A DNA stretch of 64,000 nt from contig NZ_CP041070.1 of assembly GCF_006459125.1 (NCBI RefSeq), positions 2,728,001-2,792,000 on the forward strand, given 5' to 3'. The notes beneath the pieces are model-generated. The model did no database searches, was not told the origin of the DNA, and saw nothing but the letters and a program-made list of their open reading frames with translations. This DNA is from Halarcobacter anaerophilus (GTDB lineage: Bacteria > Campylobacterota > Campylobacteria > Campylobacterales > Arcobacteraceae). Shown here piece by piece: positions 1 to 64,000 of this stretch. A program made the translations under genes and the position numbers. How positions within the stretch are numbered: the stretch's first letter is position 1; the number at the start of each line of letters is the position of its first letter.

Positions 1-512
1 TCTGGTTGGACGGTTGTTCCGGATGCCATATGTCTTTTTTGGATATGGATGAAAGAATAATTGAACTTGCAAGATATATCGATATTGTATATAGTCCTTA
101 TGTTGATACAAAAGAGATTCCTCAAAATATTGATCTGTTTATAGTTGAGGGAGCAATAAGTACAGACCATGATTTAAAAATCATAAAAGAGATTAGAAAA
201 AATTCTAAAAAAATTTTGGCTTTGGGGGATTGTGCTATTACAGGGAATATCTCTTCTTTAAAGAATCTTGCGGGAACTCAAGCTGTTTTAGAAAAAGGTT
301 ATTTTGATTTGGCAGATTTAAACAAAGGACAATATCCTGATAAAATAGTGCCTAAACTGCTTGATAAAGTTATTCCTTTAAATGAAGCTGTAGATATTGA
401 TTATTTTGTACCTGGATGTCCAACTCCGGCTGATGCAATTTTTGAAGTTATAAAAGGTTTGATTGAAGGGATTAAAGTTGATGTTAGCAAATATACAAGA
501 TTTGGGCTTTAA
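1..512 (+). CDS. hoxY: NAD-reducing [NiFe]-hydrogenase small subunit HoxY (5' truncated)
   Basis: The small subunit of a group 3d bidirectional hydrogenase carries the proximal 4Fe-4S cluster between the NiFe site in HoxH and the diaphorase subunits HoxFU. The gene runs in from outside the window: the reading frame is open from base 3, and the first residues (WLDGCSGCHMS) already hold the CxxC pair, so the true start is upstream and the TTG at base 6 is not it. The other two expected cluster cysteines are visible in GDCAITGN (about residue 76) and PGCPTPAD (about 138). It ends 12 bases before hoxH. HoxE/F/U would be expected upstream but cannot be seen. Confidence 0.9.
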   Translation, partial: WLDGCSGCHMSFLDMDERIIELARYIDIVYSPYVDTKEIPQNIDLFIVEGAISTDHDLKIIKEIRKNSKKILALGDCAITGNISSLKNLAGTQAVLEKGYFDLADLNKGQYPDKIVPKLLDKVIPLNEAVDIDYFVPGCPTPADAIFEVIKGLIEGIKVDVSKYTRFGL

Positions 513-524
513 AAGGATTTTAAG

Positions 525-1952
525 ATGAATGAAAAAATTATTATTAGTCCTGTTACAAGAATAGAAGGACATGCCAAGATAACTATTGATTTAAATGAAA
601 AAAAAGAGGTTGAAGATGCAAGAATCCATGTAACCCAATACAGAGGTTTTGAAAAAATCTGCGAAGGCAGACCATACACGGAGATGCCAGCTCTTACAGC
701 TAGAACTTGTGGAATTTGTCCTGTAAGTCATGCCATAGCTTCCTCAAAAGCTTGTGATAATCTCCTTGCAGTTCGTCCGCCAAAAGCAGCTAGAAATTTA
801 AGAAGGATAATAAATCTAGCACAAATAGTTCAATCCCATGCTTTGAATTTTTACCATTTAAGCAGTCCGGATTTTGTATTTGGTTTTGATGCAAAACCCG
901 AAGATAGAAATATTTTTAAACTAATGCAGACAAATCCACAAATGGCAAAAGATGGGATAGATTTAAGAGCTTTTGGGCAAAAGATAATTGAAACTTTAGG
1001 TGGCAAAAGGATACATCCAACGTGGATAGTACCTGGAGGGGTTAGCCATGAAATAACAAAAGAGACCAAAGATTCTATTTTAAAACAAATACCCCAAGCT
1101 CTTGAAATAGCCCAAAGTGCTTTAAACTTTTTTGTACAAAATCTTCATAAATTTGATAAAGAGATAAACTCTTTTGCAAATTTTCCCTCACTGTTTATGG
1201 CACTTGTGAGTAAAAAAGGAAAACTTGAACATTATGACGGTCTTTTAAGCTTTATTGACAGCCAAGGAAAAGTTCTAGAAGATAAAATTGAACCAAAAGA
1301 TTATAAAAAATTTATCGGTGAAGCAGTTGAAGAGGACAGTTTCCTAAAATCTCCTTATTACAAACCTTTTGGATATAAAGAGGGGATGTATAGAGTAGGA
1401 GCCCTTGCAAGATTGAATGTGGCAAAAAAATGCGGAACTGCTTTAGCCGACAAAGAGTTTGAAAGGTTTAAAAATCTAAACAACGGGAAGCCTATACTTC
1501 ACTCTTTTTACTATCATTATGCAAGACTTATTGAGATTATTTATGCAATTGAGAGAATAGAAGAACTTCTAAATGAAGAAGAGACGTTAAATCCTCAAAT
1601 AAGAGCCCATGCCCAAATAAACAGAAATCAAGGTGTAGGATGTTCTGAAGCTCCAAGAGGCACTTTGTTTCATGATTACCAAGCAGATAATAACGGGATT
1701 ATTACAGGGGTTAATCTTATAATTGCAACAGGAAACAATAATCTTGCAATGAACAAAGGGGTAAAACAAGTAGCCCAAGCTTTTATTGACGGGAAAAATA
1801 TAAAAGATGGGGATTTAAACAGAGTTGAAGCAGTTATCAGATGTTTTGATCCTTGTCTAAGTTGCTCAACTCATGCTTTGGGAATTGTTTCCTCAATAAT
1901 TGAAATAAGAGATGAAAAAAAAGAAGTAATAAAAGAGATAAAAAGGGGTTAA
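525..1952 (+). CDS. hoxH: NAD-reducing [NiFe]-hydrogenase large subunit HoxH
   Basis: This is the catalytic subunit that holds the NiFe(CN)2CO centre and interconverts H2 with protons and electrons in the cytoplasm. Both ligand motifs are intact: RTCGICPVSH near residue 61 (Cys62, Cys65) and DPCLSCSTH near the C-terminus (Cys444, Cys447). After His450 there are 25 more residues, a typical maturation tail that an endopeptidase removes after nickel insertion. The next gene encodes that protease. At 475 aa it has the normal HoxH length. The start is ATG with AAGGA 8 bases upstream. Group 3d assignment follows from HoxY pairing and overall resemblance. Confidence 0.92.
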   Translation: MNEKIIISPVTRIEGHAKITIDLNEKKEVEDARIHVTQYRGFEKICEGRPYTEMPALTARTCGICPVSHAIASSKACDNLLAVRPPKAARNLRRIINLAQIVQSHALNFYHLSSPDFVFGFDAKPEDRNIFKLMQTNPQMAKDGIDLRAFGQKIIETLGGKRIHPTWIVPGGVSHEITKETKDSILKQIPQALEIAQSALNFFVQNLHKFDKEINSFANFPSLFMALVSKKGKLEHYDGLLSFIDSQGKVLEDKIEPKDYKKFIGEAVEEDSFLKSPYYKPFGYKEGMYRVGALARLNVAKKCGTALADKEFERFKNLNNGKPILHSFYYHYARLIEIIYAIERIEELLNEEETLNPQIRAHAQINRNQGVGCSEAPRGTLFHDYQADNNGIITGVNLIIATGNNNLAMNKGVKQVAQAFIDGKNIKDGDLNRVEAVIRCFDPCLSCSTHALGIVSSIIEIRDEKKEVIKEIKRG

Positions 1953-1953
1953 A

Positions 1954-2379
1954 TTGCAAATAATCATAGGGTTTGGAAATGAATTAAGAGGTGAAGATAG
2001 TTTTGGAATTGAGGTTTTAAAAAAACTTCAAAATTCAAATCTTTCTAATACAAAATTTATTTCAACTTTGCAATTAACTCCTGAACTTTGTTTGGAATTA
2101 AAAGAAGCAGAGAACATAATTTTTATTGATGCTGCTTACTCTTTGGATGAATCATATACTCTCTCCTGTTCTTTAAAACAGACAAATTTTTCAAACTCTG
2201 TTTCTCATCATTTAAGTATAGAAGTGATTTTAACAATGCTTGAAAAACTGTATGATAAAAAAATAGCTTTTGAGATTTTTTCAATGCAAACGAAAAATTT
2301 TGATAAAATTGTAAATAAAAAAAGATATGAAGAAGCTGTTAAAAAGACTGTAAATTTTATAAAAACAGCCAACTTTTAA
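1954..2379 (+). CDS. hoxW: Hydrogenase maturation endopeptidase HoxW/HyaD family
   Basis: This is a 141-aa aspartic-type protease predicted to clip the C-terminal tail of HoxH after nickel loading. The N-terminal GFGNELRGEDSFG has the family's nickel-sensing Asp/Glu context, and IIFIDAAY carries the second conserved acidic residue. The start is TTG one base after the hoxH stop, so it is translationally coupled. The stop codon lies in a hairpin shared with the convergent FBPase-like gene. The C-terminal half is weakly conserved, as is usual for this family. Confidence 0.85.
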   Translation: MQIIIGFGNELRGEDSFGIEVLKKLQNSNLSNTKFISTLQLTPELCLELKEAENIIFIDAAYSLDESYTLSCSLKQTNFSNSVSHHLSIEVILTMLEKLYDKKIAFEIFSMQTKNFDKIVNKKRYEEAVKKTVNFIKTANF

Positions 2380-2389
2380 GTTAGCTGTT
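2364..2389. terminator. Bidirectional hairpin between hoxW and the glycogen operon
   Basis: A 12-bp inverted repeat (AACAGCCAACTT / AAGTTAGCTGTT, one G-U-compatible mismatch) with a T-rich loop overlaps the stop codons of both convergent genes. It probably ends both the hox and the glycogen transcripts. Confidence 0.7.
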
Positions 2390-3223
2390 AAAAGAGTCTT
2401 CTACTGCCTGAATTTCCGTTTCAGAACCGAAATATATAGGCGTTTTTTGTTTTATATCTGTGCTTGTGATATCTAAAATTCGCCCTTTTTCACTTATTGC
2501 TCTACCACCTGCTTGCTCTATTATATAAGAGATAGGAAAAGCTTCAAAGATAGTTTCCAATTTACCTTCTGGAAACGATTTTGTTGCAGGAGAGCTGTAT
2601 ATTCCGCCTTTTTTAAATAATATTTGGTGAGTATCCAAAGATAAAGAGTCAGAAAATCTAAGTCTGTAGCCTTTGTTAAAAAAGCTGTCGACTAAAGCTC
2701 TGTGAGCATCACTCCATTCAGGAACCAATCCTGCTGTTGAGTTTATTTTTCCTTGTTTTTCCAAAGTTAAAGGATCTTGTTCTATAAACTCTCCGTTTTC
2801 AAAAGAGAAATAGATTACACCTTCTGTTTTTGAAGCAAATACTAATTGGAAAGTCGGACCATATGTAATATACATCGCAGCTTTTAAGTGAAAAGCATCC
2901 ATTTGCCCCTCATAAATTCCAAAAATCGAACCAAGTGCAAAATTTACATCTAATAGATCTAAGTTATCTATTGCTACATAACCTATTTTATATTTTCCAC
3001 CTTCATTTATAGTTGTATATTCTTTTTTGTATTTGCCTATAAATCCATGTACTGATTTAACTTTTTTAAACTCTCTTTGAATAACTTTAGAGCAGTATTC
3101 ATGGATACTCTCTCTCATTTGTATATCAGTTAAACCACTCTCTAAAAAACTTTGACAATCATCAAATACATTTTTTTCTATATCTTCTGCTATATTTGTG
3201 ATTGCATTAAAAACCGCTATCAT
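2381..3223 (-). CDS. Fructose-1,6-bisphosphatase class I homologue with altered metal-binding loops
   Basis: This is the last gene of the glycogen operon. The second half matches class I FBPase closely (DVNFALGSIFGIY, GKINSTAGL, GYRLRFSDSL, FFKKGGIYSSPA-like, AFPISYIIEQAGG). Two signature metal and phosphate loops are wrong, however. Where the family has SEE..DE, this protein reads GKYKKE (residues 63-68). Where it has DPLDGSS, it reads DNLDLLD (residues 86-92), with the Gly-Ser-Ser deleted. At 280 aa it is near Campylobacter FBPase length. Activity is doubtful; it could be a regulatory or redirected paralogue with a normal fbp elsewhere. The ATG start has AAGG upstream. Confidence 0.8.
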   Translation of the reverse strand: MIAVFNAITNIAEDIEKNVFDDCQSFLESGLTDIQMRESIHEYCSKVIQREFKKVKSVHGFIGKYKKEYTTINEGGKYKIGYVAIDNLDLLDVNFALGSIFGIYEGQMDAFHLKAAMYITYGPTFQLVFASKTEGVIYFSFENGEFIEQDPLTLEKQGKINSTAGLVPEWSDAHRALVDSFFNKGYRLRFSDSLSLDTHQILFKKGGIYSSPATKSFPEGKLETIFEAFPISYIIEQAGGRAISEKGRILDITSTDIKQKTPIYFGSETEIQAVEDSFNS

Positions 3224-3234
3224 AATAGTTTACC

Positions 3235-4821
3235 TTAACTTGTAATAAATATTCTAAAATCAATAAAATCAAAAATTGAGTTTTTATACTCTAAGTAATT
3301 TACTCTATCAAAATCGATGTTATTGTCGTTTATCATACCAAGTAATTCATTAAAATTCGATATATGCTCTTTTGTTCTATTTACACTGTATTCACTTGCA
3401 GTACCTGTTGTCATCAAAAATGCCCAGTCACTACTTTGTGCCAAAAGAAGCTCTCTTAGCATTTGAGTTAAAACTCTTGAGATATTTTTATCGTTTGTAT
3501 GAAAATACTCTTTTGCTTTCTCTTCCATTACATCTGCCATTTGATGAAGGTGTCTGTAAATCCAATCATTTCCTGAATTTAACCAAACATCATAATAACC
3601 TTTATCCCCCCATGAAGAAGGATTTGGATTTACAACCTGATTTTTAGGATACATTCCTAAATACTCCATTGGAGTCACTGCTTTCATAACTTTATGTTTA
3701 TCTATTTGTCTAAACATATTGCATAAAAATTCAGGACCTTCGAACCACCAATGTCCGAAAAGTTCTGCATCGTAAGGTGAAACTACCATTGGAATTCTAT
3801 TCATTAAAGTGCCCAAATGATCGAACTGAAGCTCTCTGTGCCAATGAAAATTTTCGGCATGCTCTTTTGTTTTATTTTCCGCAATCCAAGGATCGTAAGC
3901 CTCTTTATAATCGCTTGTTCCCGTAATTTTATGATATTTAAATCCCGTAAATACTCTAATACCGTCCGGATTTATATAAGGTTTTATATAATCAAAATCC
4001 AAATCATAACCGATATCCCTATAAAAATCTCTATATTCAAAATCTCCGGGATACCCCTCTTTTGAACTCCAAACTTGTTTTGAAGACAAAGCATCTCTGG
4101 CAAAAGCGGCAACTCCTGTTGGAGTATAAGTAGGAGTATAAACACCGTTTAACGCAGTAGGTCTTCCGTAAGTTAAAGCATGAGAATCTACAATAAAAAA
4201 TTTAATACCTTTTTCATTTAAAATTTTATCCAGACCGTCATAATAAGCACATTCAGGAAGCCAAATTCCGTTTGGTTTTTTGCCGAAATGTTTTTCATGA
4301 GCTTGAACGGCTATCTCTATTTGAGTTCTAACAGAGTGTTCATTTACGCTTAAAATAGGAAGATAACCGTGAGTTGCCCCGCAAGTAATAACTTCAAGAC
4401 TTCCGTTATAATAAAAATGTTTATATCCGTTTAATACATTCCCTGCTAAAAAACCTTCAAAAAACTCTTTTGTCTGAACAAACAGATCTCTGTAAAAGTG
4501 AGCTAAAGGATGAAAATATTCATCACCTCTTGTTCTTTCTATCTCTTTATTTCCCAATTCAATATGAGTATCTAAATATTTTCTATATTTTTTCATAAGA
4601 TGTTCATCTGATAACATCTCTGCAAGAGGTGGGGTAACAGAAGTTGTTAGTCTAAAATGAACATTCTCTTCTTCAAGTTTTTTCAGTCTTCTTAAAAGAG
4701 GAATATAGCACTCAGTAATTGCTTCAAAAAGCCAATGTTCTTCCAAAAAATTTTCATATTTCGGATGTTTTACAAAGGGTAAATGAGAATGCAGTATAGG
4801 TACCCAATACCCTTTAATCAT
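3235..4821 (-). CDS. GH57 1,4-alpha-glucan branching enzyme (DUF1957 type)
   Basis: This enzyme makes alpha-1,6 branches in glycogen by a retaining GH57 mechanism, unrelated to the usual GH13 GlgB. Visible GH57 motifs are HSHLPFV (residue 11), GIWLPECAY with the nucleophile Glu190, and YDAELFGHWWFEGP with the acid/base Asp351, followed by a C-terminal helical domain with the SSDWAFL signature. Its 528 aa fits the Thermococcus/Mycobacterium type. It overlaps the DUF4912 gene by 8 bases and lies 11 bases before the FBPase-like gene. Specific branching activity is inferred from the family. Confidence 0.9.
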   Translation of the reverse strand: MIKGYWVPILHSHLPFVKHPKYENFLEEHWLFEAITECYIPLLRRLKKLEEENVHFRLTTSVTPPLAEMLSDEHLMKKYRKYLDTHIELGNKEIERTRGDEYFHPLAHFYRDLFVQTKEFFEGFLAGNVLNGYKHFYYNGSLEVITCGATHGYLPILSVNEHSVRTQIEIAVQAHEKHFGKKPNGIWLPECAYYDGLDKILNEKGIKFFIVDSHALTYGRPTALNGVYTPTYTPTGVAAFARDALSSKQVWSSKEGYPGDFEYRDFYRDIGYDLDFDYIKPYINPDGIRVFTGFKYHKITGTSDYKEAYDPWIAENKTKEHAENFHWHRELQFDHLGTLMNRIPMVVSPYDAELFGHWWFEGPEFLCNMFRQIDKHKVMKAVTPMEYLGMYPKNQVVNPNPSSWGDKGYYDVWLNSGNDWIYRHLHQMADVMEEKAKEYFHTNDKNISRVLTQMLRELLLAQSSDWAFLMTTGTASEYSVNRTKEHISNFNELLGMINDNNIDFDRVNYLEYKNSIFDFIDFRIFITS

Positions 4822-5464
4822 TTTTTTTACCTTTCAAAAAAGATGATGAAGAAACCCCCGCTTTTTCTCCCTCTTGAATAAAGTTTCTTAATCTTTGAAG
4901 CTCTTCTATATATTTTGAAGAAGAACCAGCTTGATCAAAATGTTCAATTGTACTTCTTACGATTTCACTCCAGCTATAACCTTTTTTGATTAGAAGATCA
5001 TATTCGTCTTGACTTGGAAAATTTATTTTTGAAGAGAAAGTATGCACCATATTTGAACTAAAAAGTTCTTTAAATTCTCCATCTTCAACAGTTCCTACTT
5101 TTACTACGATATCCATATCTTCAAATTTTGAATTTATATAATAATCCCCTAATGCAAATGATGAATCAAAACTATATAATTCATTTCCGTCAATATCATC
5201 AATTTTAAAATAGAGTTTCTCTTTTCCTAAATCAATACTCTTTTCAAAAAGCGTTTCATCACTTACTTCCCAATATACAAAATATTTTTCTGTATTTACA
5301 AGGATAATTCTTAGAGTATCTTTGTTATATCTGCTAGGGATTTCATATTCTGTCTCTAAAGGTTTAACTTCTGATGCAAAATTATCTATTGCATGTGAAG
5401 CACTAGAAAAATCATTTTCATTTTCCAAACTCTCTTTAATCAAATTTTCTGAATCTGTTTTCAT
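4814..5464 (-). CDS. DUF4912 domain protein, partner of the GH57 branching enzyme
   Basis: This 216-aa soluble protein has no signal peptide. The middle (about residues 43-130) resembles DUF4912, with RYNKDTLRIILVNTEKYFVYW as its entry strand and a run of beta strands that suggests an immunoglobulin-like or carbohydrate-binding fold. The N-terminus is acidic and low-complexity, and the C-terminus is helical. Its stop overlaps the branching enzyme start by 8 bases, so the two are made together. I infer a glucan-binding or scaffolding role; no catalytic motif is visible. Confidence 0.65.
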   Translation of the reverse strand: MKTDSENLIKESLENENDFSSASHAIDNFASEVKPLETEYEIPSRYNKDTLRIILVNTEKYFVYWEVSDETLFEKSIDLGKEKLYFKIDDIDGNELYSFDSSFALGDYYINSKFEDMDIVVKVGTVEDGEFKELFSSNMVHTFSSKINFPSQDEYDLLIKKGYSWSEIVRSTIEHFDQAGSSSKYIEELQRLRNFIQEGEKAGVSSSSFLKGKKND

Positions 5465-5533
5465 AATTTTTCCTAATATAAATTTATCTTTTTATTATAC
5501 TTAAAATATTGTTACAATTTTGTAATAAACTGT

Positions 5534-7150
5534 CTAAATATTGTTAAATATTCCTTTTGCAATCTCTAAAGCCTCTTTTTGAATCTGTTTTAGATGCTCT
5601 TCTCCTTTGAAACTCTCTGCATATATTTTATATATATCTTCAGTTCCCGATGGTCTGATTGCAAACCAGCCATTTTGTGTAACAACTTTTAAACCGCCTA
5701 TTGAAGCACCGTTATCAGCCTTAGTCAAAATATTTTCTATTTTTTCTCCAGCCAAAATTTTTTGTTTGATATCTTCAGGTTTTAAATTTTTCAAAGCCTT
5801 TTTTTGTTCTACGTTTGCAGCCGCATCTAATCTTCCGTAAACAGGTTTTCCAAATTTTTCAACCAAAGCATCGTAATACTCACCCGGATCTTTTTTGGTT
5901 TTTGCCAAAATCTCAACAGCCAAAAGATTTAAAATAATTCCATCTTTGTCTGTACTCCAAACCTCACCGTTTTTTCTTAGAAAAGAAGCTCCCGCACTCT
6001 CCTCACCTCCAAAGAAAATTTTCTTTTCTATAAAAGGTTTTACAAACCATTTAAAACCGACAGGGGTTTCAAAAACCTCTTTTTGATTATCTTGAACAAC
6101 TCTATTTATCATGGAACTACTAACAAGTGTTTTTCCTACACCTAGTCTACCGAAATCTCTATTTTTTGACAAATAATCAATAACAACAGAGAGATAATGA
6201 TTAGGATTTAAAAGTCCTTTGCTTTTTGTCACTATACCGTGTCTGTCAAAATCGGTATCATTTCCAAAAGCTATATCAAACTTATCTTTTAGATCAATAA
6301 GTCCTGCCATAGCATAAGATGAAGAGCAGTCCATTCTTATCTTTCCGTCTTTATCGCAATGCATAAAAGAGAAAGTAAAATCAGCAGTAGCATTAAAAAT
6401 TTCCATATTTAAATTATATTTTTTCTTTATAGCTTTGTAATAAGCCATTCCCGAACCACCCATGGCATCAGCACCTATTTTAAGATTGGCTTGTTTGATA
6501 ATATCCATATCTATTACATTTGACAAATCTTCCACATAAGGAGTTATAAAATCATATTCAGATAAAAACCTACTTTTTAATGCCTCTTTAAAAGATAAAA
6601 TTTTTACATCTTTTAAACCGTTTTTTAAAATTTCATTCGCTCTTTGTTCTATTATTTTCGTAATAGATTCATCTGCCGGTCCACCGTCACTGAAATTGTA
6701 TTTAAATCCTCCGTCACTTGGTGGATTGTGTGAAGGTGTTATTACTATCCCGTCAGAATTTTCATGGGTTAAGATAGCATGAGATATAACAGGTGTCGGA
6801 GTATATTCAAAATCTTTTGCATAATAAGTCTCTATTTTATTTGCGGCTAATACTTCCAACGTAGTTCGATGAGCAGGAATCGACAAAGCATGAGTATCCA
6901 TTCCCAAAAAAAGTTTTGATACTCCTTTTTGCAGATGAAATTCCGCTACTGCTTGAGCCATGGCTTTTATATGATTTTCATTAAAACTATTTTTTGAAGC
7001 ACTTCCTCTATGTCCTGAGGTTCCAAAAGATACCATATGAGAAGGATTATTTATATCAGGAACTTTAAGATAATAATCACTTATCAAGTTTGGTATATTT
7101 TCTAAAATCTCTTTAGGTGCTTTTTTGCCTGCAAATTCACTAATGCCCAT
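5534..7150 (-). CDS. pgm: Phosphoglucomutase, alpha-D-glucose specific
   Basis: It interconverts glucose-6-phosphate and glucose-1-phosphate, linking glycolysis to glycogen. All four active-site loops are present: FGTSGHRG (about residue 42), the phosphoserine loop VITPSHNPPSDGG (about 138), the metal loop GNDTDFDRHG (about 297), and the phosphate loop RPSGTEDIYKIYAES near the C-terminus. Its 538 aa matches the E. coli Pgm type. It sits 20 bases after the phosphorylase gene. The ATG has AGGAG a few bases upstream. Unlike some of its neighbours, its active site looks intact. Confidence 0.95.
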   Translation of the reverse strand: MGISEFAGKKAPKEILENIPNLISDYYLKVPDINNPSHMVSFGTSGHRGSASKNSFNENHIKAMAQAVAEFHLQKGVSKLFLGMDTHALSIPAHRTTLEVLAANKIETYYAKDFEYTPTPVISHAILTHENSDGIVITPSHNPPSDGGFKYNFSDGGPADESITKIIEQRANEILKNGLKDVKILSFKEALKSRFLSEYDFITPYVEDLSNVIDMDIIKQANLKIGADAMGGSGMAYYKAIKKKYNLNMEIFNATADFTFSFMHCDKDGKIRMDCSSSYAMAGLIDLKDKFDIAFGNDTDFDRHGIVTKSKGLLNPNHYLSVVIDYLSKNRDFGRLGVGKTLVSSSMINRVVQDNQKEVFETPVGFKWFVKPFIEKKIFFGGEESAGASFLRKNGEVWSTDKDGIILNLLAVEILAKTKKDPGEYYDALVEKFGKPVYGRLDAAANVEQKKALKNLKPEDIKQKILAGEKIENILTKADNGASIGGLKVVTQNGWFAIRPSGTEDIYKIYAESFKGEEHLKQIQKEALEIAKGIFNNI

Positions 7151-7170
7151 TTTTACTCCTATTTTAAAAT

Positions 7171-8814
7171 TTATGCATTATACATCAAAGTATAATATTC
7201 ATGAACCATTCTTCCTGAATCAAAAGCAGGAATTACATCTGAAATAGAATTTTTCTTAATATCTAACCACTCCTTTTTATTGTCGTAATATAGAGGTATA
7301 ATTTTATTTTCCAAAATATCCATTAAGTTTTTATTATCTAATCTATCTTGCTCTTCTATAGAGAGTCCTCTTCCTTCTGTAGGTATGGTAAAAGAGTTTA
7401 CTCCTTCTCTGCAAAATTCAGGATGCCAACCGTCGGCAATAGATAAATTAATTGCTCCGTTCATAGCTGCACTCATTCCGCTGGTTCCGCTGGCTTCTCT
7501 TGTAACTCTTGGAGTATTCAGCCAAATATCCGCTCCTTTTTTAAGCTTCATAGATAAATCCAATTCATACCCTACTAATACTGCTATATTTTTATGAGAT
7601 CTTGCCATATGAGTTATCTCATTAAAAATATTAATAGCTTGAGAGTCAAAAGGGTAAGGTTTTCCTGCCCAGATAATCTGAATAGGATATTTTTGATTAT
7701 TAATTAGATTCTCAAATCTTTGTAAATCATATTTTAAAAGTCCCGGTCTTTTGTATTCGGCAAATCTTCTTGCCCAGACTATTGTTAAGATTTCAGGATC
7801 AAACATTTTTCCCGTTTGATTTGCAACCTCATCAAAGAGCATTCTTTTTAAATGTTTTTTTCTGGCTGCTAATTCAAAATCTTCATGCTCGTCTAAAGCT
7901 CTTAAAAGTGATTTATCGACCCAATATCTTCTGTTTTGAGCATTTGTAATGGATATTATTTTACATCTGTTTTCTACTTCTTTCCACATATCGTTTGCAA
8001 CATCCCCATGTATTTTAGATACACCGTTTGCAATTTTTGACATTTTTAATGCTCCTACGGTAAGTGAAAACTTCTCTTTTTTTATTCCCGTTATTTTTCG
8101 TACTTCTTCTAAAGGTGTTTGTCCAAAAAATCCCATTTTTGATAAAAAAGTAATTTTATGCTCTTCATTCCCTGCTTTTTCAGGTGTATGAGTTGTAAAA
8201 ACTACTCTTTTTTTAACTTCATTTATATCTTTAAATTTTTGATAAAGTTCAAATGCCATAGGAAGAGAGTGCCCTTCATTCATATGATAAATTTCAGGAT
8301 TAATTCCCAACTCCTCTAAAACTCTTGTTCCCCCTACTCCAAGAACAATCTCTTGGGCAACTCTTGTTTCACTGTTTGAATCATAAAGTTTATGAGTAAT
8401 TGTTCTTGATAAATAGTCGTTTTCAGGAATATCCGTTGATAAAAGAATTAAAGGAGCACAATTAAAAAGTTCGCTAGGAACCAAATATGCTCTAACAAAC
8501 ACTTTTTTCCCGTTTATATCCACACTTACAGTTATATTTAAATCTTCTAAAAAATAGTATCTTTTTCTTCTAAATTCTATTTTTAAGTATCTATCTTCAT
8601 CTCTACCTTGATCATAATACCCATAACTCCAAAGCATTCCCACACCTATTAGATTTTGTTTTAAGTCATAAGCACTTCTCATATGAGATCCTGCTAAAAA
8701 TCCCAGTCCTCCTGAATATATTTTCAAAGCTTGATGAATAGCAAACTCCATTGAAAAATATGCAACACTTTTTGAATATAATTTATCAATCTCATATTTA
8801 TGTAAAAGACTCAT
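7171..8814 (-). CDS. glgP: GT35 alpha-glucan phosphorylase family protein lacking the PLP lysine
   Basis: The fold and motifs are those of a short GT35 phosphorylase (547 aa, without the N-terminal DUF3417 region): YFSMEFAIHQALKIYSGGLG at residue 19, HMNEGHSLP, IVWARRFAEYKRPG and EASGTSGM. Phosphorylases hold pyridoxal phosphate by a lysine directly after that last GxSGM/GNM motif. Here the residue is Ser448 (codon AGT, 7471-7473), followed by AAMNGAINLSIADGW. Either the enzyme works without a Schiff base or it no longer phosphorolyses glucan. It lies between glgA and pgm, where glycogen phosphorylase is expected. Confidence 0.85.
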   Translation of the reverse strand: MSLLHKYEIDKLYSKSVAYFSMEFAIHQALKIYSGGLGFLAGSHMRSAYDLKQNLIGVGMLWSYGYYDQGRDEDRYLKIEFRRKRYYFLEDLNITVSVDINGKKVFVRAYLVPSELFNCAPLILLSTDIPENDYLSRTITHKLYDSNSETRVAQEIVLGVGGTRVLEELGINPEIYHMNEGHSLPMAFELYQKFKDINEVKKRVVFTTHTPEKAGNEEHKITFLSKMGFFGQTPLEEVRKITGIKKEKFSLTVGALKMSKIANGVSKIHGDVANDMWKEVENRCKIISITNAQNRRYWVDKSLLRALDEHEDFELAARKKHLKRMLFDEVANQTGKMFDPEILTIVWARRFAEYKRPGLLKYDLQRFENLINNQKYPIQIIWAGKPYPFDSQAINIFNEITHMARSHKNIAVLVGYELDLSMKLKKGADIWLNTPRVTREASGTSGMSAAMNGAINLSIADGWHPEFCREGVNSFTIPTEGRGLSIEEQDRLDNKNLMDILENKIIPLYYDNKKEWLDIKKNSISDVIPAFDSGRMVHEYYTLMYNA

Positions 8815-8823
8815 CTATTTCCT

Positions 8824-10251
8824 TTATGATTTATATAGATTTAAATACTCTTTTGCAGAGTTTTTCCATGAATTATCAACACCCATATTGTGTTTTGAAA
8901 TTTTTTCAAATTTACTTTTGTTTGAATATAGAGCAAATGCTTTTGCAAGTGCATGGTTAAACCAAAAAACATTATACTCGTCAAAAGTTATTCCAAGTCC
9001 TAAAGAGCACTCTTCTATTTTGTCAATATCAGTAAAATCTATTACGGTATCTTTAAGTCCTCCTGTTTTTGAAACTATTGGAAGGACTCCGTATTTCATA
9101 GATATCATTTGATTTAAACCGCAAGGTTCAAAAATAGAAGGCATTAATAAAAAGTCGGCACTTGCATATAATCTTCTACTAAAAGCTTCATCATAACCTA
9201 TTTTTATATGAATATTTTCATAAGCTCCTATTAATGTTCCAAAAGCGTGATTATATAGATCCTCTCCGCTTCCTAGAATAACAAAATTAGCTTCATAAGT
9301 TTTAAATAAATCAATAGCTTCTAAAAGAATATCTACTCCTTTTTGAGGAGTAAATCTTCCTATAAATATAAATAAAGGTCGTCCTTCCTCTTTGAAATTC
9401 AACTCTTTGCATAAAAGCGATTTATTTTCATTTTTTTTCTTATAAGTTTCCAAAGAGAAGTTTTTTTCAATGTACTTATCTTTTTTAGGATCGAAAATCT
9501 CTGTACTAATACCGTTTACGATACCTTTTAATTTATAACTATTTATTTGTAAAGTATCATCTAAACGTTCTCCGAATTTCGTAGTTTGAATCTCTTGTGC
9601 ATAAGTTTTACTTACAGTTGTTACATGATCACTAAAAAATATTCCCGCTTTTAAAAAATTAACATTATCAAAATATTCCAAACCGTTAAATTTAAAACAT
9701 TTTTCCCAATCTAATTCCAGCTCATTCATAACTTTTTTAGGGAAAATTCCTTGAAAAGCTAAATTATGAATAGTTAAAACGGTTTTTTGAGGCAAACTAT
9801 ATCTAGTTTTCATAAGTAAAGGTATTAATGATGTTTGCCAATCATTTACATGCACAACGTCGATTTTTAGTTTCATTCTTATCATAACTTCTAAAGCAGA
9901 ATAACAAAATAATCCAAATCGTAAAGCATTATCTCCATAATCACCGAACTGATCATGATATAATCCCCATCTGTTACAAAGAATAGGATTAAAAACAAAA
10001 AGTTCATTTTTGTTATTTTCTTTATAAAAAACATCAAATTGATGTCTTACTCCGGCTAGCCAGTATTCAAAAGTCAAACCGCTGTAAATAATCTTGTGTT
10101 CATCTCTATCTACGTCATTGTATAAAGGCATAATCGTATATACCTTTTCACCCTCTTGCCTTAAAGCTTCAGGCAGAGCATATGAGACATCGGCTAAACC
10201 TCCTGTTTTTGCATATGGGAATATTTCACTTGAAACAAACAGTATATTCAT
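8824..10251 (-). CDS. glgA: Glycogen synthase, GT5
   Basis: It elongates alpha-1,4-glucan from a nucleotide-activated glucose, normally ADP-glucose in bacteria. The N-terminal SEIFPYAKTGGLADV carries the KTGGL glucosyl-donor loop at residue 15. The C-terminal Rossmann half shows FIGRFTPQKGVD and PSIFEPCGLNQM with the catalytic glutamate, followed by a second KTGGL. Its 475 aa is the standard length. The start overlaps the stop of the GalT-like gene by 4 bases. No glgC is present in this operon, so the donor source is an open question (see the GalT-like and nucleotidyltransferase entries). Confidence 0.94.
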   Translation of the reverse strand: MNILFVSSEIFPYAKTGGLADVSYALPEALRQEGEKVYTIMPLYNDVDRDEHKIIYSGLTFEYWLAGVRHQFDVFYKENNKNELFVFNPILCNRWGLYHDQFGDYGDNALRFGLFCYSALEVMIRMKLKIDVVHVNDWQTSLIPLLMKTRYSLPQKTVLTIHNLAFQGIFPKKVMNELELDWEKCFKFNGLEYFDNVNFLKAGIFFSDHVTTVSKTYAQEIQTTKFGERLDDTLQINSYKLKGIVNGISTEIFDPKKDKYIEKNFSLETYKKKNENKSLLCKELNFKEEGRPLFIFIGRFTPQKGVDILLEAIDLFKTYEANFVILGSGEDLYNHAFGTLIGAYENIHIKIGYDEAFSRRLYASADFLLMPSIFEPCGLNQMISMKYGVLPIVSKTGGLKDTVIDFTDIDKIEECSLGLGITFDEYNVFWFNHALAKAFALYSNKSKFEKISKHNMGVDNSWKNSAKEYLNLYKS

Positions 10252-11246
10252 CTATCTTCCTTATAAATTTTAGTAGCTGTTTCAGGTAAAATTACATTTA
10301 TATTCATATTACTTCCTTGTTCAAATCCTGCTTGTTTAAATATTCTTGGTTTAATCTCTATATTAAATCTATAATAATCTCTTGTTTTATAATTATACTC
10401 TTTATACGGAGCATTATTTATAATCATATTAAAAGAAACCTCGCCTAAAGTTGTATAAAATTTTGAGAAATACTCTTTGGTTATATCACATAAAGCACTT
10501 AAATCACTTTTGTTAAACTCAATCAAAGAAGAGAGTCTTTTTTTAGAAACAATTTTAGCTTCAAAAGCAAATTGAGAGGCATAAGGACAATATAAAACAA
10601 ACTCACTGTTTTGGGCAATTATATTTTTTTCATGATTTATCTCTTCATATACCAAATCATCTAAAAGGGCTCTTTGATGTTTTTCAAAATAACTCTTTTT
10701 ATACTCTATTTCATCACTTATCTTTTTAGGTAAAAAAGGCAATGCCATTATTTGAGAATGGGAGTGAGACATTGACGCACCTGCTGCTTCTCCTTGATTT
10801 TTAAAAATCGAGAGATATTCAAGTCTATCATCTTTTTTCAAATTTATTGCTCTTTCTTGTAGAATTGTAAAATAGTTTATCAAATCATTATAGTCATATT
10901 CCCAAATCTGTTTATCATGGTTTGGTGTCTCTATTACAACTTCATGAGCTCCGAATCCACTGTGTTTTTCAAAATAACTATCTTTGTTTGAGACAGATGG
11001 AATATCTACGGACAAAGCATTATATAAATTAGGAACTACTCTACATTTCCACTTTCCGTCTTGTGAGACTCTTGTAATCTCATTTGGAGTGAACTCCTCT
11101 TTCCCCATATCAAAAGGACATTTTTCATGGATTATTTCTCCAAGATATTTCTCTCTTTTATTATCCAAATCTTTAGGTCTTTTCAATCGTTCAGGAGCAA
11201 AAAGTGTCCACTCTCTGGTTAACTTACAATATCTAAATTCTGACAC
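10248..11246 (-). CDS. GalT-family nucleotidyltransferase resembling ADP-glucose phosphorylase
   Basis: This HIT-superfamily transferase works through a histidine-NMP intermediate. The active-site sequence is GASMSHSHSQIMALP (catalytic HSH at residues 161-163), closer to plant ADP-glucose phosphorylase (At5g18200 type, as I recall it) than to the HPHGQ of galactose-1-phosphate uridylyltransferase. Zinc ligands would be Cys43, Asp46 in place of a cysteine, His110 and His161. I chose GTG at 11246 because AGGAG lies 5 bases upstream; the longer TTG start at 11270 has no ribosome site. No galactose genes are nearby, so ADP-glucose chemistry is the likelier role. This is inference. Confidence 0.75.
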   Translation of the reverse strand: MSEFRYCKLTREWTLFAPERLKRPKDLDNKREKYLGEIIHEKCPFDMGKEEFTPNEITRVSQDGKWKCRVVPNLYNALSVDIPSVSNKDSYFEKHSGFGAHEVVIETPNHDKQIWEYDYNDLINYFTILQERAINLKKDDRLEYLSIFKNQGEAAGASMSHSHSQIMALPFLPKKISDEIEYKKSYFEKHQRALLDDLVYEEINHEKNIIAQNSEFVLYCPYASQFAFEAKIVSKKRLSSLIEFNKSDLSALCDITKEYFSKFYTTLGEVSFNMIINNAPYKEYNYKTRDYYRFNIEIKPRIFKQAGFEQGSNMNINVILPETATKIYKEDR

Positions 11247-11257
11247 GATAACTCCTG

Positions 11258-13339
11258 TTATATATACCAATTTTTTAAGAAAAGATTTTCAAAATCAAGA
11301 ACTGCATCATCATATAAAGGGTATTTCTGGACTCTTTTATCCCCTTCATAAAGTTCAAACATAAGGTTTATCTTTTTATCTGTGCAATCATAAAGTTTCA
11401 ACTCTATTCCTTTATCAAAAGCTATATCAAAATATACACCATTTTGTTCTATACTCTCTTTAGTTTTTCTTATATCAAATATGAATATTCTATTATTTAA
11501 AGTCAATTTTAATTCCAAAGAGTTTTTCTCTTCCAACTTTTTACCTTTGAAATATAGGAAAAAGTTTGACTTTCTATCAACTCCGTAATAGAGGTATTCC
11601 ACAAGTAAAGAAGAAGAATCCATAGTACTGAACTCTTTTTTTATATCAAATCTTCCGCTGTTTAACCATTCAAAAAAGTTACTCATATTTCCGTCAACCG
11701 TAGGATAAACAAAATCCGTAGGTTTGATATTTATTAACTTACCTTTATCTTTTTGTACAATCGGTGTTCTTAGTTCACTAGGAATATCTTCTTTCATAAG
11801 CCTGTAAATATTCTTCAAATGAGCTCTAAACTGGTCATCAAAATGATGATTCAATTCCGTATAGTGGTCATCACCGTACCACCAAAACCAATCACTTCCT
11901 AAAGCTATTAAAAACTCTTTATCTATTTTTTGCAAAGCATATTCGTCTAAGGTCTCTTTTTTCTTATCAAAATCTGATTTTGTCATATCAAGAAGTTCCC
12001 ATGCTCTGTTTTTTTGAGCACTTCCTATCCAAATATCAAAATTGCCGTTTATCCAACTACCGCTTTGCAATCTGTAAAGAGTGGTATTTTCTAAATCTTC
12101 AATCTTATCAACCTCATCAAAAAGCGTAAGCTGGCACCAAGGTTGTTGGCTTAGAAGAGAATATAACTCTTTGAAAAAATCTTTACCGTTATTTGGGTAA
12201 AATTCCCAAGCATTTTCCCCGTCTAAGATAACAGGTACAATAACCGATTCTTGTGCATTTAAGTAAATATTCTTTAAATGGGAAACAAAATCAGCAGCAG
12301 CCTCTTTTGCACACTTTCTACTATACTCAAAGCCAATTAAATCACTTAAATACTTATCTCTGAAAAAAAGATTTACTTTTCCGTTTTTTGTTGCAAAAGA
12401 GTAAGGTTTATATAAAGACTCTTTGTTACTACTGTGCAGAGTTTTAAAAAGAACTTCTTCATCTGAACAAGCCCATTTTACACCGTTTTGGGCTAAAAGT
12501 TCAATAGTCTTTTCACTAACACTTCCTTCACTTGGCCAAAAACCGTCCGGTCGTTTCCCGAAATGTTTTTCATAATACTCAACGGCACTGCTTACTTGTA
12601 AACTTGCATACTCTTTATAATCAGCACTTTGAGAAGTAGGTAAAACCACATTGGGTTTTGCTTCAATTGCACTGTTTCTATCTAATAATAGAGGCAAAAT
12701 GGGATGATAAAAAGGTGTTGTTGAAATTGAGATCTGCCCTTTTTTCATCAACTTTTTATAATAAGGAATAATCTCTCTTAAAAAACTAAAAAGAGTCTCA
12801 ATTAACTCTATTTTTTGATTTTGAGAATAAGAACTTTGCTGTTTTAATAAATTTTTTACAATAACATTGTTTTCTCTTAAATGGTTCCCGCACCAGCTAA
12901 GCAAAAAGAGAACTTCCGTCTCAATCAACTCTTGATCTGAAAAGTTTGTCAGAGTATTGTTATTTGCCCTAAACTTTAAAAGAAGTTCATAATATCTGTT
13001 TAAAGGTTTTATCATATGGTGTTCATTTGCTAAAAAAAGATACTCTTCTAAAAAAAGTCTCTCTTCGTTATTTAAAGTATAGGGCTCTTTTTTTAATAAC
13101 TCTATAAATTTATCATTTGCTTCCGTGCTTATATACTCTTCTATCTGGGAAATCAAAGAAGGAACTAGATTAAAAGTTGCCTTAATTTCAGGAAACTCTT
13201 CTAAATACCAAGGAATATCATAATAATCTTTGGTTGCATGTAAGAATACCCAAGGCATCAATGTTGATTTTGAGTAATCATCCTTATAATACGGTTGATG
13301 CATATGCCATAAAAATGACAAATATAGTTTTTTATTCAC
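11258..13339 (-). CDS. GH57 glycoside hydrolase, alpha-amylase/amylopullulanase type
   Basis: This is a 693-aa GH57 protein without a signal peptide, so it acts on intracellular glucan. Motifs are WHMHQPYYKD at residue 11, FWPSEGSVSEK with the probable nucleophile Glu, and VILDGENAWEFYPNNG with the acid/base Asp. The C-terminal third (residues about 540-693) is beta-rich, as in amylopullulanases. The start is GTG, overlapping the upstream gene by 8 bases, since the first motif begins only ten residues in. It probably debranches or trims glycogen. Exact specificity cannot be read from sequence. Confidence 0.85.
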   Translation of the reverse strand: MNKKLYLSFLWHMHQPYYKDDYSKSTLMPWVFLHATKDYYDIPWYLEEFPEIKATFNLVPSLISQIEEYISTEANDKFIELLKKEPYTLNNEERLFLEEYLFLANEHHMIKPLNRYYELLLKFRANNNTLTNFSDQELIETEVLFLLSWCGNHLRENNVIVKNLLKQQSSYSQNQKIELIETLFSFLREIIPYYKKLMKKGQISISTTPFYHPILPLLLDRNSAIEAKPNVVLPTSQSADYKEYASLQVSSAVEYYEKHFGKRPDGFWPSEGSVSEKTIELLAQNGVKWACSDEEVLFKTLHSSNKESLYKPYSFATKNGKVNLFFRDKYLSDLIGFEYSRKCAKEAAADFVSHLKNIYLNAQESVIVPVILDGENAWEFYPNNGKDFFKELYSLLSQQPWCQLTLFDEVDKIEDLENTTLYRLQSGSWINGNFDIWIGSAQKNRAWELLDMTKSDFDKKKETLDEYALQKIDKEFLIALGSDWFWWYGDDHYTELNHHFDDQFRAHLKNIYRLMKEDIPSELRTPIVQKDKGKLINIKPTDFVYPTVDGNMSNFFEWLNSGRFDIKKEFSTMDSSSLLVEYLYYGVDRKSNFFLYFKGKKLEEKNSLELKLTLNNRIFIFDIRKTKESIEQNGVYFDIAFDKGIELKLYDCTDKKINLMFELYEGDKRVQKYPLYDDAVLDFENLFLKNWYI

Positions 13340-15815
13340 TGATCCACTTCTCTATTTTATCTTGATATGAGTAAAAAATCTTTCCTGCACTTTTTTCATC
13401 TTCTGCTTGGACATAAAGATTTAAATACTCATTATGTTGGTCCGGAACCATCAAAATCCACTCATCATCGTTCATCCAAATTTTAACCCCGTCAACAGAA
13501 GATGTTTTTTTATCTTTTCCGTCTTCAAGGAATTTTCTCATCATTTTACCCTTTAAAGAGCTAGGACAAGGAATGTTCTCACCTTTATAATAAAATTCCG
13601 GAATACTTTTATGAAGTTTTGAAAGTTTTTTCCCTGATTTTTTCAGTAATTCCAAAATTTTAAAACTCGTAAAAACGGAATCTCTATTTAAACCAAACTC
13701 ATTAAAAGCAAAATGACCGTCGCTGTCTGCAATCAGATCATACTCTTTTAACTGTTCTGCTTTAAAATTCGATAATTTTTCCCTTGAAACCTCTATATTA
13801 TCATAATTTATAAAATCCGGTGCCCATGCAGGCAAAATTACTTTTAATTTTCTTGTCGTTGTAGTGTCTAATAAATCCAAAACTACAAGTAAAAGTTTAT
13901 AATCATAGATAAGTTCACCTTTATCATCAATAACTTGAAGTTTGTGTCCGTTTGGATAAATCATAAAACCGCAGTCTAAATTCATAGCTCTTACGATATT
14001 TTCCATATTTTCTTGACTTTTTACAATATCGTTTGATTTAATCTTTTCACTTCTATAGGCATTTAAGATAATATTATCTATTCCTAATTCATTTGCAATA
14101 ACGGGATATATATCGGAAATAGAGCCGTTCATAACATCTATTGCAACTTTTAGCTCACTATCCTTAAAGATATTATTATCAAATGAATTTTCAATTGTTT
14201 TAATATAAAGATTTCTTAGATTTTTATCTTCACTTATAGAACCTATATCATCATATTTAACTTTTCTGAAATTTTCTCTGAAAAATATTCGTTCAATAGA
14301 TTGGGCTAATTTGTTATCTACAACCAATCCTTCATTTGTAAAAAAGATTATCTCTGTTTGTGCAGGATTAAATACAGATTGCCTTAAGTGTACTCCTGCT
14401 GCTATATCATCTTTTTTACTTAAAGAGTGTCTCATTACGTTTGAAGGAACATTGTTTGGATCGACAATATTTACTCCTGTGGATAAAATACCTGAAACAA
14501 AAGCTCTTTTTAGCATAAATGAAGATTTATGATAATCTCTTGAAACATATAATGAACTTCCCACAGGTAAAATTGAACCAAATGCCGCTGCTAGTTTTGT
14601 AGTCATTTCACAAGATAGTTCTATATTTGTTCTTCCAAGAACCGCTCCGTCTTCAAAAATCGAAGATTTATATTTATTTCCCCAAATTATATTTGAACTT
14701 ACTACAGAAGAGCTTTCTAAAACTTTGTCCGGCCACATAATAATATCTTTTTCAAAAGATACTTTTTTGTTAACCAGACATTTCTCAGCCATAATAACTC
14801 CAAAAGTGGCTTTTGATTCATCTTTTATAATATTATCATTGCAAATTACCGAATTATTTAGTTTTACTTTAACACCTATTTTTACATTATTCCAAAGAAC
14901 ACTGTCTATTATTTCAGAGTGTTTACTAACTCTACAGTTATCTCCTATAACACAATCTTTTAAAGTAACTCCCTCATCTATAGATACATTTTTACCTAAT
15001 ACTACGGTACCCTCTACTCTTATTTTTTTAGAAAGTTTTACCCCTTTTTGAGCATATACCGTACCTTTGTCTATTTTGCTCTCTTCACCCTTATAAGGCA
15101 GTTTTATTTTGCCTGAAAAGATATCTTTATAAACTTCTCTGTAACTTTCAGGATTTCCTACATCTCTCCAATATCCTTTTTGAGAATACCCCCAAAGAGC
15201 AATATCTTGTTTCATCATTTTAGGGAAAAGATCTTTTGCAAAATCAAAATTCTCTTTATAAGGAATCAAATCTAAAACCTCAGGCTCAATCATATAAATA
15301 CCCGTATTTATAGTATCGCTGAAAACTTCTCCCCAACTTGGTTTTTCTAAAAATCTTTCAATCCTGTCCTCTTCATTTGCAATAACAACACCAAACTGTA
15401 AAGGGTTTTCAACAGAAGTCAAGGTTATAGTTAACATTGACTCTTTTTTATTATGAAATCTTTTTATTTTTTTAAAATCAAAATCTGTTACCAAATCCCC
15501 GCTTACGATAATAAAAGTCTCATCTAAAAACTCTTTTGCAAAAGTAACGGCACCTGCTGTTCCATAATCATCATCCGGCAGAAAATATTGAATTTTTACA
15601 CCTAAATCAGAACCGTCCTTGAAATAATCTTTTATAATATCAGGCTTAAAATATAGTAAAACTCCAATCTCCGTAATATCAAGTTCATCTCGAAGTTTTA
15701 TAATAATATGCTCCATCATAGGTCTGTTTAATATTGGAAGCATAGGTTTAGGAACAGAGTTCGTCAAAGGTTGGATTCTTGTCCCGAATCCGCCGGCTAA
15801 TACAATCGCTTTCAT
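13332..15815 (-). CDS. Sugar-phosphate nucleotidyltransferase fused to beta-helix and degenerate phosphohexomutase domain
   Basis: Three parts are visible in 827 aa. Residues 1-235 are a nucleotidyltransferase with GGFGTRIQPLTNSVPKPMLP and the metal Asp in VSGDLVTDFD. Residues about 250-375 form left-handed beta-helix hexapeptide repeats. From about 380 there is a phosphomannomutase-like domain. The mutase lacks the phosphoserine ASHNP loop (it reads GVHLRQSVFNPAQ), the DGDxDR metal loop (DSDGHFAF) and the RPSGTE loop (VPDQHNEY), so it is probably non-catalytic. Such fusions are usually annotated as mannose-1-phosphate guanylyltransferase. Within this operon it is a candidate maker of the glycogen sugar nucleotide. 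Confidence 0.8.
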   Translation of the reverse strand: MKAIVLAGGFGTRIQPLTNSVPKPMLPILNRPMMEHIIIKLRDELDITEIGVLLYFKPDIIKDYFKDGSDLGVKIQYFLPDDDYGTAGAVTFAKEFLDETFIIVSGDLVTDFDFKKIKRFHNKKESMLTITLTSVENPLQFGVVIANEEDRIERFLEKPSWGEVFSDTINTGIYMIEPEVLDLIPYKENFDFAKDLFPKMMKQDIALWGYSQKGYWRDVGNPESYREVYKDIFSGKIKLPYKGEESKIDKGTVYAQKGVKLSKKIRVEGTVVLGKNVSIDEGVTLKDCVIGDNCRVSKHSEIIDSVLWNNVKIGVKVKLNNSVICNDNIIKDESKATFGVIMAEKCLVNKKVSFEKDIIMWPDKVLESSSVVSSNIIWGNKYKSSIFEDGAVLGRTNIELSCEMTTKLAAAFGSILPVGSSLYVSRDYHKSSFMLKRAFVSGILSTGVNIVDPNNVPSNVMRHSLSKKDDIAAGVHLRQSVFNPAQTEIIFFTNEGLVVDNKLAQSIERIFFRENFRKVKYDDIGSISEDKNLRNLYIKTIENSFDNNIFKDSELKVAIDVMNGSISDIYPVIANELGIDNIILNAYRSEKIKSNDIVKSQENMENIVRAMNLDCGFMIYPNGHKLQVIDDKGELIYDYKLLLVVLDLLDTTTTRKLKVILPAWAPDFINYDNIEVSREKLSNFKAEQLKEYDLIADSDGHFAFNEFGLNRDSVFTSFKILELLKKSGKKLSKLHKSIPEFYYKGENIPCPSSLKGKMMRKFLEDGKDKKTSSVDGVKIWMNDDEWILMVPDQHNEYLNLYVQAEDEKSAGKIFYSYQDKIEKWISE

Positions 15816-15853
15816 TTTTTTCCCTTCTGTTTTAGATTCTTTAGATTTTTATA

Positions 15854-16831
15854 TTAATTAACCAATCTTTTGGCCAACTCCAATAAATCTTCTCTAATTT
15901 CATACTTTTGAGAATTTACATAATCTATTGTCACAAATTCAAATTTACTGTCATTATAGACAATAACACTTCCTCCTTCTTGATCGCTTAAAAGCTTATC
16001 TATTGAGTAAGTAACAAACTTTGATGCCATCAATCTATCAAATACGGTTGGATTTCCGCCTCTTTGAACATGTCCTAAAATTGTTGCTCTTGTCTCTATT
16101 TTAATATCATTTTCTAACCATTGGACAAGTTGATTTGTACTAGTGCATTTATCTTTATTACACCCTTCAGCAACAATACAAACAACATATTTTCTACCGT
16201 TTTTAATCTCCTCTTTAAGCCTTTTCCCAATAGATTCTAAATCATATTCAAGCTCGGGAATAATGCAGACTTCAGCTCCGCAAGTAATTGCAGAAACCAA
16301 TGCCAGATATCCGCAATCTCTTCCCATAGTTTCAATTACACAAGCTCTTCTAAAAGAAGAAGAAGTATCCCGTACCGCATCGGTTGCACCTCTTATTATA
16401 TTAAGTGCAGTATCAACACCTAAACAATAACTTGTTCCGAAAATATCATTGTCTATTGTTGCGGGAACTCCTACAAAGTGTACTCCAAAATCTTTGTAAA
16501 ACTGATTTAATGCTCTAAAAGATCCATCTCCTCCTAAAATCAAAATTTTATCGATTTTATGTTTTTTCAAATTTTCAAAAGCCTGTTTTCTATACTCGTA
16601 CTCAAAAAATCTTTTTGATCTTGAAGATCTTATTTTAGTTCCACCTTCATGCATAATACCTGCAACATCTTCATATGTTGCAGCTTTTATATTTCCGTCA
16701 ATAAGCCCTTCTAAACCATCATAAATCAAATACGGCTGAACCTCTTTTGTGTAACAATAATCCACAAAATGTTTAATAGCAGGATTCATTCCTGCACAAT
16801 CTCCTCCTGAAGTCATTATCGCTATTGCCAT
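15854..16831 (-). CDS. pfkA: ATP-dependent 6-phosphofructokinase
   Basis: It phosphorylates fructose-6-phosphate in glycolysis. Motifs are TSGGDCAGMN at the N-terminus, LGGDGSFRAL, where Gly rather than Asp after GGD points to ATP and not pyrophosphate, catalytic PATIDNDI, and the substrate loop ETMGRDCGY. At 325 aa it has normal bacterial PfkA length. I start it at ATG 16831; the TTG two codons earlier is less likely. Pfk is missing from many Campylobacterota such as C. jejuni, so its place in a glycogen operon suggests a complete Embden-Meyerhof route here. It lies 15-21 bases after gap. Confidence 0.93.
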   Translation of the reverse strand: MAIAIMTSGGDCAGMNPAIKHFVDYCYTKEVQPYLIYDGLEGLIDGNIKAATYEDVAGIMHEGGTKIRSSRSKRFFEYEYRKQAFENLKKHKIDKILILGGDGSFRALNQFYKDFGVHFVGVPATIDNDIFGTSYCLGVDTALNIIRGATDAVRDTSSSFRRACVIETMGRDCGYLALVSAITCGAEVCIIPELEYDLESIGKRLKEEIKNGRKYVVCIVAEGCNKDKCTSTNQLVQWLENDIKIETRATILGHVQRGGNPTVFDRLMASKFVTYSIDKLLSDQEGGSVIVYNDSKFEFVTIDYVNSQKYEIREDLLELAKRLVN

Positions 16832-16852
16832 AAACAAACACCCTTTTTTTTA

Positions 16853-17848
16853 TTAATATTGACCGACAAACAGCGTCATATCAACCAATCTGCTCGTATA
16901 TCCCCATTCATTGTCATACCAAGCTAAAACTTTCACCGTTTTATCATCAACAACAGATGTCATATCAGGAACAAATGATGAAGAGTAAGAGCTTCCTATA
17001 AAATCACTAGATACTCTTTTATCATTGTCTATTTCAATTAATCCCTCAAAATTTGATTGACTTGCAAGAAGCATTGCTTTGTTTACATCCTCTTTAGTTA
17101 CTGCTTTTTTTAAATTTACGGTTAAATCCACGATAGATACGTCAGCAGTCGGAACTCTCATTGCATATCCGTTTAATTTTCCTAAAAGATGAGGCATAAC
17201 TTTACCTATAGCTTTAGCTGCTCCCGTTGTTGTAGGAATCATATTAAGAGCTGCGGCTCTTGCTCTTCTCATATCTTTTTTATGTTTTACGTCTAAAATA
17301 TTTTGGTCATTTGTATATGAGTGAATTGTCGTCATTAAACCGTTTTCAATACCGAAATTATCATCTAAAACTTTACAAATAGGAGCCAAACAATTTGTTG
17401 TACAAGAAGCATTTGAAATAATTTGTTCACCTTTATAATCATCAGTATTTATATTTAAAACAAAAGTCGGCGTATCGTCTTTTGCAGGTGCACTCATTAC
17501 TACTTTTTCTACACCGCCTTTTAAATATGCCTGACACTTTTCAGTTGTCAAAAATGCTCCCGTGCACTCAATCACAACCTTAGCACCGCAACCTCCGAAA
17601 TCAATATTATTTGGATCTCTGTCGGAAAAAACTCTAATTTCACAACCGTTAACACTAATATGTTTTTCATCGATAATATGAGCTTCTATACCTAAATGAA
17701 CGCTGTCATATTTAAGCAGATAAATTAACATTTCTAAATCAGTTGTAGTATTTATTGCAACTAATTCCATATCACTTCTTTGTGCAATAATTTTTGTTGC
17801 TATAAGACCAATTCTTCCGGTTCCGTTGATTGCTACTTTTAATGCCAT
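16853..17848 (-). CDS. gap: Glyceraldehyde-3-phosphate dehydrogenase
   Basis: First gene of the glycogen/glycolysis operon. INGTGRIGLIATK is the dinucleotide fold, NASCTTNCLAP carries the catalytic Cys (about residue 153), and AWYDNEWGY is the C-terminal signature. Its 331 aa is the standard length. At the end of the second beta strand, where NAD-specific enzymes have Asp (AIND), this one reads AINTTTD, as I recall for Campylobacter, so NADP use or dual specificity is possible. The ATG follows AAGGA. Clustering with pfkA supports a glycolytic role. Confidence 0.95.
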   Translation of the reverse strand: MALKVAINGTGRIGLIATKIIAQRSDMELVAINTTTDLEMLIYLLKYDSVHLGIEAHIIDEKHISVNGCEIRVFSDRDPNNIDFGGCGAKVVIECTGAFLTTEKCQAYLKGGVEKVVMSAPAKDDTPTFVLNINTDDYKGEQIISNASCTTNCLAPICKVLDDNFGIENGLMTTIHSYTNDQNILDVKHKKDMRRARAAALNMIPTTTGAAKAIGKVMPHLLGKLNGYAMRVPTADVSIVDLTVNLKKAVTKEDVNKAMLLASQSNFEGLIEIDNDKRVSSDFIGSSYSSSFVPDMTSVVDDKTVKVLAWYDNEWGYTSRLVDMTLFVGQY

Positions 17849-18037
17849 AATTTTTCCTTTTATATTTTTTATATTATAATAGCAGATAAATACATTATAA
17901 TATATGAAACGAATTACAATATAATTGCAAAAGTATATAATGTAATCAATTTGTAAATGATTGTTACTATTATATTTAAGTAAAATAAAATATTGCTATA
18001 AATTATTTGTAAATTATCTTAATTTATAAGGAAATTG
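17849..18037. promoter_or_regulatory. Divergent promoter region of the glycogen operon and the GH57 glucanotransferase
   Basis: This 189-bp, extremely AT-rich spacer must hold the promoters for both the leftward 11-gene operon and the rightward glucanotransferase. TATAAT-like boxes occur on both strands, for example around 17874-17880 and 17991-18003, and TACATTATA/TATAATGTA elements near 17912 and 17936 form a loose inverted repeat. I recognise no specific operator. Confidence 0.5.
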
Positions 18038-20056
18038 ATGAAAACAGATCTTCTTTTCGGTATTCACTGCCACCAACCTGTGGATAATTTTGATAAAGTT
18101 ATTTATGAGATTATCAAAAAATCTTACAAACCTTTTTTTCAAACATTAAAACAGTATCCTCAGTTTAAATGTTCAGTACACTTTAGCGGTTGGCTTTTTC
18201 AATTTATAAAAGATAAAGAGCCTGAACTTTTCTCTTTAATAAAAGAGTTAAGCCCTCAAATAGAGTTTTTCACGGGAGGTTTTTACGAACCTATATTAGC
18301 CTCTATTCCAAGTTGCGACAGAATAAGTCAAATAAATATGCTCTCAAACTTTATAGAAGAGAACTTTAATCAAAAGCCCAAAGGCTTATGGCTTACGGAA
18401 AGAATTTGGGATGACTCGATTATCGATGATTTGAAAAAATGTGATATTGACTATGTTATTGTTGACGATTATCACCTAATAGCTTCAGGATTTAACAAAT
18501 CAAAACTAAACGGATATTTTTTGACAGAAGATAGTAACAATAAAATTGCACTTTTCCCTATCAATAAAGATTTAAGATATATTATCCCCTTTGCAAGCAT
18601 TGAAAACAGTATGAACAAATTAAGAGATTTTACAAACGAAGATGGTAAAAATGCCGCAATAATTTTTGATGACGGAGAGAAATTCGGAGTTTGGCCGAAA
18701 ACTTACGAAAAAGTTTATGAAAAAAAATGGCTGGAAAACTTTTTTCAAAAGTGTATAGAAGATGAAAAGATAAACGTAACAACTTTTTCGGAATTTTATA
18801 ATAAAAACAAAGCGATCTCTTTAGCTTATATTCCTACAGTCTCTTATCATGAAATGGGAGAGTGGTCAACCCTACCTAATATTTCAAAAGAGTATCTTGA
18901 ATTAGTACACCAACATATGGATAAAGAGTATCTAATAAGAGGAGGAATCTGGAAAAACTTTTTTATCAAATATGATGAAAGCAACTGGATACACAAAAGA
19001 GCCCTTGAACTTTCAAAAACACCTAACCAAAGTGAAGAGTTCAAAGATTATCTTTTTAGAATTCAATGTAATGACGTTCTCTGGCATGGAGTTTTCGGTG
19101 GAATTTATCTTCCGAATTTAAGAGATAATGCCTACAAATATATAATCAAATGTGAAAATATTTTGGCAGTTGAAAACGGATATAAGAAATATGATATAAA
19201 TATAGACTCTTATGATGAGTATAAGTTTTATACTCCTCTTCTTATAGTAATTATTGATCCTAAAACAGGTGGACAAATTGTTGAGTTTGATTTAAGAAAG
19301 TCACTTTTTAATTTGCAAAATACTCTTACTAGATACCATGAAAATTATCATGACAAAATAAAAAAAATAGAGAAAAAGGATAGTGATGATATCATTAAAA
19401 CTTATGAAAAAGCAGATGATGAAATTGCTACAATCCATAATGACGACAATCTTTTATCAACAACGGAAGATATCGAACTTTTTAAAGATTGGTATATAAA
19501 AAAATCGGCAATTGATCATATAACAGATAAAAAGTTAAATAAAGAAAACTTTAAATCATGTACATTTAAAGAGTATGGAGATTTTGCAAATCAAGCTTTT
19601 GATGTACTTGATGTAACAGATAACAGCATTAAACTTAAAAGAGACGGAGGGATTTATAAAGAGGAGAAAAAGAACACAACTTTAACAAAATATTTCCAAT
19701 TTGAAAATAGTAAAATCGAATCGGAAATAGAGATTAAAAGTGAAGAAAAATCTATAATGAACTATTTATTAGAGTTTAACTTACACTTTCAAGATTATGA
19801 TGTATTAACAGTAAATGGACATAATATTGAGGATGCTTTACACTTTGAGAATTCACAACTTACAATTTTGGATCAATCAATAAATAAAACTATATCTTTC
19901 CATTTTGACCAATGTTTAGATATATATGTTTATCCGGTTAAGAGTGTAAGTCAAAGTGAATCCGGGGTTGATTATACAATTCAAGGTATAGCATTAGGTT
20001 TTGCTAAAGATTTTAGCTCTCAACTTAATTTAAAGTACTACATTGATATTCAATAA
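18038..20056 (+). CDS. GH57 4-alpha-glucanotransferase
   Basis: It resembles the Thermococcus litoralis-type 4-alpha-glucanotransferase: a GH57 catalytic barrel followed by DUF1925 and DUF1926-like beta domains, about 672 aa. Motifs are FGIHCHQPVDNF at the N-terminus, GGFYEPIL, GLWLTERIWD with the nucleophile Glu (about residue 128), and IFDDGEKFGVWP with the acid/base Asp (about 211). ATG 18038 has AAGGA 5 bases upstream; the TTG just before it is dismissed. It is divergent from the glycogen operon and the third GH57 enzyme here, probably remodelling short malto-oligosaccharides. Confidence 0.9.
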   Translation: MKTDLLFGIHCHQPVDNFDKVIYEIIKKSYKPFFQTLKQYPQFKCSVHFSGWLFQFIKDKEPELFSLIKELSPQIEFFTGGFYEPILASIPSCDRISQINMLSNFIEENFNQKPKGLWLTERIWDDSIIDDLKKCDIDYVIVDDYHLIASGFNKSKLNGYFLTEDSNNKIALFPINKDLRYIIPFASIENSMNKLRDFTNEDGKNAAIIFDDGEKFGVWPKTYEKVYEKKWLENFFQKCIEDEKINVTTFSEFYNKNKAISLAYIPTVSYHEMGEWSTLPNISKEYLELVHQHMDKEYLIRGGIWKNFFIKYDESNWIHKRALELSKTPNQSEEFKDYLFRIQCNDVLWHGVFGGIYLPNLRDNAYKYIIKCENILAVENGYKKYDINIDSYDEYKFYTPLLIVIIDPKTGGQIVEFDLRKSLFNLQNTLTRYHENYHDKIKKIEKKDSDDIIKTYEKADDEIATIHNDDNLLSTTEDIELFKDWYIKKSAIDHITDKKLNKENFKSCTFKEYGDFANQAFDVLDVTDNSIKLKRDGGIYKEEKKNTTLTKYFQFENSKIESEIEIKSEEKSIMNYLLEFNLHFQDYDVLTVNGHNIEDALHFENSQLTILDQSINKTISFHFDQCLDIYVYPVKSVSQSESGVDYTIQGIALGFAKDFSSQLNLKYYIDIQ

Positions 20057-20067
20057 AGGAGAATAAG

Positions 20068-20421
20068 ATGAAAATGTACGGGATTAAAACTTGCGCTAGT
20101 GTTAAAAAAGCAAAAGCTTTTTTTGATGAGAATAATATCTCTTATGAATTTATAGATTTAAATAAAACTCCTGTTAATAAAGACAAAATTGAGAAATGGC
20201 AGAACTTCACGCCTGCAGCTTCTATGTTAAATCCACGAAGCAAATCTTATAGGGATTTGGGACTAAAAGATAAAAAAGTTACAAATAAAAAAGCTGTCTC
20301 TTTAATAGAAAATGATAATGGGATTTTAAAAAGACCTGTTATTGAACATGGATTAAACGGTGAAGAAAAATTTACTATCGGTTTTAATGAAAAAGAGTAT
20401 AACGATACATTTTTAAATTGA
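20068..20421 (+). CDS. ArsC/Spx/YffB-family thioredoxin-fold protein
   Basis: This 117-aa protein has the arsenate reductase-like fold with a single N-terminal cysteine in YGIKTCASVKKAK, followed by FIDLNKTP and the cis-proline segment KRPVIEHG. YffB-type proteins of this family are thought to be glutathione-dependent thiol reductases; Spx-type act on RNA polymerase. There are no arsenic genes nearby, so arsenate reduction is not supported. It starts 11 bases after the glucanotransferase with GGAG at the start and is followed by a strong hairpin. Confidence 0.8.
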   Translation: MKMYGIKTCASVKKAKAFFDENNISYEFIDLNKTPVNKDKIEKWQNFTPAASMLNPRSKSYRDLGLKDKKVTNKKAVSLIENDNGILKRPVIEHGLNGEEKFTIGFNEKEYNDTFLN

Positions 20422-20429
20422 CCATCTTA

Positions 20430-20453
20430 CGAAGTAGTTTTTTAACTACTTCG
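20430..20453 (+). terminator. Rho-independent terminator after the ArsC-like gene
   Basis: Perfect 10-bp stem (CGAAGTAGTT / AACTACTTCG) with a TTTT loop, 9 bases after the stop codon, closing the GH57-arsC-like transcript. Confidence 0.8.
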
Positions 20454-20698
20454 ATATCTTCTTATCTTCGTATTTTATAATATTATATTTTACTTAAAAA
20501 ATTTATTTAGTTTAAAAGTTAACTGATAATTAACTAATAATTAACAGCTCATTGATACTATTTCAGACTTAGAACTTCCCATCTTATCATGTTTGGCAAC
20601 GTAAAGATGAGAAGTTTGGCATATAGACACCGATATAATTATAGTTAATTCTTTCTTTACTATTGTTAACATCGGTGTCTTCTTTATTAGGGGAAGAA
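20454..20698 (+). promoter_or_regulatory. Leader of the TonB receptor operon with repeats flanking a -10 box
   Basis: The 245-bp spacer contains a perfect 10-bp inverted repeat (AGACACCGAT at 20625-20634, ATCGGTGTCT at 20671-20680) on either side of a TATAAT box at 20634-20639. It also has two TTTGGCA copies 23 bases apart (20592, 20615), a CATCTT/AAGATG pair around 20579-20609, and AT-rich TAATTAAC repeats at 20526-20544 that could bind Fur or a similar metal regulator. I do not recognise a known riboswitch class. Metal or iron control is inferred from the downstream genes. Confidence 0.5.
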
Positions 20699-22813
20699 AT
20701 GAAAAAAACAGTACTTTTATCGGCAACTTTGGCAACACTTATTTATGCAACGGAAGATTTGGGTGTAATTAGTATTAACTCTACGACTATTGATGATAAA
20801 TTCAAATCATTGAACAATGAAGTATCTTCTGTTTCAATAATAGATGATAAAAAAATAGAGCAGATTAATCCACAAAATATAGTTGAAGTATTAAACTCAA
20901 TTCCCGGTATTACTGCAATGCAAACAGAAGGTGATATAGTTAAACTTCATATTAGAGGAGTCGATAACCAGGTTTATATGGGTGAAAGACCCGGAGTTGC
21001 CGTAGTAATAGATGGAGTACCCGTTCAAGAAACTACAGGAAAAATAAATATTGATTTAGACAATATTGAAACAATTAAAGTAATAAAAGGTGCAGCTTCA
21101 TATCTTTACGGAAATGATGCTCTCTCAGGAGCAGTAGTAATTACTACAAAACGACCCAGAGGAGAGAACTATAATAAAGTAGAAACAGAAACAGGAAGTT
21201 TCGGATATAGAAAATATTTAGCTTCGACAACTAAAAGTTTTGAAAACTCTGCACTTCAAATGCAAGCAAGTTATAGAAAAACCGACGGCTATTGGGATAG
21301 AGCTTTTAATAAAAACAAATCTTTCAGTGCAAAGTATAATTATTATATAGATGATTCAAGTGACGTAATATTAGGCTTTAGCTACAGTAGAATAAAAAGC
21401 GGTGACGGAAGCGGAGTTCATGGAGTAACAGCTGCAAAAGAAGATCCCGAAAGTAAAAGAGAGATTACTTATGCGTCAGATTATGATACAAAACTGACAA
21501 AAAGTTTTATCACTTATTCAAAAGACTTTGAAAATGATTCCAACCTAATGTTTAGTACCTATAGATATACCGATGACAAATCTTACGAATCAGCTTATGA
21601 AGATATTGACGGTGACGGATATGATGAAGCCCACGATTATAAAAATGATGAGCAATGGGAACAAAGCGGTTTAAAAACAGAATATAGATTCTCTTTTGAC
21701 AAAGCTGCTTTAATGCTGGGACTAGATATTCAAAGAAACAATGAAAAAGCAAAAAGAACTCCTCTTCCTTGGGGAACGGCATCTTACGGTTCCCTTAGCA
21801 AGTCATCTATAGATACGGATGAGGATATAAATGCAGTTTATGCTGAATTTAAATATGAATTAACAGATAAATTAACTTCAACTTTAAATTTTAGATATGA
21901 TGATATAAATTACGATTTAAAAGATAATTTAGATTCATCTCAAAACGTATCCCCTTCTTTTAATGAGAGTTCTTACAGAGCCGGTCTGAATTATGCTTTA
22001 AATCAAAATACCAATATCTATACGAATTTTTCGACGGCTTTTAGAGCCCCTACTGCAAGTCAAATCAGCAGTAACAGTGCTGATGGTTATACAACTAATA
22101 TTGATCCTGAAAAAGTTTATAATTATGAAATCGGAATAAGAGGGAAAACCGATTATTTTAATTATGAAATGTCTGTATATCAACTTGTAAGAAAAGATTA
22201 TATAGGTATGAGAGCGGGAAATTATATAAGAAGTTCCGATGAAGACAATTATTATGACAATGTAGCAGATATGAGAAGCAGAGGTTTCGAACTGGCACTT
22301 AACGGTAAAATCACAAAAAAACTATCTTTTAATTTAGCCTATACCTATTTAAATGCCGAGTTTACTAAAAATGATTATAAGCAATTGGTTTCAGATGCCG
22401 TATATGCTTATCCTATGGGAGTTAGAACGTTGGTAAGTCCGGCTGTTTTTCAAACTTTAGATCTTTCTAATAATCAAGTTCCAAGAACTCCTAGACATAC
22501 TCTTCATCTAACACTAAACTATAAACCTATAGAAAGACTTACTCTTTCTCCTGAATTAATTGCAAAAAGTAAATATTTTGCCGATGAAACTAATGATTTT
22601 GAACAAGCAGGTTATGCTCTTGTTAATCTAAGAAGCTCCTATAAAATAAGTAAAAATCTAGAGCTTTTTGGAAGAGTCGATAATCTTTTAGACAAAGATT
22701 ATTACCAATTTGTGCATTTAACAAATAGCAGAGCCGATTTGACAATGGAAGATGCGTCAATTATTGTGGGACCTTCCAGAGCCTATTATGCCGGTTTAAG
22801 ATATAAATTCTAG
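20699..22813 (+). CDS. TonB-dependent outer-membrane receptor
   Basis: It has a short signal peptide (MKKTVLLSATLATLIYA), a plug domain with VSIIDDKKIEQINPQNIVEV and IRGVDNQVYMGERPG, IKVIKGAASYLYGNDALSGAV, then a 22-strand-type barrel ending in YYAGLRYKF with the terminal Phe. ATG 20699 with GGGGAAG upstream is preferred over an in-frame TTG 12 codons earlier, because it begins the signal peptide. Its 704 aa fits siderophore, copper or vitamin receptors. Co-transcription with a polytopic 4Fe-4S protein hints that the ligand is metal-bearing and reduced after uptake. The ligand cannot be named. Confidence 0.9.
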   Translation: MKKTVLLSATLATLIYATEDLGVISINSTTIDDKFKSLNNEVSSVSIIDDKKIEQINPQNIVEVLNSIPGITAMQTEGDIVKLHIRGVDNQVYMGERPGVAVVIDGVPVQETTGKINIDLDNIETIKVIKGAASYLYGNDALSGAVVITTKRPRGENYNKVETETGSFGYRKYLASTTKSFENSALQMQASYRKTDGYWDRAFNKNKSFSAKYNYYIDDSSDVILGFSYSRIKSGDGSGVHGVTAAKEDPESKREITYASDYDTKLTKSFITYSKDFENDSNLMFSTYRYTDDKSYESAYEDIDGDGYDEAHDYKNDEQWEQSGLKTEYRFSFDKAALMLGLDIQRNNEKAKRTPLPWGTASYGSLSKSSIDTDEDINAVYAEFKYELTDKLTSTLNFRYDDINYDLKDNLDSSQNVSPSFNESSYRAGLNYALNQNTNIYTNFSTAFRAPTASQISSNSADGYTTNIDPEKVYNYEIGIRGKTDYFNYEMSVYQLVRKDYIGMRAGNYIRSSDEDNYYDNVADMRSRGFELALNGKITKKLSFNLAYTYLNAEFTKNDYKQLVSDAVYAYPMGVRTLVSPAVFQTLDLSNNQVPRTPRHTLHLTLNYKPIERLTLSPELIAKSKYFADETNDFEQAGYALVNLRSSYKISKNLELFGRVDNLLDKDYYQFVHLTNSRADLTMEDASIIVGPSRAYYAGLRYKF

Positions 22814-22822
22814 GATTTTAAA

Positions 22823-24259
22823 ATGATAAAATTAAAAAAAAGAGATAAAAACGATATTTACGGAATTCCTTTCCTTAGTATTTTTTTCAAAAATAGATTT
22901 GTTGTTAGAACAATACAGCTTTTGACTCTTATATTATTTGTTTACGGAGTATATTTGGGATTTAAAGAACCTGAAGCCGAAAATAGATTTACCCGTTATC
23001 TTTTCTGGGGACTTTTTTGGTCTCTTTTTATGGTTGTTACACTCTCTACTTTCGGAAGAATATTTTGCGGTATTTGTCCCCATGGCTTTTTAGGAAAATA
23101 TATTACAAAATTCGGTTTGAAAAAAGAGCTTCCTAAATTTTTGCAAAATAGATATATCGGAATTATGATTTTAGTTGTAGGATGGTGGTTTGTATATTAC
23201 ACCTTTCCGGGGTTTTGGAAAAGCTCAGGAAATACGGCTATTATGTTTACACTTCTTACTATATTGGCGGTTTTAATTTTTTATTTTTACAAAGATATGT
23301 CTTATTGTAAATTTATCTGTCCGATTGGAACTTTAACAAGAGCTTTTAATAAAATCTCTTTTACTTTTTTAAGTACATATAAAGAAAATTGTAAAGAGTG
23401 CAAAACTTTTGATTGTGCAAAAGCCTGTTCTTACAATCTAAAACCTTTTACTTTTGAAAAGAAAAATTCTATGGAAGATTGCTCTTTATGTATGGATTGT
23501 TCTAGTGCGTGTGAAGCCGTAAATTTTAAAATAACAAAACCGTCAAGTTCACTTTTTAATAAATTTAAAACAAATAGCGCAGAAGTCTGGACATATATTT
23601 TAATAGTGGCTTGTATTCCTATTACAATGTCTTTTCACCACGGATTAAACAGAACAAATATTGCAGACCGATTTATTTGGAGTAAAACTGCAAACTTTTT
23701 TGAGCAAACTTTTAATCTTAGTTCAATAGATACAGTAGGTATGTTTTCATTTTTTTATGCTCTTGCTTTTTCTATAGGAATAGTATATTTTGGAATGTTT
23801 ATTGCCTCAAAACTTTTAAACAGCGATCTAAATAAAACTCTTTATACTTTAGGTTATGCTTTTATTCCTATATTTATAATAGGAGGACTTGCTCATTTAT
23901 TACACAGTTTTTTTACTCATATTTATGCCGATATTGTAAACGGATTTCTTTATGGATTTGGTATTCAGGATATTAAAGTTGCCAATCTTGCCTCAAGAAA
24001 AGAGACTTGGTTGAATATCTTTAATTTTTTTCCTTATCTTGCAGTAGTCTGGGGATATTTAATTTTGGCAAAAAGAGTAAACTTTTTTGATGTTTCAAAG
24101 GGTAAAAAAGTATTAGCTTTTATTTTTGCATCATCTTTAATTACATTCTATCTTGGTTTAAATCTATATAGAGTTTATGTATTTAAGACCTATGGAGTTA
24201 AACAAACTTCTCACAATCATATAAATAAAACATTAAAAAATAATCCTCAAAAATTTTAA
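22823..24259 (+). CDS. Polytopic membrane 4Fe-4S protein (NapH/CcoG-like)
   Basis: This 478-aa protein has about ten membrane helices. In the N-terminal half are two CxxCP motifs next to helices, FCGICPHGF (about residue 84) and CKFICPIG (about 163), as in NapH, NosR and CcoG, then a ferredoxin-like cysteine set (CKECKTFDCAKAC, CSLCMDCSSAC, residues about 191-229) for one or two 4Fe-4S clusters. It starts 9 bases after the TonB receptor. I infer an inner-membrane electron-transfer role, perhaps reducing a metal imported through the receptor. Histidines in the later helices (HHGLN, HLLHSFFTH) could ligate haem or metal. Confidence 0.75.
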   Translation: MIKLKKRDKNDIYGIPFLSIFFKNRFVVRTIQLLTLILFVYGVYLGFKEPEAENRFTRYLFWGLFWSLFMVVTLSTFGRIFCGICPHGFLGKYITKFGLKKELPKFLQNRYIGIMILVVGWWFVYYTFPGFWKSSGNTAIMFTLLTILAVLIFYFYKDMSYCKFICPIGTLTRAFNKISFTFLSTYKENCKECKTFDCAKACSYNLKPFTFEKKNSMEDCSLCMDCSSACEAVNFKITKPSSSLFNKFKTNSAEVWTYILIVACIPITMSFHHGLNRTNIADRFIWSKTANFFEQTFNLSSIDTVGMFSFFYALAFSIGIVYFGMFIASKLLNSDLNKTLYTLGYAFIPIFIIGGLAHLLHSFFTHIYADIVNGFLYGFGIQDIKVANLASRKETWLNIFNFFPYLAVVWGYLILAKRVNFFDVSKGKKVLAFIFASSLITFYLGLNLYRVYVFKTYGVKQTSHNHINKTLKNNPQKF

Positions 24260-24270
24260 ATCTTCAAGTA

Positions 24271-24305
24271 TAAGTAAAAGGGTAATCAGACTACTCTTTT
24301 ACTTA
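24271..24305 (+). terminator. Terminator after the TonB/4Fe-4S operon
   Basis: A 14-bp stem with one mismatch (TAAGTAAAAGGGTA / TACTCTTTTACTTA) around a 7-base loop, 12 bases after the stop codon. The T-tract is weak, so its efficiency is uncertain. Confidence 0.65.
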
Positions 24306-24435
24306 TCTCCTACATAAAAAAATCTAAAACTAAAATTTAATTTAAAATTCCATTTCAGTTTATTTATATAAAATAATTATATATCTATGGTATTATTATT
24401 TATAAGGAAATACTTAAAAACGTAAGGAATCTATT

Positions 24436-26532
24436 ATGGATTATTCAATCTCAGCTAAAAAAAATGCCTATCTGTTTATTTTAACAGTCGGTATATTAAA
24501 CACTATAATTGCACTGTTGATGTATACATATTTCAAAAGTACCCTAACCCAGTCTTTATATGAAAAGAATATTGAATTGGCAAAATTAGAGTTTGAAAAA
24601 ACAGAAGATGAGATGCAAAGAGAGATAAACCATTATAAACTGATTTTACAAGTTATAAAAAAAAGTCCCCACTTTCAAAAATATATAAGAGATTACTCAA
24701 AAGAGAAAGAAGAACTTTTAATTCATGATTTTAAAAATTTTTCAAAAACAAATAAAAATATTTTTCAACTAAGATACTTGGATAAAAAAGGCGAAGAAAA
24801 AATAAGAGTAGATAAAATCAATGAAAACATAGTTTTAGCGCAAACTTTGCAAAATAAGAGTCAAAGATACTATTTTACAAAAACTGCTTCTTTAAAAAAT
24901 AATCAGTTTTATATCTCTGATTTTGATTTAAATATTGAAAATAAAAAAATCGAAATTCCTTACAAACCTACAATCAGAGTATCCACACCAATTTATATAA
25001 ACAACGATTTTGCAGGGGTTTTGATTATAAACTATAATGCTCAAGAGTTAATTGACTATATATCGAAAAAAAGAACATTTGATGTATATTATATGGATAA
25101 AAACGAAAATTTTCTGCTTCATCCAAATAAGAAAAAAAGTTGGAGTTCCCAACTAAATACAAACTATAAAGTTGAAGATGAGATAACAAATATTCATGAA
25201 TTAATCAAAAATGAATTCAAAGATAAAAACTGGATCTATTATATTGATAAAGTTTCAGTTACAGATAATGATTTTTATATCATCTACTCCATAAAAAAAG
25301 AGATATATGAAAAAGAGTTGTCTTCACTGAAAAAAAATATTCTATTAGTTTTTCTCATCATTTTTTTAGTAACTTTACCTATTGTTCTTATAGGCTCTTA
25401 TCTACAATCTTTTCAAATGAAAATTTTGGAAACTTTAATAGACGGATTGCCTTTCCCCATAGTTTTAAAAAACGGCTCGGGAAAATTTATTTTAGTAAAT
25501 AAAGCTTTAGTAAAACTATTTGGTTTTTCAAAAAAAGGGGACGTCTTAGGAAAAAACTCTTACGATTTTAGTTCTATGTCTCTTCCTTATACAAACAAAC
25601 AAAAAGATACGGAAGTTTTATCAAAAGAGCAGATGAAGTTTGAAGACAGTGTTATATTATCTGATAATAGAAAACTCTATTTTGATACAAGGTTAATCAA
25701 AATCTCTTTTTTAAATATTTTTAACAAAGATTTTATTTTGGGAATAGCAATTGATATAACAGAATTAAAAGAGTTAAACAATGAATTAGAAAAGAGAGTA
25801 AAACTAGAAGTTGAAAATAGAATGAAAGCTGAAAAGCAGCTAGTTCAAAAAGTCAAACTTGCAGAAATAGGAAATCTCATAGACAATATTATTTTACAGT
25901 GGGAGCAGCCTTTAAATATCATATCTTTAAGTGTTCAAGCTATTGAATTAGATAGCGAACACGGTAATTTTACAAAAGAGAACACCTTAGAAAGAATGGA
26001 GATAATAAAACAAAATACAAACTTTTTATTTAATACGACAGATGACTTTAAAACATTTTTATCTTTAGATAAAGGGATTGAGTTGTTTAATATAGATAAA
26101 GTTATTTCAAAAGTCGAAAGAATATTGATCGGTAGAATAAAAAATAACCATATACAACTTGACAAAAGAGTAGATAAAGAGCTAAATTTAAAAGGTTATA
26201 AAAATGAATTTTCACAAGTTATTTTAAATCTTATAAATAATGCTTTGGATGAATTTGAATCTCCTAACAAGAAATTTAAAGAAAAAAGTATCTTTATAGA
26301 GGCTTTAAAAAAAGAAAATCTTTGCATAATAAGAATAAAAGACAATGCAGGGGGAATTCCAAAAGAGTATCTTGAAAAAATATTTGATACAAAATTTTCT
26401 TTAAAACAAAAAGAGACATTGGGAATAGGATTGACCATTTGTAAAAATATTATCGAAAAAAGTTTTAAAGGAGAACTTCAAGCATATAATGAAAATGAAG
26501 GTGCTGTTTTAGAGATTAAGATTCCTCTTTAA
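24436..26532 (+). CDS. Cache-PAS histidine-kinase-like protein missing the phospho-acceptor histidine
   Basis: It is membrane-anchored: helix at 11-31, a periplasmic Cache-like domain about 32-295, a second helix about 298-320, a PAS domain about 330-445, then a kinase core. The dimerisation segment reads LAEIGNLIDNIILQWEQPLNII, where this kinase group has AHQWRQPL, so Leu replaces the phosphorylated His (25881-25910). The ATP-binding part keeps the N box (VILNLINNALDEF), the DNAGGIP box and GIGLTICKN. It may act as a pseudokinase or as a partner in a heterodimer. It is a single gene with no adjacent regulator in the same operon. ATG follows AAGGA. Confidence 0.85.
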   Translation: MDYSISAKKNAYLFILTVGILNTIIALLMYTYFKSTLTQSLYEKNIELAKLEFEKTEDEMQREINHYKLILQVIKKSPHFQKYIRDYSKEKEELLIHDFKNFSKTNKNIFQLRYLDKKGEEKIRVDKINENIVLAQTLQNKSQRYYFTKTASLKNNQFYISDFDLNIENKKIEIPYKPTIRVSTPIYINNDFAGVLIINYNAQELIDYISKKRTFDVYYMDKNENFLLHPNKKKSWSSQLNTNYKVEDEITNIHELIKNEFKDKNWIYYIDKVSVTDNDFYIIYSIKKEIYEKELSSLKKNILLVFLIIFLVTLPIVLIGSYLQSFQMKILETLIDGLPFPIVLKNGSGKFILVNKALVKLFGFSKKGDVLGKNSYDFSSMSLPYTNKQKDTEVLSKEQMKFEDSVILSDNRKLYFDTRLIKISFLNIFNKDFILGIAIDITELKELNNELEKRVKLEVENRMKAEKQLVQKVKLAEIGNLIDNIILQWEQPLNIISLSVQAIELDSEHGNFTKENTLERMEIIKQNTNFLFNTTDDFKTFLSLDKGIELFNIDKVISKVERILIGRIKNNHIQLDKRVDKELNLKGYKNEFSQVILNLINNALDEFESPNKKFKEKSIFIEALKKENLCIIRIKDNAGGIPKEYLEKIFDTKFSLKQKETLGIGLTICKNIIEKSFKGELQAYNENEGAVLEIKIPL

Positions 26533-26549
26533 TCTCTAAAAAACACAAG

Positions 26550-26570
26550 CGTCACAATTTTTGTCACAAA
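26550..26570. promoter_or_regulatory. Direct-repeat operator upstream of the 7TMR-DISM kinase gene
   Basis: Two GTCACAA copies start at 26551 and 26563, exactly 12 bases apart; on the minus strand they read TTGTGAC. The same repeat with the same period occurs in the plus orientation at 29225 and 30055. A TATAAA box at 26582-26587 follows. It is probably a binding site for the OmpR-type regulators encoded downstream. Confidence 0.65.
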
Positions 26571-26673
26571 ACTTTACTTATTATAAAGAAAAACACTATA
26601 TTAAACATCTATATTTATATAGATAAAAATTCTTCTTAAGTATAATTTGTACCATAAAACGGCAAGGTAGGCA

Positions 26674-28521
26674 ATGAAAAAAATATTAGTTTTAATCTTC
26701 TTTCTTTTTACGACTTTAACTTACGCTTCTTTTATTTCTATAGATAAAAACAGTAAAAATATCGATATCTTATCAAAATCAGAAATCTTTATAGACAAAA
26801 GCAGAGAGTTGTCCATTAACGAAGTAAAAAACAAAAAATTTACGGCAAATAATAAAAAAAATCTAGCATTTGGATACTCCCCTGATTTTAATGTTTGGAT
26901 AAAATTCACTTTATATAATAATTCAGAAGAGACCATAACCAAAATATTAGAGTATGACAATCCTCTTGCCACACATATATATTTTTATAATGAAAAAAAC
27001 GGATATAAGAAGGAAGAAGGAGGTCTGCTTTCAAAAGCAGAAAAAAAAGTTTGTATAAATCAAATTTTTACTATAAAACTTAATCCAAAAGAGAAAACTA
27101 TCTGCTATGTGAAAGCATCATCTTACATTACGGCATTGATAATAAAATTAAAACTTTGGGATATAGAGACTTTTTTTGATAAAGAGGTAAAACATCAAAT
27201 TATATTATCTCTGTTTTTTGGAGCCATGTTAATACTTGGAGTATATAATCTTTTTATCTTTTTCTTTACAAAAGATATAAGCTATTTATATTATGTCCTT
27301 TATATTTTCGGTATTCTTTTTCATCAATTAGCTTATGTAGGCTTTGCAAAACTCTATATTTTTGATACGGAAAATATGATAAGAGTTATTAAAAGTGCAT
27401 CTATTATTGTTGCGGCACCCGTTCTTGCATTAGGTCTATTTACAAAAAATTTTTTAAAAACAAAACAGTATAAAATCCATAATATTATATTAGATATATT
27501 TTTAGTTTTAATCCCTGTTTCAATTCTATTTTTTCTTTTAACTGAAAGCTTTGATAAATATAGAAACGTAATAACAATGCTATTTTTGGTATATCTAATG
27601 TATATTACTCTTTATGCTGCACTTAAAAAGAATAAACAAGCCTACTTTATACTCTTTGCCTGGACAATCTTTTTAACCACAGGAATGTTAATGTTTTTAT
27701 CAAGTGCCGGAATATTTGATATTTTTGAACATATACCTTATTTAATAGAGATCTCTTTTGTCTCAGAAGCTCTTGTATTCTCCGTTGCATTGGCAAACAG
27801 AATAAACAGTCTTCAAGAAGAGAAAGAGATTGCAAATCAAAAACTTTTAATACAACAACAAAATGAGACACAAAGATTGGCAAAAAAAGTAGATGAGAGA
27901 ACAAAAGATTTAACAAAAACATTAGAAGAAAAAAGTCTTCTCCTCAAAGAGTTAAATCATAGAGTAAAAAACAATATGCAGACAATCGTTTCATTAATAA
28001 GACTTCAAAATGATGAGATGCAAGATGATAAACTGCAAGATGTTTTAATTACAATTCAAAATAGAATTAATTCCATGAGTCATTTGCATGAACTTCTTTA
28101 CAGAGATGAAGATATTTCTCATATAAATGCTTATGAATATTTTGAAATTTTAATAGAAGAGGTGAAATATAGTTATGAAAGAGATATAGATATACATTTA
28201 AACATAAAAACAAATTTAAAAATAGAACAGGCAATTTATTGTGGATTGATTTTAAATGAATTAATCACAAATTCATTTAAATATGCTTTTCCTGACGAGA
28301 TTGGAAATATATATATAAATTTAGAAAAAAGAGGTAAAAACTATATTTTGGAAGTAAAAGATGATGGAGTCGGATATACTCAAAGTAATAGAGCTACCCA
28401 CTCTTTAGGTCTAACTCTTGTTAGAACTTTGGCAGTAGAACAATTAGAGGGTAAAATCTCAATCGACTCAAAAAATGGAGTTGATGTTGTAATAAAATGG
28501 AAAGATCATGACAAAAGCTAA
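26674..28521 (+). CDS. 7TMR-DISM sensor histidine kinase (HisKA_2 type)
   Basis: The order is: signal peptide (1-18), an extracytoplasmic beta-rich 7TMR-DISMED2-like domain (about 25-165), seven membrane helices (about 175-385), a coiled coil, a HisKA_2 dimerisation domain with LKELNHRVKNNMQTIVSL (acceptor His about 429), and an ATPase domain with LILNELITNSFKYAF and DDGVGY. Extracellular 7TMR-DISM domains are thought to bind carbohydrate or lipid-like ligands. Its stop overlaps the response regulator start by 14 bases, so the two form a pair. It is preceded by a 12-nt-period operator. Confidence 0.9.
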   Translation: MKKILVLIFFLFTTLTYASFISIDKNSKNIDILSKSEIFIDKSRELSINEVKNKKFTANNKKNLAFGYSPDFNVWIKFTLYNNSEETITKILEYDNPLATHIYFYNEKNGYKKEEGGLLSKAEKKVCINQIFTIKLNPKEKTICYVKASSYITALIIKLKLWDIETFFDKEVKHQIILSLFFGAMLILGVYNLFIFFFTKDISYLYYVLYIFGILFHQLAYVGFAKLYIFDTENMIRVIKSASIIVAAPVLALGLFTKNFLKTKQYKIHNIILDIFLVLIPVSILFFLLTESFDKYRNVITMLFLVYLMYITLYAALKKNKQAYFILFAWTIFLTTGMLMFLSSAGIFDIFEHIPYLIEISFVSEALVFSVALANRINSLQEEKEIANQKLLIQQQNETQRLAKKVDERTKDLTKTLEEKSLLLKELNHRVKNNMQTIVSLIRLQNDEMQDDKLQDVLITIQNRINSMSHLHELLYRDEDISHINAYEYFEILIEEVKYSYERDIDIHLNIKTNLKIEQAIYCGLILNELITNSFKYAFPDEIGNIYINLEKRGKNYILEVKDDGVGYTQSNRATHSLGLTLVRTLAVEQLEGKISIDSKNGVDVVIKWKDHDKS

Positions 28522-29197
28522 AATTTTAATTGTTGAAGATGAGAGTATTGTTGCTTTAGATATAAAACATGCTTTACAAACACTTGGGTTCAAAGTAACA
28601 GATTGTGTAAGAAATTACACCAGAGCAATAAAAAGCGTAAAAGAGGCAAGACCTGATATTATTTTAATGGATATAAATTTGGATAGAAGCAAAGACGGAA
28701 TCGAGACAGCCAAAGAGATCCAAAAAATAGAGAATATCCCGATAATCTATTTGACTGCATTTTCCGATGAAAAAACTATACATAGAGCTATAAAAACAAA
28801 CCCTATTAGTTATTTAATCAAACCTTTTAAACGAGATGAATTAAACTCTTCAATTCTTTTAGGTTTATATAAAATCAACAAATCAAATGAAAAAATAATA
28901 AGTTCAAAATGTGTAGAATTAGGTTTTAACTACTATTATGATTTGGAAGATGAAATACTTTTTTACGATAATGTACCTATTAAATTGAGTATAAATGAAA
29001 GAAAACTTTTAAGCCAATTAGTTAATGCCAAAGGTTCTATTATAACATTTAGAGAGCTTGAATACCTTATTTGGCCTGATTCACCGGTTTCAGACAGTGC
29101 ATTAAGAACTCTGATTTATAGGCTAAGAAGCAAATTAGAGTATAGAATTATTGAAACCGTTCCTTCCTTAGGCTGTAAACTAACCCCTCTTTTTTAA
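28508..29197 (+). CDS. OmpR-type response regulator 1
   Basis: Receiver domain residues 1-120 have the acidic pocket VEDES, phospho-acceptor Asp in LMDINLD (about residue 57), Thr in YLTAFSD and Lys in LIKPFKRDEL. The C-terminal winged helix (about 140-229) contains LSINERKLLSQLV and DSALRTLIYRLRSKLE, as in Trans_reg_C proteins that bind direct repeats. It is made together with the 7TMR-DISM kinase. A close paralogue lies at 30113, on the other side of the synthase gene, with matching domain order and nearly matching recognition helix. Confidence 0.92.
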   Translation: MTKAKILIVEDESIVALDIKHALQTLGFKVTDCVRNYTRAIKSVKEARPDIILMDINLDRSKDGIETAKEIQKIENIPIIYLTAFSDEKTIHRAIKTNPISYLIKPFKRDELNSSILLGLYKINKSNEKIISSKCVELGFNYYYDLEDEILFYDNVPIKLSINERKLLSQLVNAKGSIITFRELEYLIWPDSPVSDSALRTLIYRLRSKLEYRIIETVPSLGCKLTPLF

Positions 29198-29224
29198 TTT
29201 TACAAATTTTATTTATTATTTTTT

Positions 29225-29244
29225 CTGTGACGTAAACTGTGACG
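29225..29244 (+). promoter_or_regulatory. Direct-repeat operator of the acyl-synthase-like gene
   Basis: Two perfect CTGTGACG copies at 29225 and 29237, 12 bases apart, preceded by TTTT. The pair covers the expected -35 region of a promoter with TAAAGT (29254-29259) as a possible -10, the usual layout for activation by an OmpR/PhoB-family regulator. Confidence 0.7.
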
Positions 29245-29260
29245 CCGCTCTTGTAAAGTT

Positions 29261-29276
29261 GTCCTTAAAAAAGGAC
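29261..29276 (+). promoter_or_regulatory. Hairpin covering the ribosome-binding site of the acyl-synthase-like gene
   Basis: GTCCTT, four A, then AAGGAC forms a 6-bp stem whose 3' arm contains the AAGGA Shine-Dalgarno 6 bases before ATG 29282. Folding would hide the ribosome site, so translation may be limited or controlled. Confidence 0.6.
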
Positions 29277-29281
29277 AAACA

Positions 29282-30046
29282 ATGGCAAACATCAACAAAA
29301 ACATATCTTTAAACCAAATGCAGGAGCTTCTACAAAGCAGTTTTCAAAGTAGAGAAGTTTATCATCTTCCCGAAAGTTTTTATGAAGAACAAAAAAGAGC
29401 AATAGAGATCTTTAATAAAAGAATTTTTTTAGAAAGCGTAATTGATGAGACTATCTCTTTTAATAAAAAATTAAACTGGGATTATGAAAAAAGCAATCTA
29501 AAATTAACAACCACCGCCGAAGAGTTAGTAGAAGTTTTTAAATTAAGAAGTGACGTCTTTTCTGAAATAAACTATCAACATGAATTTCCTGATACTATCG
29601 AAGGTTTAAACTTTGATAAATTTGATAAAACTTCTGCTGTTATTTATTATCAACAAAACAAAGAGGTAACTGCATCAATCAGATTAATTTTTGATTCAAA
29701 AAACGGACTTCCGTCTGAGGGGAAAGCCAAATTCGATGATATGAGAAAAAAACATAAAACAATCGGAGAGATTTCAAGAAATATAGTGAAATATAGAGGA
29801 AAAGGATTAAACCAAGAATTTAAATATCTAATGTGCGGGGTATATAATGTTTTTACCAATAATGATATAGATATGGCACTTTCGGGAATAAAAAAAGAAC
29901 ACCTAAAACTTTTTAAAAAACTTGGAGGAGTAGATATATATAAAGAGATGAATGCCTACGGTTCTTTGAAAGTACCCGTATTAATAATTTCATATAACCC
30001 TCAATATGCATCAAAATTTTTTAAAAAAGTCTTTTTAAATGAATAA
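29282..30046 (+). CDS. LuxI/FeeM-like GNAT acyl-transferase (candidate autoinducer or N-acyl amino acid synthase)
   Basis: This 254-aa cytoplasmic protein has a central region (about 80-180) that shows the LuxI-type fingerprint in order: LRSDVF (Arg and Phe), FDKFDK (paired Asp), ASIRLIF (Arg-Leu) and GEISR (Glu-x-x-Arg-like). These residues shape the acyl donor and S-adenosylmethionine or amino-acid pocket in LuxI and in the related FeeM N-acyl amino acid synthases. The N-terminal 70 residues are extra. It lies between two paralogous response regulators and has the shared operator upstream. It could instead be another GNAT acyltransferase; the product is unknown. Confidence 0.6.
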   Translation: MANINKNISLNQMQELLQSSFQSREVYHLPESFYEEQKRAIEIFNKRIFLESVIDETISFNKKLNWDYEKSNLKLTTTAEELVEVFKLRSDVFSEINYQHEFPDTIEGLNFDKFDKTSAVIYYQQNKEVTASIRLIFDSKNGLPSEGKAKFDDMRKKHKTIGEISRNIVKYRGKGLNQEFKYLMCGVYNVFTNNDIDMALSGIKKEHLKLFKKLGGVDIYKEMNAYGSLKVPVLIISYNPQYASKFFKKVFLNE

Positions 30047-30054
30047 AAAATTTT

Positions 30055-30074
30055 CTGCAACGCAAATTGTGACA
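30055..30074 (+). promoter_or_regulatory. Direct-repeat operator of response regulator 2
   Basis: CTGCAACG (30055) and TTGTGACA (30067) lie 12 bases apart after TTTT, matching the operator at 29225. TATGAT at 30084-30089 is the likely -10, 9 bases downstream of the site, the same geometry as at 29225. Confidence 0.65.
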
Positions 30075-30112
30075 AGAAGATGTTATGATGAAAAAAAGGA
30101 TAAAGGTTAAGT

Positions 30113-30823
30113 ATGACAAGATCAAAGATATTAATCGTTGAAGATGAAACTATTGTTGCTCTTGATATAAAAAAGACTTTGGAGAATTTAGATTTTGAAA
30201 TAACAAATACGGTAACAAACTATAACAGCGCTCTAAACAGCGTAAGAGTCAATAAACCTGATTTAATCTTAATGGATATAAATCTGGGACAGAAATATGA
30301 TGGGATAGATACTGTAAAAAAAATTCATGCAATAGAGAAGATTCCGGTAATATATGTTACGGCATTTACCGATGAACAAACTATAAAAAGGGCGATTCAG
30401 ACAAATCCCGTAAGTTATTTGGTTAAACCTTTTAAAAGAGATGAGTTAAAGTCAAATATTCTTCTAGGTCTTTATAAAATTAGTAAAGAGAATAATGATT
30501 ATAAAAATATAATAGATGTGGATATTGGATTAGGATATTATTATAATTATAAAGAGAACAGACTTCTTTATAAAGAGATGCCTATAAAATTAAGCAACAA
30601 TGAAAACTTATTACTTAGAATTCTTATTGAAGCAAATAACAAAGTCGTAACTTTTGAGGAGTTAGAAGAGAGAATTTGGCCTAATAACGAGATATCTGAT
30701 AGTACATTAAGAACACTTGTTTACAGACTAAGAAGTAAACTTGAACACAGATTAATTGAGACTGTGCAAAAAGTAGGATGTAGACTAAATAAAGACAACC
30801 CTATGCATGCAGCAAGCAGCTAG
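30113..30823 (+). CDS. OmpR-type response regulator 2 (paralogue)
   Basis: It has 236 aa with the same receiver plus winged-helix layout as the regulator at 28508: VEDETIVALDIK, Asp in LMDINLG, YVTAFTD, LVKPFKRDELK, and DNA-binding helix DSTLRTLVYRLRSKLEH. More than half the residues look identical to regulator 1, which points to a local duplication. It has no kinase of its own beside it, so the 7TMR-DISM kinase may feed both regulators. ATG follows AAGGATAAAGG. Its own promoter carries the shared operator, suggesting auto- or cross-regulation. Confidence 0.9.
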   Translation: MTRSKILIVEDETIVALDIKKTLENLDFEITNTVTNYNSALNSVRVNKPDLILMDINLGQKYDGIDTVKKIHAIEKIPVIYVTAFTDEQTIKRAIQTNPVSYLVKPFKRDELKSNILLGLYKISKENNDYKNIIDVDIGLGYYYNYKENRLLYKEMPIKLSNNENLLLRILIEANNKVVTFEELEERIWPNNEISDSTLRTLVYRLRSKLEHRLIETVQKVGCRLNKDNPMHAASS

Positions 30824-30824
30824 A

Positions 30825-30898
30825 ATTTAAAACCTAGATTAAAATATCTTTTTTGGTTATAATAAAAAAGGTATGAAAATTTAATTTAGGTTTTAAAT
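30825..30898. repeat. 19-bp inverted repeat ending at the diguanylate cyclase start codon
   Basis: Arms at 30825-30843 and 30880-30898 are complementary except for one G-U-compatible position, with a 36-base loop that holds a TATAAT box (30858-30863). The right arm touches the ATG at 30899 and includes its only ribosome-site-like AGG. It could be a terminator/attenuator for the upstream regulator, an operator, or an RNA switch. Confidence 0.6.
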
Positions 30899-33544
30899 AT
30901 GAGAAAAAAGCTGTTATATCTAATAATACTGATTTTAATCTCCACCATATTTAGTTATATCATTTTTTCTTTAATCGATAATAGAAAAAAAGAGGATTTA
31001 GAATCAGAAAAAGAGTTAATTAAAATAACATATAAAACTGTTATCAAAGCTTTTAAAATACACTCAAATTTAATCTACTTTAATAGAATCAATACTCCGC
31101 AGATAAAAAAACTCTTATTAAATATAAATGAAGCCTCTAAAGAGGAAAAAAATATTATTAAAGTTCAACTATATAATGAACTTATTGATATGTATAAAAA
31201 CATGTCTGATTTCAAATTAAGACAATTGCACTTTCACCTAAAAAACAATGAAAGCTTCTTAAGATTTCACAAACCAGAAAAATTTGGAGACAGTTTAAAA
31301 GGTGTTAGATCTACCGTTGAGTATGTAAATAGATACAAAAAAGCTATTTACGGCTTTGAAGAGGGAAAAATATTTAACGGTTACAGATTTGTTTATCCTT
31401 TAGAGTATAAAAACAAATATTTAGGCAGTGTAGAAACTTCCGTATCAATGGACTCGATAATCAAGGAGATGAAAGAAGAGTTAAACAGTAACACCGATTT
31501 TATTATAAAAAAAGAGATAGTAGAAAAAAAGGTTTTAAAAGAGGAAAAAGCAAAATATATTCAATCTGCAGTTTTAACAGATTTTTATCATGAAAAAACT
31601 GTAAGCAACGGGGGCAACCCACTTATAAAAGAGCTTTTAAAAAAATATTTGACATCAAATACAATAGAAAAAAAACTTCAAAAAGGAGAGATATTCAACT
31701 TTTTCTGCTCTAATAAAGAACAAACATATATCTTAACTTTCTTCCCCGTAAAAAATGCTATTTCCAAACAAAGTGTTGCTTATATAATATTTGCAAATAA
31801 AAACCACGATTTTAAAGAGTATGAAAATCAATATATACTTTTTTTATCTATTCTAATTCTTTTGATAATTACCCTAATGTACTTTATTTATAAAATCGAT
31901 GAAAAGAAAAACAAACTTATTAATAAAGATAAAATTCTAAAAAAAGTACAAGAGATTGGTAAATTAGGCTATTGGAAATTTGATTTAGTAAAAAATCAAC
32001 TTATATGGAGTGATGAAGTTTACAATATATTTGAATTACGAAAACATGAGTTTGAGAAAACATACGAAAATTTCTTAAAGTATGTTCATCCTCATGATTT
32101 AGAAAAAGTAACTAAAGTATATGAAGAGTCCTTAAAAAACCGAACAAACTATCAAGTTGAACATAGAATTATTACACAAACAGGCAAAATTAAATATGTA
32201 GAAGAGGAGTGTCATCACACTTTTGACGAGAAAGGGAATATCGTCCAATCTTTGGGAACAGTACATGATATTACAAATATAAAAATTTACCAAGCGCAGA
32301 TAGAGAAAGCAAAAAAGCAATTTGAATCCTTGGTTTCACATATTCCCGATATTGTATATCGTTGTGAAATTGATAAAAATTTAACAGTTCTATTTATAAA
32401 CAATGCTATAGAAACTATTACGGGTTATAAAAAAGAGGAAATACAACAAAACAAGGGAATATCTTTTAGTTCAATTATCCATCCCGAAGATATAAAAAAA
32501 TTAGACAAAGCTATAACATCACTTATAAAAAAAGATAAAGAGAGTATAGAAATAGAGCATAGAATCATTACAAAAAATAGAAAAATTATCTGGGTTGATA
32601 ACTTTTTAAAAATGCTTGAGGAGAATAAACATCAATTTATAGAAGGAATAATAAACGATATAACTATTCAAAAAGAGAACTATATAAAACTTCAAAAATT
32701 TATTGATACACAAGATAATATCGTGATATTGACAGATTCCGAAAAATTAAACTTTGCAAACAAAAAATTTTTCAGTTTTCTAGGTTATGAAAATCTAGAA
32801 AATTTTAAAAAATTCTATAGTTGTATTTGCGAACTATTTATAGAAAATGACAGATTTTTTCACCTAGGAAAAATCAAAAAAGATGAAAATTGGATTGAAG
32901 AGATACAAAAAATTCCTTCTTCACAAAGGGTTGTTGCTTTGCTTGGTCAAGATTTTAGTATACACACTTTTTCCGTAACGGTAAATAAATTTGAAAATAA
33001 TCTATTTATAGTAAGTTTTACTGATATAAGCGAAACTATGACAGAACAAATAGAGTTGGAAGAAAAAACCGTACACGACAAACTAACCTCAGCTTTCAAC
33101 AGAGAATACTTTGATCTAAACTATAAAAAATTTATAAAAGAGTATACAAAAGAAAAGACACACTTAGCAATCTCTATTTTAGATATAGACTTTTTTAAAA
33201 AAGTAAATGATAACTTCGGTCATGATATAGGAGATTATGTCTTAAAAGAGCTGGTATCTGAAATAAACAGATTTTCAAGAAAAGATGATATTCTTATTAG
33301 ATGGGGAGGAGAAGAGTTTATTTTGATACTAAAAGTTGAGTCAGAAAAAGGGTTATATAAAGCCTTGGAACATATAAGAAAAATCATAGAACTACACTAT
33401 TTTGAAAAAGTAGAAAAGATAACTTGCAGTTTCGGAGCAAGTATTTATAAAAACAATGAATCTATAGAAACTACTATAAAAAGAGCCGATAATGCACTAT
33501 ATAAAGCCAAAGAAACAGGAAGAAATAGAGTTATAATAGAGTAG
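30899..33544 (+). CDS. Membrane diguanylate cyclase with Cache-like and PAS sensor domains
   Basis: Its 881 aa comprise a membrane helix at 5-25, a periplasmic sensor domain with a KGVRSTVEYVNRY motif (about 26-310), a second helix about 314-333, two or three PAS/PAC modules (about 345-465, 470-590, 600-700), and a C-terminal GGDEF domain. The active site is RWGGEEFILIL and the inhibitory site RKDD sits just before it, so it should make c-di-GMP and be product-inhibited. The ligand is unknown. It ends 3 bases before the convergent kinase gene. Confidence 0.92.
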   Translation: MRKKLLYLIILILISTIFSYIIFSLIDNRKKEDLESEKELIKITYKTVIKAFKIHSNLIYFNRINTPQIKKLLLNINEASKEEKNIIKVQLYNELIDMYKNMSDFKLRQLHFHLKNNESFLRFHKPEKFGDSLKGVRSTVEYVNRYKKAIYGFEEGKIFNGYRFVYPLEYKNKYLGSVETSVSMDSIIKEMKEELNSNTDFIIKKEIVEKKVLKEEKAKYIQSAVLTDFYHEKTVSNGGNPLIKELLKKYLTSNTIEKKLQKGEIFNFFCSNKEQTYILTFFPVKNAISKQSVAYIIFANKNHDFKEYENQYILFLSILILLIITLMYFIYKIDEKKNKLINKDKILKKVQEIGKLGYWKFDLVKNQLIWSDEVYNIFELRKHEFEKTYENFLKYVHPHDLEKVTKVYEESLKNRTNYQVEHRIITQTGKIKYVEEECHHTFDEKGNIVQSLGTVHDITNIKIYQAQIEKAKKQFESLVSHIPDIVYRCEIDKNLTVLFINNAIETITGYKKEEIQQNKGISFSSIIHPEDIKKLDKAITSLIKKDKESIEIEHRIITKNRKIIWVDNFLKMLEENKHQFIEGIINDITIQKENYIKLQKFIDTQDNIVILTDSEKLNFANKKFFSFLGYENLENFKKFYSCICELFIENDRFFHLGKIKKDENWIEEIQKIPSSQRVVALLGQDFSIHTFSVTVNKFENNLFIVSFTDISETMTEQIELEEKTVHDKLTSAFNREYFDLNYKKFIKEYTKEKTHLAISILDIDFFKKVNDNFGHDIGDYVLKELVSEINRFSRKDDILIRWGGEEFILILKVESEKGLYKALEHIRKIIELHYFEKVEKITCSFGASIYKNNESIETTIKRADNALYKAKETGRNRVIIE

Positions 33545-33547
33545 AGT

Positions 33548-35749
33548 TTATGATGATTTAAAAATTATAATAAAACATGCCCCTTTGTATTCTTTATTTT
33601 TATATTTAAAAATTTCATTATGAACAGAGATTGAAGCTTTATGTCTGTTTCTAATTATTTTATCAGCCATAGAGAGTCCAAGCCCTGTACCTTGAGACTG
33701 ATGTTTTGTAGAGAAGTACGGTTCAAAAATTCTATCTATAATTGAATCGTCAATTCCTCCTCCACTATCCAAAATTTTTAATTCCAAACTATTTTCATCA
33801 AGTTTTTTTGTCTCTATAAAAAGTAATCTATCATCTTCATCTTTTACATTCTGTTTCAATACATCTTTACTATTGTTAATAATATTTATAAAACCTTCAG
33901 TTAGCTCATTTTTATTCCCGTTTATCTCTAAATCATCATTAATTCTTATAACTCTTTTTATATAATTATTATTTAAAGAAGCTTCTAAAAGAATCAAAGT
34001 ATTTTCCAAGGTCTCTTTTATACTGATTCTTCTGTAAGATTTGTCACCTTTTATAAAATCTCTGAAATTATCTATTGTTTTTGATAAATAATTAGCCTGA
34101 GTTACGACACTGTCCGCACACTCGCTAATATCGTTTTTTTCCAAACAATCAAGTTCGGATTTTAGTTTTAATCCGCTTACGCTTGTAGTAATTACACTAA
34201 GAGGTTGTCTCCATTGATGAGCAATATTTCCAACCATTTCTCCCATTGATGCCAATCTTGCCTGCTCTTGCATAAGTTTTAAACTGCTAGTATCTTTTGC
34301 AACAATTAAAAATCTTTTTTTATCAGGAAGCAAAGAGATACTCATATTAACATAAATTCTTTTATTACTTTCCAGAAGATATGCTTTTTCAAAATTCCTA
34401 ACAGACCCCTCTTTTAAAACTTCTTTTATAACGGCTAAAGTTCTCTCCTTATCTTCAGCGGCAGTTAAATCTAAAGAAGACTTTTTAAGTAATTCCTCTT
34501 TTGAAAATCCCGTCATATTTAAATAAGCTTCATTGAATTTTAAAAATTTTGTTTCTAAATCTAAAATTGCTATTCCGTCTTTAGAATAATTAAAAATCGT
34601 TTCAAACTCTTCTTTTTGTTCTTTAATTAATTTTTCACTCTCTTTTCTTTGAGTAATATCTCTAGCAGATGCATAAATAGCATCTTTATTATCAAAAGTG
34701 ATTTTCACCGCAGAGACTTCCGCAATATATGTAGTCCCGTCTTTTCTTGTATGAATAGTTTCAAAGGTTACGGGGTTGTTTGAAAGTTTTTTCTTTAATA
34801 TTTTATTTTCATAGGCTGTTAGTTTTTTGTCCCAATCAGTAGTTTTAAGAGTTTTCATCTCTTCTTTTGAATATCCAAGTTTTAAAGGAACCTGTTCACT
34901 GTATTCTAAAAGATTTTCATCAAAATCGGTAATAAAAATCATATCAGAAGAGAGATTCATCAGTTTTTGATATTTATTAGAAGTGTTTTGCAGTTTAATA
35001 TTCAACTCTTCCAAATTTTTTCTTGATGTTCTTATCTCTTTAAGCATTATATTTATAGAGTTTGAGAGCAATGATACTTCTAAAGAGTTAAACTCTACTA
35101 AATCTTTAATAGGTATTGCATTTTTATCTTTATTTTTTATTGATCCTATAATATCCGATATTGGTTTTAAAACAAAAGTTCTTAGAATATAATATAGAGC
35201 AAGAATTAACAGTAAAGATATTAAAAGAGTTATTACAATACTGTGAACTACAATCTTCTCTAACTTCAAATTTACAAAATGGGTTGAAGAATATATATAG
35301 ATTTTACCTATTTTTATACCTTTTGAATTTACAATATCCTGACTCTTTGAATAAAAAACCCTTTTAAAAGCTTTTTTGTTCTCTTCTGAAGGTTTGTAAT
35401 TAATAACTTCCCAATCTTTATTTCTAATTTTTCCCGTAATAAAAAGAGCCTTGTTACCCGTAATTTCAGACATTTTATAATCTTCAATAATAATTGCGAA
35501 AATATCTTTATATCCCATATAACTGTTAATTATTTTTTCATATTCCGTAATAGAGTAAGATTCAATAAAAGGCGCTACTACGTTTTTTAATTGGAGGATT
35601 GCAGTATCACTATTATATTTTAACTCTTTTATTAGACTACTTTTCGTAACCGTATAATTATATACCGAGTAGATAAACATAATAACAACAATTACAAGAA
35701 CAATCATAATTGATAATATTTTATAAAGTGAATTTTTTTTATTTATCAT
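33548..35749 (-). CDS. PAS sensor histidine kinase paired with a periplasmic binding protein
   Basis: A 733-aa kinase: helix 10-32, a periplasmic loop, a second helix about 168-190, a HAMP-like linker, two PAS domains (about 255-385 and 385-500) and a kinase core with GNIAHQWRQPLSVI (acceptor His), INIINNSKDVL, DSGGGI and GTGLGLSMADKI. It follows the binding-protein gene by 8 bases in the same operon, like LuxP-LuxQ or TorT-TorS pairs, so the periplasmic loop probably reads a ligand-loaded binding protein. No response regulator is adjacent. Confidence 0.9.
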   Translation of the reverse strand: MINKKNSLYKILSIMIVLVIVVIMFIYSVYNYTVTKSSLIKELKYNSDTAILQLKNVVAPFIESYSITEYEKIINSYMGYKDIFAIIIEDYKMSEITGNKALFITGKIRNKDWEVINYKPSEENKKAFKRVFYSKSQDIVNSKGIKIGKIYIYSSTHFVNLKLEKIVVHSIVITLLISLLLILALYYILRTFVLKPISDIIGSIKNKDKNAIPIKDLVEFNSLEVSLLSNSINIMLKEIRTSRKNLEELNIKLQNTSNKYQKLMNLSSDMIFITDFDENLLEYSEQVPLKLGYSKEEMKTLKTTDWDKKLTAYENKILKKKLSNNPVTFETIHTRKDGTTYIAEVSAVKITFDNKDAIYASARDITQRKESEKLIKEQKEEFETIFNYSKDGIAILDLETKFLKFNEAYLNMTGFSKEELLKKSSLDLTAAEDKERTLAVIKEVLKEGSVRNFEKAYLLESNKRIYVNMSISLLPDKKRFLIVAKDTSSLKLMQEQARLASMGEMVGNIAHQWRQPLSVITTSVSGLKLKSELDCLEKNDISECADSVVTQANYLSKTIDNFRDFIKGDKSYRRISIKETLENTLILLEASLNNNYIKRVIRINDDLEINGNKNELTEGFINIINNSKDVLKQNVKDEDDRLLFIETKKLDENSLELKILDSGGGIDDSIIDRIFEPYFSTKHQSQGTGLGLSMADKIIRNRHKASISVHNEIFKYKNKEYKGACFIIIFKSS

Positions 35750-35757
35750 CTCAAACT

Positions 35758-36711
35758 CTATTCTTCAACTATTCCTAATACATTTTTTTTGATAACAGGT
35801 AGTTTTTCTTCTATATTATCTTTTGAAATTGCCAGAATCGGCAATTTTTCCTCTTTTTTGACTTCTTTACCCTTTAAATAATTATCTAAAGAGATAACAG
35901 CTTTTTGCCCCATTAAATAAGGTTGTTGCATTGCAGAACCCACTAAAATTCCTTTAGGAATCAAATCCAAAAAAATCGGTTCCGCATCAAAACATATAAG
36001 AAGAATTTCTCTTTCTTTTTCCATATCTCTTATGGCATCCAAAGCTCCTTTGTATCTATCCGATCCTTGTAGCCACAAAGCCCTTAAATTTGGATTTTTT
36101 TCAATAAGCTCTTTACTAAAATCATAAGTCTCTTCATAAGAGAAAGTCACCTGCTGCTTTATTCCCGCTGCTGAAATTTTTGCTTCATTTAATGCTTTTA
36201 GAAAACCTTTTGTACGAGCTTTTCCGTTCTCTCTTTTTTGAGGAATTGAAATAATTCCTACTGTTCCATTTTTATTCCAGCCAAGAGAAGCCATTTTTTC
36301 AGTCAATCCTTTCCCTATCTTATATGCGCCGTTTTCATTATCAGAAGAGATATAAGAGACATATTCTCCGCTATTTGTTCCTATATCCGATATTACCACA
36401 GGTATATTCGCATTTTTTGAAAGTTTTAAAAGAGTAACGGCAGTTGAAGAGTTTATGGGAGAAAGAATCACTCCGTCAACCTTTTTTGAAATTGCTTTTA
36501 CTATATTTTCCAATTCTCTTTTTTTTAGATTATTTGCACTGTATATATCAATATCATAGCCTAAATCCGAAGCTTCATTTTTTATTCCCCGCGACATTAT
36601 TTCCCAAAAAGGAATCCTAATATCAGATACTAAATAAGCTAATTTTTTTTCTTCTGCATTAAGAGATAAACAAAAAGCTAAAAATAAAAAAATAATATAA
36701 TGAATCTTCAC
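35758..36711 (-). CDS. Ribose/LuxP-type periplasmic binding protein
   Basis: It has a signal peptide (1-19, ending SLNAEE), then a type-1 periplasmic binding fold with two lobes: YLVSDIRIPFWEIMSRGIKN at the start, VDGVILSPINSS, IPVVISDIGTNSG, YISSDNENGAY and LLICFDAEP. These match sugar-binding proteins and LuxP. There is no permease or ATPase nearby; the next gene is a histidine kinase, so it likely senses rather than transports. The start is GTG with GGAATGAG upstream. The ligand is unknown: a sugar, AI-2 or another small molecule. Confidence 0.85.
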   Translation of the reverse strand: MKIHYIIFLFLAFCLSLNAEEKKLAYLVSDIRIPFWEIMSRGIKNEASDLGYDIDIYSANNLKKRELENIVKAISKKVDGVILSPINSSTAVTLLKLSKNANIPVVISDIGTNSGEYVSYISSDNENGAYKIGKGLTEKMASLGWNKNGTVGIISIPQKRENGKARTKGFLKALNEAKISAAGIKQQVTFSYEETYDFSKELIEKNPNLRALWLQGSDRYKGALDAIRDMEKEREILLICFDAEPIFLDLIPKGILVGSAMQQPYLMGQKAVISLDNYLKGKEVKKEEKLPILAISKDNIEEKLPVIKKNVLGIVEE

Positions 36712-36964
36712 TGTTACTCATTCCAATTTTAAATAAATATACTAAATAATAAAATTATGTTACTTTAAAGAGTTTTATAAAAGGATTAAATCATAAAAAT
36801 TATACTAATAAATTCAATGATTGTGGCAATTAAAACAACTTATTTAAAAAAACTTTTTAAATTATATAAAATAAATAATCTTATTTGTTTTATATAAGTT
36901 TCGTTTAATTTTTACTTATATATGATGTTAATTACTCTTAATCAATCCCAAAGGAGAGAAAGGC

Positions 36965-39259
36965 ATGTTAAAAAATTTAAGTATAAAAATGAAACTTATT
37001 CTATCATTTTTAATAGTTTCAATATTAGTTGCCCTATTAGCTGCATACAATTTAATAGGCTTAAATAAATCATCCGACGGTTTCTCAAATTACAGAGGAT
37101 TGGCAAAAGATAGTCTTTTAATAAGTACAGTCCAAGCAAATATGCTTATGATGAGAATAAATGTTTTAGATTATTTAAATAACCAGAATAATCAAAATAT
37201 AACAGAGTTTAATAAATATCATAAAATTTCAACTGATACTTTAAAAACCGCTTTAGAAGAAATAACCGATTCAAAAAGAGTTACAAAAGTAAAAGAGATT
37301 GAAGATTTTCTAAATAAATACAAAGCTACTTTTCAAGATATTATATCTCTTATAAATAAAAGAAATGAAATAGTAGAAAATAATCTAAATATAAACGGAA
37401 AAGAGATTGAAAAAAAATTAAGTTCCATAATAGTAAATGAAAAAAATATTGCTGATAAAGATTTGGCAATATCAACCTCTCAATCCATAAGACTGCTTCT
37501 TTTAACAAGATTATATGTCGTAAAATTTTTAGACACAAATTTAAAAAACGATATAAACAGAGCCATTGAAGAGTTTTCCAAATTTGAAAATGATATAAGT
37601 AGTTTAAAAAATTTAAGTAAAAATGCACAAATAAAAAATGCCATAGATGAAGTATCTACTTTAAGTTCAGAATATAATAACGGACTTAGTGAATTAGTGG
37701 AGATAATTGAAAAAAGAAATGATCTGATAAAAAACAACTTAGCCGTATTAGGTTCAAATATTGCTAAACTTGCCCAAGAGGTAAAACTATCAATAAAAGA
37801 GGAACAAGACCTTATCGGTCCTATGGTTTCTAAACTTAATAAAAATCTTATTAATACTTCTTTATTGGTTGCCGCAATAATTATTATTGCCGTAATTATT
37901 TTTTCTATTACCATCCCACTTAATATTGCATCATCAATAAATAGATTAAATCAAGGAGTATTAAAACTTCTTAATAGCGGAGACGTAAAATCCAGAGTTG
38001 AAATCACGTCAAAAGATGAAATAGCAGTCGTATCCCAAAACTTTAATAAATATCTTCAAAATATTGAAGATGGAATACATACTGATTTATTAGTTATTGA
38101 TGATGTAAAAAGAGTGGTTAATGAGGCTAAAAACGGTATTTTATACAAACAAGTTGAAGTAGATACGAAAAATCAATCTTTACATGAGTTAAGAAATATT
38201 TTCAATGAAATGCTTACTCTTATGGCAGATAAAGTTTGTGGAGATATGAATAAAGTTCAGTTAGGTTTAGAAAAGTTCCAAAAACTTGATTTTACACATA
38301 GAATCACAGGAACATCAGGAAAAACTTCACAAGGATTAAATTCACTTGCGGAGATTATAAATGATATGTTAAAAGAGAACAAAGCAAATGGTTTGACTTT
38401 GGAAAACAGTGCCGATATACTTTTAGAAAATGTAGATATTCTAAGTAACTCTACAAATGAAGCGGCAGCATCCTTAGAAGAGACAGCTGCCGCACTTGAA
38501 CAAATAACCAGTAATATAGTACAAAATACGGAAAATGTCGTAAGAATGTCGAAATACGCAGAAGAGCTGACAACTTCGGCAAACGGTGGAGAAAAGTTAG
38601 CGGCAAAAACAACTTCGGCTATGGATGATATAAATAATCAAGTAAATGCAATAAATGAAGCAATTACGATAATAGACCAAATTGCATTTCAAACAAATAT
38701 ACTTTCACTAAATGCAGCAGTAGAAGCAGCAACGGCAGGTGAAGCAGGAAAAGGTTTTGCTGTAGTAGCCCAAGAAGTAAGAAATCTTGCAAGTAGAAGT
38801 GCAGAAGCGGCAAATGAGATAAAATCACTTGTAGAAACTGCAACATCAAAAGCAAATGACGGAAAAACAATATCAGATAAGATGATTCATGGTTATCACA
38901 CTTTAAATGAGAATATAGCTAAAACAATTCAAATTATAAAAGATATTGAAATGTCTTCAAAAGAGCAGCAAACAGGAATTGAACAAATAAACGATGCGGT
39001 AACCGAATTAGATCAGCAAACCCAAGAAAACGCAAGTGTAGCTACACATACAAGAGAAGTTGCTCTTCAAACTCAACATATTGCAAAAACCATAGTAAAA
39101 AATGCCGATGAGAAAAAATTTCTAGGAAAAGATGAAGTAAAAGCAAAAGATTTGCACTCTTTAACTTTAGAAAAACCTACAAATGAAAATAAAAAAACAG
39201 TACCTAAAAAAGAGACCTTGGCAACTAAGCAAGAAGATGATCAATGGGAAAGTTTTTAG
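36965..39259 (+). CDS. Methyl-accepting chemotaxis protein with CheR/CheB tether
   Basis: A 764-aa transducer: helix 10-30, a long helical periplasmic sensor about 35-300 (four-helix-bundle-like), helix about 302-325, HAMP about 325-380, a second HAMP-like stretch, and the signalling hairpin with [20 protein letters not shown] and [16 protein letters not shown]. The last residues, QWESF, resemble the NWETF pentapeptide that binds CheR/CheB, so it is probably a high-abundance, self-methylating receptor. ATG follows AAAGGAGAG. The 250-bp spacer upstream is AT-rich and shows no clear structure. Confidence 0.93.
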
Positions 39260-39284
39260 TTTTTATTTAAGATGAATTAAAAAG

Positions 39285-39360
39285 TGGAGGAGGTAGCCGG
39301 ACTCGAACCGACGCATACAGGATTTGCAATCCCGGGCATTACCAACTTTGCTATACCTCC
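39285..39360 (-). tRNA. tRNA-Cys (GCA)
   Basis: Minus-strand cloverleaf: acceptor GGAGGTA pairs with TACCTCC, the anticodon loop has GCA (GATTGCAAATC), the T arm has GGTTCGAGTCC, and CCA is encoded. 76 nt including CCA. Confidence 0.93.
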
Positions 39361-39402
39361 ATTACAAATCATTTTAACAGTGAAACGAAAATGATTATTA
39401 AA

Positions 39403-39491
39403 TGGCAGAGAGCAAGGGATTCGAACCCTCGGAGGCGTGAACCTCGCCGGTTTTCAAAACCGGTGCTTTCGACCAACTCAGCCAACTCTCT
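39403..39491 (-). tRNA. tRNA-Ser (TGA)
   Basis: Minus-strand class II tRNA: acceptor AGAGAGT pairs with GCTCTCT, the anticodon loop TTTTGAAAA reads TGA, and a long variable arm (CGAGGTTCACGCCTCCG region) is typical of serine. The T arm has GGTTCGAATCC and CCA is encoded. Confidence 0.93.
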
Positions 39492-39558
39492 ACAAGAAAT
39501 ATTAAGGATATCACCTTATAAAAGAGTAAAAACATTTTACTTTTTTATAAGGTTCTAA

Positions 39559-39645
39559 TGGTGCGAATGGTGAGAATCGAACTCACACTCCGAAACCGGA
39601 ATGGGATTTTAAGTCCCACGCGTCTACCTATTCCGCCACACTCGC
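39559..39645 (-). tRNA. tRNA-Leu (TAA)
   Basis: Minus-strand class II tRNA: acceptor GCGAGTG pairs with CATTCGC, the anticodon loop ACTTAAAAT reads TAA, there is an extra variable arm, the T arm has GAGTTCGATTCTC, and CCA is encoded. Third of a cluster of three. Confidence 0.93.
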
Positions 39646-39789
39646 ACTTAAAGTAGTATTTAAAAAACTGTTTGTTTTTCAAATTGGAGTGGAATTATAT
39701 TCTAAAAAAATTTATTTGTCAAGAGTTTTAACAATTTTTTTTAAAATTTTTGATATAATTCAAAAAATTAAAAAATTAGGGGTTCTATT

Positions 39790-41478
39790 ATGAGAAGTGA
39801 TGAAGTAAAAAAAGGTTTTGACAGAACACCGCACAGGTCGCTGTTTAGAGCAACTGGACTAAAAGACGAAGATTTCGATAAACCCTTTATCGGAGTGGCA
39901 AACTCTTTTATTGAATTAATTCCCGGACATTTTTTCTTAGATAAAGTAGCAAAAATTATAAAAGATGAGATAAAAGCAAACGGATGTGTACCTTTTGAAT
40001 TTAATACTATCGGAGTAGATGACGGTATTGCAATGGGACACGACGGAATGTTATTCTCTCTTCCTAGCCGTGAGATAATTGCAAACTCAATTGAAACAGT
40101 AATGAATGCACATAAACTTGATGCAATGATTGCTATTCCAAACTGCGACAAAATCGTTCCGGGTATGATTATGGGAGCTTTAAGAGTAAATGTTCCTACT
40201 ATTTTCGTATCAGGCGGACCAATGGCAAAAGGTCATACAAAAGACGGTAAACCTATTGATTTGGCAACTGCATTTGAAGCCGTAGGGAAACATGAAGCAG
40301 GAGAAATGAGTGATGCAGAGTTAAAAGACATTGAATGTAATGCCTGTCCAAGCGGAGGTTCTTGCTCTGGAATGTTTACTGCAAATTCAATGAATACATT
40401 AATGGAAGCTATGGGAATTGCATTACCTGGAAATGGAACAATCCTTGCTTTAACACCTCAAAGAGAGGAGTTGTATAGAAAAGCTGCAAGAAGAATTTGT
40501 GAAATTGCAAAAGACAAACAAAAAAGAGAAAAATTTAAATTAAGAAATATTTTAAATGAAAATGCAGTAAGAAATGCTTTTGCCGTTGATATGGCAATGG
40601 GTGGAAGTTCAAATACGGTTTTACATATGTTAGCTATTGCAAAAGAAGCAGAAGTTAATTTTAATCTTGAAGATATTAACTCTATTTCAAAAAAAGTTTC
40701 TCATATTGCAAAAATTTCTCCTTCTCTTTCTACTGTTCATATGGAAGATATAAATAAAGCAGGTGGAGTAAATGCAGTTATGAAAGAGATTACAAAAAGA
40801 GGTAATCATGTATTAACTGATAATTTAACAATCTCAGGAGAGACTCTATTTGAAAAAATTGCTGATGCAACTATAAAAGATACGAATATAATCCATACTA
40901 TAGAAAATCCTTATTCAAAAGTGGGTGGATTAGCTATTCTTTACGGTAACTTGGCAGAACAAGGAGCCGTTATAAAAACAGCAGGTATAACAGGAGATAG
41001 AGTATTTACCGGTCGTGCCGTATGTTTTAACGGACAGCCTGAAGCAATAAAAGGAATCATCGGAGGAAAAGTAAAAGCCGGTGATGTTGTTGTTATTAGA
41101 TATGAAGGACCAAAAGGAGGTCCGGGTATGCAAGAGATGTTATCTCCTACTTCTCTTATTATGGGGATGGGACTTGGAAGTTCTGTTGCACTAATTACAG
41201 ACGGTAGATTCAGTGGAGCTACAAGAGGAGCCTCAATCGGTCATGTTTCACCTGAAGCGGCAGAAGGTGGAATGATCGGTTTATTAAAAGACGGTGATGA
41301 AATTCATATTGATGTTGATAAATATATTTTAAGTGTTAATCTAAGTGATGAAGAGATTGCAAAAAGAAAAGCAGAGTTTAAACCTCTTAAAAAACCTCTT
41401 ACTTCAAAATGGCTAGGTCAATACAGAAGTTTAGTTACAAATGCAAGTTCAGGTGCAGTTTTAAAAACCGACCTTTAA
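39790..41478 (+). CDS. ilvD: Dihydroxy-acid dehydratase
   Basis: An iron-sulphur dehydratase of branched-chain amino-acid synthesis, 562 aa as usual. Signatures are [14 protein letters not shown] with one cluster cysteine (about residue 118), [20 protein letters not shown] with the second (about 191), and [15 protein letters not shown] and [11 protein letters not shown] near the end. ATG 39790 follows a short AT-rich leader with AGGGG. It stands alone between the tRNA cluster and the phage-derived cassette, with a hairpin after the stop. Confidence 0.96.
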
Positions 41479-41481
41479 TAA

Positions 41482-41509
41482 TATAGTATAGCTTTTAGGC
41501 TATACTATA
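41482..41509. terminator. Bidirectional hairpin between ilvD and the phage amidase
   Basis: Perfect 11-bp stem (TATAGTATAGC / GCTATACTATA) with a 6-base loop. It follows the ilvD stop by 3 bases and overlaps the stop codon of the amidase on the other strand. Confidence 0.75.
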
Positions 41510-41930
41510 CTTGCATAAATTTTTCAAGAAACCACTTTTTATCAAAATTAGGACAAGTTTTAGAAGAAATTTCATAATGAAATAAAATATTTTCTAAACT
41601 CCAATTATACTTTTCCATTAACGATTTTAAAACTTTTGCTAACATTTCAAACTGTTTATTAGTAAAAGAATTAACACCTATCATACATATACCTAAATAG
41701 TCATTATAGCCTTTTGCATGGGCTCCTGCCATATCCCAGTCTCTTCCCATTTCAACTTCCCCGTCCATAAAATCTAAATAAGTATTGTTTTCAACTTGTC
41801 CATTTAATATAACCAAGTGGTATCCTATATCTTTCCAGCCCCTTTGTTTATGCCAATTTTCTATAATTTGGGCATTTCCAAAACTACTGTCACTACAATG
41901 AACTATTACTCCAGGATAATTATTTTTCAT
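41505..41930 (-). CDS. Phage-type N-acetylmuramoyl-L-alanine amidase (endolysin)
   Basis: This 141-aa Amidase_2/T7-lysozyme-like protein cleaves the bond between muramic acid and the peptide stem. VIVHCSDSSFG holds the first zinc His, GYHLVI and AGAHAKGYN the central motifs, and ILFHYEISSKTCPN the last His and the Cys ligand. There is no signal peptide, so it needs a holin, which is the next gene upstream (11-base overlap region). ATG 41930 with GAGGA upstream is preferred to TTG 41933. It is the last gene of the cassette. Confidence 0.9.
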   Translation of the reverse strand: MKNNYPGVIVHCSDSSFGNAQIIENWHKQRGWKDIGYHLVILNGQVENNTYLDFMDGEVEMGRDWDMAGAHAKGYNDYLGICMIGVNSFTNKQFEMLAKVLKSLMEKYNWSLENILFHYEISSKTCPNFDKKWFLEKFMQV

Positions 41931-42324
41931 CAATAGATCCTCTTTTCTTTATACTTTCTATAAATCCTCCGCCAAAATAAAAAGAAACAATAGAGATCAT
42001 AATTTCGCCAAGCCACATTTTATCAGCAAAAGTTCTCGCCTCTTGAACATGTTTCATATCAATCCAACCATACAAAGAACCTAAAACTCCATTTATCATA
42101 ATAAACAAAAAAACAAGTGTAAACATAAAAGCCAAATATCTTTGGGCTATTTTAAAAGGAGCATAAGCAGATATCAAATCAATTTTTGCTTTTGCTTTTG
42201 CCTCTATTAGTTTCACTTCATTTTCTGTTTTTTCCTCATCACTGGTCCAAACCTCATCAATAAGGTCAAAACCTCTTTTTATAATATTGCCATTGCCAAA
42301 AATTGTTTTAAAAATATCAAACAT
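41920..42324 (-). CDS. Holin-like membrane protein (3TM / GTA-holin type)
   Basis: A 134-aa protein with an N-terminal helix (GFDLIDEVWTSDEEKTE onward, a charged segment typical of the 3TM holin group), then two clear membrane helices at about 66-88 and 104-122, and a charged tail. The stop overlaps the endolysin start, the standard holin-lysin arrangement. This group includes holins used to release gene-transfer agents; that resemblance is from memory and would need a profile search. Preceding gene ends 11 bases upstream. Confidence 0.75.
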   Translation of the reverse strand: MFDIFKTIFGNGNIIKRGFDLIDEVWTSDEEKTENEVKLIEAKAKAKIDLISAYAPFKIAQRYLAFMFTLVFLFIMINGVLGSLYGWIDMKHVQEARTFADKMWLGEIMISIVSFYFGGGFIESIKKRGSIDEK

Positions 42325-42335
42325 CTTCTCCTCTT

Positions 42336-42641
42336 TTATTTTTTTTCAAGATAGGTTAAAACCTTTTCTATGGTTGATTCTAGAGTATCAAATCTTCTAT
42401 CAATATGTTTTTCAAAAAGCTCAAACTCTTTTCTTCTTAGATAAACATCATCTGCTTTATCTATTGTCAAATATTGTTTCCTTTGGGTTTGAAGCTGGAC
42501 AATATCTTCAGCATGTTCATCATACTTTTTAAAAAGAGTCTCAATCTGCTTTTTGAATTCTGCATTTTGATATTTGTTTACAGCAAATTGTGCAATAATT
42601 CCACATATTACAACAGCTGAAGATATATGCCAACTTTCCAT
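42336..42641 (-). CDS. Small membrane-anchored coiled-coil protein, possible lysis accessory
   Basis: 101 aa with one N-terminal membrane helix (about 8-22), then a long charged coiled coil (residues 25-100, heptad-like with EFKKQIETLFKKY and HIDRRFDTLESTIEKVL). Its place directly before the holin, and its size, fit spanin-like or DUF2730-like proteins of Mu-type phages. No lipobox or catalytic motif is visible. Function not established. Confidence 0.55.
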   Translation of the reverse strand: MESWHISSAVVICGIIAQFAVNKYQNAEFKKQIETLFKKYDEHAEDIVQLQTQRKQYLTIDKADDVYLRRKEFELFEKHIDRRFDTLESTIEKVLTYLEKK

Positions 42642-42721
42642 AAAACTTCCTAGTATTTAATGCAATACATCATTGCGATATTTCTCGGTCTTGTTTAAAA
42701 CCATCCATCAAACTCATAAAC

Positions 42722-42913
42722 CTATTCTTTAAAAGCTTCGATTAGAGTATCTTTTTTATTTAAATACTCCCTAACTAAGCCATCAAAACTTTCATCTTTA
42801 GTTTCATAATGGAAAGTATAAGGAATCCATCCAAACTCAGGATGGTTAAGTTCTACATCAACTTGAGTCTCTTTTTTATTTGTAAATTTCGGTTTTTTTA
42901 TTTCTATTTTCAT
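42722..42913 (-). CDS. Small phage-associated protein downstream of the tail fibre, possible fibre chaperone
   Basis: A 63-aa acidic and basic mixed protein with no membrane helix; the central HPEFGWIPYTFH stretch resembles small proteins that often sit next to phage tail-fibre genes. The start codon lies 13 bases after the fibre stop, with a good AAAGGAG. A tail-fibre assembly or capping role is a guess from position. Confidence 0.5.
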   Translation of the reverse strand: MKIEIKKPKFTNKKETQVDVELNHPEFGWIPYTFHYETKDESFDGLVREYLNKKDTLIEAFKE

Positions 42914-42926
42914 TTTTTCTCCTTTA

Positions 42927-44210
42927 TTATGCGATTCTTAAAAATAGTGAAAGAGAAGGTGAATATTTGGAATATCCCATTGCTCTCCAACTTCCAGATA
43001 AATTATCAGATGATAAATTATAGGATAATACAGTCGGTTTCATACTTCCAGCAAAATCATCACTAGAACCCCATATATATATCCCTGCATAATATAATAT
43101 ACTTCCAGAATAAATAGCTCCTGGATTCTTTATATTACTCTTGCAAGCTAAAAAGGCATAGGTTCCAACAGCTCCCACACTTGCAGCTGCAGTTGCACTC
43201 AAAACACTAGAAGTTGTTACGCTGTTACTATTAGCTTTGTTATAAGCACTGTTTGCTCTATCATATGCGGTTTTTACAGCTTTTGAACTTGCACTTGTAC
43301 TAGAACTTGTACTTGATACGCTATCACTAACCGGTCTCCATGTATTTGTATCCGTATTGGCTTTATTATCCCAAGTATTTATTTGAAAATCTGTAACAAA
43401 TCTATGAGTACTATCCGAAGTAATAATACTTGCAGGATGTGTAGTAGGATGTACATATCTATTTGCACCTGCTGAAATACCGTTTAACTTTTCAAGCAAT
43501 GTACTTGTAAAATGTTTAAGAGTAGAAGTCTCAGCAATATTGCTTAAATCTAAATTTTGTAAATCTAATTTATTTTGCTTAATGTAATCAACAATTTCTT
43601 GTAACTCATCTAATGTTGTATCGTCACTTGTTAAAATAACTCTTAAAGATTCAATTGTCTCTTGTAAAAGAGCAATTTCTTCATTTAAAACTCTTCCTTG
43701 ATTTGCACTAAGAGGTGCATCTACTAATGTAGAAGTTAAATTATCTACAATATCTGCAATATTTATTTTTAAATTTAAGGCTTCTTGCAATCCGTTAATT
43801 TGCTCCACCGATAGGTTTTCTATCTTTTCTCTGTTTTCTTTGATAAAATCAACTATCTCTTGTAATTGATCTAAAGTAGTATCGTCACTTGTTAGGATTA
43901 CTCTTAAAGATTCAATTGCCTCTTGTAAAAGAGCAATTTCTTCATTTAAAACTCTTCCTTGATTTGCACTAAGAGGTGCATCTGCTAATGTAGAAGTTAA
44001 ATTATCTACAATATCTGCAATATTTATTTTTAAATTTAAGGCTTCTTGCAATCCGTTAATTTGCTCCACCGATAGGTTTTCTATCTTTTCTCTGTTTTCT
44101 TTGATAAAATCAACTATCTCTTGTAATTGATCTAAAGTAGAATCGTCACTTGATAATAGATTTGTAAAAGATTCAAGTAGACTTTCAAAAGCTGTTTTTT
44201 CTGTATCCAT
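42927..44210 (-). CDS. Phage tail-fibre-like protein with tandem duplicated repeats
   Basis: Its 427 aa are built of helical repeats. Two 87-residue copies (starting SDDTTLDQLQEIVDFIKEN and including APLSANQGRVLNEE) are nearly identical, flanked by partial copies. Then come a fibre-like region with YVHPTTHPASI, RFVTDFQINTWDNKA and a Ser/Thr/Ala-rich stretch, and a short beta-rich C-terminus. The ANQGR and HPTTHPA motifs are common in phage tail fibres. No attachment partner (baseplate, tube) is encoded nearby. The C-terminal tip would set receptor specificity. Confidence 0.8.
   Translation of the reverse strand: MDTEKTAFESLLESFTNLLSSDDSTLDQLQEIVDFIKENREKIENLSVEQINGLQEALNLKINIADIVDNLTSTLADAPLSANQGRVLNEEIALLQEAIESLRVILTSDDTTLDQLQEIVDFIKENREKIENLSVEQINGLQEALNLKINIADIVDNLTSTLVDAPLSANQGRVLNEEIALLQETIESLRVILTSDDTTLDELQEIVDYIKQNKLDLQNLDLSNIAETSTLKHFTSTLLEKLNGISAGANRYVHPTTHPASIITSDSTHRFVTDFQINTWDNKANTDTNTWRPVSDSVSSTSSSTSASSKAVKTAYDRANSAYNKANSNSVTTSSVLSATAAASVGAVGTYAFLACKSNIKNPGAIYSGSILYYAGIYIWGSSDDFAGSMKPTVLSYNLSSDNLSGSWRAMGYSKYSPSLSLFLRIA
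43621..44142 (-). repeat. 261-bp tandem repeat, two copies, in the fibre gene
   Basis: Copies at 43621-43881 and 43882-44142 differ at only a few bases, and a third partial copy begins at 44143. The unit is 87 codons, so copy-number change keeps the frame. The near identity implies recent duplication or ongoing homogenisation. Confidence 0.9.
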
Positions 44211-44357
44211 AACTTTTCCTTTTATATATTTAAACTGTTAAAGCATTTTGCCCACCTTGTAAAACTCACCTTCTAGAACAGTTTGTTTTACTCGTTCAAC
44301 AGTCAAATTATAAAAAGAATCTAGTGCATAAAATAGATACTTTTTTTCAAATTTTAT
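44211..44357 (-). promoter_or_regulatory. Probable late promoter region before the fibre gene
   Basis: 147 bp without a supported gene. Read on the minus strand it contains TATAAT near 44309-44314 and inverted AAACTGTT/AACAGTTT elements near the fibre start. A Mor-like activator is encoded just upstream and could act here. AAGGA precedes the fibre ATG. Confidence 0.4.
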
Positions 44358-44507
44358 TTATAGTTTTAAAAGTAACTCTTCCTCTTCTTCTTTTGTCGCT
44401 GCAGCGGTTTTAACCTTTTGAACCAATTTTTTATCTATATAAACTATCTGCTTAGCCAATTCTTTTATATCTCTTTTTTTTCTATTTTTTTTATTTTCTA
44501 AGCTCAT
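44358..44507 (-). CDS. Small charged protein overlapping the Mor-like gene
   Basis: A 49-aa ORF, too short for routine tracking: MSLENKKNRKKRDIKEL at the start, a helical middle, and an acidic EEEEELLLKL end. Its ATG overlaps the end of the Mor-like gene by 17 bases in another frame, with GAGGTGG just upstream, so it looks translationally coupled. Function unknown; perhaps a regulatory peptide of the cassette. Confidence 0.5.
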   Translation of the reverse strand: MSLENKKNRKKRDIKELAKQIVYIDKKLVQKVKTAAATKEEEEELLLKL

Positions 44508-44769
44508 CTTCCACCTCTTGTATTATTTTATAAATAACTCTTTTACTCAACTGCATCTCCGCACTAAAAAACTTTACAAATTTTGTTTTTCTGTCTTCTT
44601 CTTGCAAAAGTTTTAGATGTCTTTTCACTATCTCTTTTATCCTGTAAGTTTTATGGGCTTTTTTAGGTATTTTTAAATCAATACCTGCAAAAGTTTCACA
44701 TACTTTAAAAGCAATCTCTTCCCCTAGTTCATGAACCAGAAGTTCATAAGTGTTTATTCTAATACACAT
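44491..44769 (-). CDS. Mor/C-like transcription activator (Mu phage type)
   Basis: 92 aa. ELGEEIAFKVCETFAGIDLKI with the following Pro-Lys-Lys-Ala matches the dimerisation part of Mor-family activators, which switch on middle or late genes in Mu-like phages. The C-terminal half (LSKRVIYKIIQEVEDELRK) is a helix-turn-helix candidate. It is transcribed divergently from the repressor at 44925 across an operator-rich spacer, the classical layout of a lysis/lysogeny switch. The upstream sequence has AAGGATT before ATG. Confidence 0.7.
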   Translation of the reverse strand: MCIRINTYELLVHELGEEIAFKVCETFAGIDLKIPKKAHKTYRIKEIVKRHLKLLQEEDRKTKFVKFFSAEMQLSKRVIYKIIQEVEDELRK

Positions 44770-44811
44770 TTTTAATCCTTTTTAGTTATTTAATTTCTAT
44801 TTATTAACATA

Positions 44812-44911
44812 TTAGTAATTTAATACCCAAATAAAATAGTAATATAATTTCTATCAAAGTAATCTTAAATAGTATTTTTGTTACTATATATTTTGGTAAT
44901 ATAATTACTAA
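44812..44911. promoter_or_regulatory. Repressor operator cluster of the phage cassette
   Basis: Three 19-bp sites of the form TTAGTAAT-N3-ATTACTAA occur at 44812-44830 (right half degenerate), 44836-44854 and 44893-44911 (best match, TTGGTAATATAATTACTAA). The last overlaps the probable -10 of the repressor gene, and the others lie toward the Mor-like promoter, as expected for a CI-type switch. Confidence 0.65.
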
Positions 44912-44924
44912 CAAAGGAGTTTTA

Positions 44925-45650
44925 ATGCAGTTTAGTAATAATCTTAAATTTTATAGAAACCAAGCCGGTTTTTCTCAAGGAGTTTTAGCCCAAAAAGTTG
45001 AAACAATTACGGGGAAAAAAACAACTTATGAAAATATAAAATCTTGGGAGAATGGAACAAATGTAAAAATAAGCGATATCTATGCCCTTGCTGAAGCTTT
45101 AAATATTCCGGAGCAATTACTTTTTGATAATTCGGAAAGAACATTAAAAAAAATATCAAAATATCAAACGATACAAGCAAATAGTGAAGATTTTATATTT
45201 TCTAACTCTTTAGATGACGATAGTTATATATTGGAAGTATACAATGGAGCAGTAGGTGCAGGAAGTGAAGGTGTAATAGAAGAGAATAATACGAAAAAAA
45301 TAAGAGTTAGTAAAGCTTTTGTCCTTGATGCGAATATAAAACCAGATAATCTTATGATGTTTAAAGTAGTGGGAGACAGTATGGAACCTACTATCAGCAT
45401 GAATGACTGGGTTATTATCGATATGGCAAATGGAAGAGACTTTTATGAAGTTGACGGTATATATCTTGTGAATATTGATGATACAATCCAAATAAAAAGA
45501 TTACATTTTAGAGGAACTAAAGGTATAGACATAATCTCTGATAATAAAGAGTTTCCAAAATTAAATAGCATAAACGATTGTGATAGAGTAACTGTAATAG
45601 GAAAATTATATACTCATATTAAAATCGGGTCGGGATTAGCATTAAAGTAA
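44925..45650 (+). CDS. CI/LexA-like phage repressor with S24 autoprotease domain
   Basis: Residues 1-70 form an XRE helix-turn-helix (FSQGVLAQKV, KSWENGTNVK). Residues about 105-241 form an S24 peptidase domain with the cleavage site VGAG-SEG, the nucleophile Ser in VGDSMEPTI (about 153) and the base Lys in QIKRLHF (about 191). Such repressors self-cleave when RecA is activated by DNA damage, so the cassette should be SOS-inducible. ATG has AAAGGAG upstream. All catalytic residues look intact. Confidence 0.9.
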   Translation: MQFSNNLKFYRNQAGFSQGVLAQKVETITGKKTTYENIKSWENGTNVKISDIYALAEALNIPEQLLFDNSERTLKKISKYQTIQANSEDFIFSNSLDDDSYILEVYNGAVGAGSEGVIEENNTKKIRVSKAFVLDANIKPDNLMMFKVVGDSMEPTISMNDWVIIDMANGRDFYEVDGIYLVNIDDTIQIKRLHFRGTKGIDIISDNKEFPKLNSINDCDRVTVIGKLYTHIKIGSGLALK

Positions 45651-45781
45651 AGGTAAATGCTAAAAACCCCACAAAAATTCCACGTTGTATTAATTTTTTA
45701 TTTACGCTTTATTCAAATATAGTTTACATTTTGATATTATAATTCTTTCTATACTCAAAAGAAAAATATAAAGGATTTATA

Positions 45782-47203
45782 ATGAGAAAAAAACTGTTTT
45801 TTGTCGCTATAATATTAATAGCAACAAATCTTTTTGCAAATAGTATAGATTTTCAAATGGCGGAAAAAAGTCCTCAAAGAGTGACTCCTAATAACTCAAA
45901 TCAAATACTCTCTTTTCATAGTACGATAAATAACGCAATGCAGTCTGTCGTAAATATTGCGGCTAAAAGAAGAGTGATTTCAAATGCGGCGAATATACCT
46001 TTTCAGATGTTTAATGACCCTTTCCTAAGAAGATTTTTCGGTGATCAATTCGGAGAACAATTCCAACAAAATAGAATCCAGAGATCATTGGGGTCAGGAG
46101 TTTTAATCTCAAAAGACGGATATATCGTTACAAATAACCATGTTATTGAAAATGCTGATGAAATCTCCGTTACAATAGGAGATAATCCAAAAGAGTACAG
46201 TGCTATTGTAATAGGTAAAGATTCAGATAGTGATTTAGCGGTAATAAAAATAGAAGGAAGCAATTTTCATGCGATTAAATTTGGATATGCAACAGATTTA
46301 AAAGTCGGTGATTTGATTTTTGCAATCGGTAATCCTTTTGGTATAGGAACAACAGTAACCCAAGGTATTATTTCTGCACTAAATAAAGATCACGTAGGTA
46401 TTAACAGATATGAAAACTTTATTCAAACAGATGCTTCAATCAACCCAGGAAACTCAGGAGGTGCTCTTGTAGACAGCAGAGGTGCTTTGATCGGGATTAA
46501 TAGTGCTATTATTTCCAAATCTGGAGGAAACAACGGTATCGGTTTTGCAATTCCTGTTTCAATGGTAAAAGATGTAGTTAAAAAACTAATTACAGACGGG
46601 AAAGTAACAAGAGGTTATTTAGGTGTCGTAATAGACGATCTTAAACCAAATGTTTTAAAACTCTATTCACACAAAAAAGGTGCTCTTATTTTAGACGTGG
46701 CAAATGATACTCCGGCATCAAAAGCAGGTCTTAGAAGAGGTGATTTAATCTATATGATTAACAATATTCCTATAAAAGACAGAAAAGCTCTTCAAAATGC
46801 TATAGCATCATTTAAACCAAATGAGACTATTTCAATAAAACTAGAAAGAGATAAAAAGAATTTACAGCTGAATATTACTTTGGGAAACAGAGCGGGACTT
46901 GTAACTTCTGCTGCAAATAACGGAAAATTTTTGGGTGGACTTCAATTATCGGAATTGAATGCAAACACAATAAAAAGATTTAGACTAAGTGCAAATATCC
47001 ACGGTGTTCTTATTACATATGTTGAACCAAATTCTGAAGCGGAAAAAGTAGGATTTCAACCCGGTGATGTTATTATTCAAATAGAAGATATCGAAATAAA
47101 AAGTTTTGCGGATATACAACAAGCTATTAGAAAGTATAATAATAAAGTAAAAAGAGTTTATGTAAATAGATACGGTCAAACAATTCTGTTTGCATCAAAA
47201 TAA
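45782..47203 (+). CDS. htrA: Periplasmic serine protease Do (HtrA/DegP)
   Basis: It has a signal peptide (1-19, ending LFANS) and a trypsin-like domain with the triad in TNNHVIENAD (His), SDSDLAVIK (Asp) and GNSGGALVDS (Ser). Two PDZ domains follow: GYLGVVIDDL to KPNETI (about 277-370) and LGGLQLSELN to the end. Its 473 aa is normal. It degrades or refolds misfolded envelope proteins. The response regulator and kinase downstream are in the same order as C. jejuni Cj1228c-Cj1226c. A TATAAT box lies at 45738-45743. Confidence 0.95.
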   Translation: MRKKLFFVAIILIATNLFANSIDFQMAEKSPQRVTPNNSNQILSFHSTINNAMQSVVNIAAKRRVISNAANIPFQMFNDPFLRRFFGDQFGEQFQQNRIQRSLGSGVLISKDGYIVTNNHVIENADEISVTIGDNPKEYSAIVIGKDSDSDLAVIKIEGSNFHAIKFGYATDLKVGDLIFAIGNPFGIGTTVTQGIISALNKDHVGINRYENFIQTDASINPGNSGGALVDSRGALIGINSAIISKSGGNNGIGFAIPVSMVKDVVKKLITDGKVTRGYLGVVIDDLKPNVLKLYSHKKGALILDVANDTPASKAGLRRGDLIYMINNIPIKDRKALQNAIASFKPNETISIKLERDKKNLQLNITLGNRAGLVTSAANNGKFLGGLQLSELNANTIKRFRLSANIHGVLITYVEPNSEAEKVGFQPGDVIIQIEDIEIKSFADIQQAIRKYNNKVKRVYVNRYGQTILFASK

Positions 47204-47213
47204 AGGATTTGCC

Positions 47214-47888
47214 ATAGTTCAAGTATTAATGATAGAAGATGATTTGGAATTAGCCCAAATCATTACTGATTATTTAGCTTCATACGATATTGAAGTAACC
47301 AATACGGACAGCCCATACAACGGGCTGTCTATGCTAAGTTTAAAAGACTATAAACTTCTTATTCTGGATTTGACTCTGCCTGAAATTGATGGATTAGAGT
47401 TAATACCCAAAATTAGAGCGAAATCCGATATTCCTATTATAATTTCAAGTGCCAGAGATGATATTTTGGACAAAGTTATGGGGCTTGAAAGAGGTGCAGA
47501 CGATTATCTTCCAAAGCCGTATAATCCAAGAGAGCTGCAAGCTAGGATAAAAGCTATTTTAAAAAGAATTACTCCTAATTCAAAACCAGAAGAGAACGTA
47601 AAAAAGTCTAATTTCACACTAAAAGAGGATGATATGCAGATCTATTTTAAAGATCAGCTTTTAAACCTCACTCTTGCGGAATTTGATATTTTAAAACTTA
47701 TGATTCAAAGAAACGGTGCTGTTATTGCAAGAGAAGATTTTATTTATGCAAGTGACCATATAGAAGATGACAGCAGTTTAAAAAATATTGATGTAATGGT
47801 TTCAAGAATCAGATCAAAAATCTCAAAAATCGATAACAGTAGAACTTATATAAAATCGGTTAGAGGAATCGGTTACCAGCTTATATGA
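47214..47888 (+). CDS. cprR: OmpR-type response regulator, CprR orthologue
   Basis: Receiver with VLMIEDDLELA, phospho-Asp in LILDLTLPEIDG, and LPKPYNPRELQ; winged helix with LTLAEFDILKLM and IDVMVSRIRSKI. Position after htrA and before an ArsS-like kinase marks it as CprR, the essential envelope regulator of C. jejuni. The start is odd: AAAGGA (47202-47207) is followed 6 bases later by ATA (47214), not ATG, GTG or TTG. An in-frame TTG at 47190 lies inside htrA without a ribosome site, and ATG 47229 would cut the first beta strand. I give ATA as the best start. Confidence 0.85.
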   Translation: MVQVLMIEDDLELAQIITDYLASYDIEVTNTDSPYNGLSMLSLKDYKLLILDLTLPEIDGLELIPKIRAKSDIPIIISSARDDILDKVMGLERGADDYLPKPYNPRELQARIKAILKRITPNSKPEENVKKSNFTLKEDDMQIYFKDQLLNLTLAEFDILKLMIQRNGAVIAREDFIYASDHIEDDSSLKNIDVMVSRIRSKISKIDNSRTYIKSVRGIGYQLI

Positions 47889-49105
47889 TACGAAATATTT
47901 CAATCTCCGCTTTTATCAATACGATTTTTATTCTAGCTTTAATTGCAATTTCACTTACCTTTGCAATTTTTATAAAGCTTGATAAACAGAGATTTAATAT
48001 CAGTATGCAAAAAAAATATGAATTGGTTGCGGAAAATCTTTTAAAAACACTAGATACGACTCCTTCAAAAAGCGGAATAAAACTAATCTTAGACCAGTTT
48101 AGAATGAGTCGGATAGATGACGATGTTTTTATTCTTCAAATTTTAAATGAGGCAAATCCCGTTTTAATGAGACAAAGTTCTCACGGAATGTATAGAATCT
48201 TTAGTTTTGAGGATAATCTCTATACTTATGTGCAAAGAGACGGTTATAATCTGATGATTCAAGATTCACAAAATTACTCTTACAATTTATTGATTATTTC
48301 CCTTGCTATTGCACTCTCCTTGGGTACGATTTTCTCTTTATACTATATTTTAAAAAGAAAATTAAAGCCTTTAAGAGATTTAAATAATGAGATAAAAAAG
48401 TTTTCAGAAGGTAATTTAAACGTTAAAATAAAATCTTGTAGTTCCGATGAAATAGGAACTATTGCAAAAACTTTTGATGAAGCGCTTACCCATATAAACA
48501 ACCAAACAAAATCAAAAGAACTCTTTATGCGAAATATGATGCATGAACTTAAAACGCCTATTACAAAAGCAATGTTTATTGCAGAGACTTTAGACGATGA
48601 GAAAAAAAGAGAGACCTTGCAAAGAGCCTTTAAAAGAATGGATGATATTATCAAAGAACTTGCAATGGTTGAAAAACTCACATCAAATAATACTTTGGTT
48701 TATAAAGAGCTGACATCATTCTTCAAAATTTATAAAAGAACTGTAGAAATTGCTCTTTTAAGTCCTGATAAAATATCTGCAAAAATAAATGATTTTAAAC
48801 TAAATGCAGATACTGCAATGTTTTCAGTAGCACTTAAAAATTTAATAGACAATGCAATAAAATTTTCACCCAATAAACATGCTCTTATAAAAGCAAACAA
48901 ACATAGAGTCGATATTATCTCAGAAGGTGAAAAACTAAAACATGATTTGGAGTATTATACTGAACCTTTTTCCCAAGAAGAGAAAAGAAGCGACGGATTC
49001 GGTCTTGGACTTTATATTGTAAAAACAATTGCAAATTTACACGGATACAAACTTATTTATACCCATAATGAAGATAAAAACATCTTCTCTATTTTGATAG
49101 ATTAA
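47885..49105 (+). CDS. cprS: Sensor histidine kinase, CprS/ArsS-like
   Basis: 406 aa: membrane helices at about 8-28 and 134-156 around a roughly 105-residue periplasmic loop, HAMP (about 158-210), HisKA with NMMHELKTPITKAM (acceptor His about 222), and ATPase motifs KNLIDNAIKFSP and DGFGLGLYIVKTI. Its start overlaps the regulator stop by 4 bases (ATGA). The last 17 bases overlap a convergent gene. Synteny supports the CprS name; the signal is unknown. Confidence 0.9.
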   Translation: MIRNISISAFINTIFILALIAISLTFAIFIKLDKQRFNISMQKKYELVAENLLKTLDTTPSKSGIKLILDQFRMSRIDDDVFILQILNEANPVLMRQSSHGMYRIFSFEDNLYTYVQRDGYNLMIQDSQNYSYNLLIISLAIALSLGTIFSLYYILKRKLKPLRDLNNEIKKFSEGNLNVKIKSCSSDEIGTIAKTFDEALTHINNQTKSKELFMRNMMHELKTPITKAMFIAETLDDEKKRETLQRAFKRMDDIIKELAMVEKLTSNNTLVYKELTSFFKIYKRTVEIALLSPDKISAKINDFKLNADTAMFSVALKNLIDNAIKFSPNKHALIKANKHRVDIISEGEKLKHDLEYYTEPFSQEEKRSDGFGLGLYIVKTIANLHGYKLIYTHNEDKNIFSILID

Positions 49106-49514
49106 CCTTTTTCATAATCTCAAACCAATCCCTTTTAAAATGTTTTTTAATATAGTTCTCTTTATGGGGAACTATACAGCCCGAACAGTTTTGATGTATA
49201 TAATCCTCTCCTTTGTATTGAGTTCCGTCTTTTGAATCAATACTGCAATAAGAGTAAAGAGTTTTGTTCTCTTGCTTTTTTATACCTTTATCGTCAAATC
49301 TAAAATTAGGACAGGCACACAAATAGCAGTTTAAATCTTCATATTCATGGCATTTTTTATTTTCTTTGTATAAAGGGCAGAAATCAGGCTCGTTTTTAAC
49401 CATGTTATCAAATCTAAAATACTCTATAAGCTCATCATCTGAAAGATTTACTAACTTATTTATTATCTTTGCATGTTTATTTCCATGCTCTAAGAACCAC
49501 TTTTTATATGTCAT
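49089..49514 (-). CDS. Conserved cysteine-rich protein
   Basis: A 141-aa soluble protein with eight cysteines: FCPLYKENKKCHEYEDLNCYL with CACPNF (residues about 46-68), then YSYCSID and QNCSGCIVPH (about 90-113). The spacing suggests an Fe-S or zinc site. Similar small proteins occur in Campylobacterota, but I know no function. It overlaps the 3' end of cprS by 17 bases tail to tail, and follows the SDR gene by 8 bases on its own strand. Confidence 0.7.
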   Translation of the reverse strand: MTYKKWFLEHGNKHAKIINKLVNLSDDELIEYFRFDNMVKNEPDFCPLYKENKKCHEYEDLNCYLCACPNFRFDDKGIKKQENKTLYSYCSIDSKDGTQYKGEDYIHQNCSGCIVPHKENYIKKHFKRDWFEIMKKVNLSK

Positions 49515-49522
49515 TTAAACCT

Positions 49523-50209
49523 CTATATATAAATCATCTTTTTGGTCATTCCACCGTCTATGACAAAATCACTTCCCGTAATAAACCCTCTGTTTTTTAA
49601 AAGAAATTTTACCGTATCGACTATATCTTGAGGAACTCCTACTCTTCCGCAAGGGTGTTGGAAATCATCTTGTGGAGTTGGAGTATAACTTTCATCCGTA
49701 TTTATCCAGCCCGGACTTATTGAATTTACTTTTACTTTTGGCGCTAAAGAGATTGACAAAGCATGGGTTAAGGAACTAATTCCTCCTTTTGAAGCACTAT
49801 AACTCTCTGTTCCCGCTTCACTCATCAAAGATCTTGTTGAAGAGATATTTATAATATGTCCGTGGGATTTTTTTAAAAGATGGCTAAACTCTTTTGATAA
49901 AATATAGGGTGCTTTTAAATTTACGTTTAAAACGCTCTCCCACTCTTCAATACTCTGCTCTTCCAAAGGTTTAAAAATACCAAATCCCGCATTGTTTATA
50001 AGTGCATATAAAGAGTCTGTTTCCTCTTTTATTTTTAAAATAGTATTTAGAAGTTCCTCTTTATCTCCTAAATCACATTTATAAAAAGTTATACCTTCAA
50101 CACTATTCTCTTCTTTATCAATATTTATAATATTGTATTTTTTTCTTAAGCTTTGGGCTATTGCTTTTCCAATACCGTTTGAAGCCCCTGTTATAATTAT
50201 ATTTTTCAT
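49523..50209 (-). CDS. Short-chain dehydrogenase/reductase
   Basis: 228-aa classical SDR: dinucleotide motif TGASNGIG at residue 7, NNAGFG, catalytic Ser in NISSTRS and YSASKGG (Tyr-x-x-x-Lys), and PGWI. After strand two it reads NIDKEE, with Asp favouring NAD. The substrate cannot be told. It is in a five-gene minus-strand run with MarC, a CobD-like protein and a transglutaminase-like protein. Confidence 0.9.
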   Translation of the reverse strand: MKNIIITGASNGIGKAIAQSLRKKYNIINIDKEENSVEGITFYKCDLGDKEELLNTILKIKEETDSLYALINNAGFGIFKPLEEQSIEEWESVLNVNLKAPYILSKEFSHLLKKSHGHIINISSTRSLMSEAGTESYSASKGGISSLTHALSISLAPKVKVNSISPGWINTDESYTPTPQDDFQHPCGRVGVPQDIVDTVKFLLKNRGFITGSDFVIDGGMTKKMIYI

Positions 50210-50243
50210 ATTTAAATTTCCTGTTTCTATAAAATTGTTTAAA

Positions 50244-50846
50244 CTACTTATATTCCAAACTATTTACTACTAACTTCTTATTTTGAAAAGGATCAATAAA
50301 TGCTTTAATCTCATCAAAGCTGTATCTTAAAGGAAAGCCTATTTTTGAATTTTTTGCAGTACTTTCTAAAATATAAAACGGTCTTTTATTTATATAAAGT
50401 GCTTTTTTATTAGGCAAAATAAGATTTAGATGAACTACCACAAAAATATGTTTGGGAACTAATACAAAATAGGCTTCATAACCCCTTGCATGAAGAAGAG
50501 AAATCAAAAGATTACTCTTATCATCACAATCTCCGTAATTTTGTTTTATAACATTTTCTCCGCTTCTTGCAACTGAATTATTTATTTTATATGGAATATT
50601 TGTTACCAAGTCCAACATACTTTGTACTTCGCAAACTTTTGTATCACATCCGTTTACCAATCTTTTTGCCAGTTTTTGCGTGTAGTCATCACTTCTTACT
50701 TGATTTACATATGTTAGCCCGCCTACATCGATAAACTGATTTTTTACTATAAAAAAAGATTTATAAATCATTATAAGCATAAAGATAACTGCAATAACAG
50801 AGATAAAGATTGAAAAATAATATACAAATCTATTTTCAAATAACAT
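50244..50846 (-). CDS. Membrane-anchored transglutaminase-like protein
   Basis: 200 aa: one N-terminal membrane helix (about 9-30) and an extracytoplasmic papain-like domain with catalytic Cys in YGDCDDKSNLLISLLHARG (about 108) and His in HIFVVVHLN (about 138). Transglutaminase-like proteins of this type usually act as proteases or peptide ligases. The acidic third residue may be in ILESTAKNSKIG. Its start overlaps the CobD-like gene by 11 bases. Function unknown. Confidence 0.7.
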   Translation of the reverse strand: MLFENRFVYYFSIFISVIAVIFMLIMIYKSFFIVKNQFIDVGGLTYVNQVRSDDYTQKLAKRLVNGCDTKVCEVQSMLDLVTNIPYKINNSVARSGENVIKQNYGDCDDKSNLLISLLHARGYEAYFVLVPKHIFVVVHLNLILPNKKALYINKRPFYILESTAKNSKIGFPLRYSFDEIKAFIDPFQNKKLVVNSLEYK

Positions 50847-51768
50847 ATAAAACCTCTTCCAATCTCTTAATACTACTCTTCGAGCCTACATATATATTTA
50901 TAAAACTATCATCTATAAAATCATATTTTAGACAATTATAGGTTTTTATACCTCTTTTTTCAAGTCTGTGTCTAAACTCTTTTGAACTTATATCTTTTAA
51001 CTTTATCAAAAGTGAGTTGCAGCTACTGTGAAAAAGAAAATCAACAAATTTGCAAGAGGAAAATACTTTTTCAAGTTCTACTCTGTTTTTTATATTTACA
51101 GCATTTGAAATGAGTTTAAACTCTTTATCTTTTAAAGACTCTTCTAAATACTTCATATCATAAATTGAAAGCTTATCTTCAGGCTCATATTTTCTTAGAA
51201 GTTCAATATTCTCTTCTTTTGAAAATATTGAAGAGAGGTTAAGATTATCATTTGAATAGTAGTTAGAGAAATCTTTTAGGATATAAAGCTTTTCATACTC
51301 TTTTAAATAGTGCACTGCCGAAGATTCTTTACAAAAGTCTAAAAGCGTTTCATCAATAATTACGGTAGCATCTTTGCTTTGCCAATACTTAAAAAGATTT
51401 TGTAAATCATAATATGTTCCATCCAGATATGAAGGATTTGCAAAAATTACTACACTTCTCTCTTTTACGGGTAGAAAAAGATTTTCAAATCTATTTATCA
51501 ATCTTACTTCATACTCCAAGTTTGAAGCAGCTTTTTTATACTCCAAACTGCAAGGAGAGTAGATAAAACAATATTTTAATTTCAGAAATTTTAATATTGA
51601 GTAGATTGCCGAACTATAACCGTTAAATAACTCTATATTTTTAGCACTTATTTCATATCTCTTTTTTAGAAGCTGCAAAACTTCAATATAATCGCTTTTT
51701 GATATATTGTTATAATCAATTTGAATATTCGGCTTTAAAAAGTTTACTCTAGTGCTAAAATCTATCAT
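50836..51768 (-). CDS. CobD/HisC-like aminotransferase homologue lacking catalytic residues
   Basis: 310-aa fold type I aminotransferase-like protein, nearest in layout to CobD threonine-phosphate decarboxylase. The PLP-nitrogen Asp is kept (VIIDETLLDF), but the lysine site LRSxTKxY reads LKDFSNYYS with Asn in place of Lys. The following LRLGY Arg is Asn, and the C-terminal RxAxR Arg is replaced (INIYVGS). It is therefore probably a pseudoenzyme. It lies 6 bases after MarC and overlaps the transglutaminase-like gene. No cobalamin genes are close. Confidence 0.65.
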   Translation of the reverse strand: MIDFSTRVNFLKPNIQIDYNNISKSDYIEVLQLLKKRYEISAKNIELFNGYSSAIYSILKFLKLKYCFIYSPCSLEYKKAASNLEYEVRLINRFENLFLPVKERSVVIFANPSYLDGTYYDLQNLFKYWQSKDATVIIDETLLDFCKESSAVHYLKEYEKLYILKDFSNYYSNDNLNLSSIFSKEENIELLRKYEPEDKLSIYDMKYLEESLKDKEFKLISNAVNIKNRVELEKVFSSCKFVDFLFHSSCNSLLIKLKDISSKEFRHRLEKRGIKTYNCLKYDFIDDSFINIYVGSKSSIKRLEEVLYVI

Positions 51769-51774
51769 TTTAAA

Positions 51775-52374
51775 TCACATATTCAAAAAGTTCTTAATAC
51801 CGGTAAACATTGTTTGTGCAGATAAAGCCGCTAGAAAAAGTCCTGTTATTTTTGATACTACCAATAAACCCTGTTTTCCGACAACATTTCTTATAGTGTG
51901 TGAAAAATAGAGCATAAGACCTATTAAACTAACGGCACAAACCAAAGCAAAACTTCCTAAAAAAAGAGTTACGGCAGATTTAAATCCTGCTCCCATAACA
52001 AGTAATATACCGATAGTTCCAGGACCTATTGTTATTGGAATAGCCAAAGGAACAACTGCTAGATCCTGAATATTTTCAGCATCTACTTTTTGTCCGTCTT
52101 TACTGCCTCGAATCAAATCAACGGCAGTTAAAAAAAGTAAAGCTCCCGCACCTATTCTAAAAGCATCTAAAGTTATACCGAAAACTGCAAAGATGTGTTT
52201 TCCGAAAAATAGTAAAATTAAACTTATAATAATCACTGAAAGTGTTACTTTGACTGCTAAAGTCTTTTTCTCTTTTGTTGTAGCATCACTTGTCATTGTT
52301 AAAAAAACAGATAATACAAAAAAAGGTGTCATGATAAAGAACATTTTTAAAAATGTTGCAACGAAAAGTTCCAT
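51775..52374 (-). CDS. MarC family integral membrane protein
   Basis: 199 aa with six hydrophobic helices and the family signatures FGITLDAFRIGAGALLF and PLAIPITIGPGTIG. MarC/UPF0056 proteins are of unknown transport function; the antibiotic-resistance name is historical. First gene of a minus-strand run, separated from dsbD by a strong hairpin. Confidence 0.9.
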   Translation of the reverse strand: MELFVATFLKMFFIMTPFFVLSVFLTMTSDATTKEKKTLAVKVTLSVIIISLILLFFGKHIFAVFGITLDAFRIGAGALLFLTAVDLIRGSKDGQKVDAENIQDLAVVPLAIPITIGPGTIGILLVMGAGFKSAVTLFLGSFALVCAVSLIGLMLYFSHTIRNVVGKQGLLVVSKITGLFLAALSAQTMFTGIKNFLNM

Positions 52375-52379
52375 CTAAA

Positions 52380-52406
52380 ACTTCCTAAAATAATATTTTA
52401 GGAAGT
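52380..52406 (-). terminator. Hairpin between dsbD and marC-family gene
   Basis: Perfect 12-bp stem (ACTTCCTAAAAT / ATTTTAGGAAGT) with a 3-base loop, 22 bases beyond the dsbD stop. T-rich arms on both strands suit termination. Confidence 0.75.
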
Positions 52407-52428
52407 ATACTAAATTATGAATAAATTA

Positions 52429-54189
52429 TTAAAAGTGTTTATTTACAATTTCTAAAAATTGTTCAGGATTTTTATATCCTACTATTTGAGAGGCTTTTAT
52501 TTCATTACTATTTTTATCCCAAAAAATAAGTGCAGGAGGTCCTACTACACCGAATCTTTTTTGCATAAGTTTATCTTCATCACTGTTTTTAGTAACATCA
52601 GCTCTAAGAAGAGTAAAACCTTTTAGTTTTTCTATTACTCTTGGATCTTTAAAAGTAATCTCTTCTAACTCTTTACAAGCAACACACCAAGAAGCTTGAA
52701 AATCAAGCATTACAGGTTTGTTTGAAGCATTAACCGCGGCATCAATCTCTTTATTACTTGTTACTAAATTCCAGTTTAACTCTTCACTTATCATTACTCC
52801 TGTTTTTGCCGAAGTAAATTTTTCAAGGGGATTTAAAGGATTTGTAGCCTGGCTAACAGCTCCTACAAAAAGTAAAACACCGTAAATCATTATAACTGTT
52901 GTTATAAGTTTTACTAAAATATGAGTATAAACTTTTAGATAAATTGCAGTTGCTATTAATAACAATGCCCATAAATACATTATTACAGTTGGATCTAAAA
53001 CTCTATCTAACATCCAAATTGCAACACCTAACATTATAATACCGAAGATTTTGGTAATCGAATCCATCCAACCTCCAGGTTTAGGCATATATTTTCCTGC
53101 ACCTAAGCCTATAAGAAGCAACGGAGCTCCCATTCCCAAACTCATTACAAAAAGAGCTGCTCCTCCAAGTAAAGCATCACCTGTTTGTCCTATATAAACT
53201 AAAGCTCCCGCTAAAGGCGGAGCCACGCAAGGTCCAACGATAAGTGCAGATAAAAATCCCATAATAGCAATTCCTACAACACCTTGTTTCTCCCTTCCGT
53301 CAGTTGTTTTATTTATTCTGTTTTGTAAACTTTGAGGAAGTTCTAACTTAAAGTATCCGAACATAGAAAAAGCCAAAGCAATGAAAATTGCGGCAAAAGC
53401 AACCAATACATAAGGATTTTGTAAAGCAACTTGCAGATTTGCTCCGAAAAGTCCGGCTAAAACTCCTGCTATGGTATAAGCAACTGCCATTGATAAAACA
53501 TAAACCAAAGATAAGAAGAAACCTTTTGATGCTGTTAATTTTCCGCTGTCTCCCGCTTTCACAATTATTGATGAAAGAATAGGAATCATAGGGAAAACAC
53601 AAGGAGTCAAAGATAATAAAAGACCAAAGCCGAAAAATGTTGCAAGAACTAAAAGTACATTCCCCTCTTTTAAACTTGAAGCTATAATATCTGTTTCATT
53701 TTGATTTTCTGCCCCGTTGTCAAGTGCTACAGCAGATTTTTCAATTTTTTGGATATTATCCTTTACTGTTTCCAAAGAGCTTAAGTCTACACTTGCCGTT
53801 TTACTCATTGGAGCATAACACAAGCCTTTTTTAGAGCAGCCTTGAAAATCTATTTGAACCTCAACTTTATCACTGTTTGCTCTTTGTTTTAATAAATCGT
53901 AAGGAATCTCTATATTTAAATCATGAGTGTGAATCTGCCAAACTTCATATGCTTTGGCTTTAGGAATTATTAAATCTTCTCTAATATCTATTTTCTGCGG
54001 TTTTGAAATAAAAAATTTCAATTTATCATCATAAAGATAAATATCTTTTCCCAGTTTTAGGTTGAAAACCAGTTTATCCTCTTTTTTTTCAAAACTTGTT
54101 TTAAATGCTTCTTCGGGTTCTAAAAAACTTTGCTCAATGGCAAAAGCATAAAATGAACACAAAAAAAGCAACAATAACTTTTTTATCAT
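52429..54189 (-). CDS. dsbD: Thiol:disulfide interchange protein DsbD
   Basis: It carries electrons from cytoplasmic thioredoxin across the membrane to periplasmic thiol proteins. 586 aa: signal peptide 1-17, N-terminal alpha domain with the cysteine pair in FQGCSKKGLCYAP (about 116-122), eight-helix core with membrane cysteines in SLTPCVFPMIP and VGPCVAPPLAG, and C-terminal thioredoxin domain with SWCVACKEL. Full length with all six cysteines. It follows a periplasmic thioredoxin gene by 12 bases, a probable substrate. Confidence 0.95.
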   Translation of the reverse strand: MIKKLLLLFLCSFYAFAIEQSFLEPEEAFKTSFEKKEDKLVFNLKLGKDIYLYDDKLKFFISKPQKIDIREDLIIPKAKAYEVWQIHTHDLNIEIPYDLLKQRANSDKVEVQIDFQGCSKKGLCYAPMSKTASVDLSSLETVKDNIQKIEKSAVALDNGAENQNETDIIASSLKEGNVLLVLATFFGFGLLLSLTPCVFPMIPILSSIIVKAGDSGKLTASKGFFLSLVYVLSMAVAYTIAGVLAGLFGANLQVALQNPYVLVAFAAIFIALAFSMFGYFKLELPQSLQNRINKTTDGREKQGVVGIAIMGFLSALIVGPCVAPPLAGALVYIGQTGDALLGGAALFVMSLGMGAPLLLIGLGAGKYMPKPGGWMDSITKIFGIIMLGVAIWMLDRVLDPTVIMYLWALLLIATAIYLKVYTHILVKLITTVIMIYGVLLFVGAVSQATNPLNPLEKFTSAKTGVMISEELNWNLVTSNKEIDAAVNASNKPVMLDFQASWCVACKELEEITFKDPRVIEKLKGFTLLRADVTKNSDEDKLMQKRFGVVGPPALIFWDKNSNEIKASQIVGYKNPEQFLEIVNKHF

Positions 54190-54201
54190 CTTTTATTATC
54201 C

Positions 54202-54567
54202 TTACTCGAAGTACTCGGAAGTACTATTTTTCAATTGCTGAATATTTTTCATTCCAATCTCTGTCATAATTAAATCGCCGTCTTCAAAATATGCCAAAGT
54301 AGGCAGAGCTCTAACTCCGTATTTCATCGCTAAATCTTTATACTCATCAATATTTACTTTATAAATCTCTACATTTTGAGGTTTTATTTTACCGTATTCA
54401 ACCAAAGTTTGTGACAAAATCCTACATGGAGGACACCATGGAGCATAGAAATCAACTATAACATTTTTCCCTTTTATTTTTTCATCAAAATTACTTGGAG
54501 TTAAATGTTCAAAAGCAAATAAATTTCCCAAAGTTAAAAAAAGCAATGATATAAAAATCTTCTTCAT
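54202..54567 (-). CDS. Periplasmic thioredoxin-like protein
   Basis: 121 aa with a signal peptide (1-18, ending LFAFE) and a thioredoxin domain with active site APWCPPCRIL and cis-Pro in VRALPTLAYF. The CPPC motif and export suggest a reductant or isomerase in the periplasm, supplied by DsbD from the same operon. ATG with AAGGAAT upstream. Confidence 0.9.
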   Translation of the reverse strand: MKKIFISLLFLTLGNLFAFEHLTPSNFDEKIKGKNVIVDFYAPWCPPCRILSQTLVEYGKIKPQNVEIYKVNIDEYKDLAMKYGVRALPTLAYFEDGDLIMTEIGMKNIQQLKNSTSEYFE

Positions 54568-54718
54568 TATATTCCTTCTATTTTTTTCTATTATATTAAA
54601 ATATTGTAAAGTTATTGTTAACTTATAAGATATAACAAAGTTAGAATTATAATAAAATATTATAAAAAAATTAAACTTTATTTGATAAAATCTCTATTTC
54701 AGGTATTAAAGGTTACAA

Positions 54719-55075
54719 ATGAATACATTAATTGATTTAGCTCCTAAGAGTGTAGAGTATATGATAAAAGACAATATTGTTATGATAGATATAAGAAGAG
54801 CTGAAGAGTGGGAAGCAACGGGAGTTATAAAAAATGCCCATAAACTGACTTTTTTTGATGCTTACGGAAATCACGATATTTTAACTTGGATGAAAGAGTT
54901 TGAAAAACTTGTTACTTCAAAAGATCAAACTTTTGTACTAATTTGCGCCCATGCAAATAGAACAAGAGTAGTAGGAGAGTTTTTAATTCAACAATACGGT
55001 TATAAAAACGTAGCTCATTTAAAAGGCGGAATGGCGTTATGGTTACAAGAGGGAAGAGAAGTCGTATTTGATTAA
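54719..55075 (+). CDS. Rhodanese-like domain protein
   Basis: 118-aa single rhodanese domain: MIDIRRAEEWEATG with the conserved Arg/Glu-trp, active-site Cys in LICAHANRTRV (about 79), and HLKGGMALWLQEG. No signal peptide, so probably a cytoplasmic sulphur carrier or sulphurtransferase. It is transcribed alone, with a hairpin-like A/T-rich GAGAGAG...CTCTTCCTC element just after the stop. Confidence 0.88.
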   Translation: MNTLIDLAPKSVEYMIKDNIVMIDIRRAEEWEATGVIKNAHKLTFFDAYGNHDILTWMKEFEKLVTSKDQTFVLICAHANRTRVVGEFLIQQYGYKNVAHLKGGMALWLQEGREVVFD

Positions 55076-55092
55076 AAAAAAGAGAGAGTTTT

Positions 55093-55323
55093 TTACTCTT
55101 CCTCTTTTTTCTTTTTACTTGCTTCTTGAAGAATTGCTATCACATCATCCAAATTTTCATAAGGAATATGAGATTTCCATTCAATATCTTTCCCATTTAA
55201 AGAGATTCCTATACTAACTATATCCGGTGTACCTTTTCCGTAAGGTTCAGAAACATTAGAGATAGAAATTTTTCCTTTTTTTGTTCCACTTAATTGAAGT
55301 ACTCCTAATTCAGTTATTGCCAT
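55093..55323 (-). CDS. Small conserved protein of unknown function
   Basis: 76 aa, soluble, beta-rich start (AITELGVLQLSGTKKGKISI), a PYGKGTPDIV loop, and a Lys/Glu tail. I do not recognise the family. It ends in the terminator-like element shared with the rhodanese gene; ATG has AAGGA upstream. Confidence 0.6.
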   Translation of the reverse strand: MAITELGVLQLSGTKKGKISISNVSEPYGKGTPDIVSIGISLNGKDIEWKSHIPYENLDDVIAILQEASKKKKEEE

Positions 55324-55374
55324 AGTAAAATCCTTGTATTAAAATTTTATCTATTTTACAAAAAGTAAGCTTTG

Positions 55375-57879
55375 TTATCTTATATTTTGCTCTATTAAGT
55401 TTTCGGGTTTTCCCAAATAGTAACCTTGAAACTCATCTACTCCTAATTTTTTAACAATCTCATAAACCTCTTTTGAATGAATATACTCTGCAATAACTTT
55501 TATTCCCAAAGATTTTGAAAAACTAACTATAGCTTTAACCAATTCATAGGAGTTAAAATCCGTATCAATCTCTTTTATCAAAGAGCCGTCGATTTTTATA
55601 TAATCAGGTTTGATTTTTAAAATATATGAGAAGTTTGAAAACCCTGTACCGAAATCATCAATTGCTATTCTAATACCTTTTTTTCTATACTCTTGTATAA
55701 ATTGAGTCAATATTTCATAATCGGTAATATTTTCACTCTCTAAAATTTCAAAAACTATTTTTTTTCTGTTTTTTACATCTAAAGCATCTATTTTTTCTTT
55801 TATAAACTGAATAAACTCCATATTCATAATATCGTTAAAACTAATATTTATTGAGATATCTTTATCTATTTTATCTATATATTGAAAAGATTTTTTTATG
55901 ATTCTTTTACTCAAAGAGAAATACTGTTTTATCTGCATTGCTATATAAAGAAATTGTGCGGGAGAAATATAATAAATTTCATCTTTATCTCTTTTTTCTA
56001 TTCGCATAAGAACTTCATACTTTATTATCTTCTCTTCTTTATCAAAAATCGGTTGAAACACAGGGATTATTCTATCTTCTTTTAAAGCACTTTTTATTTC
56101 ATCTTTCCAATAAATACTCTTTTCTATATTCTTTTTTGTATCTATTGTTTGATTATATATCGTAAATTTTTTACCTTTTTTCTTAGCCTCTTTTAAAGCT
56201 ATATTTGCGCAAGCTAACTGTCTGTCTTGAGAAATTGATGTTCCTACCGTAATATCCGAAGCAATCTTAAGATTTAAAGATTTAATCTCAATCTCTTTTT
56301 TTAATAGAGCTTGAATTTCATTTATAATTTTGTCATAAACTATGAAATTCTCTAAATGCAGATCTAAAAGAGCAAAGGTATTAGAACCTGCTCTATATAA
56401 AAACAGATTTTTCTTATCCGCAAAGTTTTGTAAGAGCTTAGAAATTTCTACTAAAAGTTTATCTCCTACTTCAAAACCGTAAAGTTCATTTATATTGTCC
56501 AAGTCATCAATACTTATTAGATTTAAGGCACTAAATTCATAAGTTTTCAACTCTCTAAGCATAAGAAGTCTGTTCGGTAAACCTGTTAAACTGTCATGAT
56601 AAAATTTATACTCGATTTCAGCGGTTCTCTCTTTTAGCTTTTTTTCCAAATCTTTTGTATTATTTTCAATGGAATCAAGCATGGTGTTAAACTGTTTTGC
56701 CAAAATTCCGAGTTCATCATTGGTCTCAATTTTATTTCTAACTTCTAGATTTCCCTCTCTTGCCGTTACTGCGTTTTTTGTTAAAACGGAAATAGGATCT
56801 AATAATCTTTTTAAGAAAATAATTGCTAATAATCCGATAACAAAAATGAATCCCAGAGATATATTTATAACAAAAGAATCAACCTCTTTTGCTCTTTTTT
56901 CCAAATCATCTATATATAAAGAAGAAGAGATATACCAGCCGAAAAAACTGTTATAATCTATCCATGCCGTTTTATCGTAAGTGAAATTTTCAAAATCTGC
57001 TTTTTTATCCCATTTGTAATTTAGGCTTTTTTTCTCTTTATAAGCCGTTTTCATCTTTTCAAAAAGATTTTGTCTTTTTATCTCATCTCTCATTTTTTTA
57101 CTATAAATATTTAGATTCGGATGAATTACTAATTGGGCTTTTTTATCCATAATAAAAACATACCCCAACTCTTCTTTCGTAATTGATTGAATTAAAGGAT
57201 TTAAATCTTTTATAGTCTGCTGTTTTTCCGCATTTAATTCACTCTCTAAGTCATTTGTGGAAATAGATGAAACTATTATCAAATCAAAAGGTTTATAATA
57301 TAAAGAGTAAGCAATTTTATTAGATTTTTTATCTCCGTTTTCACCCCAGTCGTAATTAAAGAAAAACTCACCTTGTTTTATCGTATCTTCAATAAGTTTT
57401 TTAATAAAAAATTTTTCTTTTTTATCTTTTAAATCATATACGTTTTGAAAGAGATACTTTTCTTGCGGATGTAAAAGAACTTTCCCTTTTTTATCTAAGA
57501 TATAAATATAATCATCTTCATATCCGTATTTAATATTTGAAACTGTAGAAAATGCTTTTTTTTCAGCCTCTTCTTTTGAAAGAAGTTTTTCTTCATAAAG
57601 TTTATAATAGCCGTCTAAAAGAACCGAAACGATTTTAGATATGTCTTTTAAACTATCTTTATGCTCAATCTGCTTTGCCGCTCTATAATTTTTTAGATAC
57701 TCTTCTTTTGATTTTATTACGGCTTCAACTCTTTTTAACTGGGTTTTTGCCTGTTTTTTTTCTAAGTCGATTATATATTCGGAAAGATTTGGAGTTATAA
57801 CGAAAATTAAAAAAGAGGCATAGACTATGATAAGAGTAAGTATAATCGCACATATTTTAAAAAATATTTTATTTTTCAT
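55375..57879 (-). CDS. Cache-HAMP-GGDEF-EAL protein, probable c-di-GMP phosphodiesterase
   Basis: 834 aa: helix 8-30, a double Cache periplasmic sensor (about 35-335, with GYEDDYIYILDKKG and LGYVFIMDKKA), helix about 340-360, HAMP, degenerate GGDEF (YRAGSNTF instead of RxGGDEF), then EAL with YEVLMRIE, INISFND, FEILES, DDFGTGFSNF, KIDGSLIKE and FQGYYLGKP. EAL catalytic residues look complete, so it should degrade c-di-GMP, with the GGDEF part perhaps regulatory. Confidence 0.92.
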   Translation of the reverse strand: MKNKIFFKICAIILTLIIVYASFLIFVITPNLSEYIIDLEKKQAKTQLKRVEAVIKSKEEYLKNYRAAKQIEHKDSLKDISKIVSVLLDGYYKLYEEKLLSKEEAEKKAFSTVSNIKYGYEDDYIYILDKKGKVLLHPQEKYLFQNVYDLKDKKEKFFIKKLIEDTIKQGEFFFNYDWGENGDKKSNKIAYSLYYKPFDLIIVSSISTNDLESELNAEKQQTIKDLNPLIQSITKEELGYVFIMDKKAQLVIHPNLNIYSKKMRDEIKRQNLFEKMKTAYKEKKSLNYKWDKKADFENFTYDKTAWIDYNSFFGWYISSSLYIDDLEKRAKEVDSFVINISLGFIFVIGLLAIIFLKRLLDPISVLTKNAVTAREGNLEVRNKIETNDELGILAKQFNTMLDSIENNTKDLEKKLKERTAEIEYKFYHDSLTGLPNRLLMLRELKTYEFSALNLISIDDLDNINELYGFEVGDKLLVEISKLLQNFADKKNLFLYRAGSNTFALLDLHLENFIVYDKIINEIQALLKKEIEIKSLNLKIASDITVGTSISQDRQLACANIALKEAKKKGKKFTIYNQTIDTKKNIEKSIYWKDEIKSALKEDRIIPVFQPIFDKEEKIIKYEVLMRIEKRDKDEIYYISPAQFLYIAMQIKQYFSLSKRIIKKSFQYIDKIDKDISINISFNDIMNMEFIQFIKEKIDALDVKNRKKIVFEILESENITDYEILTQFIQEYRKKGIRIAIDDFGTGFSNFSYILKIKPDYIKIDGSLIKEIDTDFNSYELVKAIVSFSKSLGIKVIAEYIHSKEVYEIVKKLGVDEFQGYYLGKPENLIEQNIR

Positions 57880-57906
57880 AGTCTGCTTTTGTATTAGTTA
57901 TTTAGT

Positions 57907-58716
57907 CTATTTTATATAAGCAACCCTCTGCCCATATTTAACACTTTGTCCCATTAACTCTTCTAACTGAACAAAATCTTTTTCCCAAACCATAACTACC
58001 GTTGATCCCATATGAAAACAACCTAAACACTCACCTTTTTTTATCTTTTTAGGTTCTAAGTATTCATAAACTTTAGCCTGTTTCAGATCTTTGTTTGTTT
58101 CAACTCTAGGTTCAAAAGTAAATTCCATTTCTCCTACGTTTAATGCCCCTACAAAAACCATATAAAAAAGTTTTTCTTGGTGGAAACATTCTAAAATTAC
58201 TCTTTCGTTTTCCACAAACAAATCAATTTGTTTATTTAGATATTTTAAATTAACAGGATAGAGTTTTCCCGGAACATGAATTAATTTTCTTACCTCAAAA
58301 TCTATAGAAGCATGATATCTGTGATAATCTTTAGGAGAGAGATAAAAATTCATATAATCCCCGTTGTTAACTTTTTCAAAATTGTCTGCACAATCATAAG
58401 TTAACATCTCTTCTAAAGAGTATTCCATCCCTTTTATCTGCAAAAGTAAATCTTCTTCTAGTTTTCCGCACTGCGTGACTAAGCTGTCCGTAGGAGAGAT
58501 AAAAGTTTTTTCATCTTTATCTATTTGTCTTGGAATAGCCAACTCCCGTGTAAACAGATCGTTTAATGATTTATAAAATTTCGGATTTCTAAACTCACTC
58601 ATATTTAATCCTAAAAATTTTACATAAGCACCGTTTATAACTCTTTGTATAAAAGATGGAAATTCAAATTTTGCAACTTTCCCGAAATATTGAGAAATAA
58701 GATTTGTTATATGCAT
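57907..58716 (-). CDS. psd: Phosphatidylserine decarboxylase
   Basis: A pyruvoyl enzyme that makes phosphatidylethanolamine at the inner membrane. 269 aa; the self-cleavage site is MGSTVVMV (about residue 236), which splits it into beta and alpha chains. Other signatures are FTRELAIPR, SPTDSLV, LSPKDYHRYHA and HVPGKLYPVN. Normal length for Campylobacterota. It lies 27 bases before the Cache-EAL gene on the same strand. Confidence 0.95.
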   Translation of the reverse strand: MHITNLISQYFGKVAKFEFPSFIQRVINGAYVKFLGLNMSEFRNPKFYKSLNDLFTRELAIPRQIDKDEKTFISPTDSLVTQCGKLEEDLLLQIKGMEYSLEEMLTYDCADNFEKVNNGDYMNFYLSPKDYHRYHASIDFEVRKLIHVPGKLYPVNLKYLNKQIDLFVENERVILECFHQEKLFYMVFVGALNVGEMEFTFEPRVETNKDLKQAKVYEYLEPKKIKKGECLGCFHMGSTVVMVWEKDFVQLEELMGQSVKYGQRVAYIK

Positions 58717-58879
58717 ATATACCCTTATAAAAAATAATTACTAATTTAGATTTTATCTAAAATTTTCTTCAATTTTAAAATAGTCACTTAAAGCAAATCT
58801 CTAAGAATTTTTAAAATCTATTTTGATAATCTTCCATTTACTATAACATAATAATTTATAAATAAAGAAGGACAGATAA

Positions 58880-59119
58880 ATGCATAAAATTATTGTTGAA
58901 AATCAGTGTGGTTGTTTTAGAAGAAGCGAATTAGAAAGCGGAATTTCAATGGCTTCAAAAGATGATGCACTAAGTAAAGCAATACAAATGAAGAATCATA
59001 TGAATGAAAAATTCTGTAAAAAACATGAATTTCAATTAATAGAAGATTCTGAAAACTTTATTATCTCATTTAGACCGCAACAAGCTTCATCATGCTGTGG
59101 AACAGGATGCTGTAGTTAA
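58880..59119 (+). CDS. Small cysteine-rich protein with CCGTGCC tail
   Basis: 79 aa. ENQCGCFRRSELES near the start and CCGTGCCS at the end place seven cysteines at the two termini, with a helical middle (DDALSKAIQMKNHMNEKF). It may bind metal, for instance as a chaperone or regulator. No family recognised. GAAGGACAG is close upstream, and an 11-bp hairpin follows the stop. Confidence 0.75.
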   Translation: MHKIIVENQCGCFRRSELESGISMASKDDALSKAIQMKNHMNEKFCKKHEFQLIEDSENFIISFRPQQASSCCGTGCCS

Positions 59120-59143
59120 TACTGTAGATTTTCTACAGTATTA
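59117..59143. terminator. Bidirectional terminator after the small Cys-rich gene
   Basis: Perfect 11-bp stem (TAATACTGTAG / CTACAGTATTA) with an ATTTT loop. It overlaps the stop codons of both convergent genes. Confidence 0.85.
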
Positions 59144-59866
59144 AAGCTCTTTTTTCTTCTCTAAAAATCGGGAAATAGCTTCTTTTACAATTTTTTGAGT
59201 ATCTTCATTTCCTTGTATTCTTTGTAAACACTTTTCAAAGTCTGCTGTGGGATCTATTTTTATAATCTCAAAAATAATATTTAAAAAAGCATGAAAAGGA
59301 ACGGTATCTCCGCTTTTTGAAAAATGAATCGCTCTTTGCAAAGAGACAAAAGGATTTTGATTTATTCTTGTTATATCGTTATACCTTTTTTTCATATACT
59401 CAATAAAAGTCTCTCTTATATCGCTTTGAATAACTTCAACCCTTTTTGTGTTTGTATGAAGTCTGCACTTAAATCCTATTTTGGTTGAATAAAAATCAAA
59501 AATATCAATTACGTCTTTTAAATTTTTATTTAAAAACCTTTCTCTGTAAACGCATTGAAAAATATCATCTTCAAATATAAAAGTATGTGAATTATTTCTA
59601 TATAAAAAATATTTTTCATCTATTCTATCGAGTGCTTTTTCTAACTCCTGCTTTGTTAAAAAGAAGATATCGATATCTCTAAAAGTATCTCTTTTTAAAC
59701 AAGAACCTGCCAAATAAAAATCTATATACTCTTCATCAAAATGTTTGATAATAACATTTCTAAAAAAATTTTCAATTCTGTCAATAACATTTTTAAGTCT
59801 TTTATCCAGAAGAACTGCCAGTTCTTTGTCTATATAATTATATTCATTCCAAAATTTGTAATTCAA
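59141..59866 (-). CDS. Nucleotidyltransferase-fold protein
   Basis: 241 aa; AGSCLKRDTFRDIDIFFLT (about residue 53) is the GS-x(9-12)-DxD motif of the polymerase-beta/MNT superfamily, so metal-dependent NMP transfer is possible. The rest is helical and unlike CCA-adding enzymes. Start TTG with AGAGG upstream, since no ATG lies near. No toxin-antitoxin partner is adjacent. Role unknown. Confidence 0.7.
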   Translation of the reverse strand: MNYKFWNEYNYIDKELAVLLDKRLKNVIDRIENFFRNVIIKHFDEEYIDFYLAGSCLKRDTFRDIDIFFLTKQELEKALDRIDEKYFLYRNNSHTFIFEDDIFQCVYRERFLNKNLKDVIDIFDFYSTKIGFKCRLHTNTKRVEVIQSDIRETFIEYMKKRYNDITRINQNPFVSLQRAIHFSKSGDTVPFHAFLNIIFEIIKIDPTADFEKCLQRIQGNEDTQKIVKEAISRFLEKKKEL

Positions 59867-59918
59867 AAAATACCTCTTATAAAAAATTTATCTCAAACGT
59901 TATTTTATAATATAAAAG

Positions 59919-61016
59919 CTAATTATTAGGCACTAAAATAGTAAGTTTTCCACTCTCTTTCATTCCTCCGGCATAAAGTTCCGCTTTTTGTCCGTCTCCA
60001 AAGAAAAAATCTGCTCTGATTTCTCCTTTAATTGCTCCTCCCGTATCTGCTGCAACCATAAGTCTGTCAATATTTTCTTGCGTAACCGAATTTTTAGTAT
60101 TTATAAAAACAGGAAGTCCTAAAGGAATATATCTTCTATCCACGGCTAAATTTCTTCCTCCCACAAGTTCACTTCCCAAAGCTCCCGTTGCTCCTTTTAG
60201 CTTTTCGGTAAAAAAGATATAACTTCTGTTTTTATATAAAACTTCATCCATTCTTTGGGGATTATCTTCTAAATATGCTTTGATTCCCTGCATTGAAGCA
60301 CCGTAACCTTTTAATACTCCCTCTTTTAGTAGCATACCGCCGATGCCTTTATATTTATGTCCGTTTTGATTTGCATAACCGACATTGATTATTTCCCCTG
60401 TATCTAATTGAATTTTACCTGAACCTTGTATTTGTAAAAAGAAGAGTTCAATTCTATCATCAACAAAACATATAGGTTCTAAATCATCTCTTTGATTAAG
60501 CTCTTTTCTATCATCATAAGCAACTATTTTCCCGTCTACTAATTTTCCTCTTAATCTGTATTTTTTTAGTTCGGGGTAAGCATCGCTTAAATCAACAACA
60601 AGCATATCTTCAGGAGTTTTATAAACAGGATATTTATATACCGAACTTTCGGTTCTACTTCCCTTTAACAAAGGTTCATAATATCCTGTTATAACTCCTT
60701 TGTCTACTCCGCTGCTGCTATAAAGTTCATAAGGAGTAAAGTTTTCCGTAAAAAACTTTGAAGCATCTGTATAGCCTTCTGCTTTTTTACATACCTCTTT
60801 AAATAGTTCATATTTTTTTGATCTTCGGCAATCTTTTTTAAAAACTTCAAATGCCAAAGGAAGATTATCTTTATAAAAGCCTTGAATATCCGTAAAATTT
60901 ATCTTTTTAACTTTGGCTTGTGAAATAGGCAAGGTTTGTAGATTGAGCGGTTCTTTTTGAGAACACCCGCTAAACAGTAAAATAAAAAATATTGTAACAG
61001 TAGATAAGATTTTCAT
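59919..61016 (-). CDS. mltA: Membrane-bound lytic murein transglycosylase A
   Basis: Lipoprotein (lipobox LFSGC, Cys18) that cleaves peptidoglycan glycan strands. 365 aa with MltA motifs GVITGYYEPLLKGS, FFLQIQGSGKIQL, GYANQNGHKYKGIG and the 3D domain AADTGGAIKGEIRADFFFG with catalytic Asp near the C-terminus. Normal length. Confidence 0.95.
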   Translation of the reverse strand: MKILSTVTIFFILLFSGCSQKEPLNLQTLPISQAKVKKINFTDIQGFYKDNLPLAFEVFKKDCRRSKKYELFKEVCKKAEGYTDASKFFTENFTPYELYSSSGVDKGVITGYYEPLLKGSRTESSVYKYPVYKTPEDMLVVDLSDAYPELKKYRLRGKLVDGKIVAYDDRKELNQRDDLEPICFVDDRIELFFLQIQGSGKIQLDTGEIINVGYANQNGHKYKGIGGMLLKEGVLKGYGASMQGIKAYLEDNPQRMDEVLYKNRSYIFFTEKLKGATGALGSELVGGRNLAVDRRYIPLGLPVFINTKNSVTQENIDRLMVAADTGGAIKGEIRADFFFGDGQKAELYAGGMKESGKLTILVPNN

Positions 61017-61074
61017 TAGAAATTTTTTCCTTTTTAAAATTAAGGAATTTTATCATGTAAAGATTAATAAAAAG

Positions 61075-61377
61075 TTATATCCCGCAATTAGAAAATGAAG
61101 ATTGGGAATAGACCTCTTTTAAACCGCACACTTTGCATCTATACTCTATATCATTGACACCTTGGCAGCCGTGATTTTTAAGTATTCTTTTAGAGATAAC
61201 CTCTTTTTTAAATGTAGTATTTGTATTTTCATCATAAAAAATTTTTGTTTTTGAACCGCAAGAGGGACATTCTCCTGAGTTTAATTTATTTACGCGAGAG
61301 TGTCTGTTTTTATAAAAAAGTAAAACTGAGAATATTACTATTAAAAAAAGGAGTAATAAAAAGATTACAGTCTGCAT
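61075..61377 (-). CDS. Small membrane protein with zinc-ribbon-like cysteines
   Basis: 100 aa: one membrane helix (3-21), then a ribbon with CPSCGS (about 38) and YRCKVCG (about 81), enough for one zinc site. Lies 13 bases after dnaK and may share its transcript. Function unknown. Confidence 0.65.
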   Translation of the reverse strand: MQTVIFLLLLFLIVIFSVLLFYKNRHSRVNKLNSGECPSCGSKTKIFYDENTNTTFKKEVISKRILKNHGCQGVNDIEYRCKVCGLKEVYSQSSFSNCGI

Positions 61378-61390
61378 GAAGTAGAGTTTA

Positions 61391-63283
61391 TTACTCTACT
61401 TCTGCATCGATAACATCATCGTCATCTTTTTTTGCATTTTGATTTGGTTGAGCTCCGCCTTGTTGCGCTCCACCTTGCTCTTTTTTATACATAGCTTCAG
61501 CTAATTTATGAGATTTTTCAGTTAATGCTTTAACTTTTTCTTCAATTTGTTCTTTAGTAGCATTTTCATCTTTTAAAAGTGTTTCTAAATCAGCTGCTGC
61601 ATCGATAATTGCTTTTTTCTCATCTTCGTTTACTGCACCTTCATTCTCTTCTAGTGTTTTTCTAGTTGAGTGTAACAATGCATCAGCTTGATTTCTTACT
61701 TCAATTACCTCTTTTCTTTTTTCATCAGCTTCTTTGTTAGCTTCTGCTTCATTTACCATTTTTTCAATCTCTTCATCACTTAATCCAGACGAACCTGAGA
61801 TAGTAATTTTATTCTCTTTACCTGTACCTTTATCTTTTGCAGATACATTTAAAACACCGTTTGCATCAATATCAAATGTTACTTCAATTTGAGGAACACC
61901 TCTTGGAGCTGCAGGGATATCAGATAATTCAAACATACCTAAAGATTTATTATCTTTTGCAAACTCTCTTTCTCCTTGAACAACATGAATTGATACTGCC
62001 GGTTGATTATCTTCAGCAGTTGAGAATGTTTGAGATTTTTTAACAGGAATTGTTGTACCTTTTTCAATTAATTTTGTTGCAACTCCACCTAAAGTTTCAA
62101 TTCCAAGAGATAAAGGTGTAACGTCAAGTAATAATACATCTTTTACATCACCTCTTAAAACACCTGCTTGAACAGCAGCACCTGCAGCAACAACTTCATC
62201 AGGATTTACACCTTTATTTAAATCTTTTCCGAAATACTCTTTTACAACGCTGTTTGCTTTTGGAAGTCTTGTAGACCCACCAACCATAATAATTTCGTTA
62301 ATGTCACCTTTACTTAATCCTGCATCATCAAGAGCAGTTTTAATATGTTGTAGAGTTTCATTAATTAAATCTTCAGTCATTGACTCAAATTTTGCTCTTG
62401 TTAGAGATTTAACCAAGTGTAACGGTCCTGCATTTCCCATAGAGATAAAAGGTAGATTAATTTCTGTTGATTCTGCCGAACTTAACTCTTTTTTAGCATT
62501 TTCAGCTGCATCTTTAAGTCTTTGAAGAGCCATTTTGTCATTTTTAAGATCAAATCCGTTTTCGTCTTTGAACTCTTTTGCCAACCAGTCGATAATTCTG
62601 TTATCGAAATCATCTCCACCTAGGAATGCATTACCGTCAGTTGAAAGTACTTCAAATGTTCCGTCACCGATTTCAAGAACAGTAACGTCAAATGTACCAC
62701 CACCTAAATCATATACAAGAACTTTTTCTTCACCTTTTTTATCAAGTCCGTAAGCAAGCGATGCTGCTGTAGGTTCGTTGATAATTCTTAGTACGTTAAG
62801 TCCTGCAATCGTACCTGCTTCTTGAGTTGCTTTTCTTTGTGCATCATTAAAGTATGCCGGAACAGTAATAACGGCATCTGTAACAGTATCACCTAAATAC
62901 TCCTCTGCATCTGCTTTTAATTTTCCAAGAATTTTTGCAGAAATTTCTTGTGGAGTATAAACTTTATCTCCAATCTCAACGGCAGCAGCACCGTTTCTGT
63001 TTACGATTTTATATCCAACTTTAGATTGTGCCTCTTTAGCATTCTCTTCATCCATCATCAGACCCATAATTCTTTTAATAGAATAGATAGTCTTTTCAGG
63101 GTTTGTAATAGCTTGTCTTTTTGCAGGATCACCCACAAGAACTTCACCTTTATCCGTAAATGCTACAATAGACGGAGTTGTGTTTTTTCCCTCTTTGTTT
63201 GGAATAACTTTTGACTCACCGCCTTCGTAAACTGCCATACAAGAGTTTGTTGTACCTAAATCTATACCTAAAACTTTACTCAT
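61391..63283 (-). CDS. dnaK: Chaperone DnaK (Hsp70)
   Basis: ATP-dependent chaperone, about 630 aa: [11 protein letters not shown]-like phosphate loop, [38 protein letters not shown], and the substrate domain with [14 protein letters not shown]; ends in the usual Gln/Gly-rich, acidic [11 protein letters not shown] tail. I start at ATG 63283, with AAGGAT 6 bases upstream; the longer TTG extension is unsupported. Order grpE-dnaK as in other Campylobacterota. Confidence 0.97.
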
Positions 63284-63351
63284 TTTATTATCCTTATCAA
63301 TTATCAAATTTTATTTTCTTAAATCAAATAGTTTTATGACTTTGCGGTCAA

Positions 63352-63366
63352 TGACGCTTTGCGTCA
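63352..63366. promoter_or_regulatory. Small hairpin between grpE and dnaK
   Basis: TGACGC-TTT-GCGTCA, a perfect 6-bp GC-containing stem in an AT-rich 93-bp spacer. It might attenuate or stabilise the transcript between the two chaperone genes. It is not the CIRCE element. Confidence 0.5.
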
Positions 63367-63376
63367 ATGAAAAAAT

Positions 63377-63949
63377 TTACTTTTTGCAGATTGAGACCAT
63401 TGCCGGTCTTAATAATCTATCTTTAAATTTATACCCTTTTTGCATTACTTGAACTATTTGTCCGTCTTCATGATCGGCACTGTCAACTTGCATTACGGCA
63501 TTGTGGTAATTTGGATCAAATTCACCATCTGTATCAACAATCGTAATATCATGTTTATCAAAAGCCGAATAGAAGTTTTTAATAGTTAGTTCTACTCCCT
63601 CTTTTAACTTTGACAATAACTCTTCAGAGGGAACCTCTTTTGAAGTCTCTTCTGCTGCTAAAGCCATTTCCAACGTATCAATCGGTGCTAAAAGATCTTT
63701 TGCAAACTTTTCACTTGCATAATCAATAGCTTGGTATTTCTCTTTTTCCAATCTTTTTTTAATATTTTCAAAATCTGCATGAACTCTAAAATATTTATCT
63801 TCACTCTCTTTTAATTTTGCTTCTAGTTCTGCAATTTTTTCATCAGCAGTCATTTCAGAAGACTCATTTTGTTCAACATTTGATTCTTTCTGAACCTCTT
63901 CGTTTTGTACTACTTCTTCATTATTTAATTCTTCTTGTTTATCACTCAA
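63377..63949 (-). CDS. grpE: Nucleotide exchange factor GrpE
   Basis: Co-chaperone that releases ADP from DnaK. 190 aa: acidic disordered N-terminus (about 1-45), long coiled coil ([20 protein letters not shown]), then the beta domain with [19 protein letters not shown] and [10 protein letters not shown]. The start is TTG with GGAGAG 5-6 bases upstream; no ATG fits. Normally preceded by hrcA. Confidence 0.95.
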
Positions 63950-63959
63950 GGTAACTCTC

Positions 63960-64000
63960 CTAATTCATAGTTATCTTATTATAAAAATATTCATAATCTT
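63960..64000 (-). CDS. 3' end of an upstream gene, probably hrcA (partial)
   Basis: On the minus strand one frame is open from the window edge to TAG at 63962-63960, 10 bases before the grpE start, encoding about 12 residues. In Campylobacterota the gene here is usually the heat-shock repressor hrcA. Too short to prove. Confidence 0.3.

Follow-up and report, generated by a model that had tools for sequence, protein, structure and literature searches.

A FeeM-type acyltransferase linked to a 7TMR-DISM histidine kinase, an OmpR-type regulator and a direct-repeat promoter: a putative acyl-signal circuit in Arcobacteraceae

Introduction

In several quorum-sensing systems a signal synthase is paired with a membrane histidine kinase, as in LuxM/LuxN, CqsA/CqsS and RpfF/RpfC. 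In the Vibrio system LuxM/LuxN (AinS/AinR), an acyl-homoserine-lactone (AHL) synthase is matched with a membrane kinase receptor that signals through the LuxU/LuxO relay. FeeM-type enzymes have come to notice chiefly through metagenomic cloning, as producers of N-acyl amino acids. Response regulators of the PhoB/OmpR type activate transcription from tandem direct repeats at the -35 region, and pho boxes have an 11-bp period.

Sensors of the 7TMR-DISMED2 type are known from the Gac/Rsm network of Pseudomonas, in which the orphan kinases RetS and LadS work through GacS (PMC7695008). For Gac/Rsm, a species-variable antibacterial and anti-phage regulon has been described, and quorum-sensing control of defence systems is likewise published (PMC11888443).

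We analyzed a stretch of 64,000 nucleotides from Halarcobacter anaerophilus (NZ_CP041070.1, positions 2,728,001 to 2,792,000; hereafter the window), in which an earlier note had read one gene as a LuxI/FeeM-like signal synthase in a two-component locus. The note had also held that LuxI-type signalling is not known from Campylobacterota, and the literature that we searched, mostly open-access, contained no LuxI- or FeeM-type signalling in this phylum. Nor did it contain a system that joins 7TMR-DISM proteins with quorum sensing or an N-acyl amino acid synthase with a histidine kinase.

Results

A FeeM-family acyltransferase in a two-component locus

The kinase, RR1, synthase and RR2 genes follow one another in line (Table 1), and the RR1 gene overlaps that of the kinase. 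Pfam identified the paralogous OmpR-type regulators and the 7TMR-DISM kinase that the earlier note had placed around the synthase; the kinase matched PF07696 with 69.2 bits and PF07695 with 128.5 bits, and has no receiver domain. RR2 was found at only part of the compared loci. The claimed lack of a LuxR was borne out across the whole genome, in which no Autoind_bind domain of the LuxR type was matched, although the E. coli control was. A PAS-GGDEF diguanylate cyclase gene (30899-33544) lies directly 3' of RR2, and clustering of the compared loci gave it no counterpart.

Table 1. Features of the locus, in positions of the window
Feature	Position	Strand	Description
Reverse box	26551..26568	-	about 105 nt 5' of the kinase start; no -10 hexamer at the standard offset
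7TMR-DISM histidine kinase	26674..28521	+	615 aa; Pfam 7TMR-DISMED2, 7TM, HisKA_2, HATPase_c
RR1, OmpR-type response regulator	28508..29197	+	Response_reg + Trans_reg_C; proposed activator at the TGTGAC box
Direct-repeat box TGTGACGTAAACTGTGAC 5' of the synthase	29226..29243	+	TGTGACR-N5-TGTGAC, 12-bp period
-10 hexamer TAAAGT	29254..29259	+	10 nt past the box end
Perfect inverted repeat TTGTCCTT-AAAA-AAGGACAA	29259..29278	+	between the -10 hexamer and the start codon
FeeM-family N-acyltransferase, proposed signal synthase	29282..30046	+	254 aa, ATG start; Pfam FeeM PF21926
Diverged box TGCAACGCAAATTGTGAC 5' of RR2	30056..30073	+	TATGAT 10 nt further, 30084-30089
RR2, paralogous OmpR-type response regulator	30113..30823	+	Response_reg + Trans_reg_C

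A profile search, one of the checks named beforehand in the earlier note, placed residues 84-237 of the synthase in PF21926 with 71 bits, over the curated cut-off of 27; this is the one FeeM match in the genome. The four motifs on which the note had relied occur in the order that it gave (LRSDVF at residues 88-93, FDKFDK at 111-116, SIRLIF at 132-137 and EISR at 163-166), and their residues are conserved beyond chance in an alignment of the window protein with 46 relatives. R89, D112, D115 and E163 are invariant in all 47 sequences, R134 and S165 are kept in 46 and R166 in 45. The partial synthase frames L073 and L079 were excluded from the alignments of the synthases; alignment A5 also left out L043, which is identical to L042, and the interrupted L062. 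We take R89, D112, D115, R134, E163 and R166 to be the conserved Arg, Asp, Asp, Arg, Glu and Arg of LuxI, whose spacings, in the residue numbering that we assume for LuxI, resemble those found here (23, 3, 19, 29 and 3). The same fingerprint is presumably present in FeeM. The position nearest the LuxI tryptophan, in a register inferred without structural alignment, is a tyrosine (Y98) in 47/47 sequences; we take it to be the counterpart of W34, the tryptophan of the SAM pocket.

At E <= 10, the aligned sequences matched FeeM (47/47), Acetyltransf_5 (41/47) and the LuxI family PF00765, Autoind_synth (13/47; best match 7e-7). The window protein matched solely the first two. The PF00765 search of the genome gave no match, and neither did its positive controls. 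TIGR03694, the PEP-CTERM/exosortase-associated acyltransferase family, scored 30.8 bits with the synthase, below its cut-off of 111.95.

Searches of PDB chain sequences with the synthase returned nothing significant (best E 0.35 and 0.15), and a full-length model built from seven sequences reached a pLDDT of 46 and was not used for fold search. A trimmed model of the catalytic domain, also of low confidence (pLDDT 54), was searched since its strand order looked GNAT-like. The structure of FeeM, the N-acyl amino acid synthase from uncultured soil bacteria (PDB 2G0B), was its best match in both Foldseek (E 7.7e-7) and VIA (Z 12.6 over 168 residues at 3.9 A). In VIA, 11 of the 13 next entries were AHL synthases (RpaI, LasI, BjaI, MesI, EsaI and what we take to be TofI) with Z of 9 to 10, whereas Foldseek ranked several other GNAT enzymes between FeeM and the first AHL synthase, EsaI (rank 16). 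The outcome that the earlier note had named as refuting, an unrelated GNAT enzyme as the best structural match, did not arise, on a model of low confidence.

The window protein resembles FeeM in Pfam family, fold and fingerprint, and differs from it in its sequence (about 14% identity across the VIA fold alignment), in the roughly 80 residues that precede its FeeM domain and in its two-component linkage. With LuxI-type synthases such as EsaI, LasI and RpaI it is linked through the VIA matches and through the relatives that match PF00765, and it differs from them by lacking that match itself, perhaps by a tyrosine in place of the tryptophan, and by a genome without LuxR. The LuxI/FeeM-like reading in the earlier note is supported at the level of the superfamily; by profile, the window protein belongs to the FeeM family and is related to LuxI without being one of its members. 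That it is an acyltransferase of the FeeM/LuxI superfamily seems to us almost certain.

Conservation of the synthase with the kinase

We found a synthase match in 41 of 104 genomes of the bacterium's family, the gene being interrupted in one or two of them (G030, G086). A kinase orthologue was present in all 41 (as fragments in G043) vs 5 of the 63 others (G006, G008, G013, G014 and G031). Orthologues, partial genes included, scored at least 384 bits and paralogues at most 330, with the line set at this score gap. The co-occurrence gave a Fisher p of 9e-24, and of 7e-5 within one genus, shared ancestry being ignored in both. G021 and G057 each have two synthases and two orthologue-level kinases, both copies in G021 perhaps being an assembly duplicate, and G072 has two kinase orthologues but a single synthase.

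At 42 of 44 loci (L042 and L043 being identical) the kinase is found no further than three ORFs from the synthase, whether the two genes share a strand, diverge or converge, and in differing gene contexts; in G046 the two are about 14 kb apart. Among 354 sampled genomes outside the family, eight had a strong synthase match, and these represent two further Campylobacterales families. Kinase and regulator adjoin the synthase in seven of the eight loci; in the eighth, of Sulfurospirillum arcachonense, they lie 31 kb away and the synthase still has a box. Six plasmid records also carry the synthase, annotated as hypothetical protein (three of Aliarcobacter cryaerophilus, one of A. faecis and two of Arcobacter sp.). 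Kinase and regulator were 5' of the synthase in both plasmids inspected, and one of these synthases was split into two ORFs. No relatives of the synthase were found among viral contigs.

These data agree with the assignment of the synthase to a two-component module in the earlier note, and the presence of the kinase in every family genome with a synthase vs few of the others argues that the synthase is not a chance neighbor of two-component genes. An ordinary GNAT enzyme, acetylating a protein or small molecule and placed here by chance, is therefore very hard to credit. It would be in keeping with the membership of the synthase in the broad GNAT superfamily, the frequent Acetyltransf_5 matches, the low confidence of the models and the GNAT enzymes that Foldseek ranks before EsaI. 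Set against these are the FeeM profile score, the first place of FeeM in both fold searches with mostly AHL synthases next in VIA, and a kinase co-occurrence that holds across layouts and families.

Several observations concern other forms of the locus. In L073 (G030) and L062 (G086) the synthase is broken by stop codons, with kinase and regulator frames still open, which would fit loss of the signal-making gene in progress. On the 101-kb A. cryaerophilus plasmid pACRY43158 (L279), the neighbors of the module are dGTPase, AAA-domain and DUF2779 genes, possibly a defence island. We did not count eight weak FeeM-like matches in other families (L245-L251 and G354) as synthases; seven of the eight occur in other contexts. 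A distant FeeM-like gene of about 200 aa with 25-37% identity occurs in L245-L248, L250 and L251 (G342, G407, G450, G413, G294 and G375), in other Campylobacterales families and in another operon that has neither box nor DISM kinase. Most of these genes are followed by one of about 630-730 aa (with a TonB plug domain in G407) and then one of about 180 aa; the gene of about 650 aa next in this operon weakly resembles the diguanylate cyclase.

A direct-repeat promoter upstream of the synthase

We also examined the DNA 5' of the synthase genes, and the promoter repeats described here, with the distal sites below, are an addition to what the earlier note contained. Of the 44 synthase genes, 30 have the direct repeat on their 5' side, and for 28 of them its distance from the start codon used is 37-46 nt. 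A -10 hexamer followed at offset 10 in 23 of the 44 loci. Upstream of the other 14 synthases no box was found even by a relaxed pattern; in 8 of these 14 loci kinase and synthase are on opposite strands. Reverse boxes close to the kinase start, like that in the window, also occur in G056, G059, G080, G087 and G091.

The inverted repeat downstream of the -10 hexamer is kept as a GTC/GGAC form in 17 of the 44 synthase loci and was not seen at the distal promoters inspected. We considered a leader hairpin that hides the ribosome-binding site and dropped it: the repeat folds as RNA, but the transcript would begin inside the repeat and the predicted leaders of repeat-bearing loci do not fold. Given the position of the -10 hexamer and these non-folding leaders, an operator is preferred over a hairpin, and the repeat is possibly a second operator acting on the synthase alone.

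Genome-wide, exact boxes were found in 47 of the 104 family genomes, and the reversed pattern was absent from all of them. In a set of 93 distinct boxes, taken from loci around sites elsewhere with a few (such as L120, L121 and L232) at a module, TANNNT stood exactly at offset 10 in 89, and in at most 18 at any of 44 other offsets. For 58 of 103 boxes, an ATG-started ORF of at least 90 aa began 20-110 nt downstream in the direction of the box; the other side gave 8 of 103, and random positions 19%. We defined a composite promoter as TGTGACR-N5-TGTGAC-N10-TANNNT with at most one mismatch. A two-mismatch box search of the window's own genome gave 35 matches vs 23 for the reversed control, and such sites were not used.

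The 46 family genomes with the kinase contain 223 composite sites, the module's own included, with at least one in 42 of the 46 genomes, vs 19 sites in the 58 other family genomes (8 of 58; reversed-pattern control, 2). No box was found in G008 or G031, which have the kinase without a synthase. Outside the family, the composite promoter was present in all eight synthase-bearing genomes vs 18 of 346 others (Fisher p 3e-10), the latter near the chance rate since the reversed control matched 17 of 354. These genome counts of exact and composite boxes, within and outside the family, take in the module's own boxes and are uncorrected for shared ancestry. In G354, a genome of another family, contig C61 has three exact composite promoters next to a synthase fragment, which covers residues 2-81 at 36% identity and contains two stops.

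The sites in kinase-less genomes bear on which regulator uses the box. Thirteen of the 19 are in G051 and G054, in which neither a kinase orthologue nor a synthase was found (the G051 assembly is 86% complete); these genomes have RR1 orthologues of 306 and 275 bits with 65% and 56% identity, respectively, and a box beside the regulator gene. Because box and regulator occur together, including in these two genomes without kinase and synthase, we conclude that RR1-type regulators would act at the TGTGACR box, with binding inferred from sequence. The link between regulator, box and synthase appears to us very probable.

If the box belonged to another regulator, the module would be merely one of its targets. 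Paralogous OmpR-type regulators are common, the exact box occurs in seven family genomes without a kinase orthologue, and G017, G042, G047, G050, G083 and G095 have one composite site each and no RR1 match above 143 bits. Yet the sole kinase-less family genomes with at least three sites are the two that have an RR1 orthologue with adjoining box, and six genomes without an RR1 match above 157 bits (G001, G002, G005, G026, G036 and G064) have no box. On this check of RR1 orthologues, which covered 17 genomes, control by another regulator is improbable.

Predicted targets of the promoter

The genes downstream of the composite promoter vary between genomes. The window genome has three composite sites outside the module, exact or with one mismatch, which precede a 244-aa membrane protein, a 295-aa lipoprotein and a nucleoside hydrolase-like protein (identified by eye); no recognised defence genes were found behind these three sites. 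Targets in other genomes include Band-7 proteins, a Tle1-type phospholipase (T6SS) and LRR-Roc-COR and DUF4062 proteins (Pfam), and many of the 30 targets scanned singly with Pfam match no family. Across all genomes, a simple motif rule marks 10 of 63 targets as lipoproteins (one of them doubtful) vs 13 of 209 background genes, a weak enrichment (p 0.035), and that of membrane proteins is also weak (p 0.015).

Anti-phage genes among the targets were named with PADLOC from 20 proteins that had been picked after Pfam results or sequence reading, so that the matches give no rate. They are TIR-NLR and IetA in G055, Tmn in G021, Old in G058, PDC-S46 and viperin in one gene run of G022, and SIR2 in G087, 388 nt from its box; in G066, SIR2 begins 36 nt past the box and is followed by HerA, with a NERD-UvrD gene third in a gene run. 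Six of the 20 were unmatched (L135, L138, L148, L298, the third gene of L284 and the second gene of L288) and three matched weakly (L114, L134 and L151). With a moderate AriA match, L288 may be a PARIS pair.

At E <= 1e-8, PADLOC gave 17 families in the first genes of 63 targets (at least five proteins, inferred from family names) and 66 families in 126 background first genes, the count being of families and not of proteins. Many background matches are probably helicase or ATPase cross-matches, and one among the matches listed is a type I restriction enzyme (8e-148). Enrichment of defence genes over the background is thus neither shown nor excluded by these family counts.

Some targets share their promoter regions. 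In L119, L222, L223 and L225 (G013 and G003), near-identical promoter leaders precede unlike mature proteins, as if promoter cassettes had been exchanged, and L119 and L225 share nearly one lipoprotein signal peptide. Outside the module G087 has ten near-identical boxes, GTGACGCAAACTGTGAC (L133-L141), one of which carries a single difference. Their leaders are mostly longer, and several of these boxes precede genes of the SIR2, DUF2779, LRR-Roc-COR or NERD-like kinds. In G013 and G014 the kinase, regulator and box are kept, and a lipoprotein operon occupies the usual place of the synthase.

Discussion

We propose that the locus encodes an autoinducing acyl-signal circuit with a membrane kinase as its reader and a variable regulon for competition and defence, a reading that we hold to be reasonably probable. 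As its family suggests, the enzyme would acylate an amino acid or a similar small molecule at its amine, with acyl-ACP as the presumed donor of the fatty acyl chain. The acyl product would leave the cell and be sensed by the 7TMR-DISM/DISMED2 kinase; for this step, sensing of the synthase product by the kinase, we see about even chances. From the operon and the domains, the kinase would phosphorylate the OmpR-type regulator encoded alongside, and the regulator would bind the tandem TGTGACR repeat, which covers the -35 region with its 12-bp period. Once bound, it would activate promoters of the observed architecture, with the -10 element exactly 10 nt downstream. Such promoters would serve the synthase, giving positive feedback, and also RR2 and genome-specific lipoprotein, membrane, antagonism and anti-phage genes.

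An autoinducer circuit fits because the synthase has a feedback box, because none of the 41 family genomes has a synthase without the kinase, and because kinase-regulator pairs without a synthase exist; the last may be compared to LuxR solos. Feedback onto the synthase is typical of autoinduction. Against the circuit stand the 14 of 44 synthases without a box, the kinases without a synthase, the ties of the DISMED2 domains of LadS and RetS to calcium and carbohydrate (PMC7695008) and the distal targets of the window genome, which include no recognised defence genes.

In the main alternative, the product is an output and not a signal. The kinase would then sense cell debris, glycans, calcium or envelope damage, and the synthase, as one of its targets, would supply an N-acyl compound that serves as membrane lipid, surfactant or antimicrobial. 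The circuit would in that case be a danger-sensing system like Gac/RetS/LadS, a reading that we consider rather unlikely. The predicted targets, with a Tle1-type phospholipase, lipoproteins and anti-phage genes, are in accord with such an output, as are the kinase-regulator pairs of the five family genomes that lack a synthase. The absence of any family synthase without the kinase counts against it, as does the feedback on the synthase, given its place in autoinduction. The synthase is moreover the most recurrent box gene that we noticed (30 of 44 loci), other targets being variable. In favor of an output role, Pseudomonas DISMED2 kinases are tied to calcium or carbohydrate (PMC7695008), and Gac/Rsm coordinates antibacterial and anti-phage defence (PMC11888443).

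Returning to the autoinducing circuit, we extend it, tentatively and as something short of probable, to a density-triggered immune switch in Campylobacterota, in which a FeeM-type acyl signal, a 7TMR-DISM kinase with its regulator and one hard-wired promoter would switch on unlinked, exchangeable competition and anti-phage genes. Newly gained defence operons would enter the regulon by coming under a box promoter. The shared signal-peptide leader of L119 and L225 and the ten near-identical boxes of G087 would fit such a switch.

The closest described systems differ from this one in distinct ways. As in LuxM/LuxN (AinS/AinR), an acyl-signal synthase is genetically paired with a membrane histidine kinase; here the synthase is of another family, the sensor is of the 7TMR-DISM type, the kinase is a HisKA_2 kinase without a receiver and an OmpR-type regulator is direct. 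What the locus shares with synthase-kinase quorum sensing in general is a synthase gene conserved beside one membrane kinase gene (42/44 loci, 41/41 genomes). The promoter resembles those of PhoB/OmpR-type activation in that a direct repeat replaces the -35 element at a fixed distance from the -10 element, and is unlike them in its 12-bp period and TGTGACR half-site. Compared with RetS and LadS, this kinase has a linked cognate regulator, one promoter type and an acyl synthase, and we claim no common origin. The Gac/Rsm regulon is a measured one (PMC11888443), whereas the regulon here is predicted.

Each part of the module is of a known kind. The combination of a FeeM-type synthase, a 7TMR-DISM kinase, an OmpR-type regulator and a dedicated promoter is new as far as the literature searched goes. 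A conserved module of kinase, regulator and promoter would give a FeeM-type enzyme a natural signalling role, and the promoter has the specificity needed to predict much of a genome's regulon within this group. If the defence part is true, antibacterial and anti-phage immunity would be coordinated here by a second system, unrelated to Gac/Rsm (PMC11888443).
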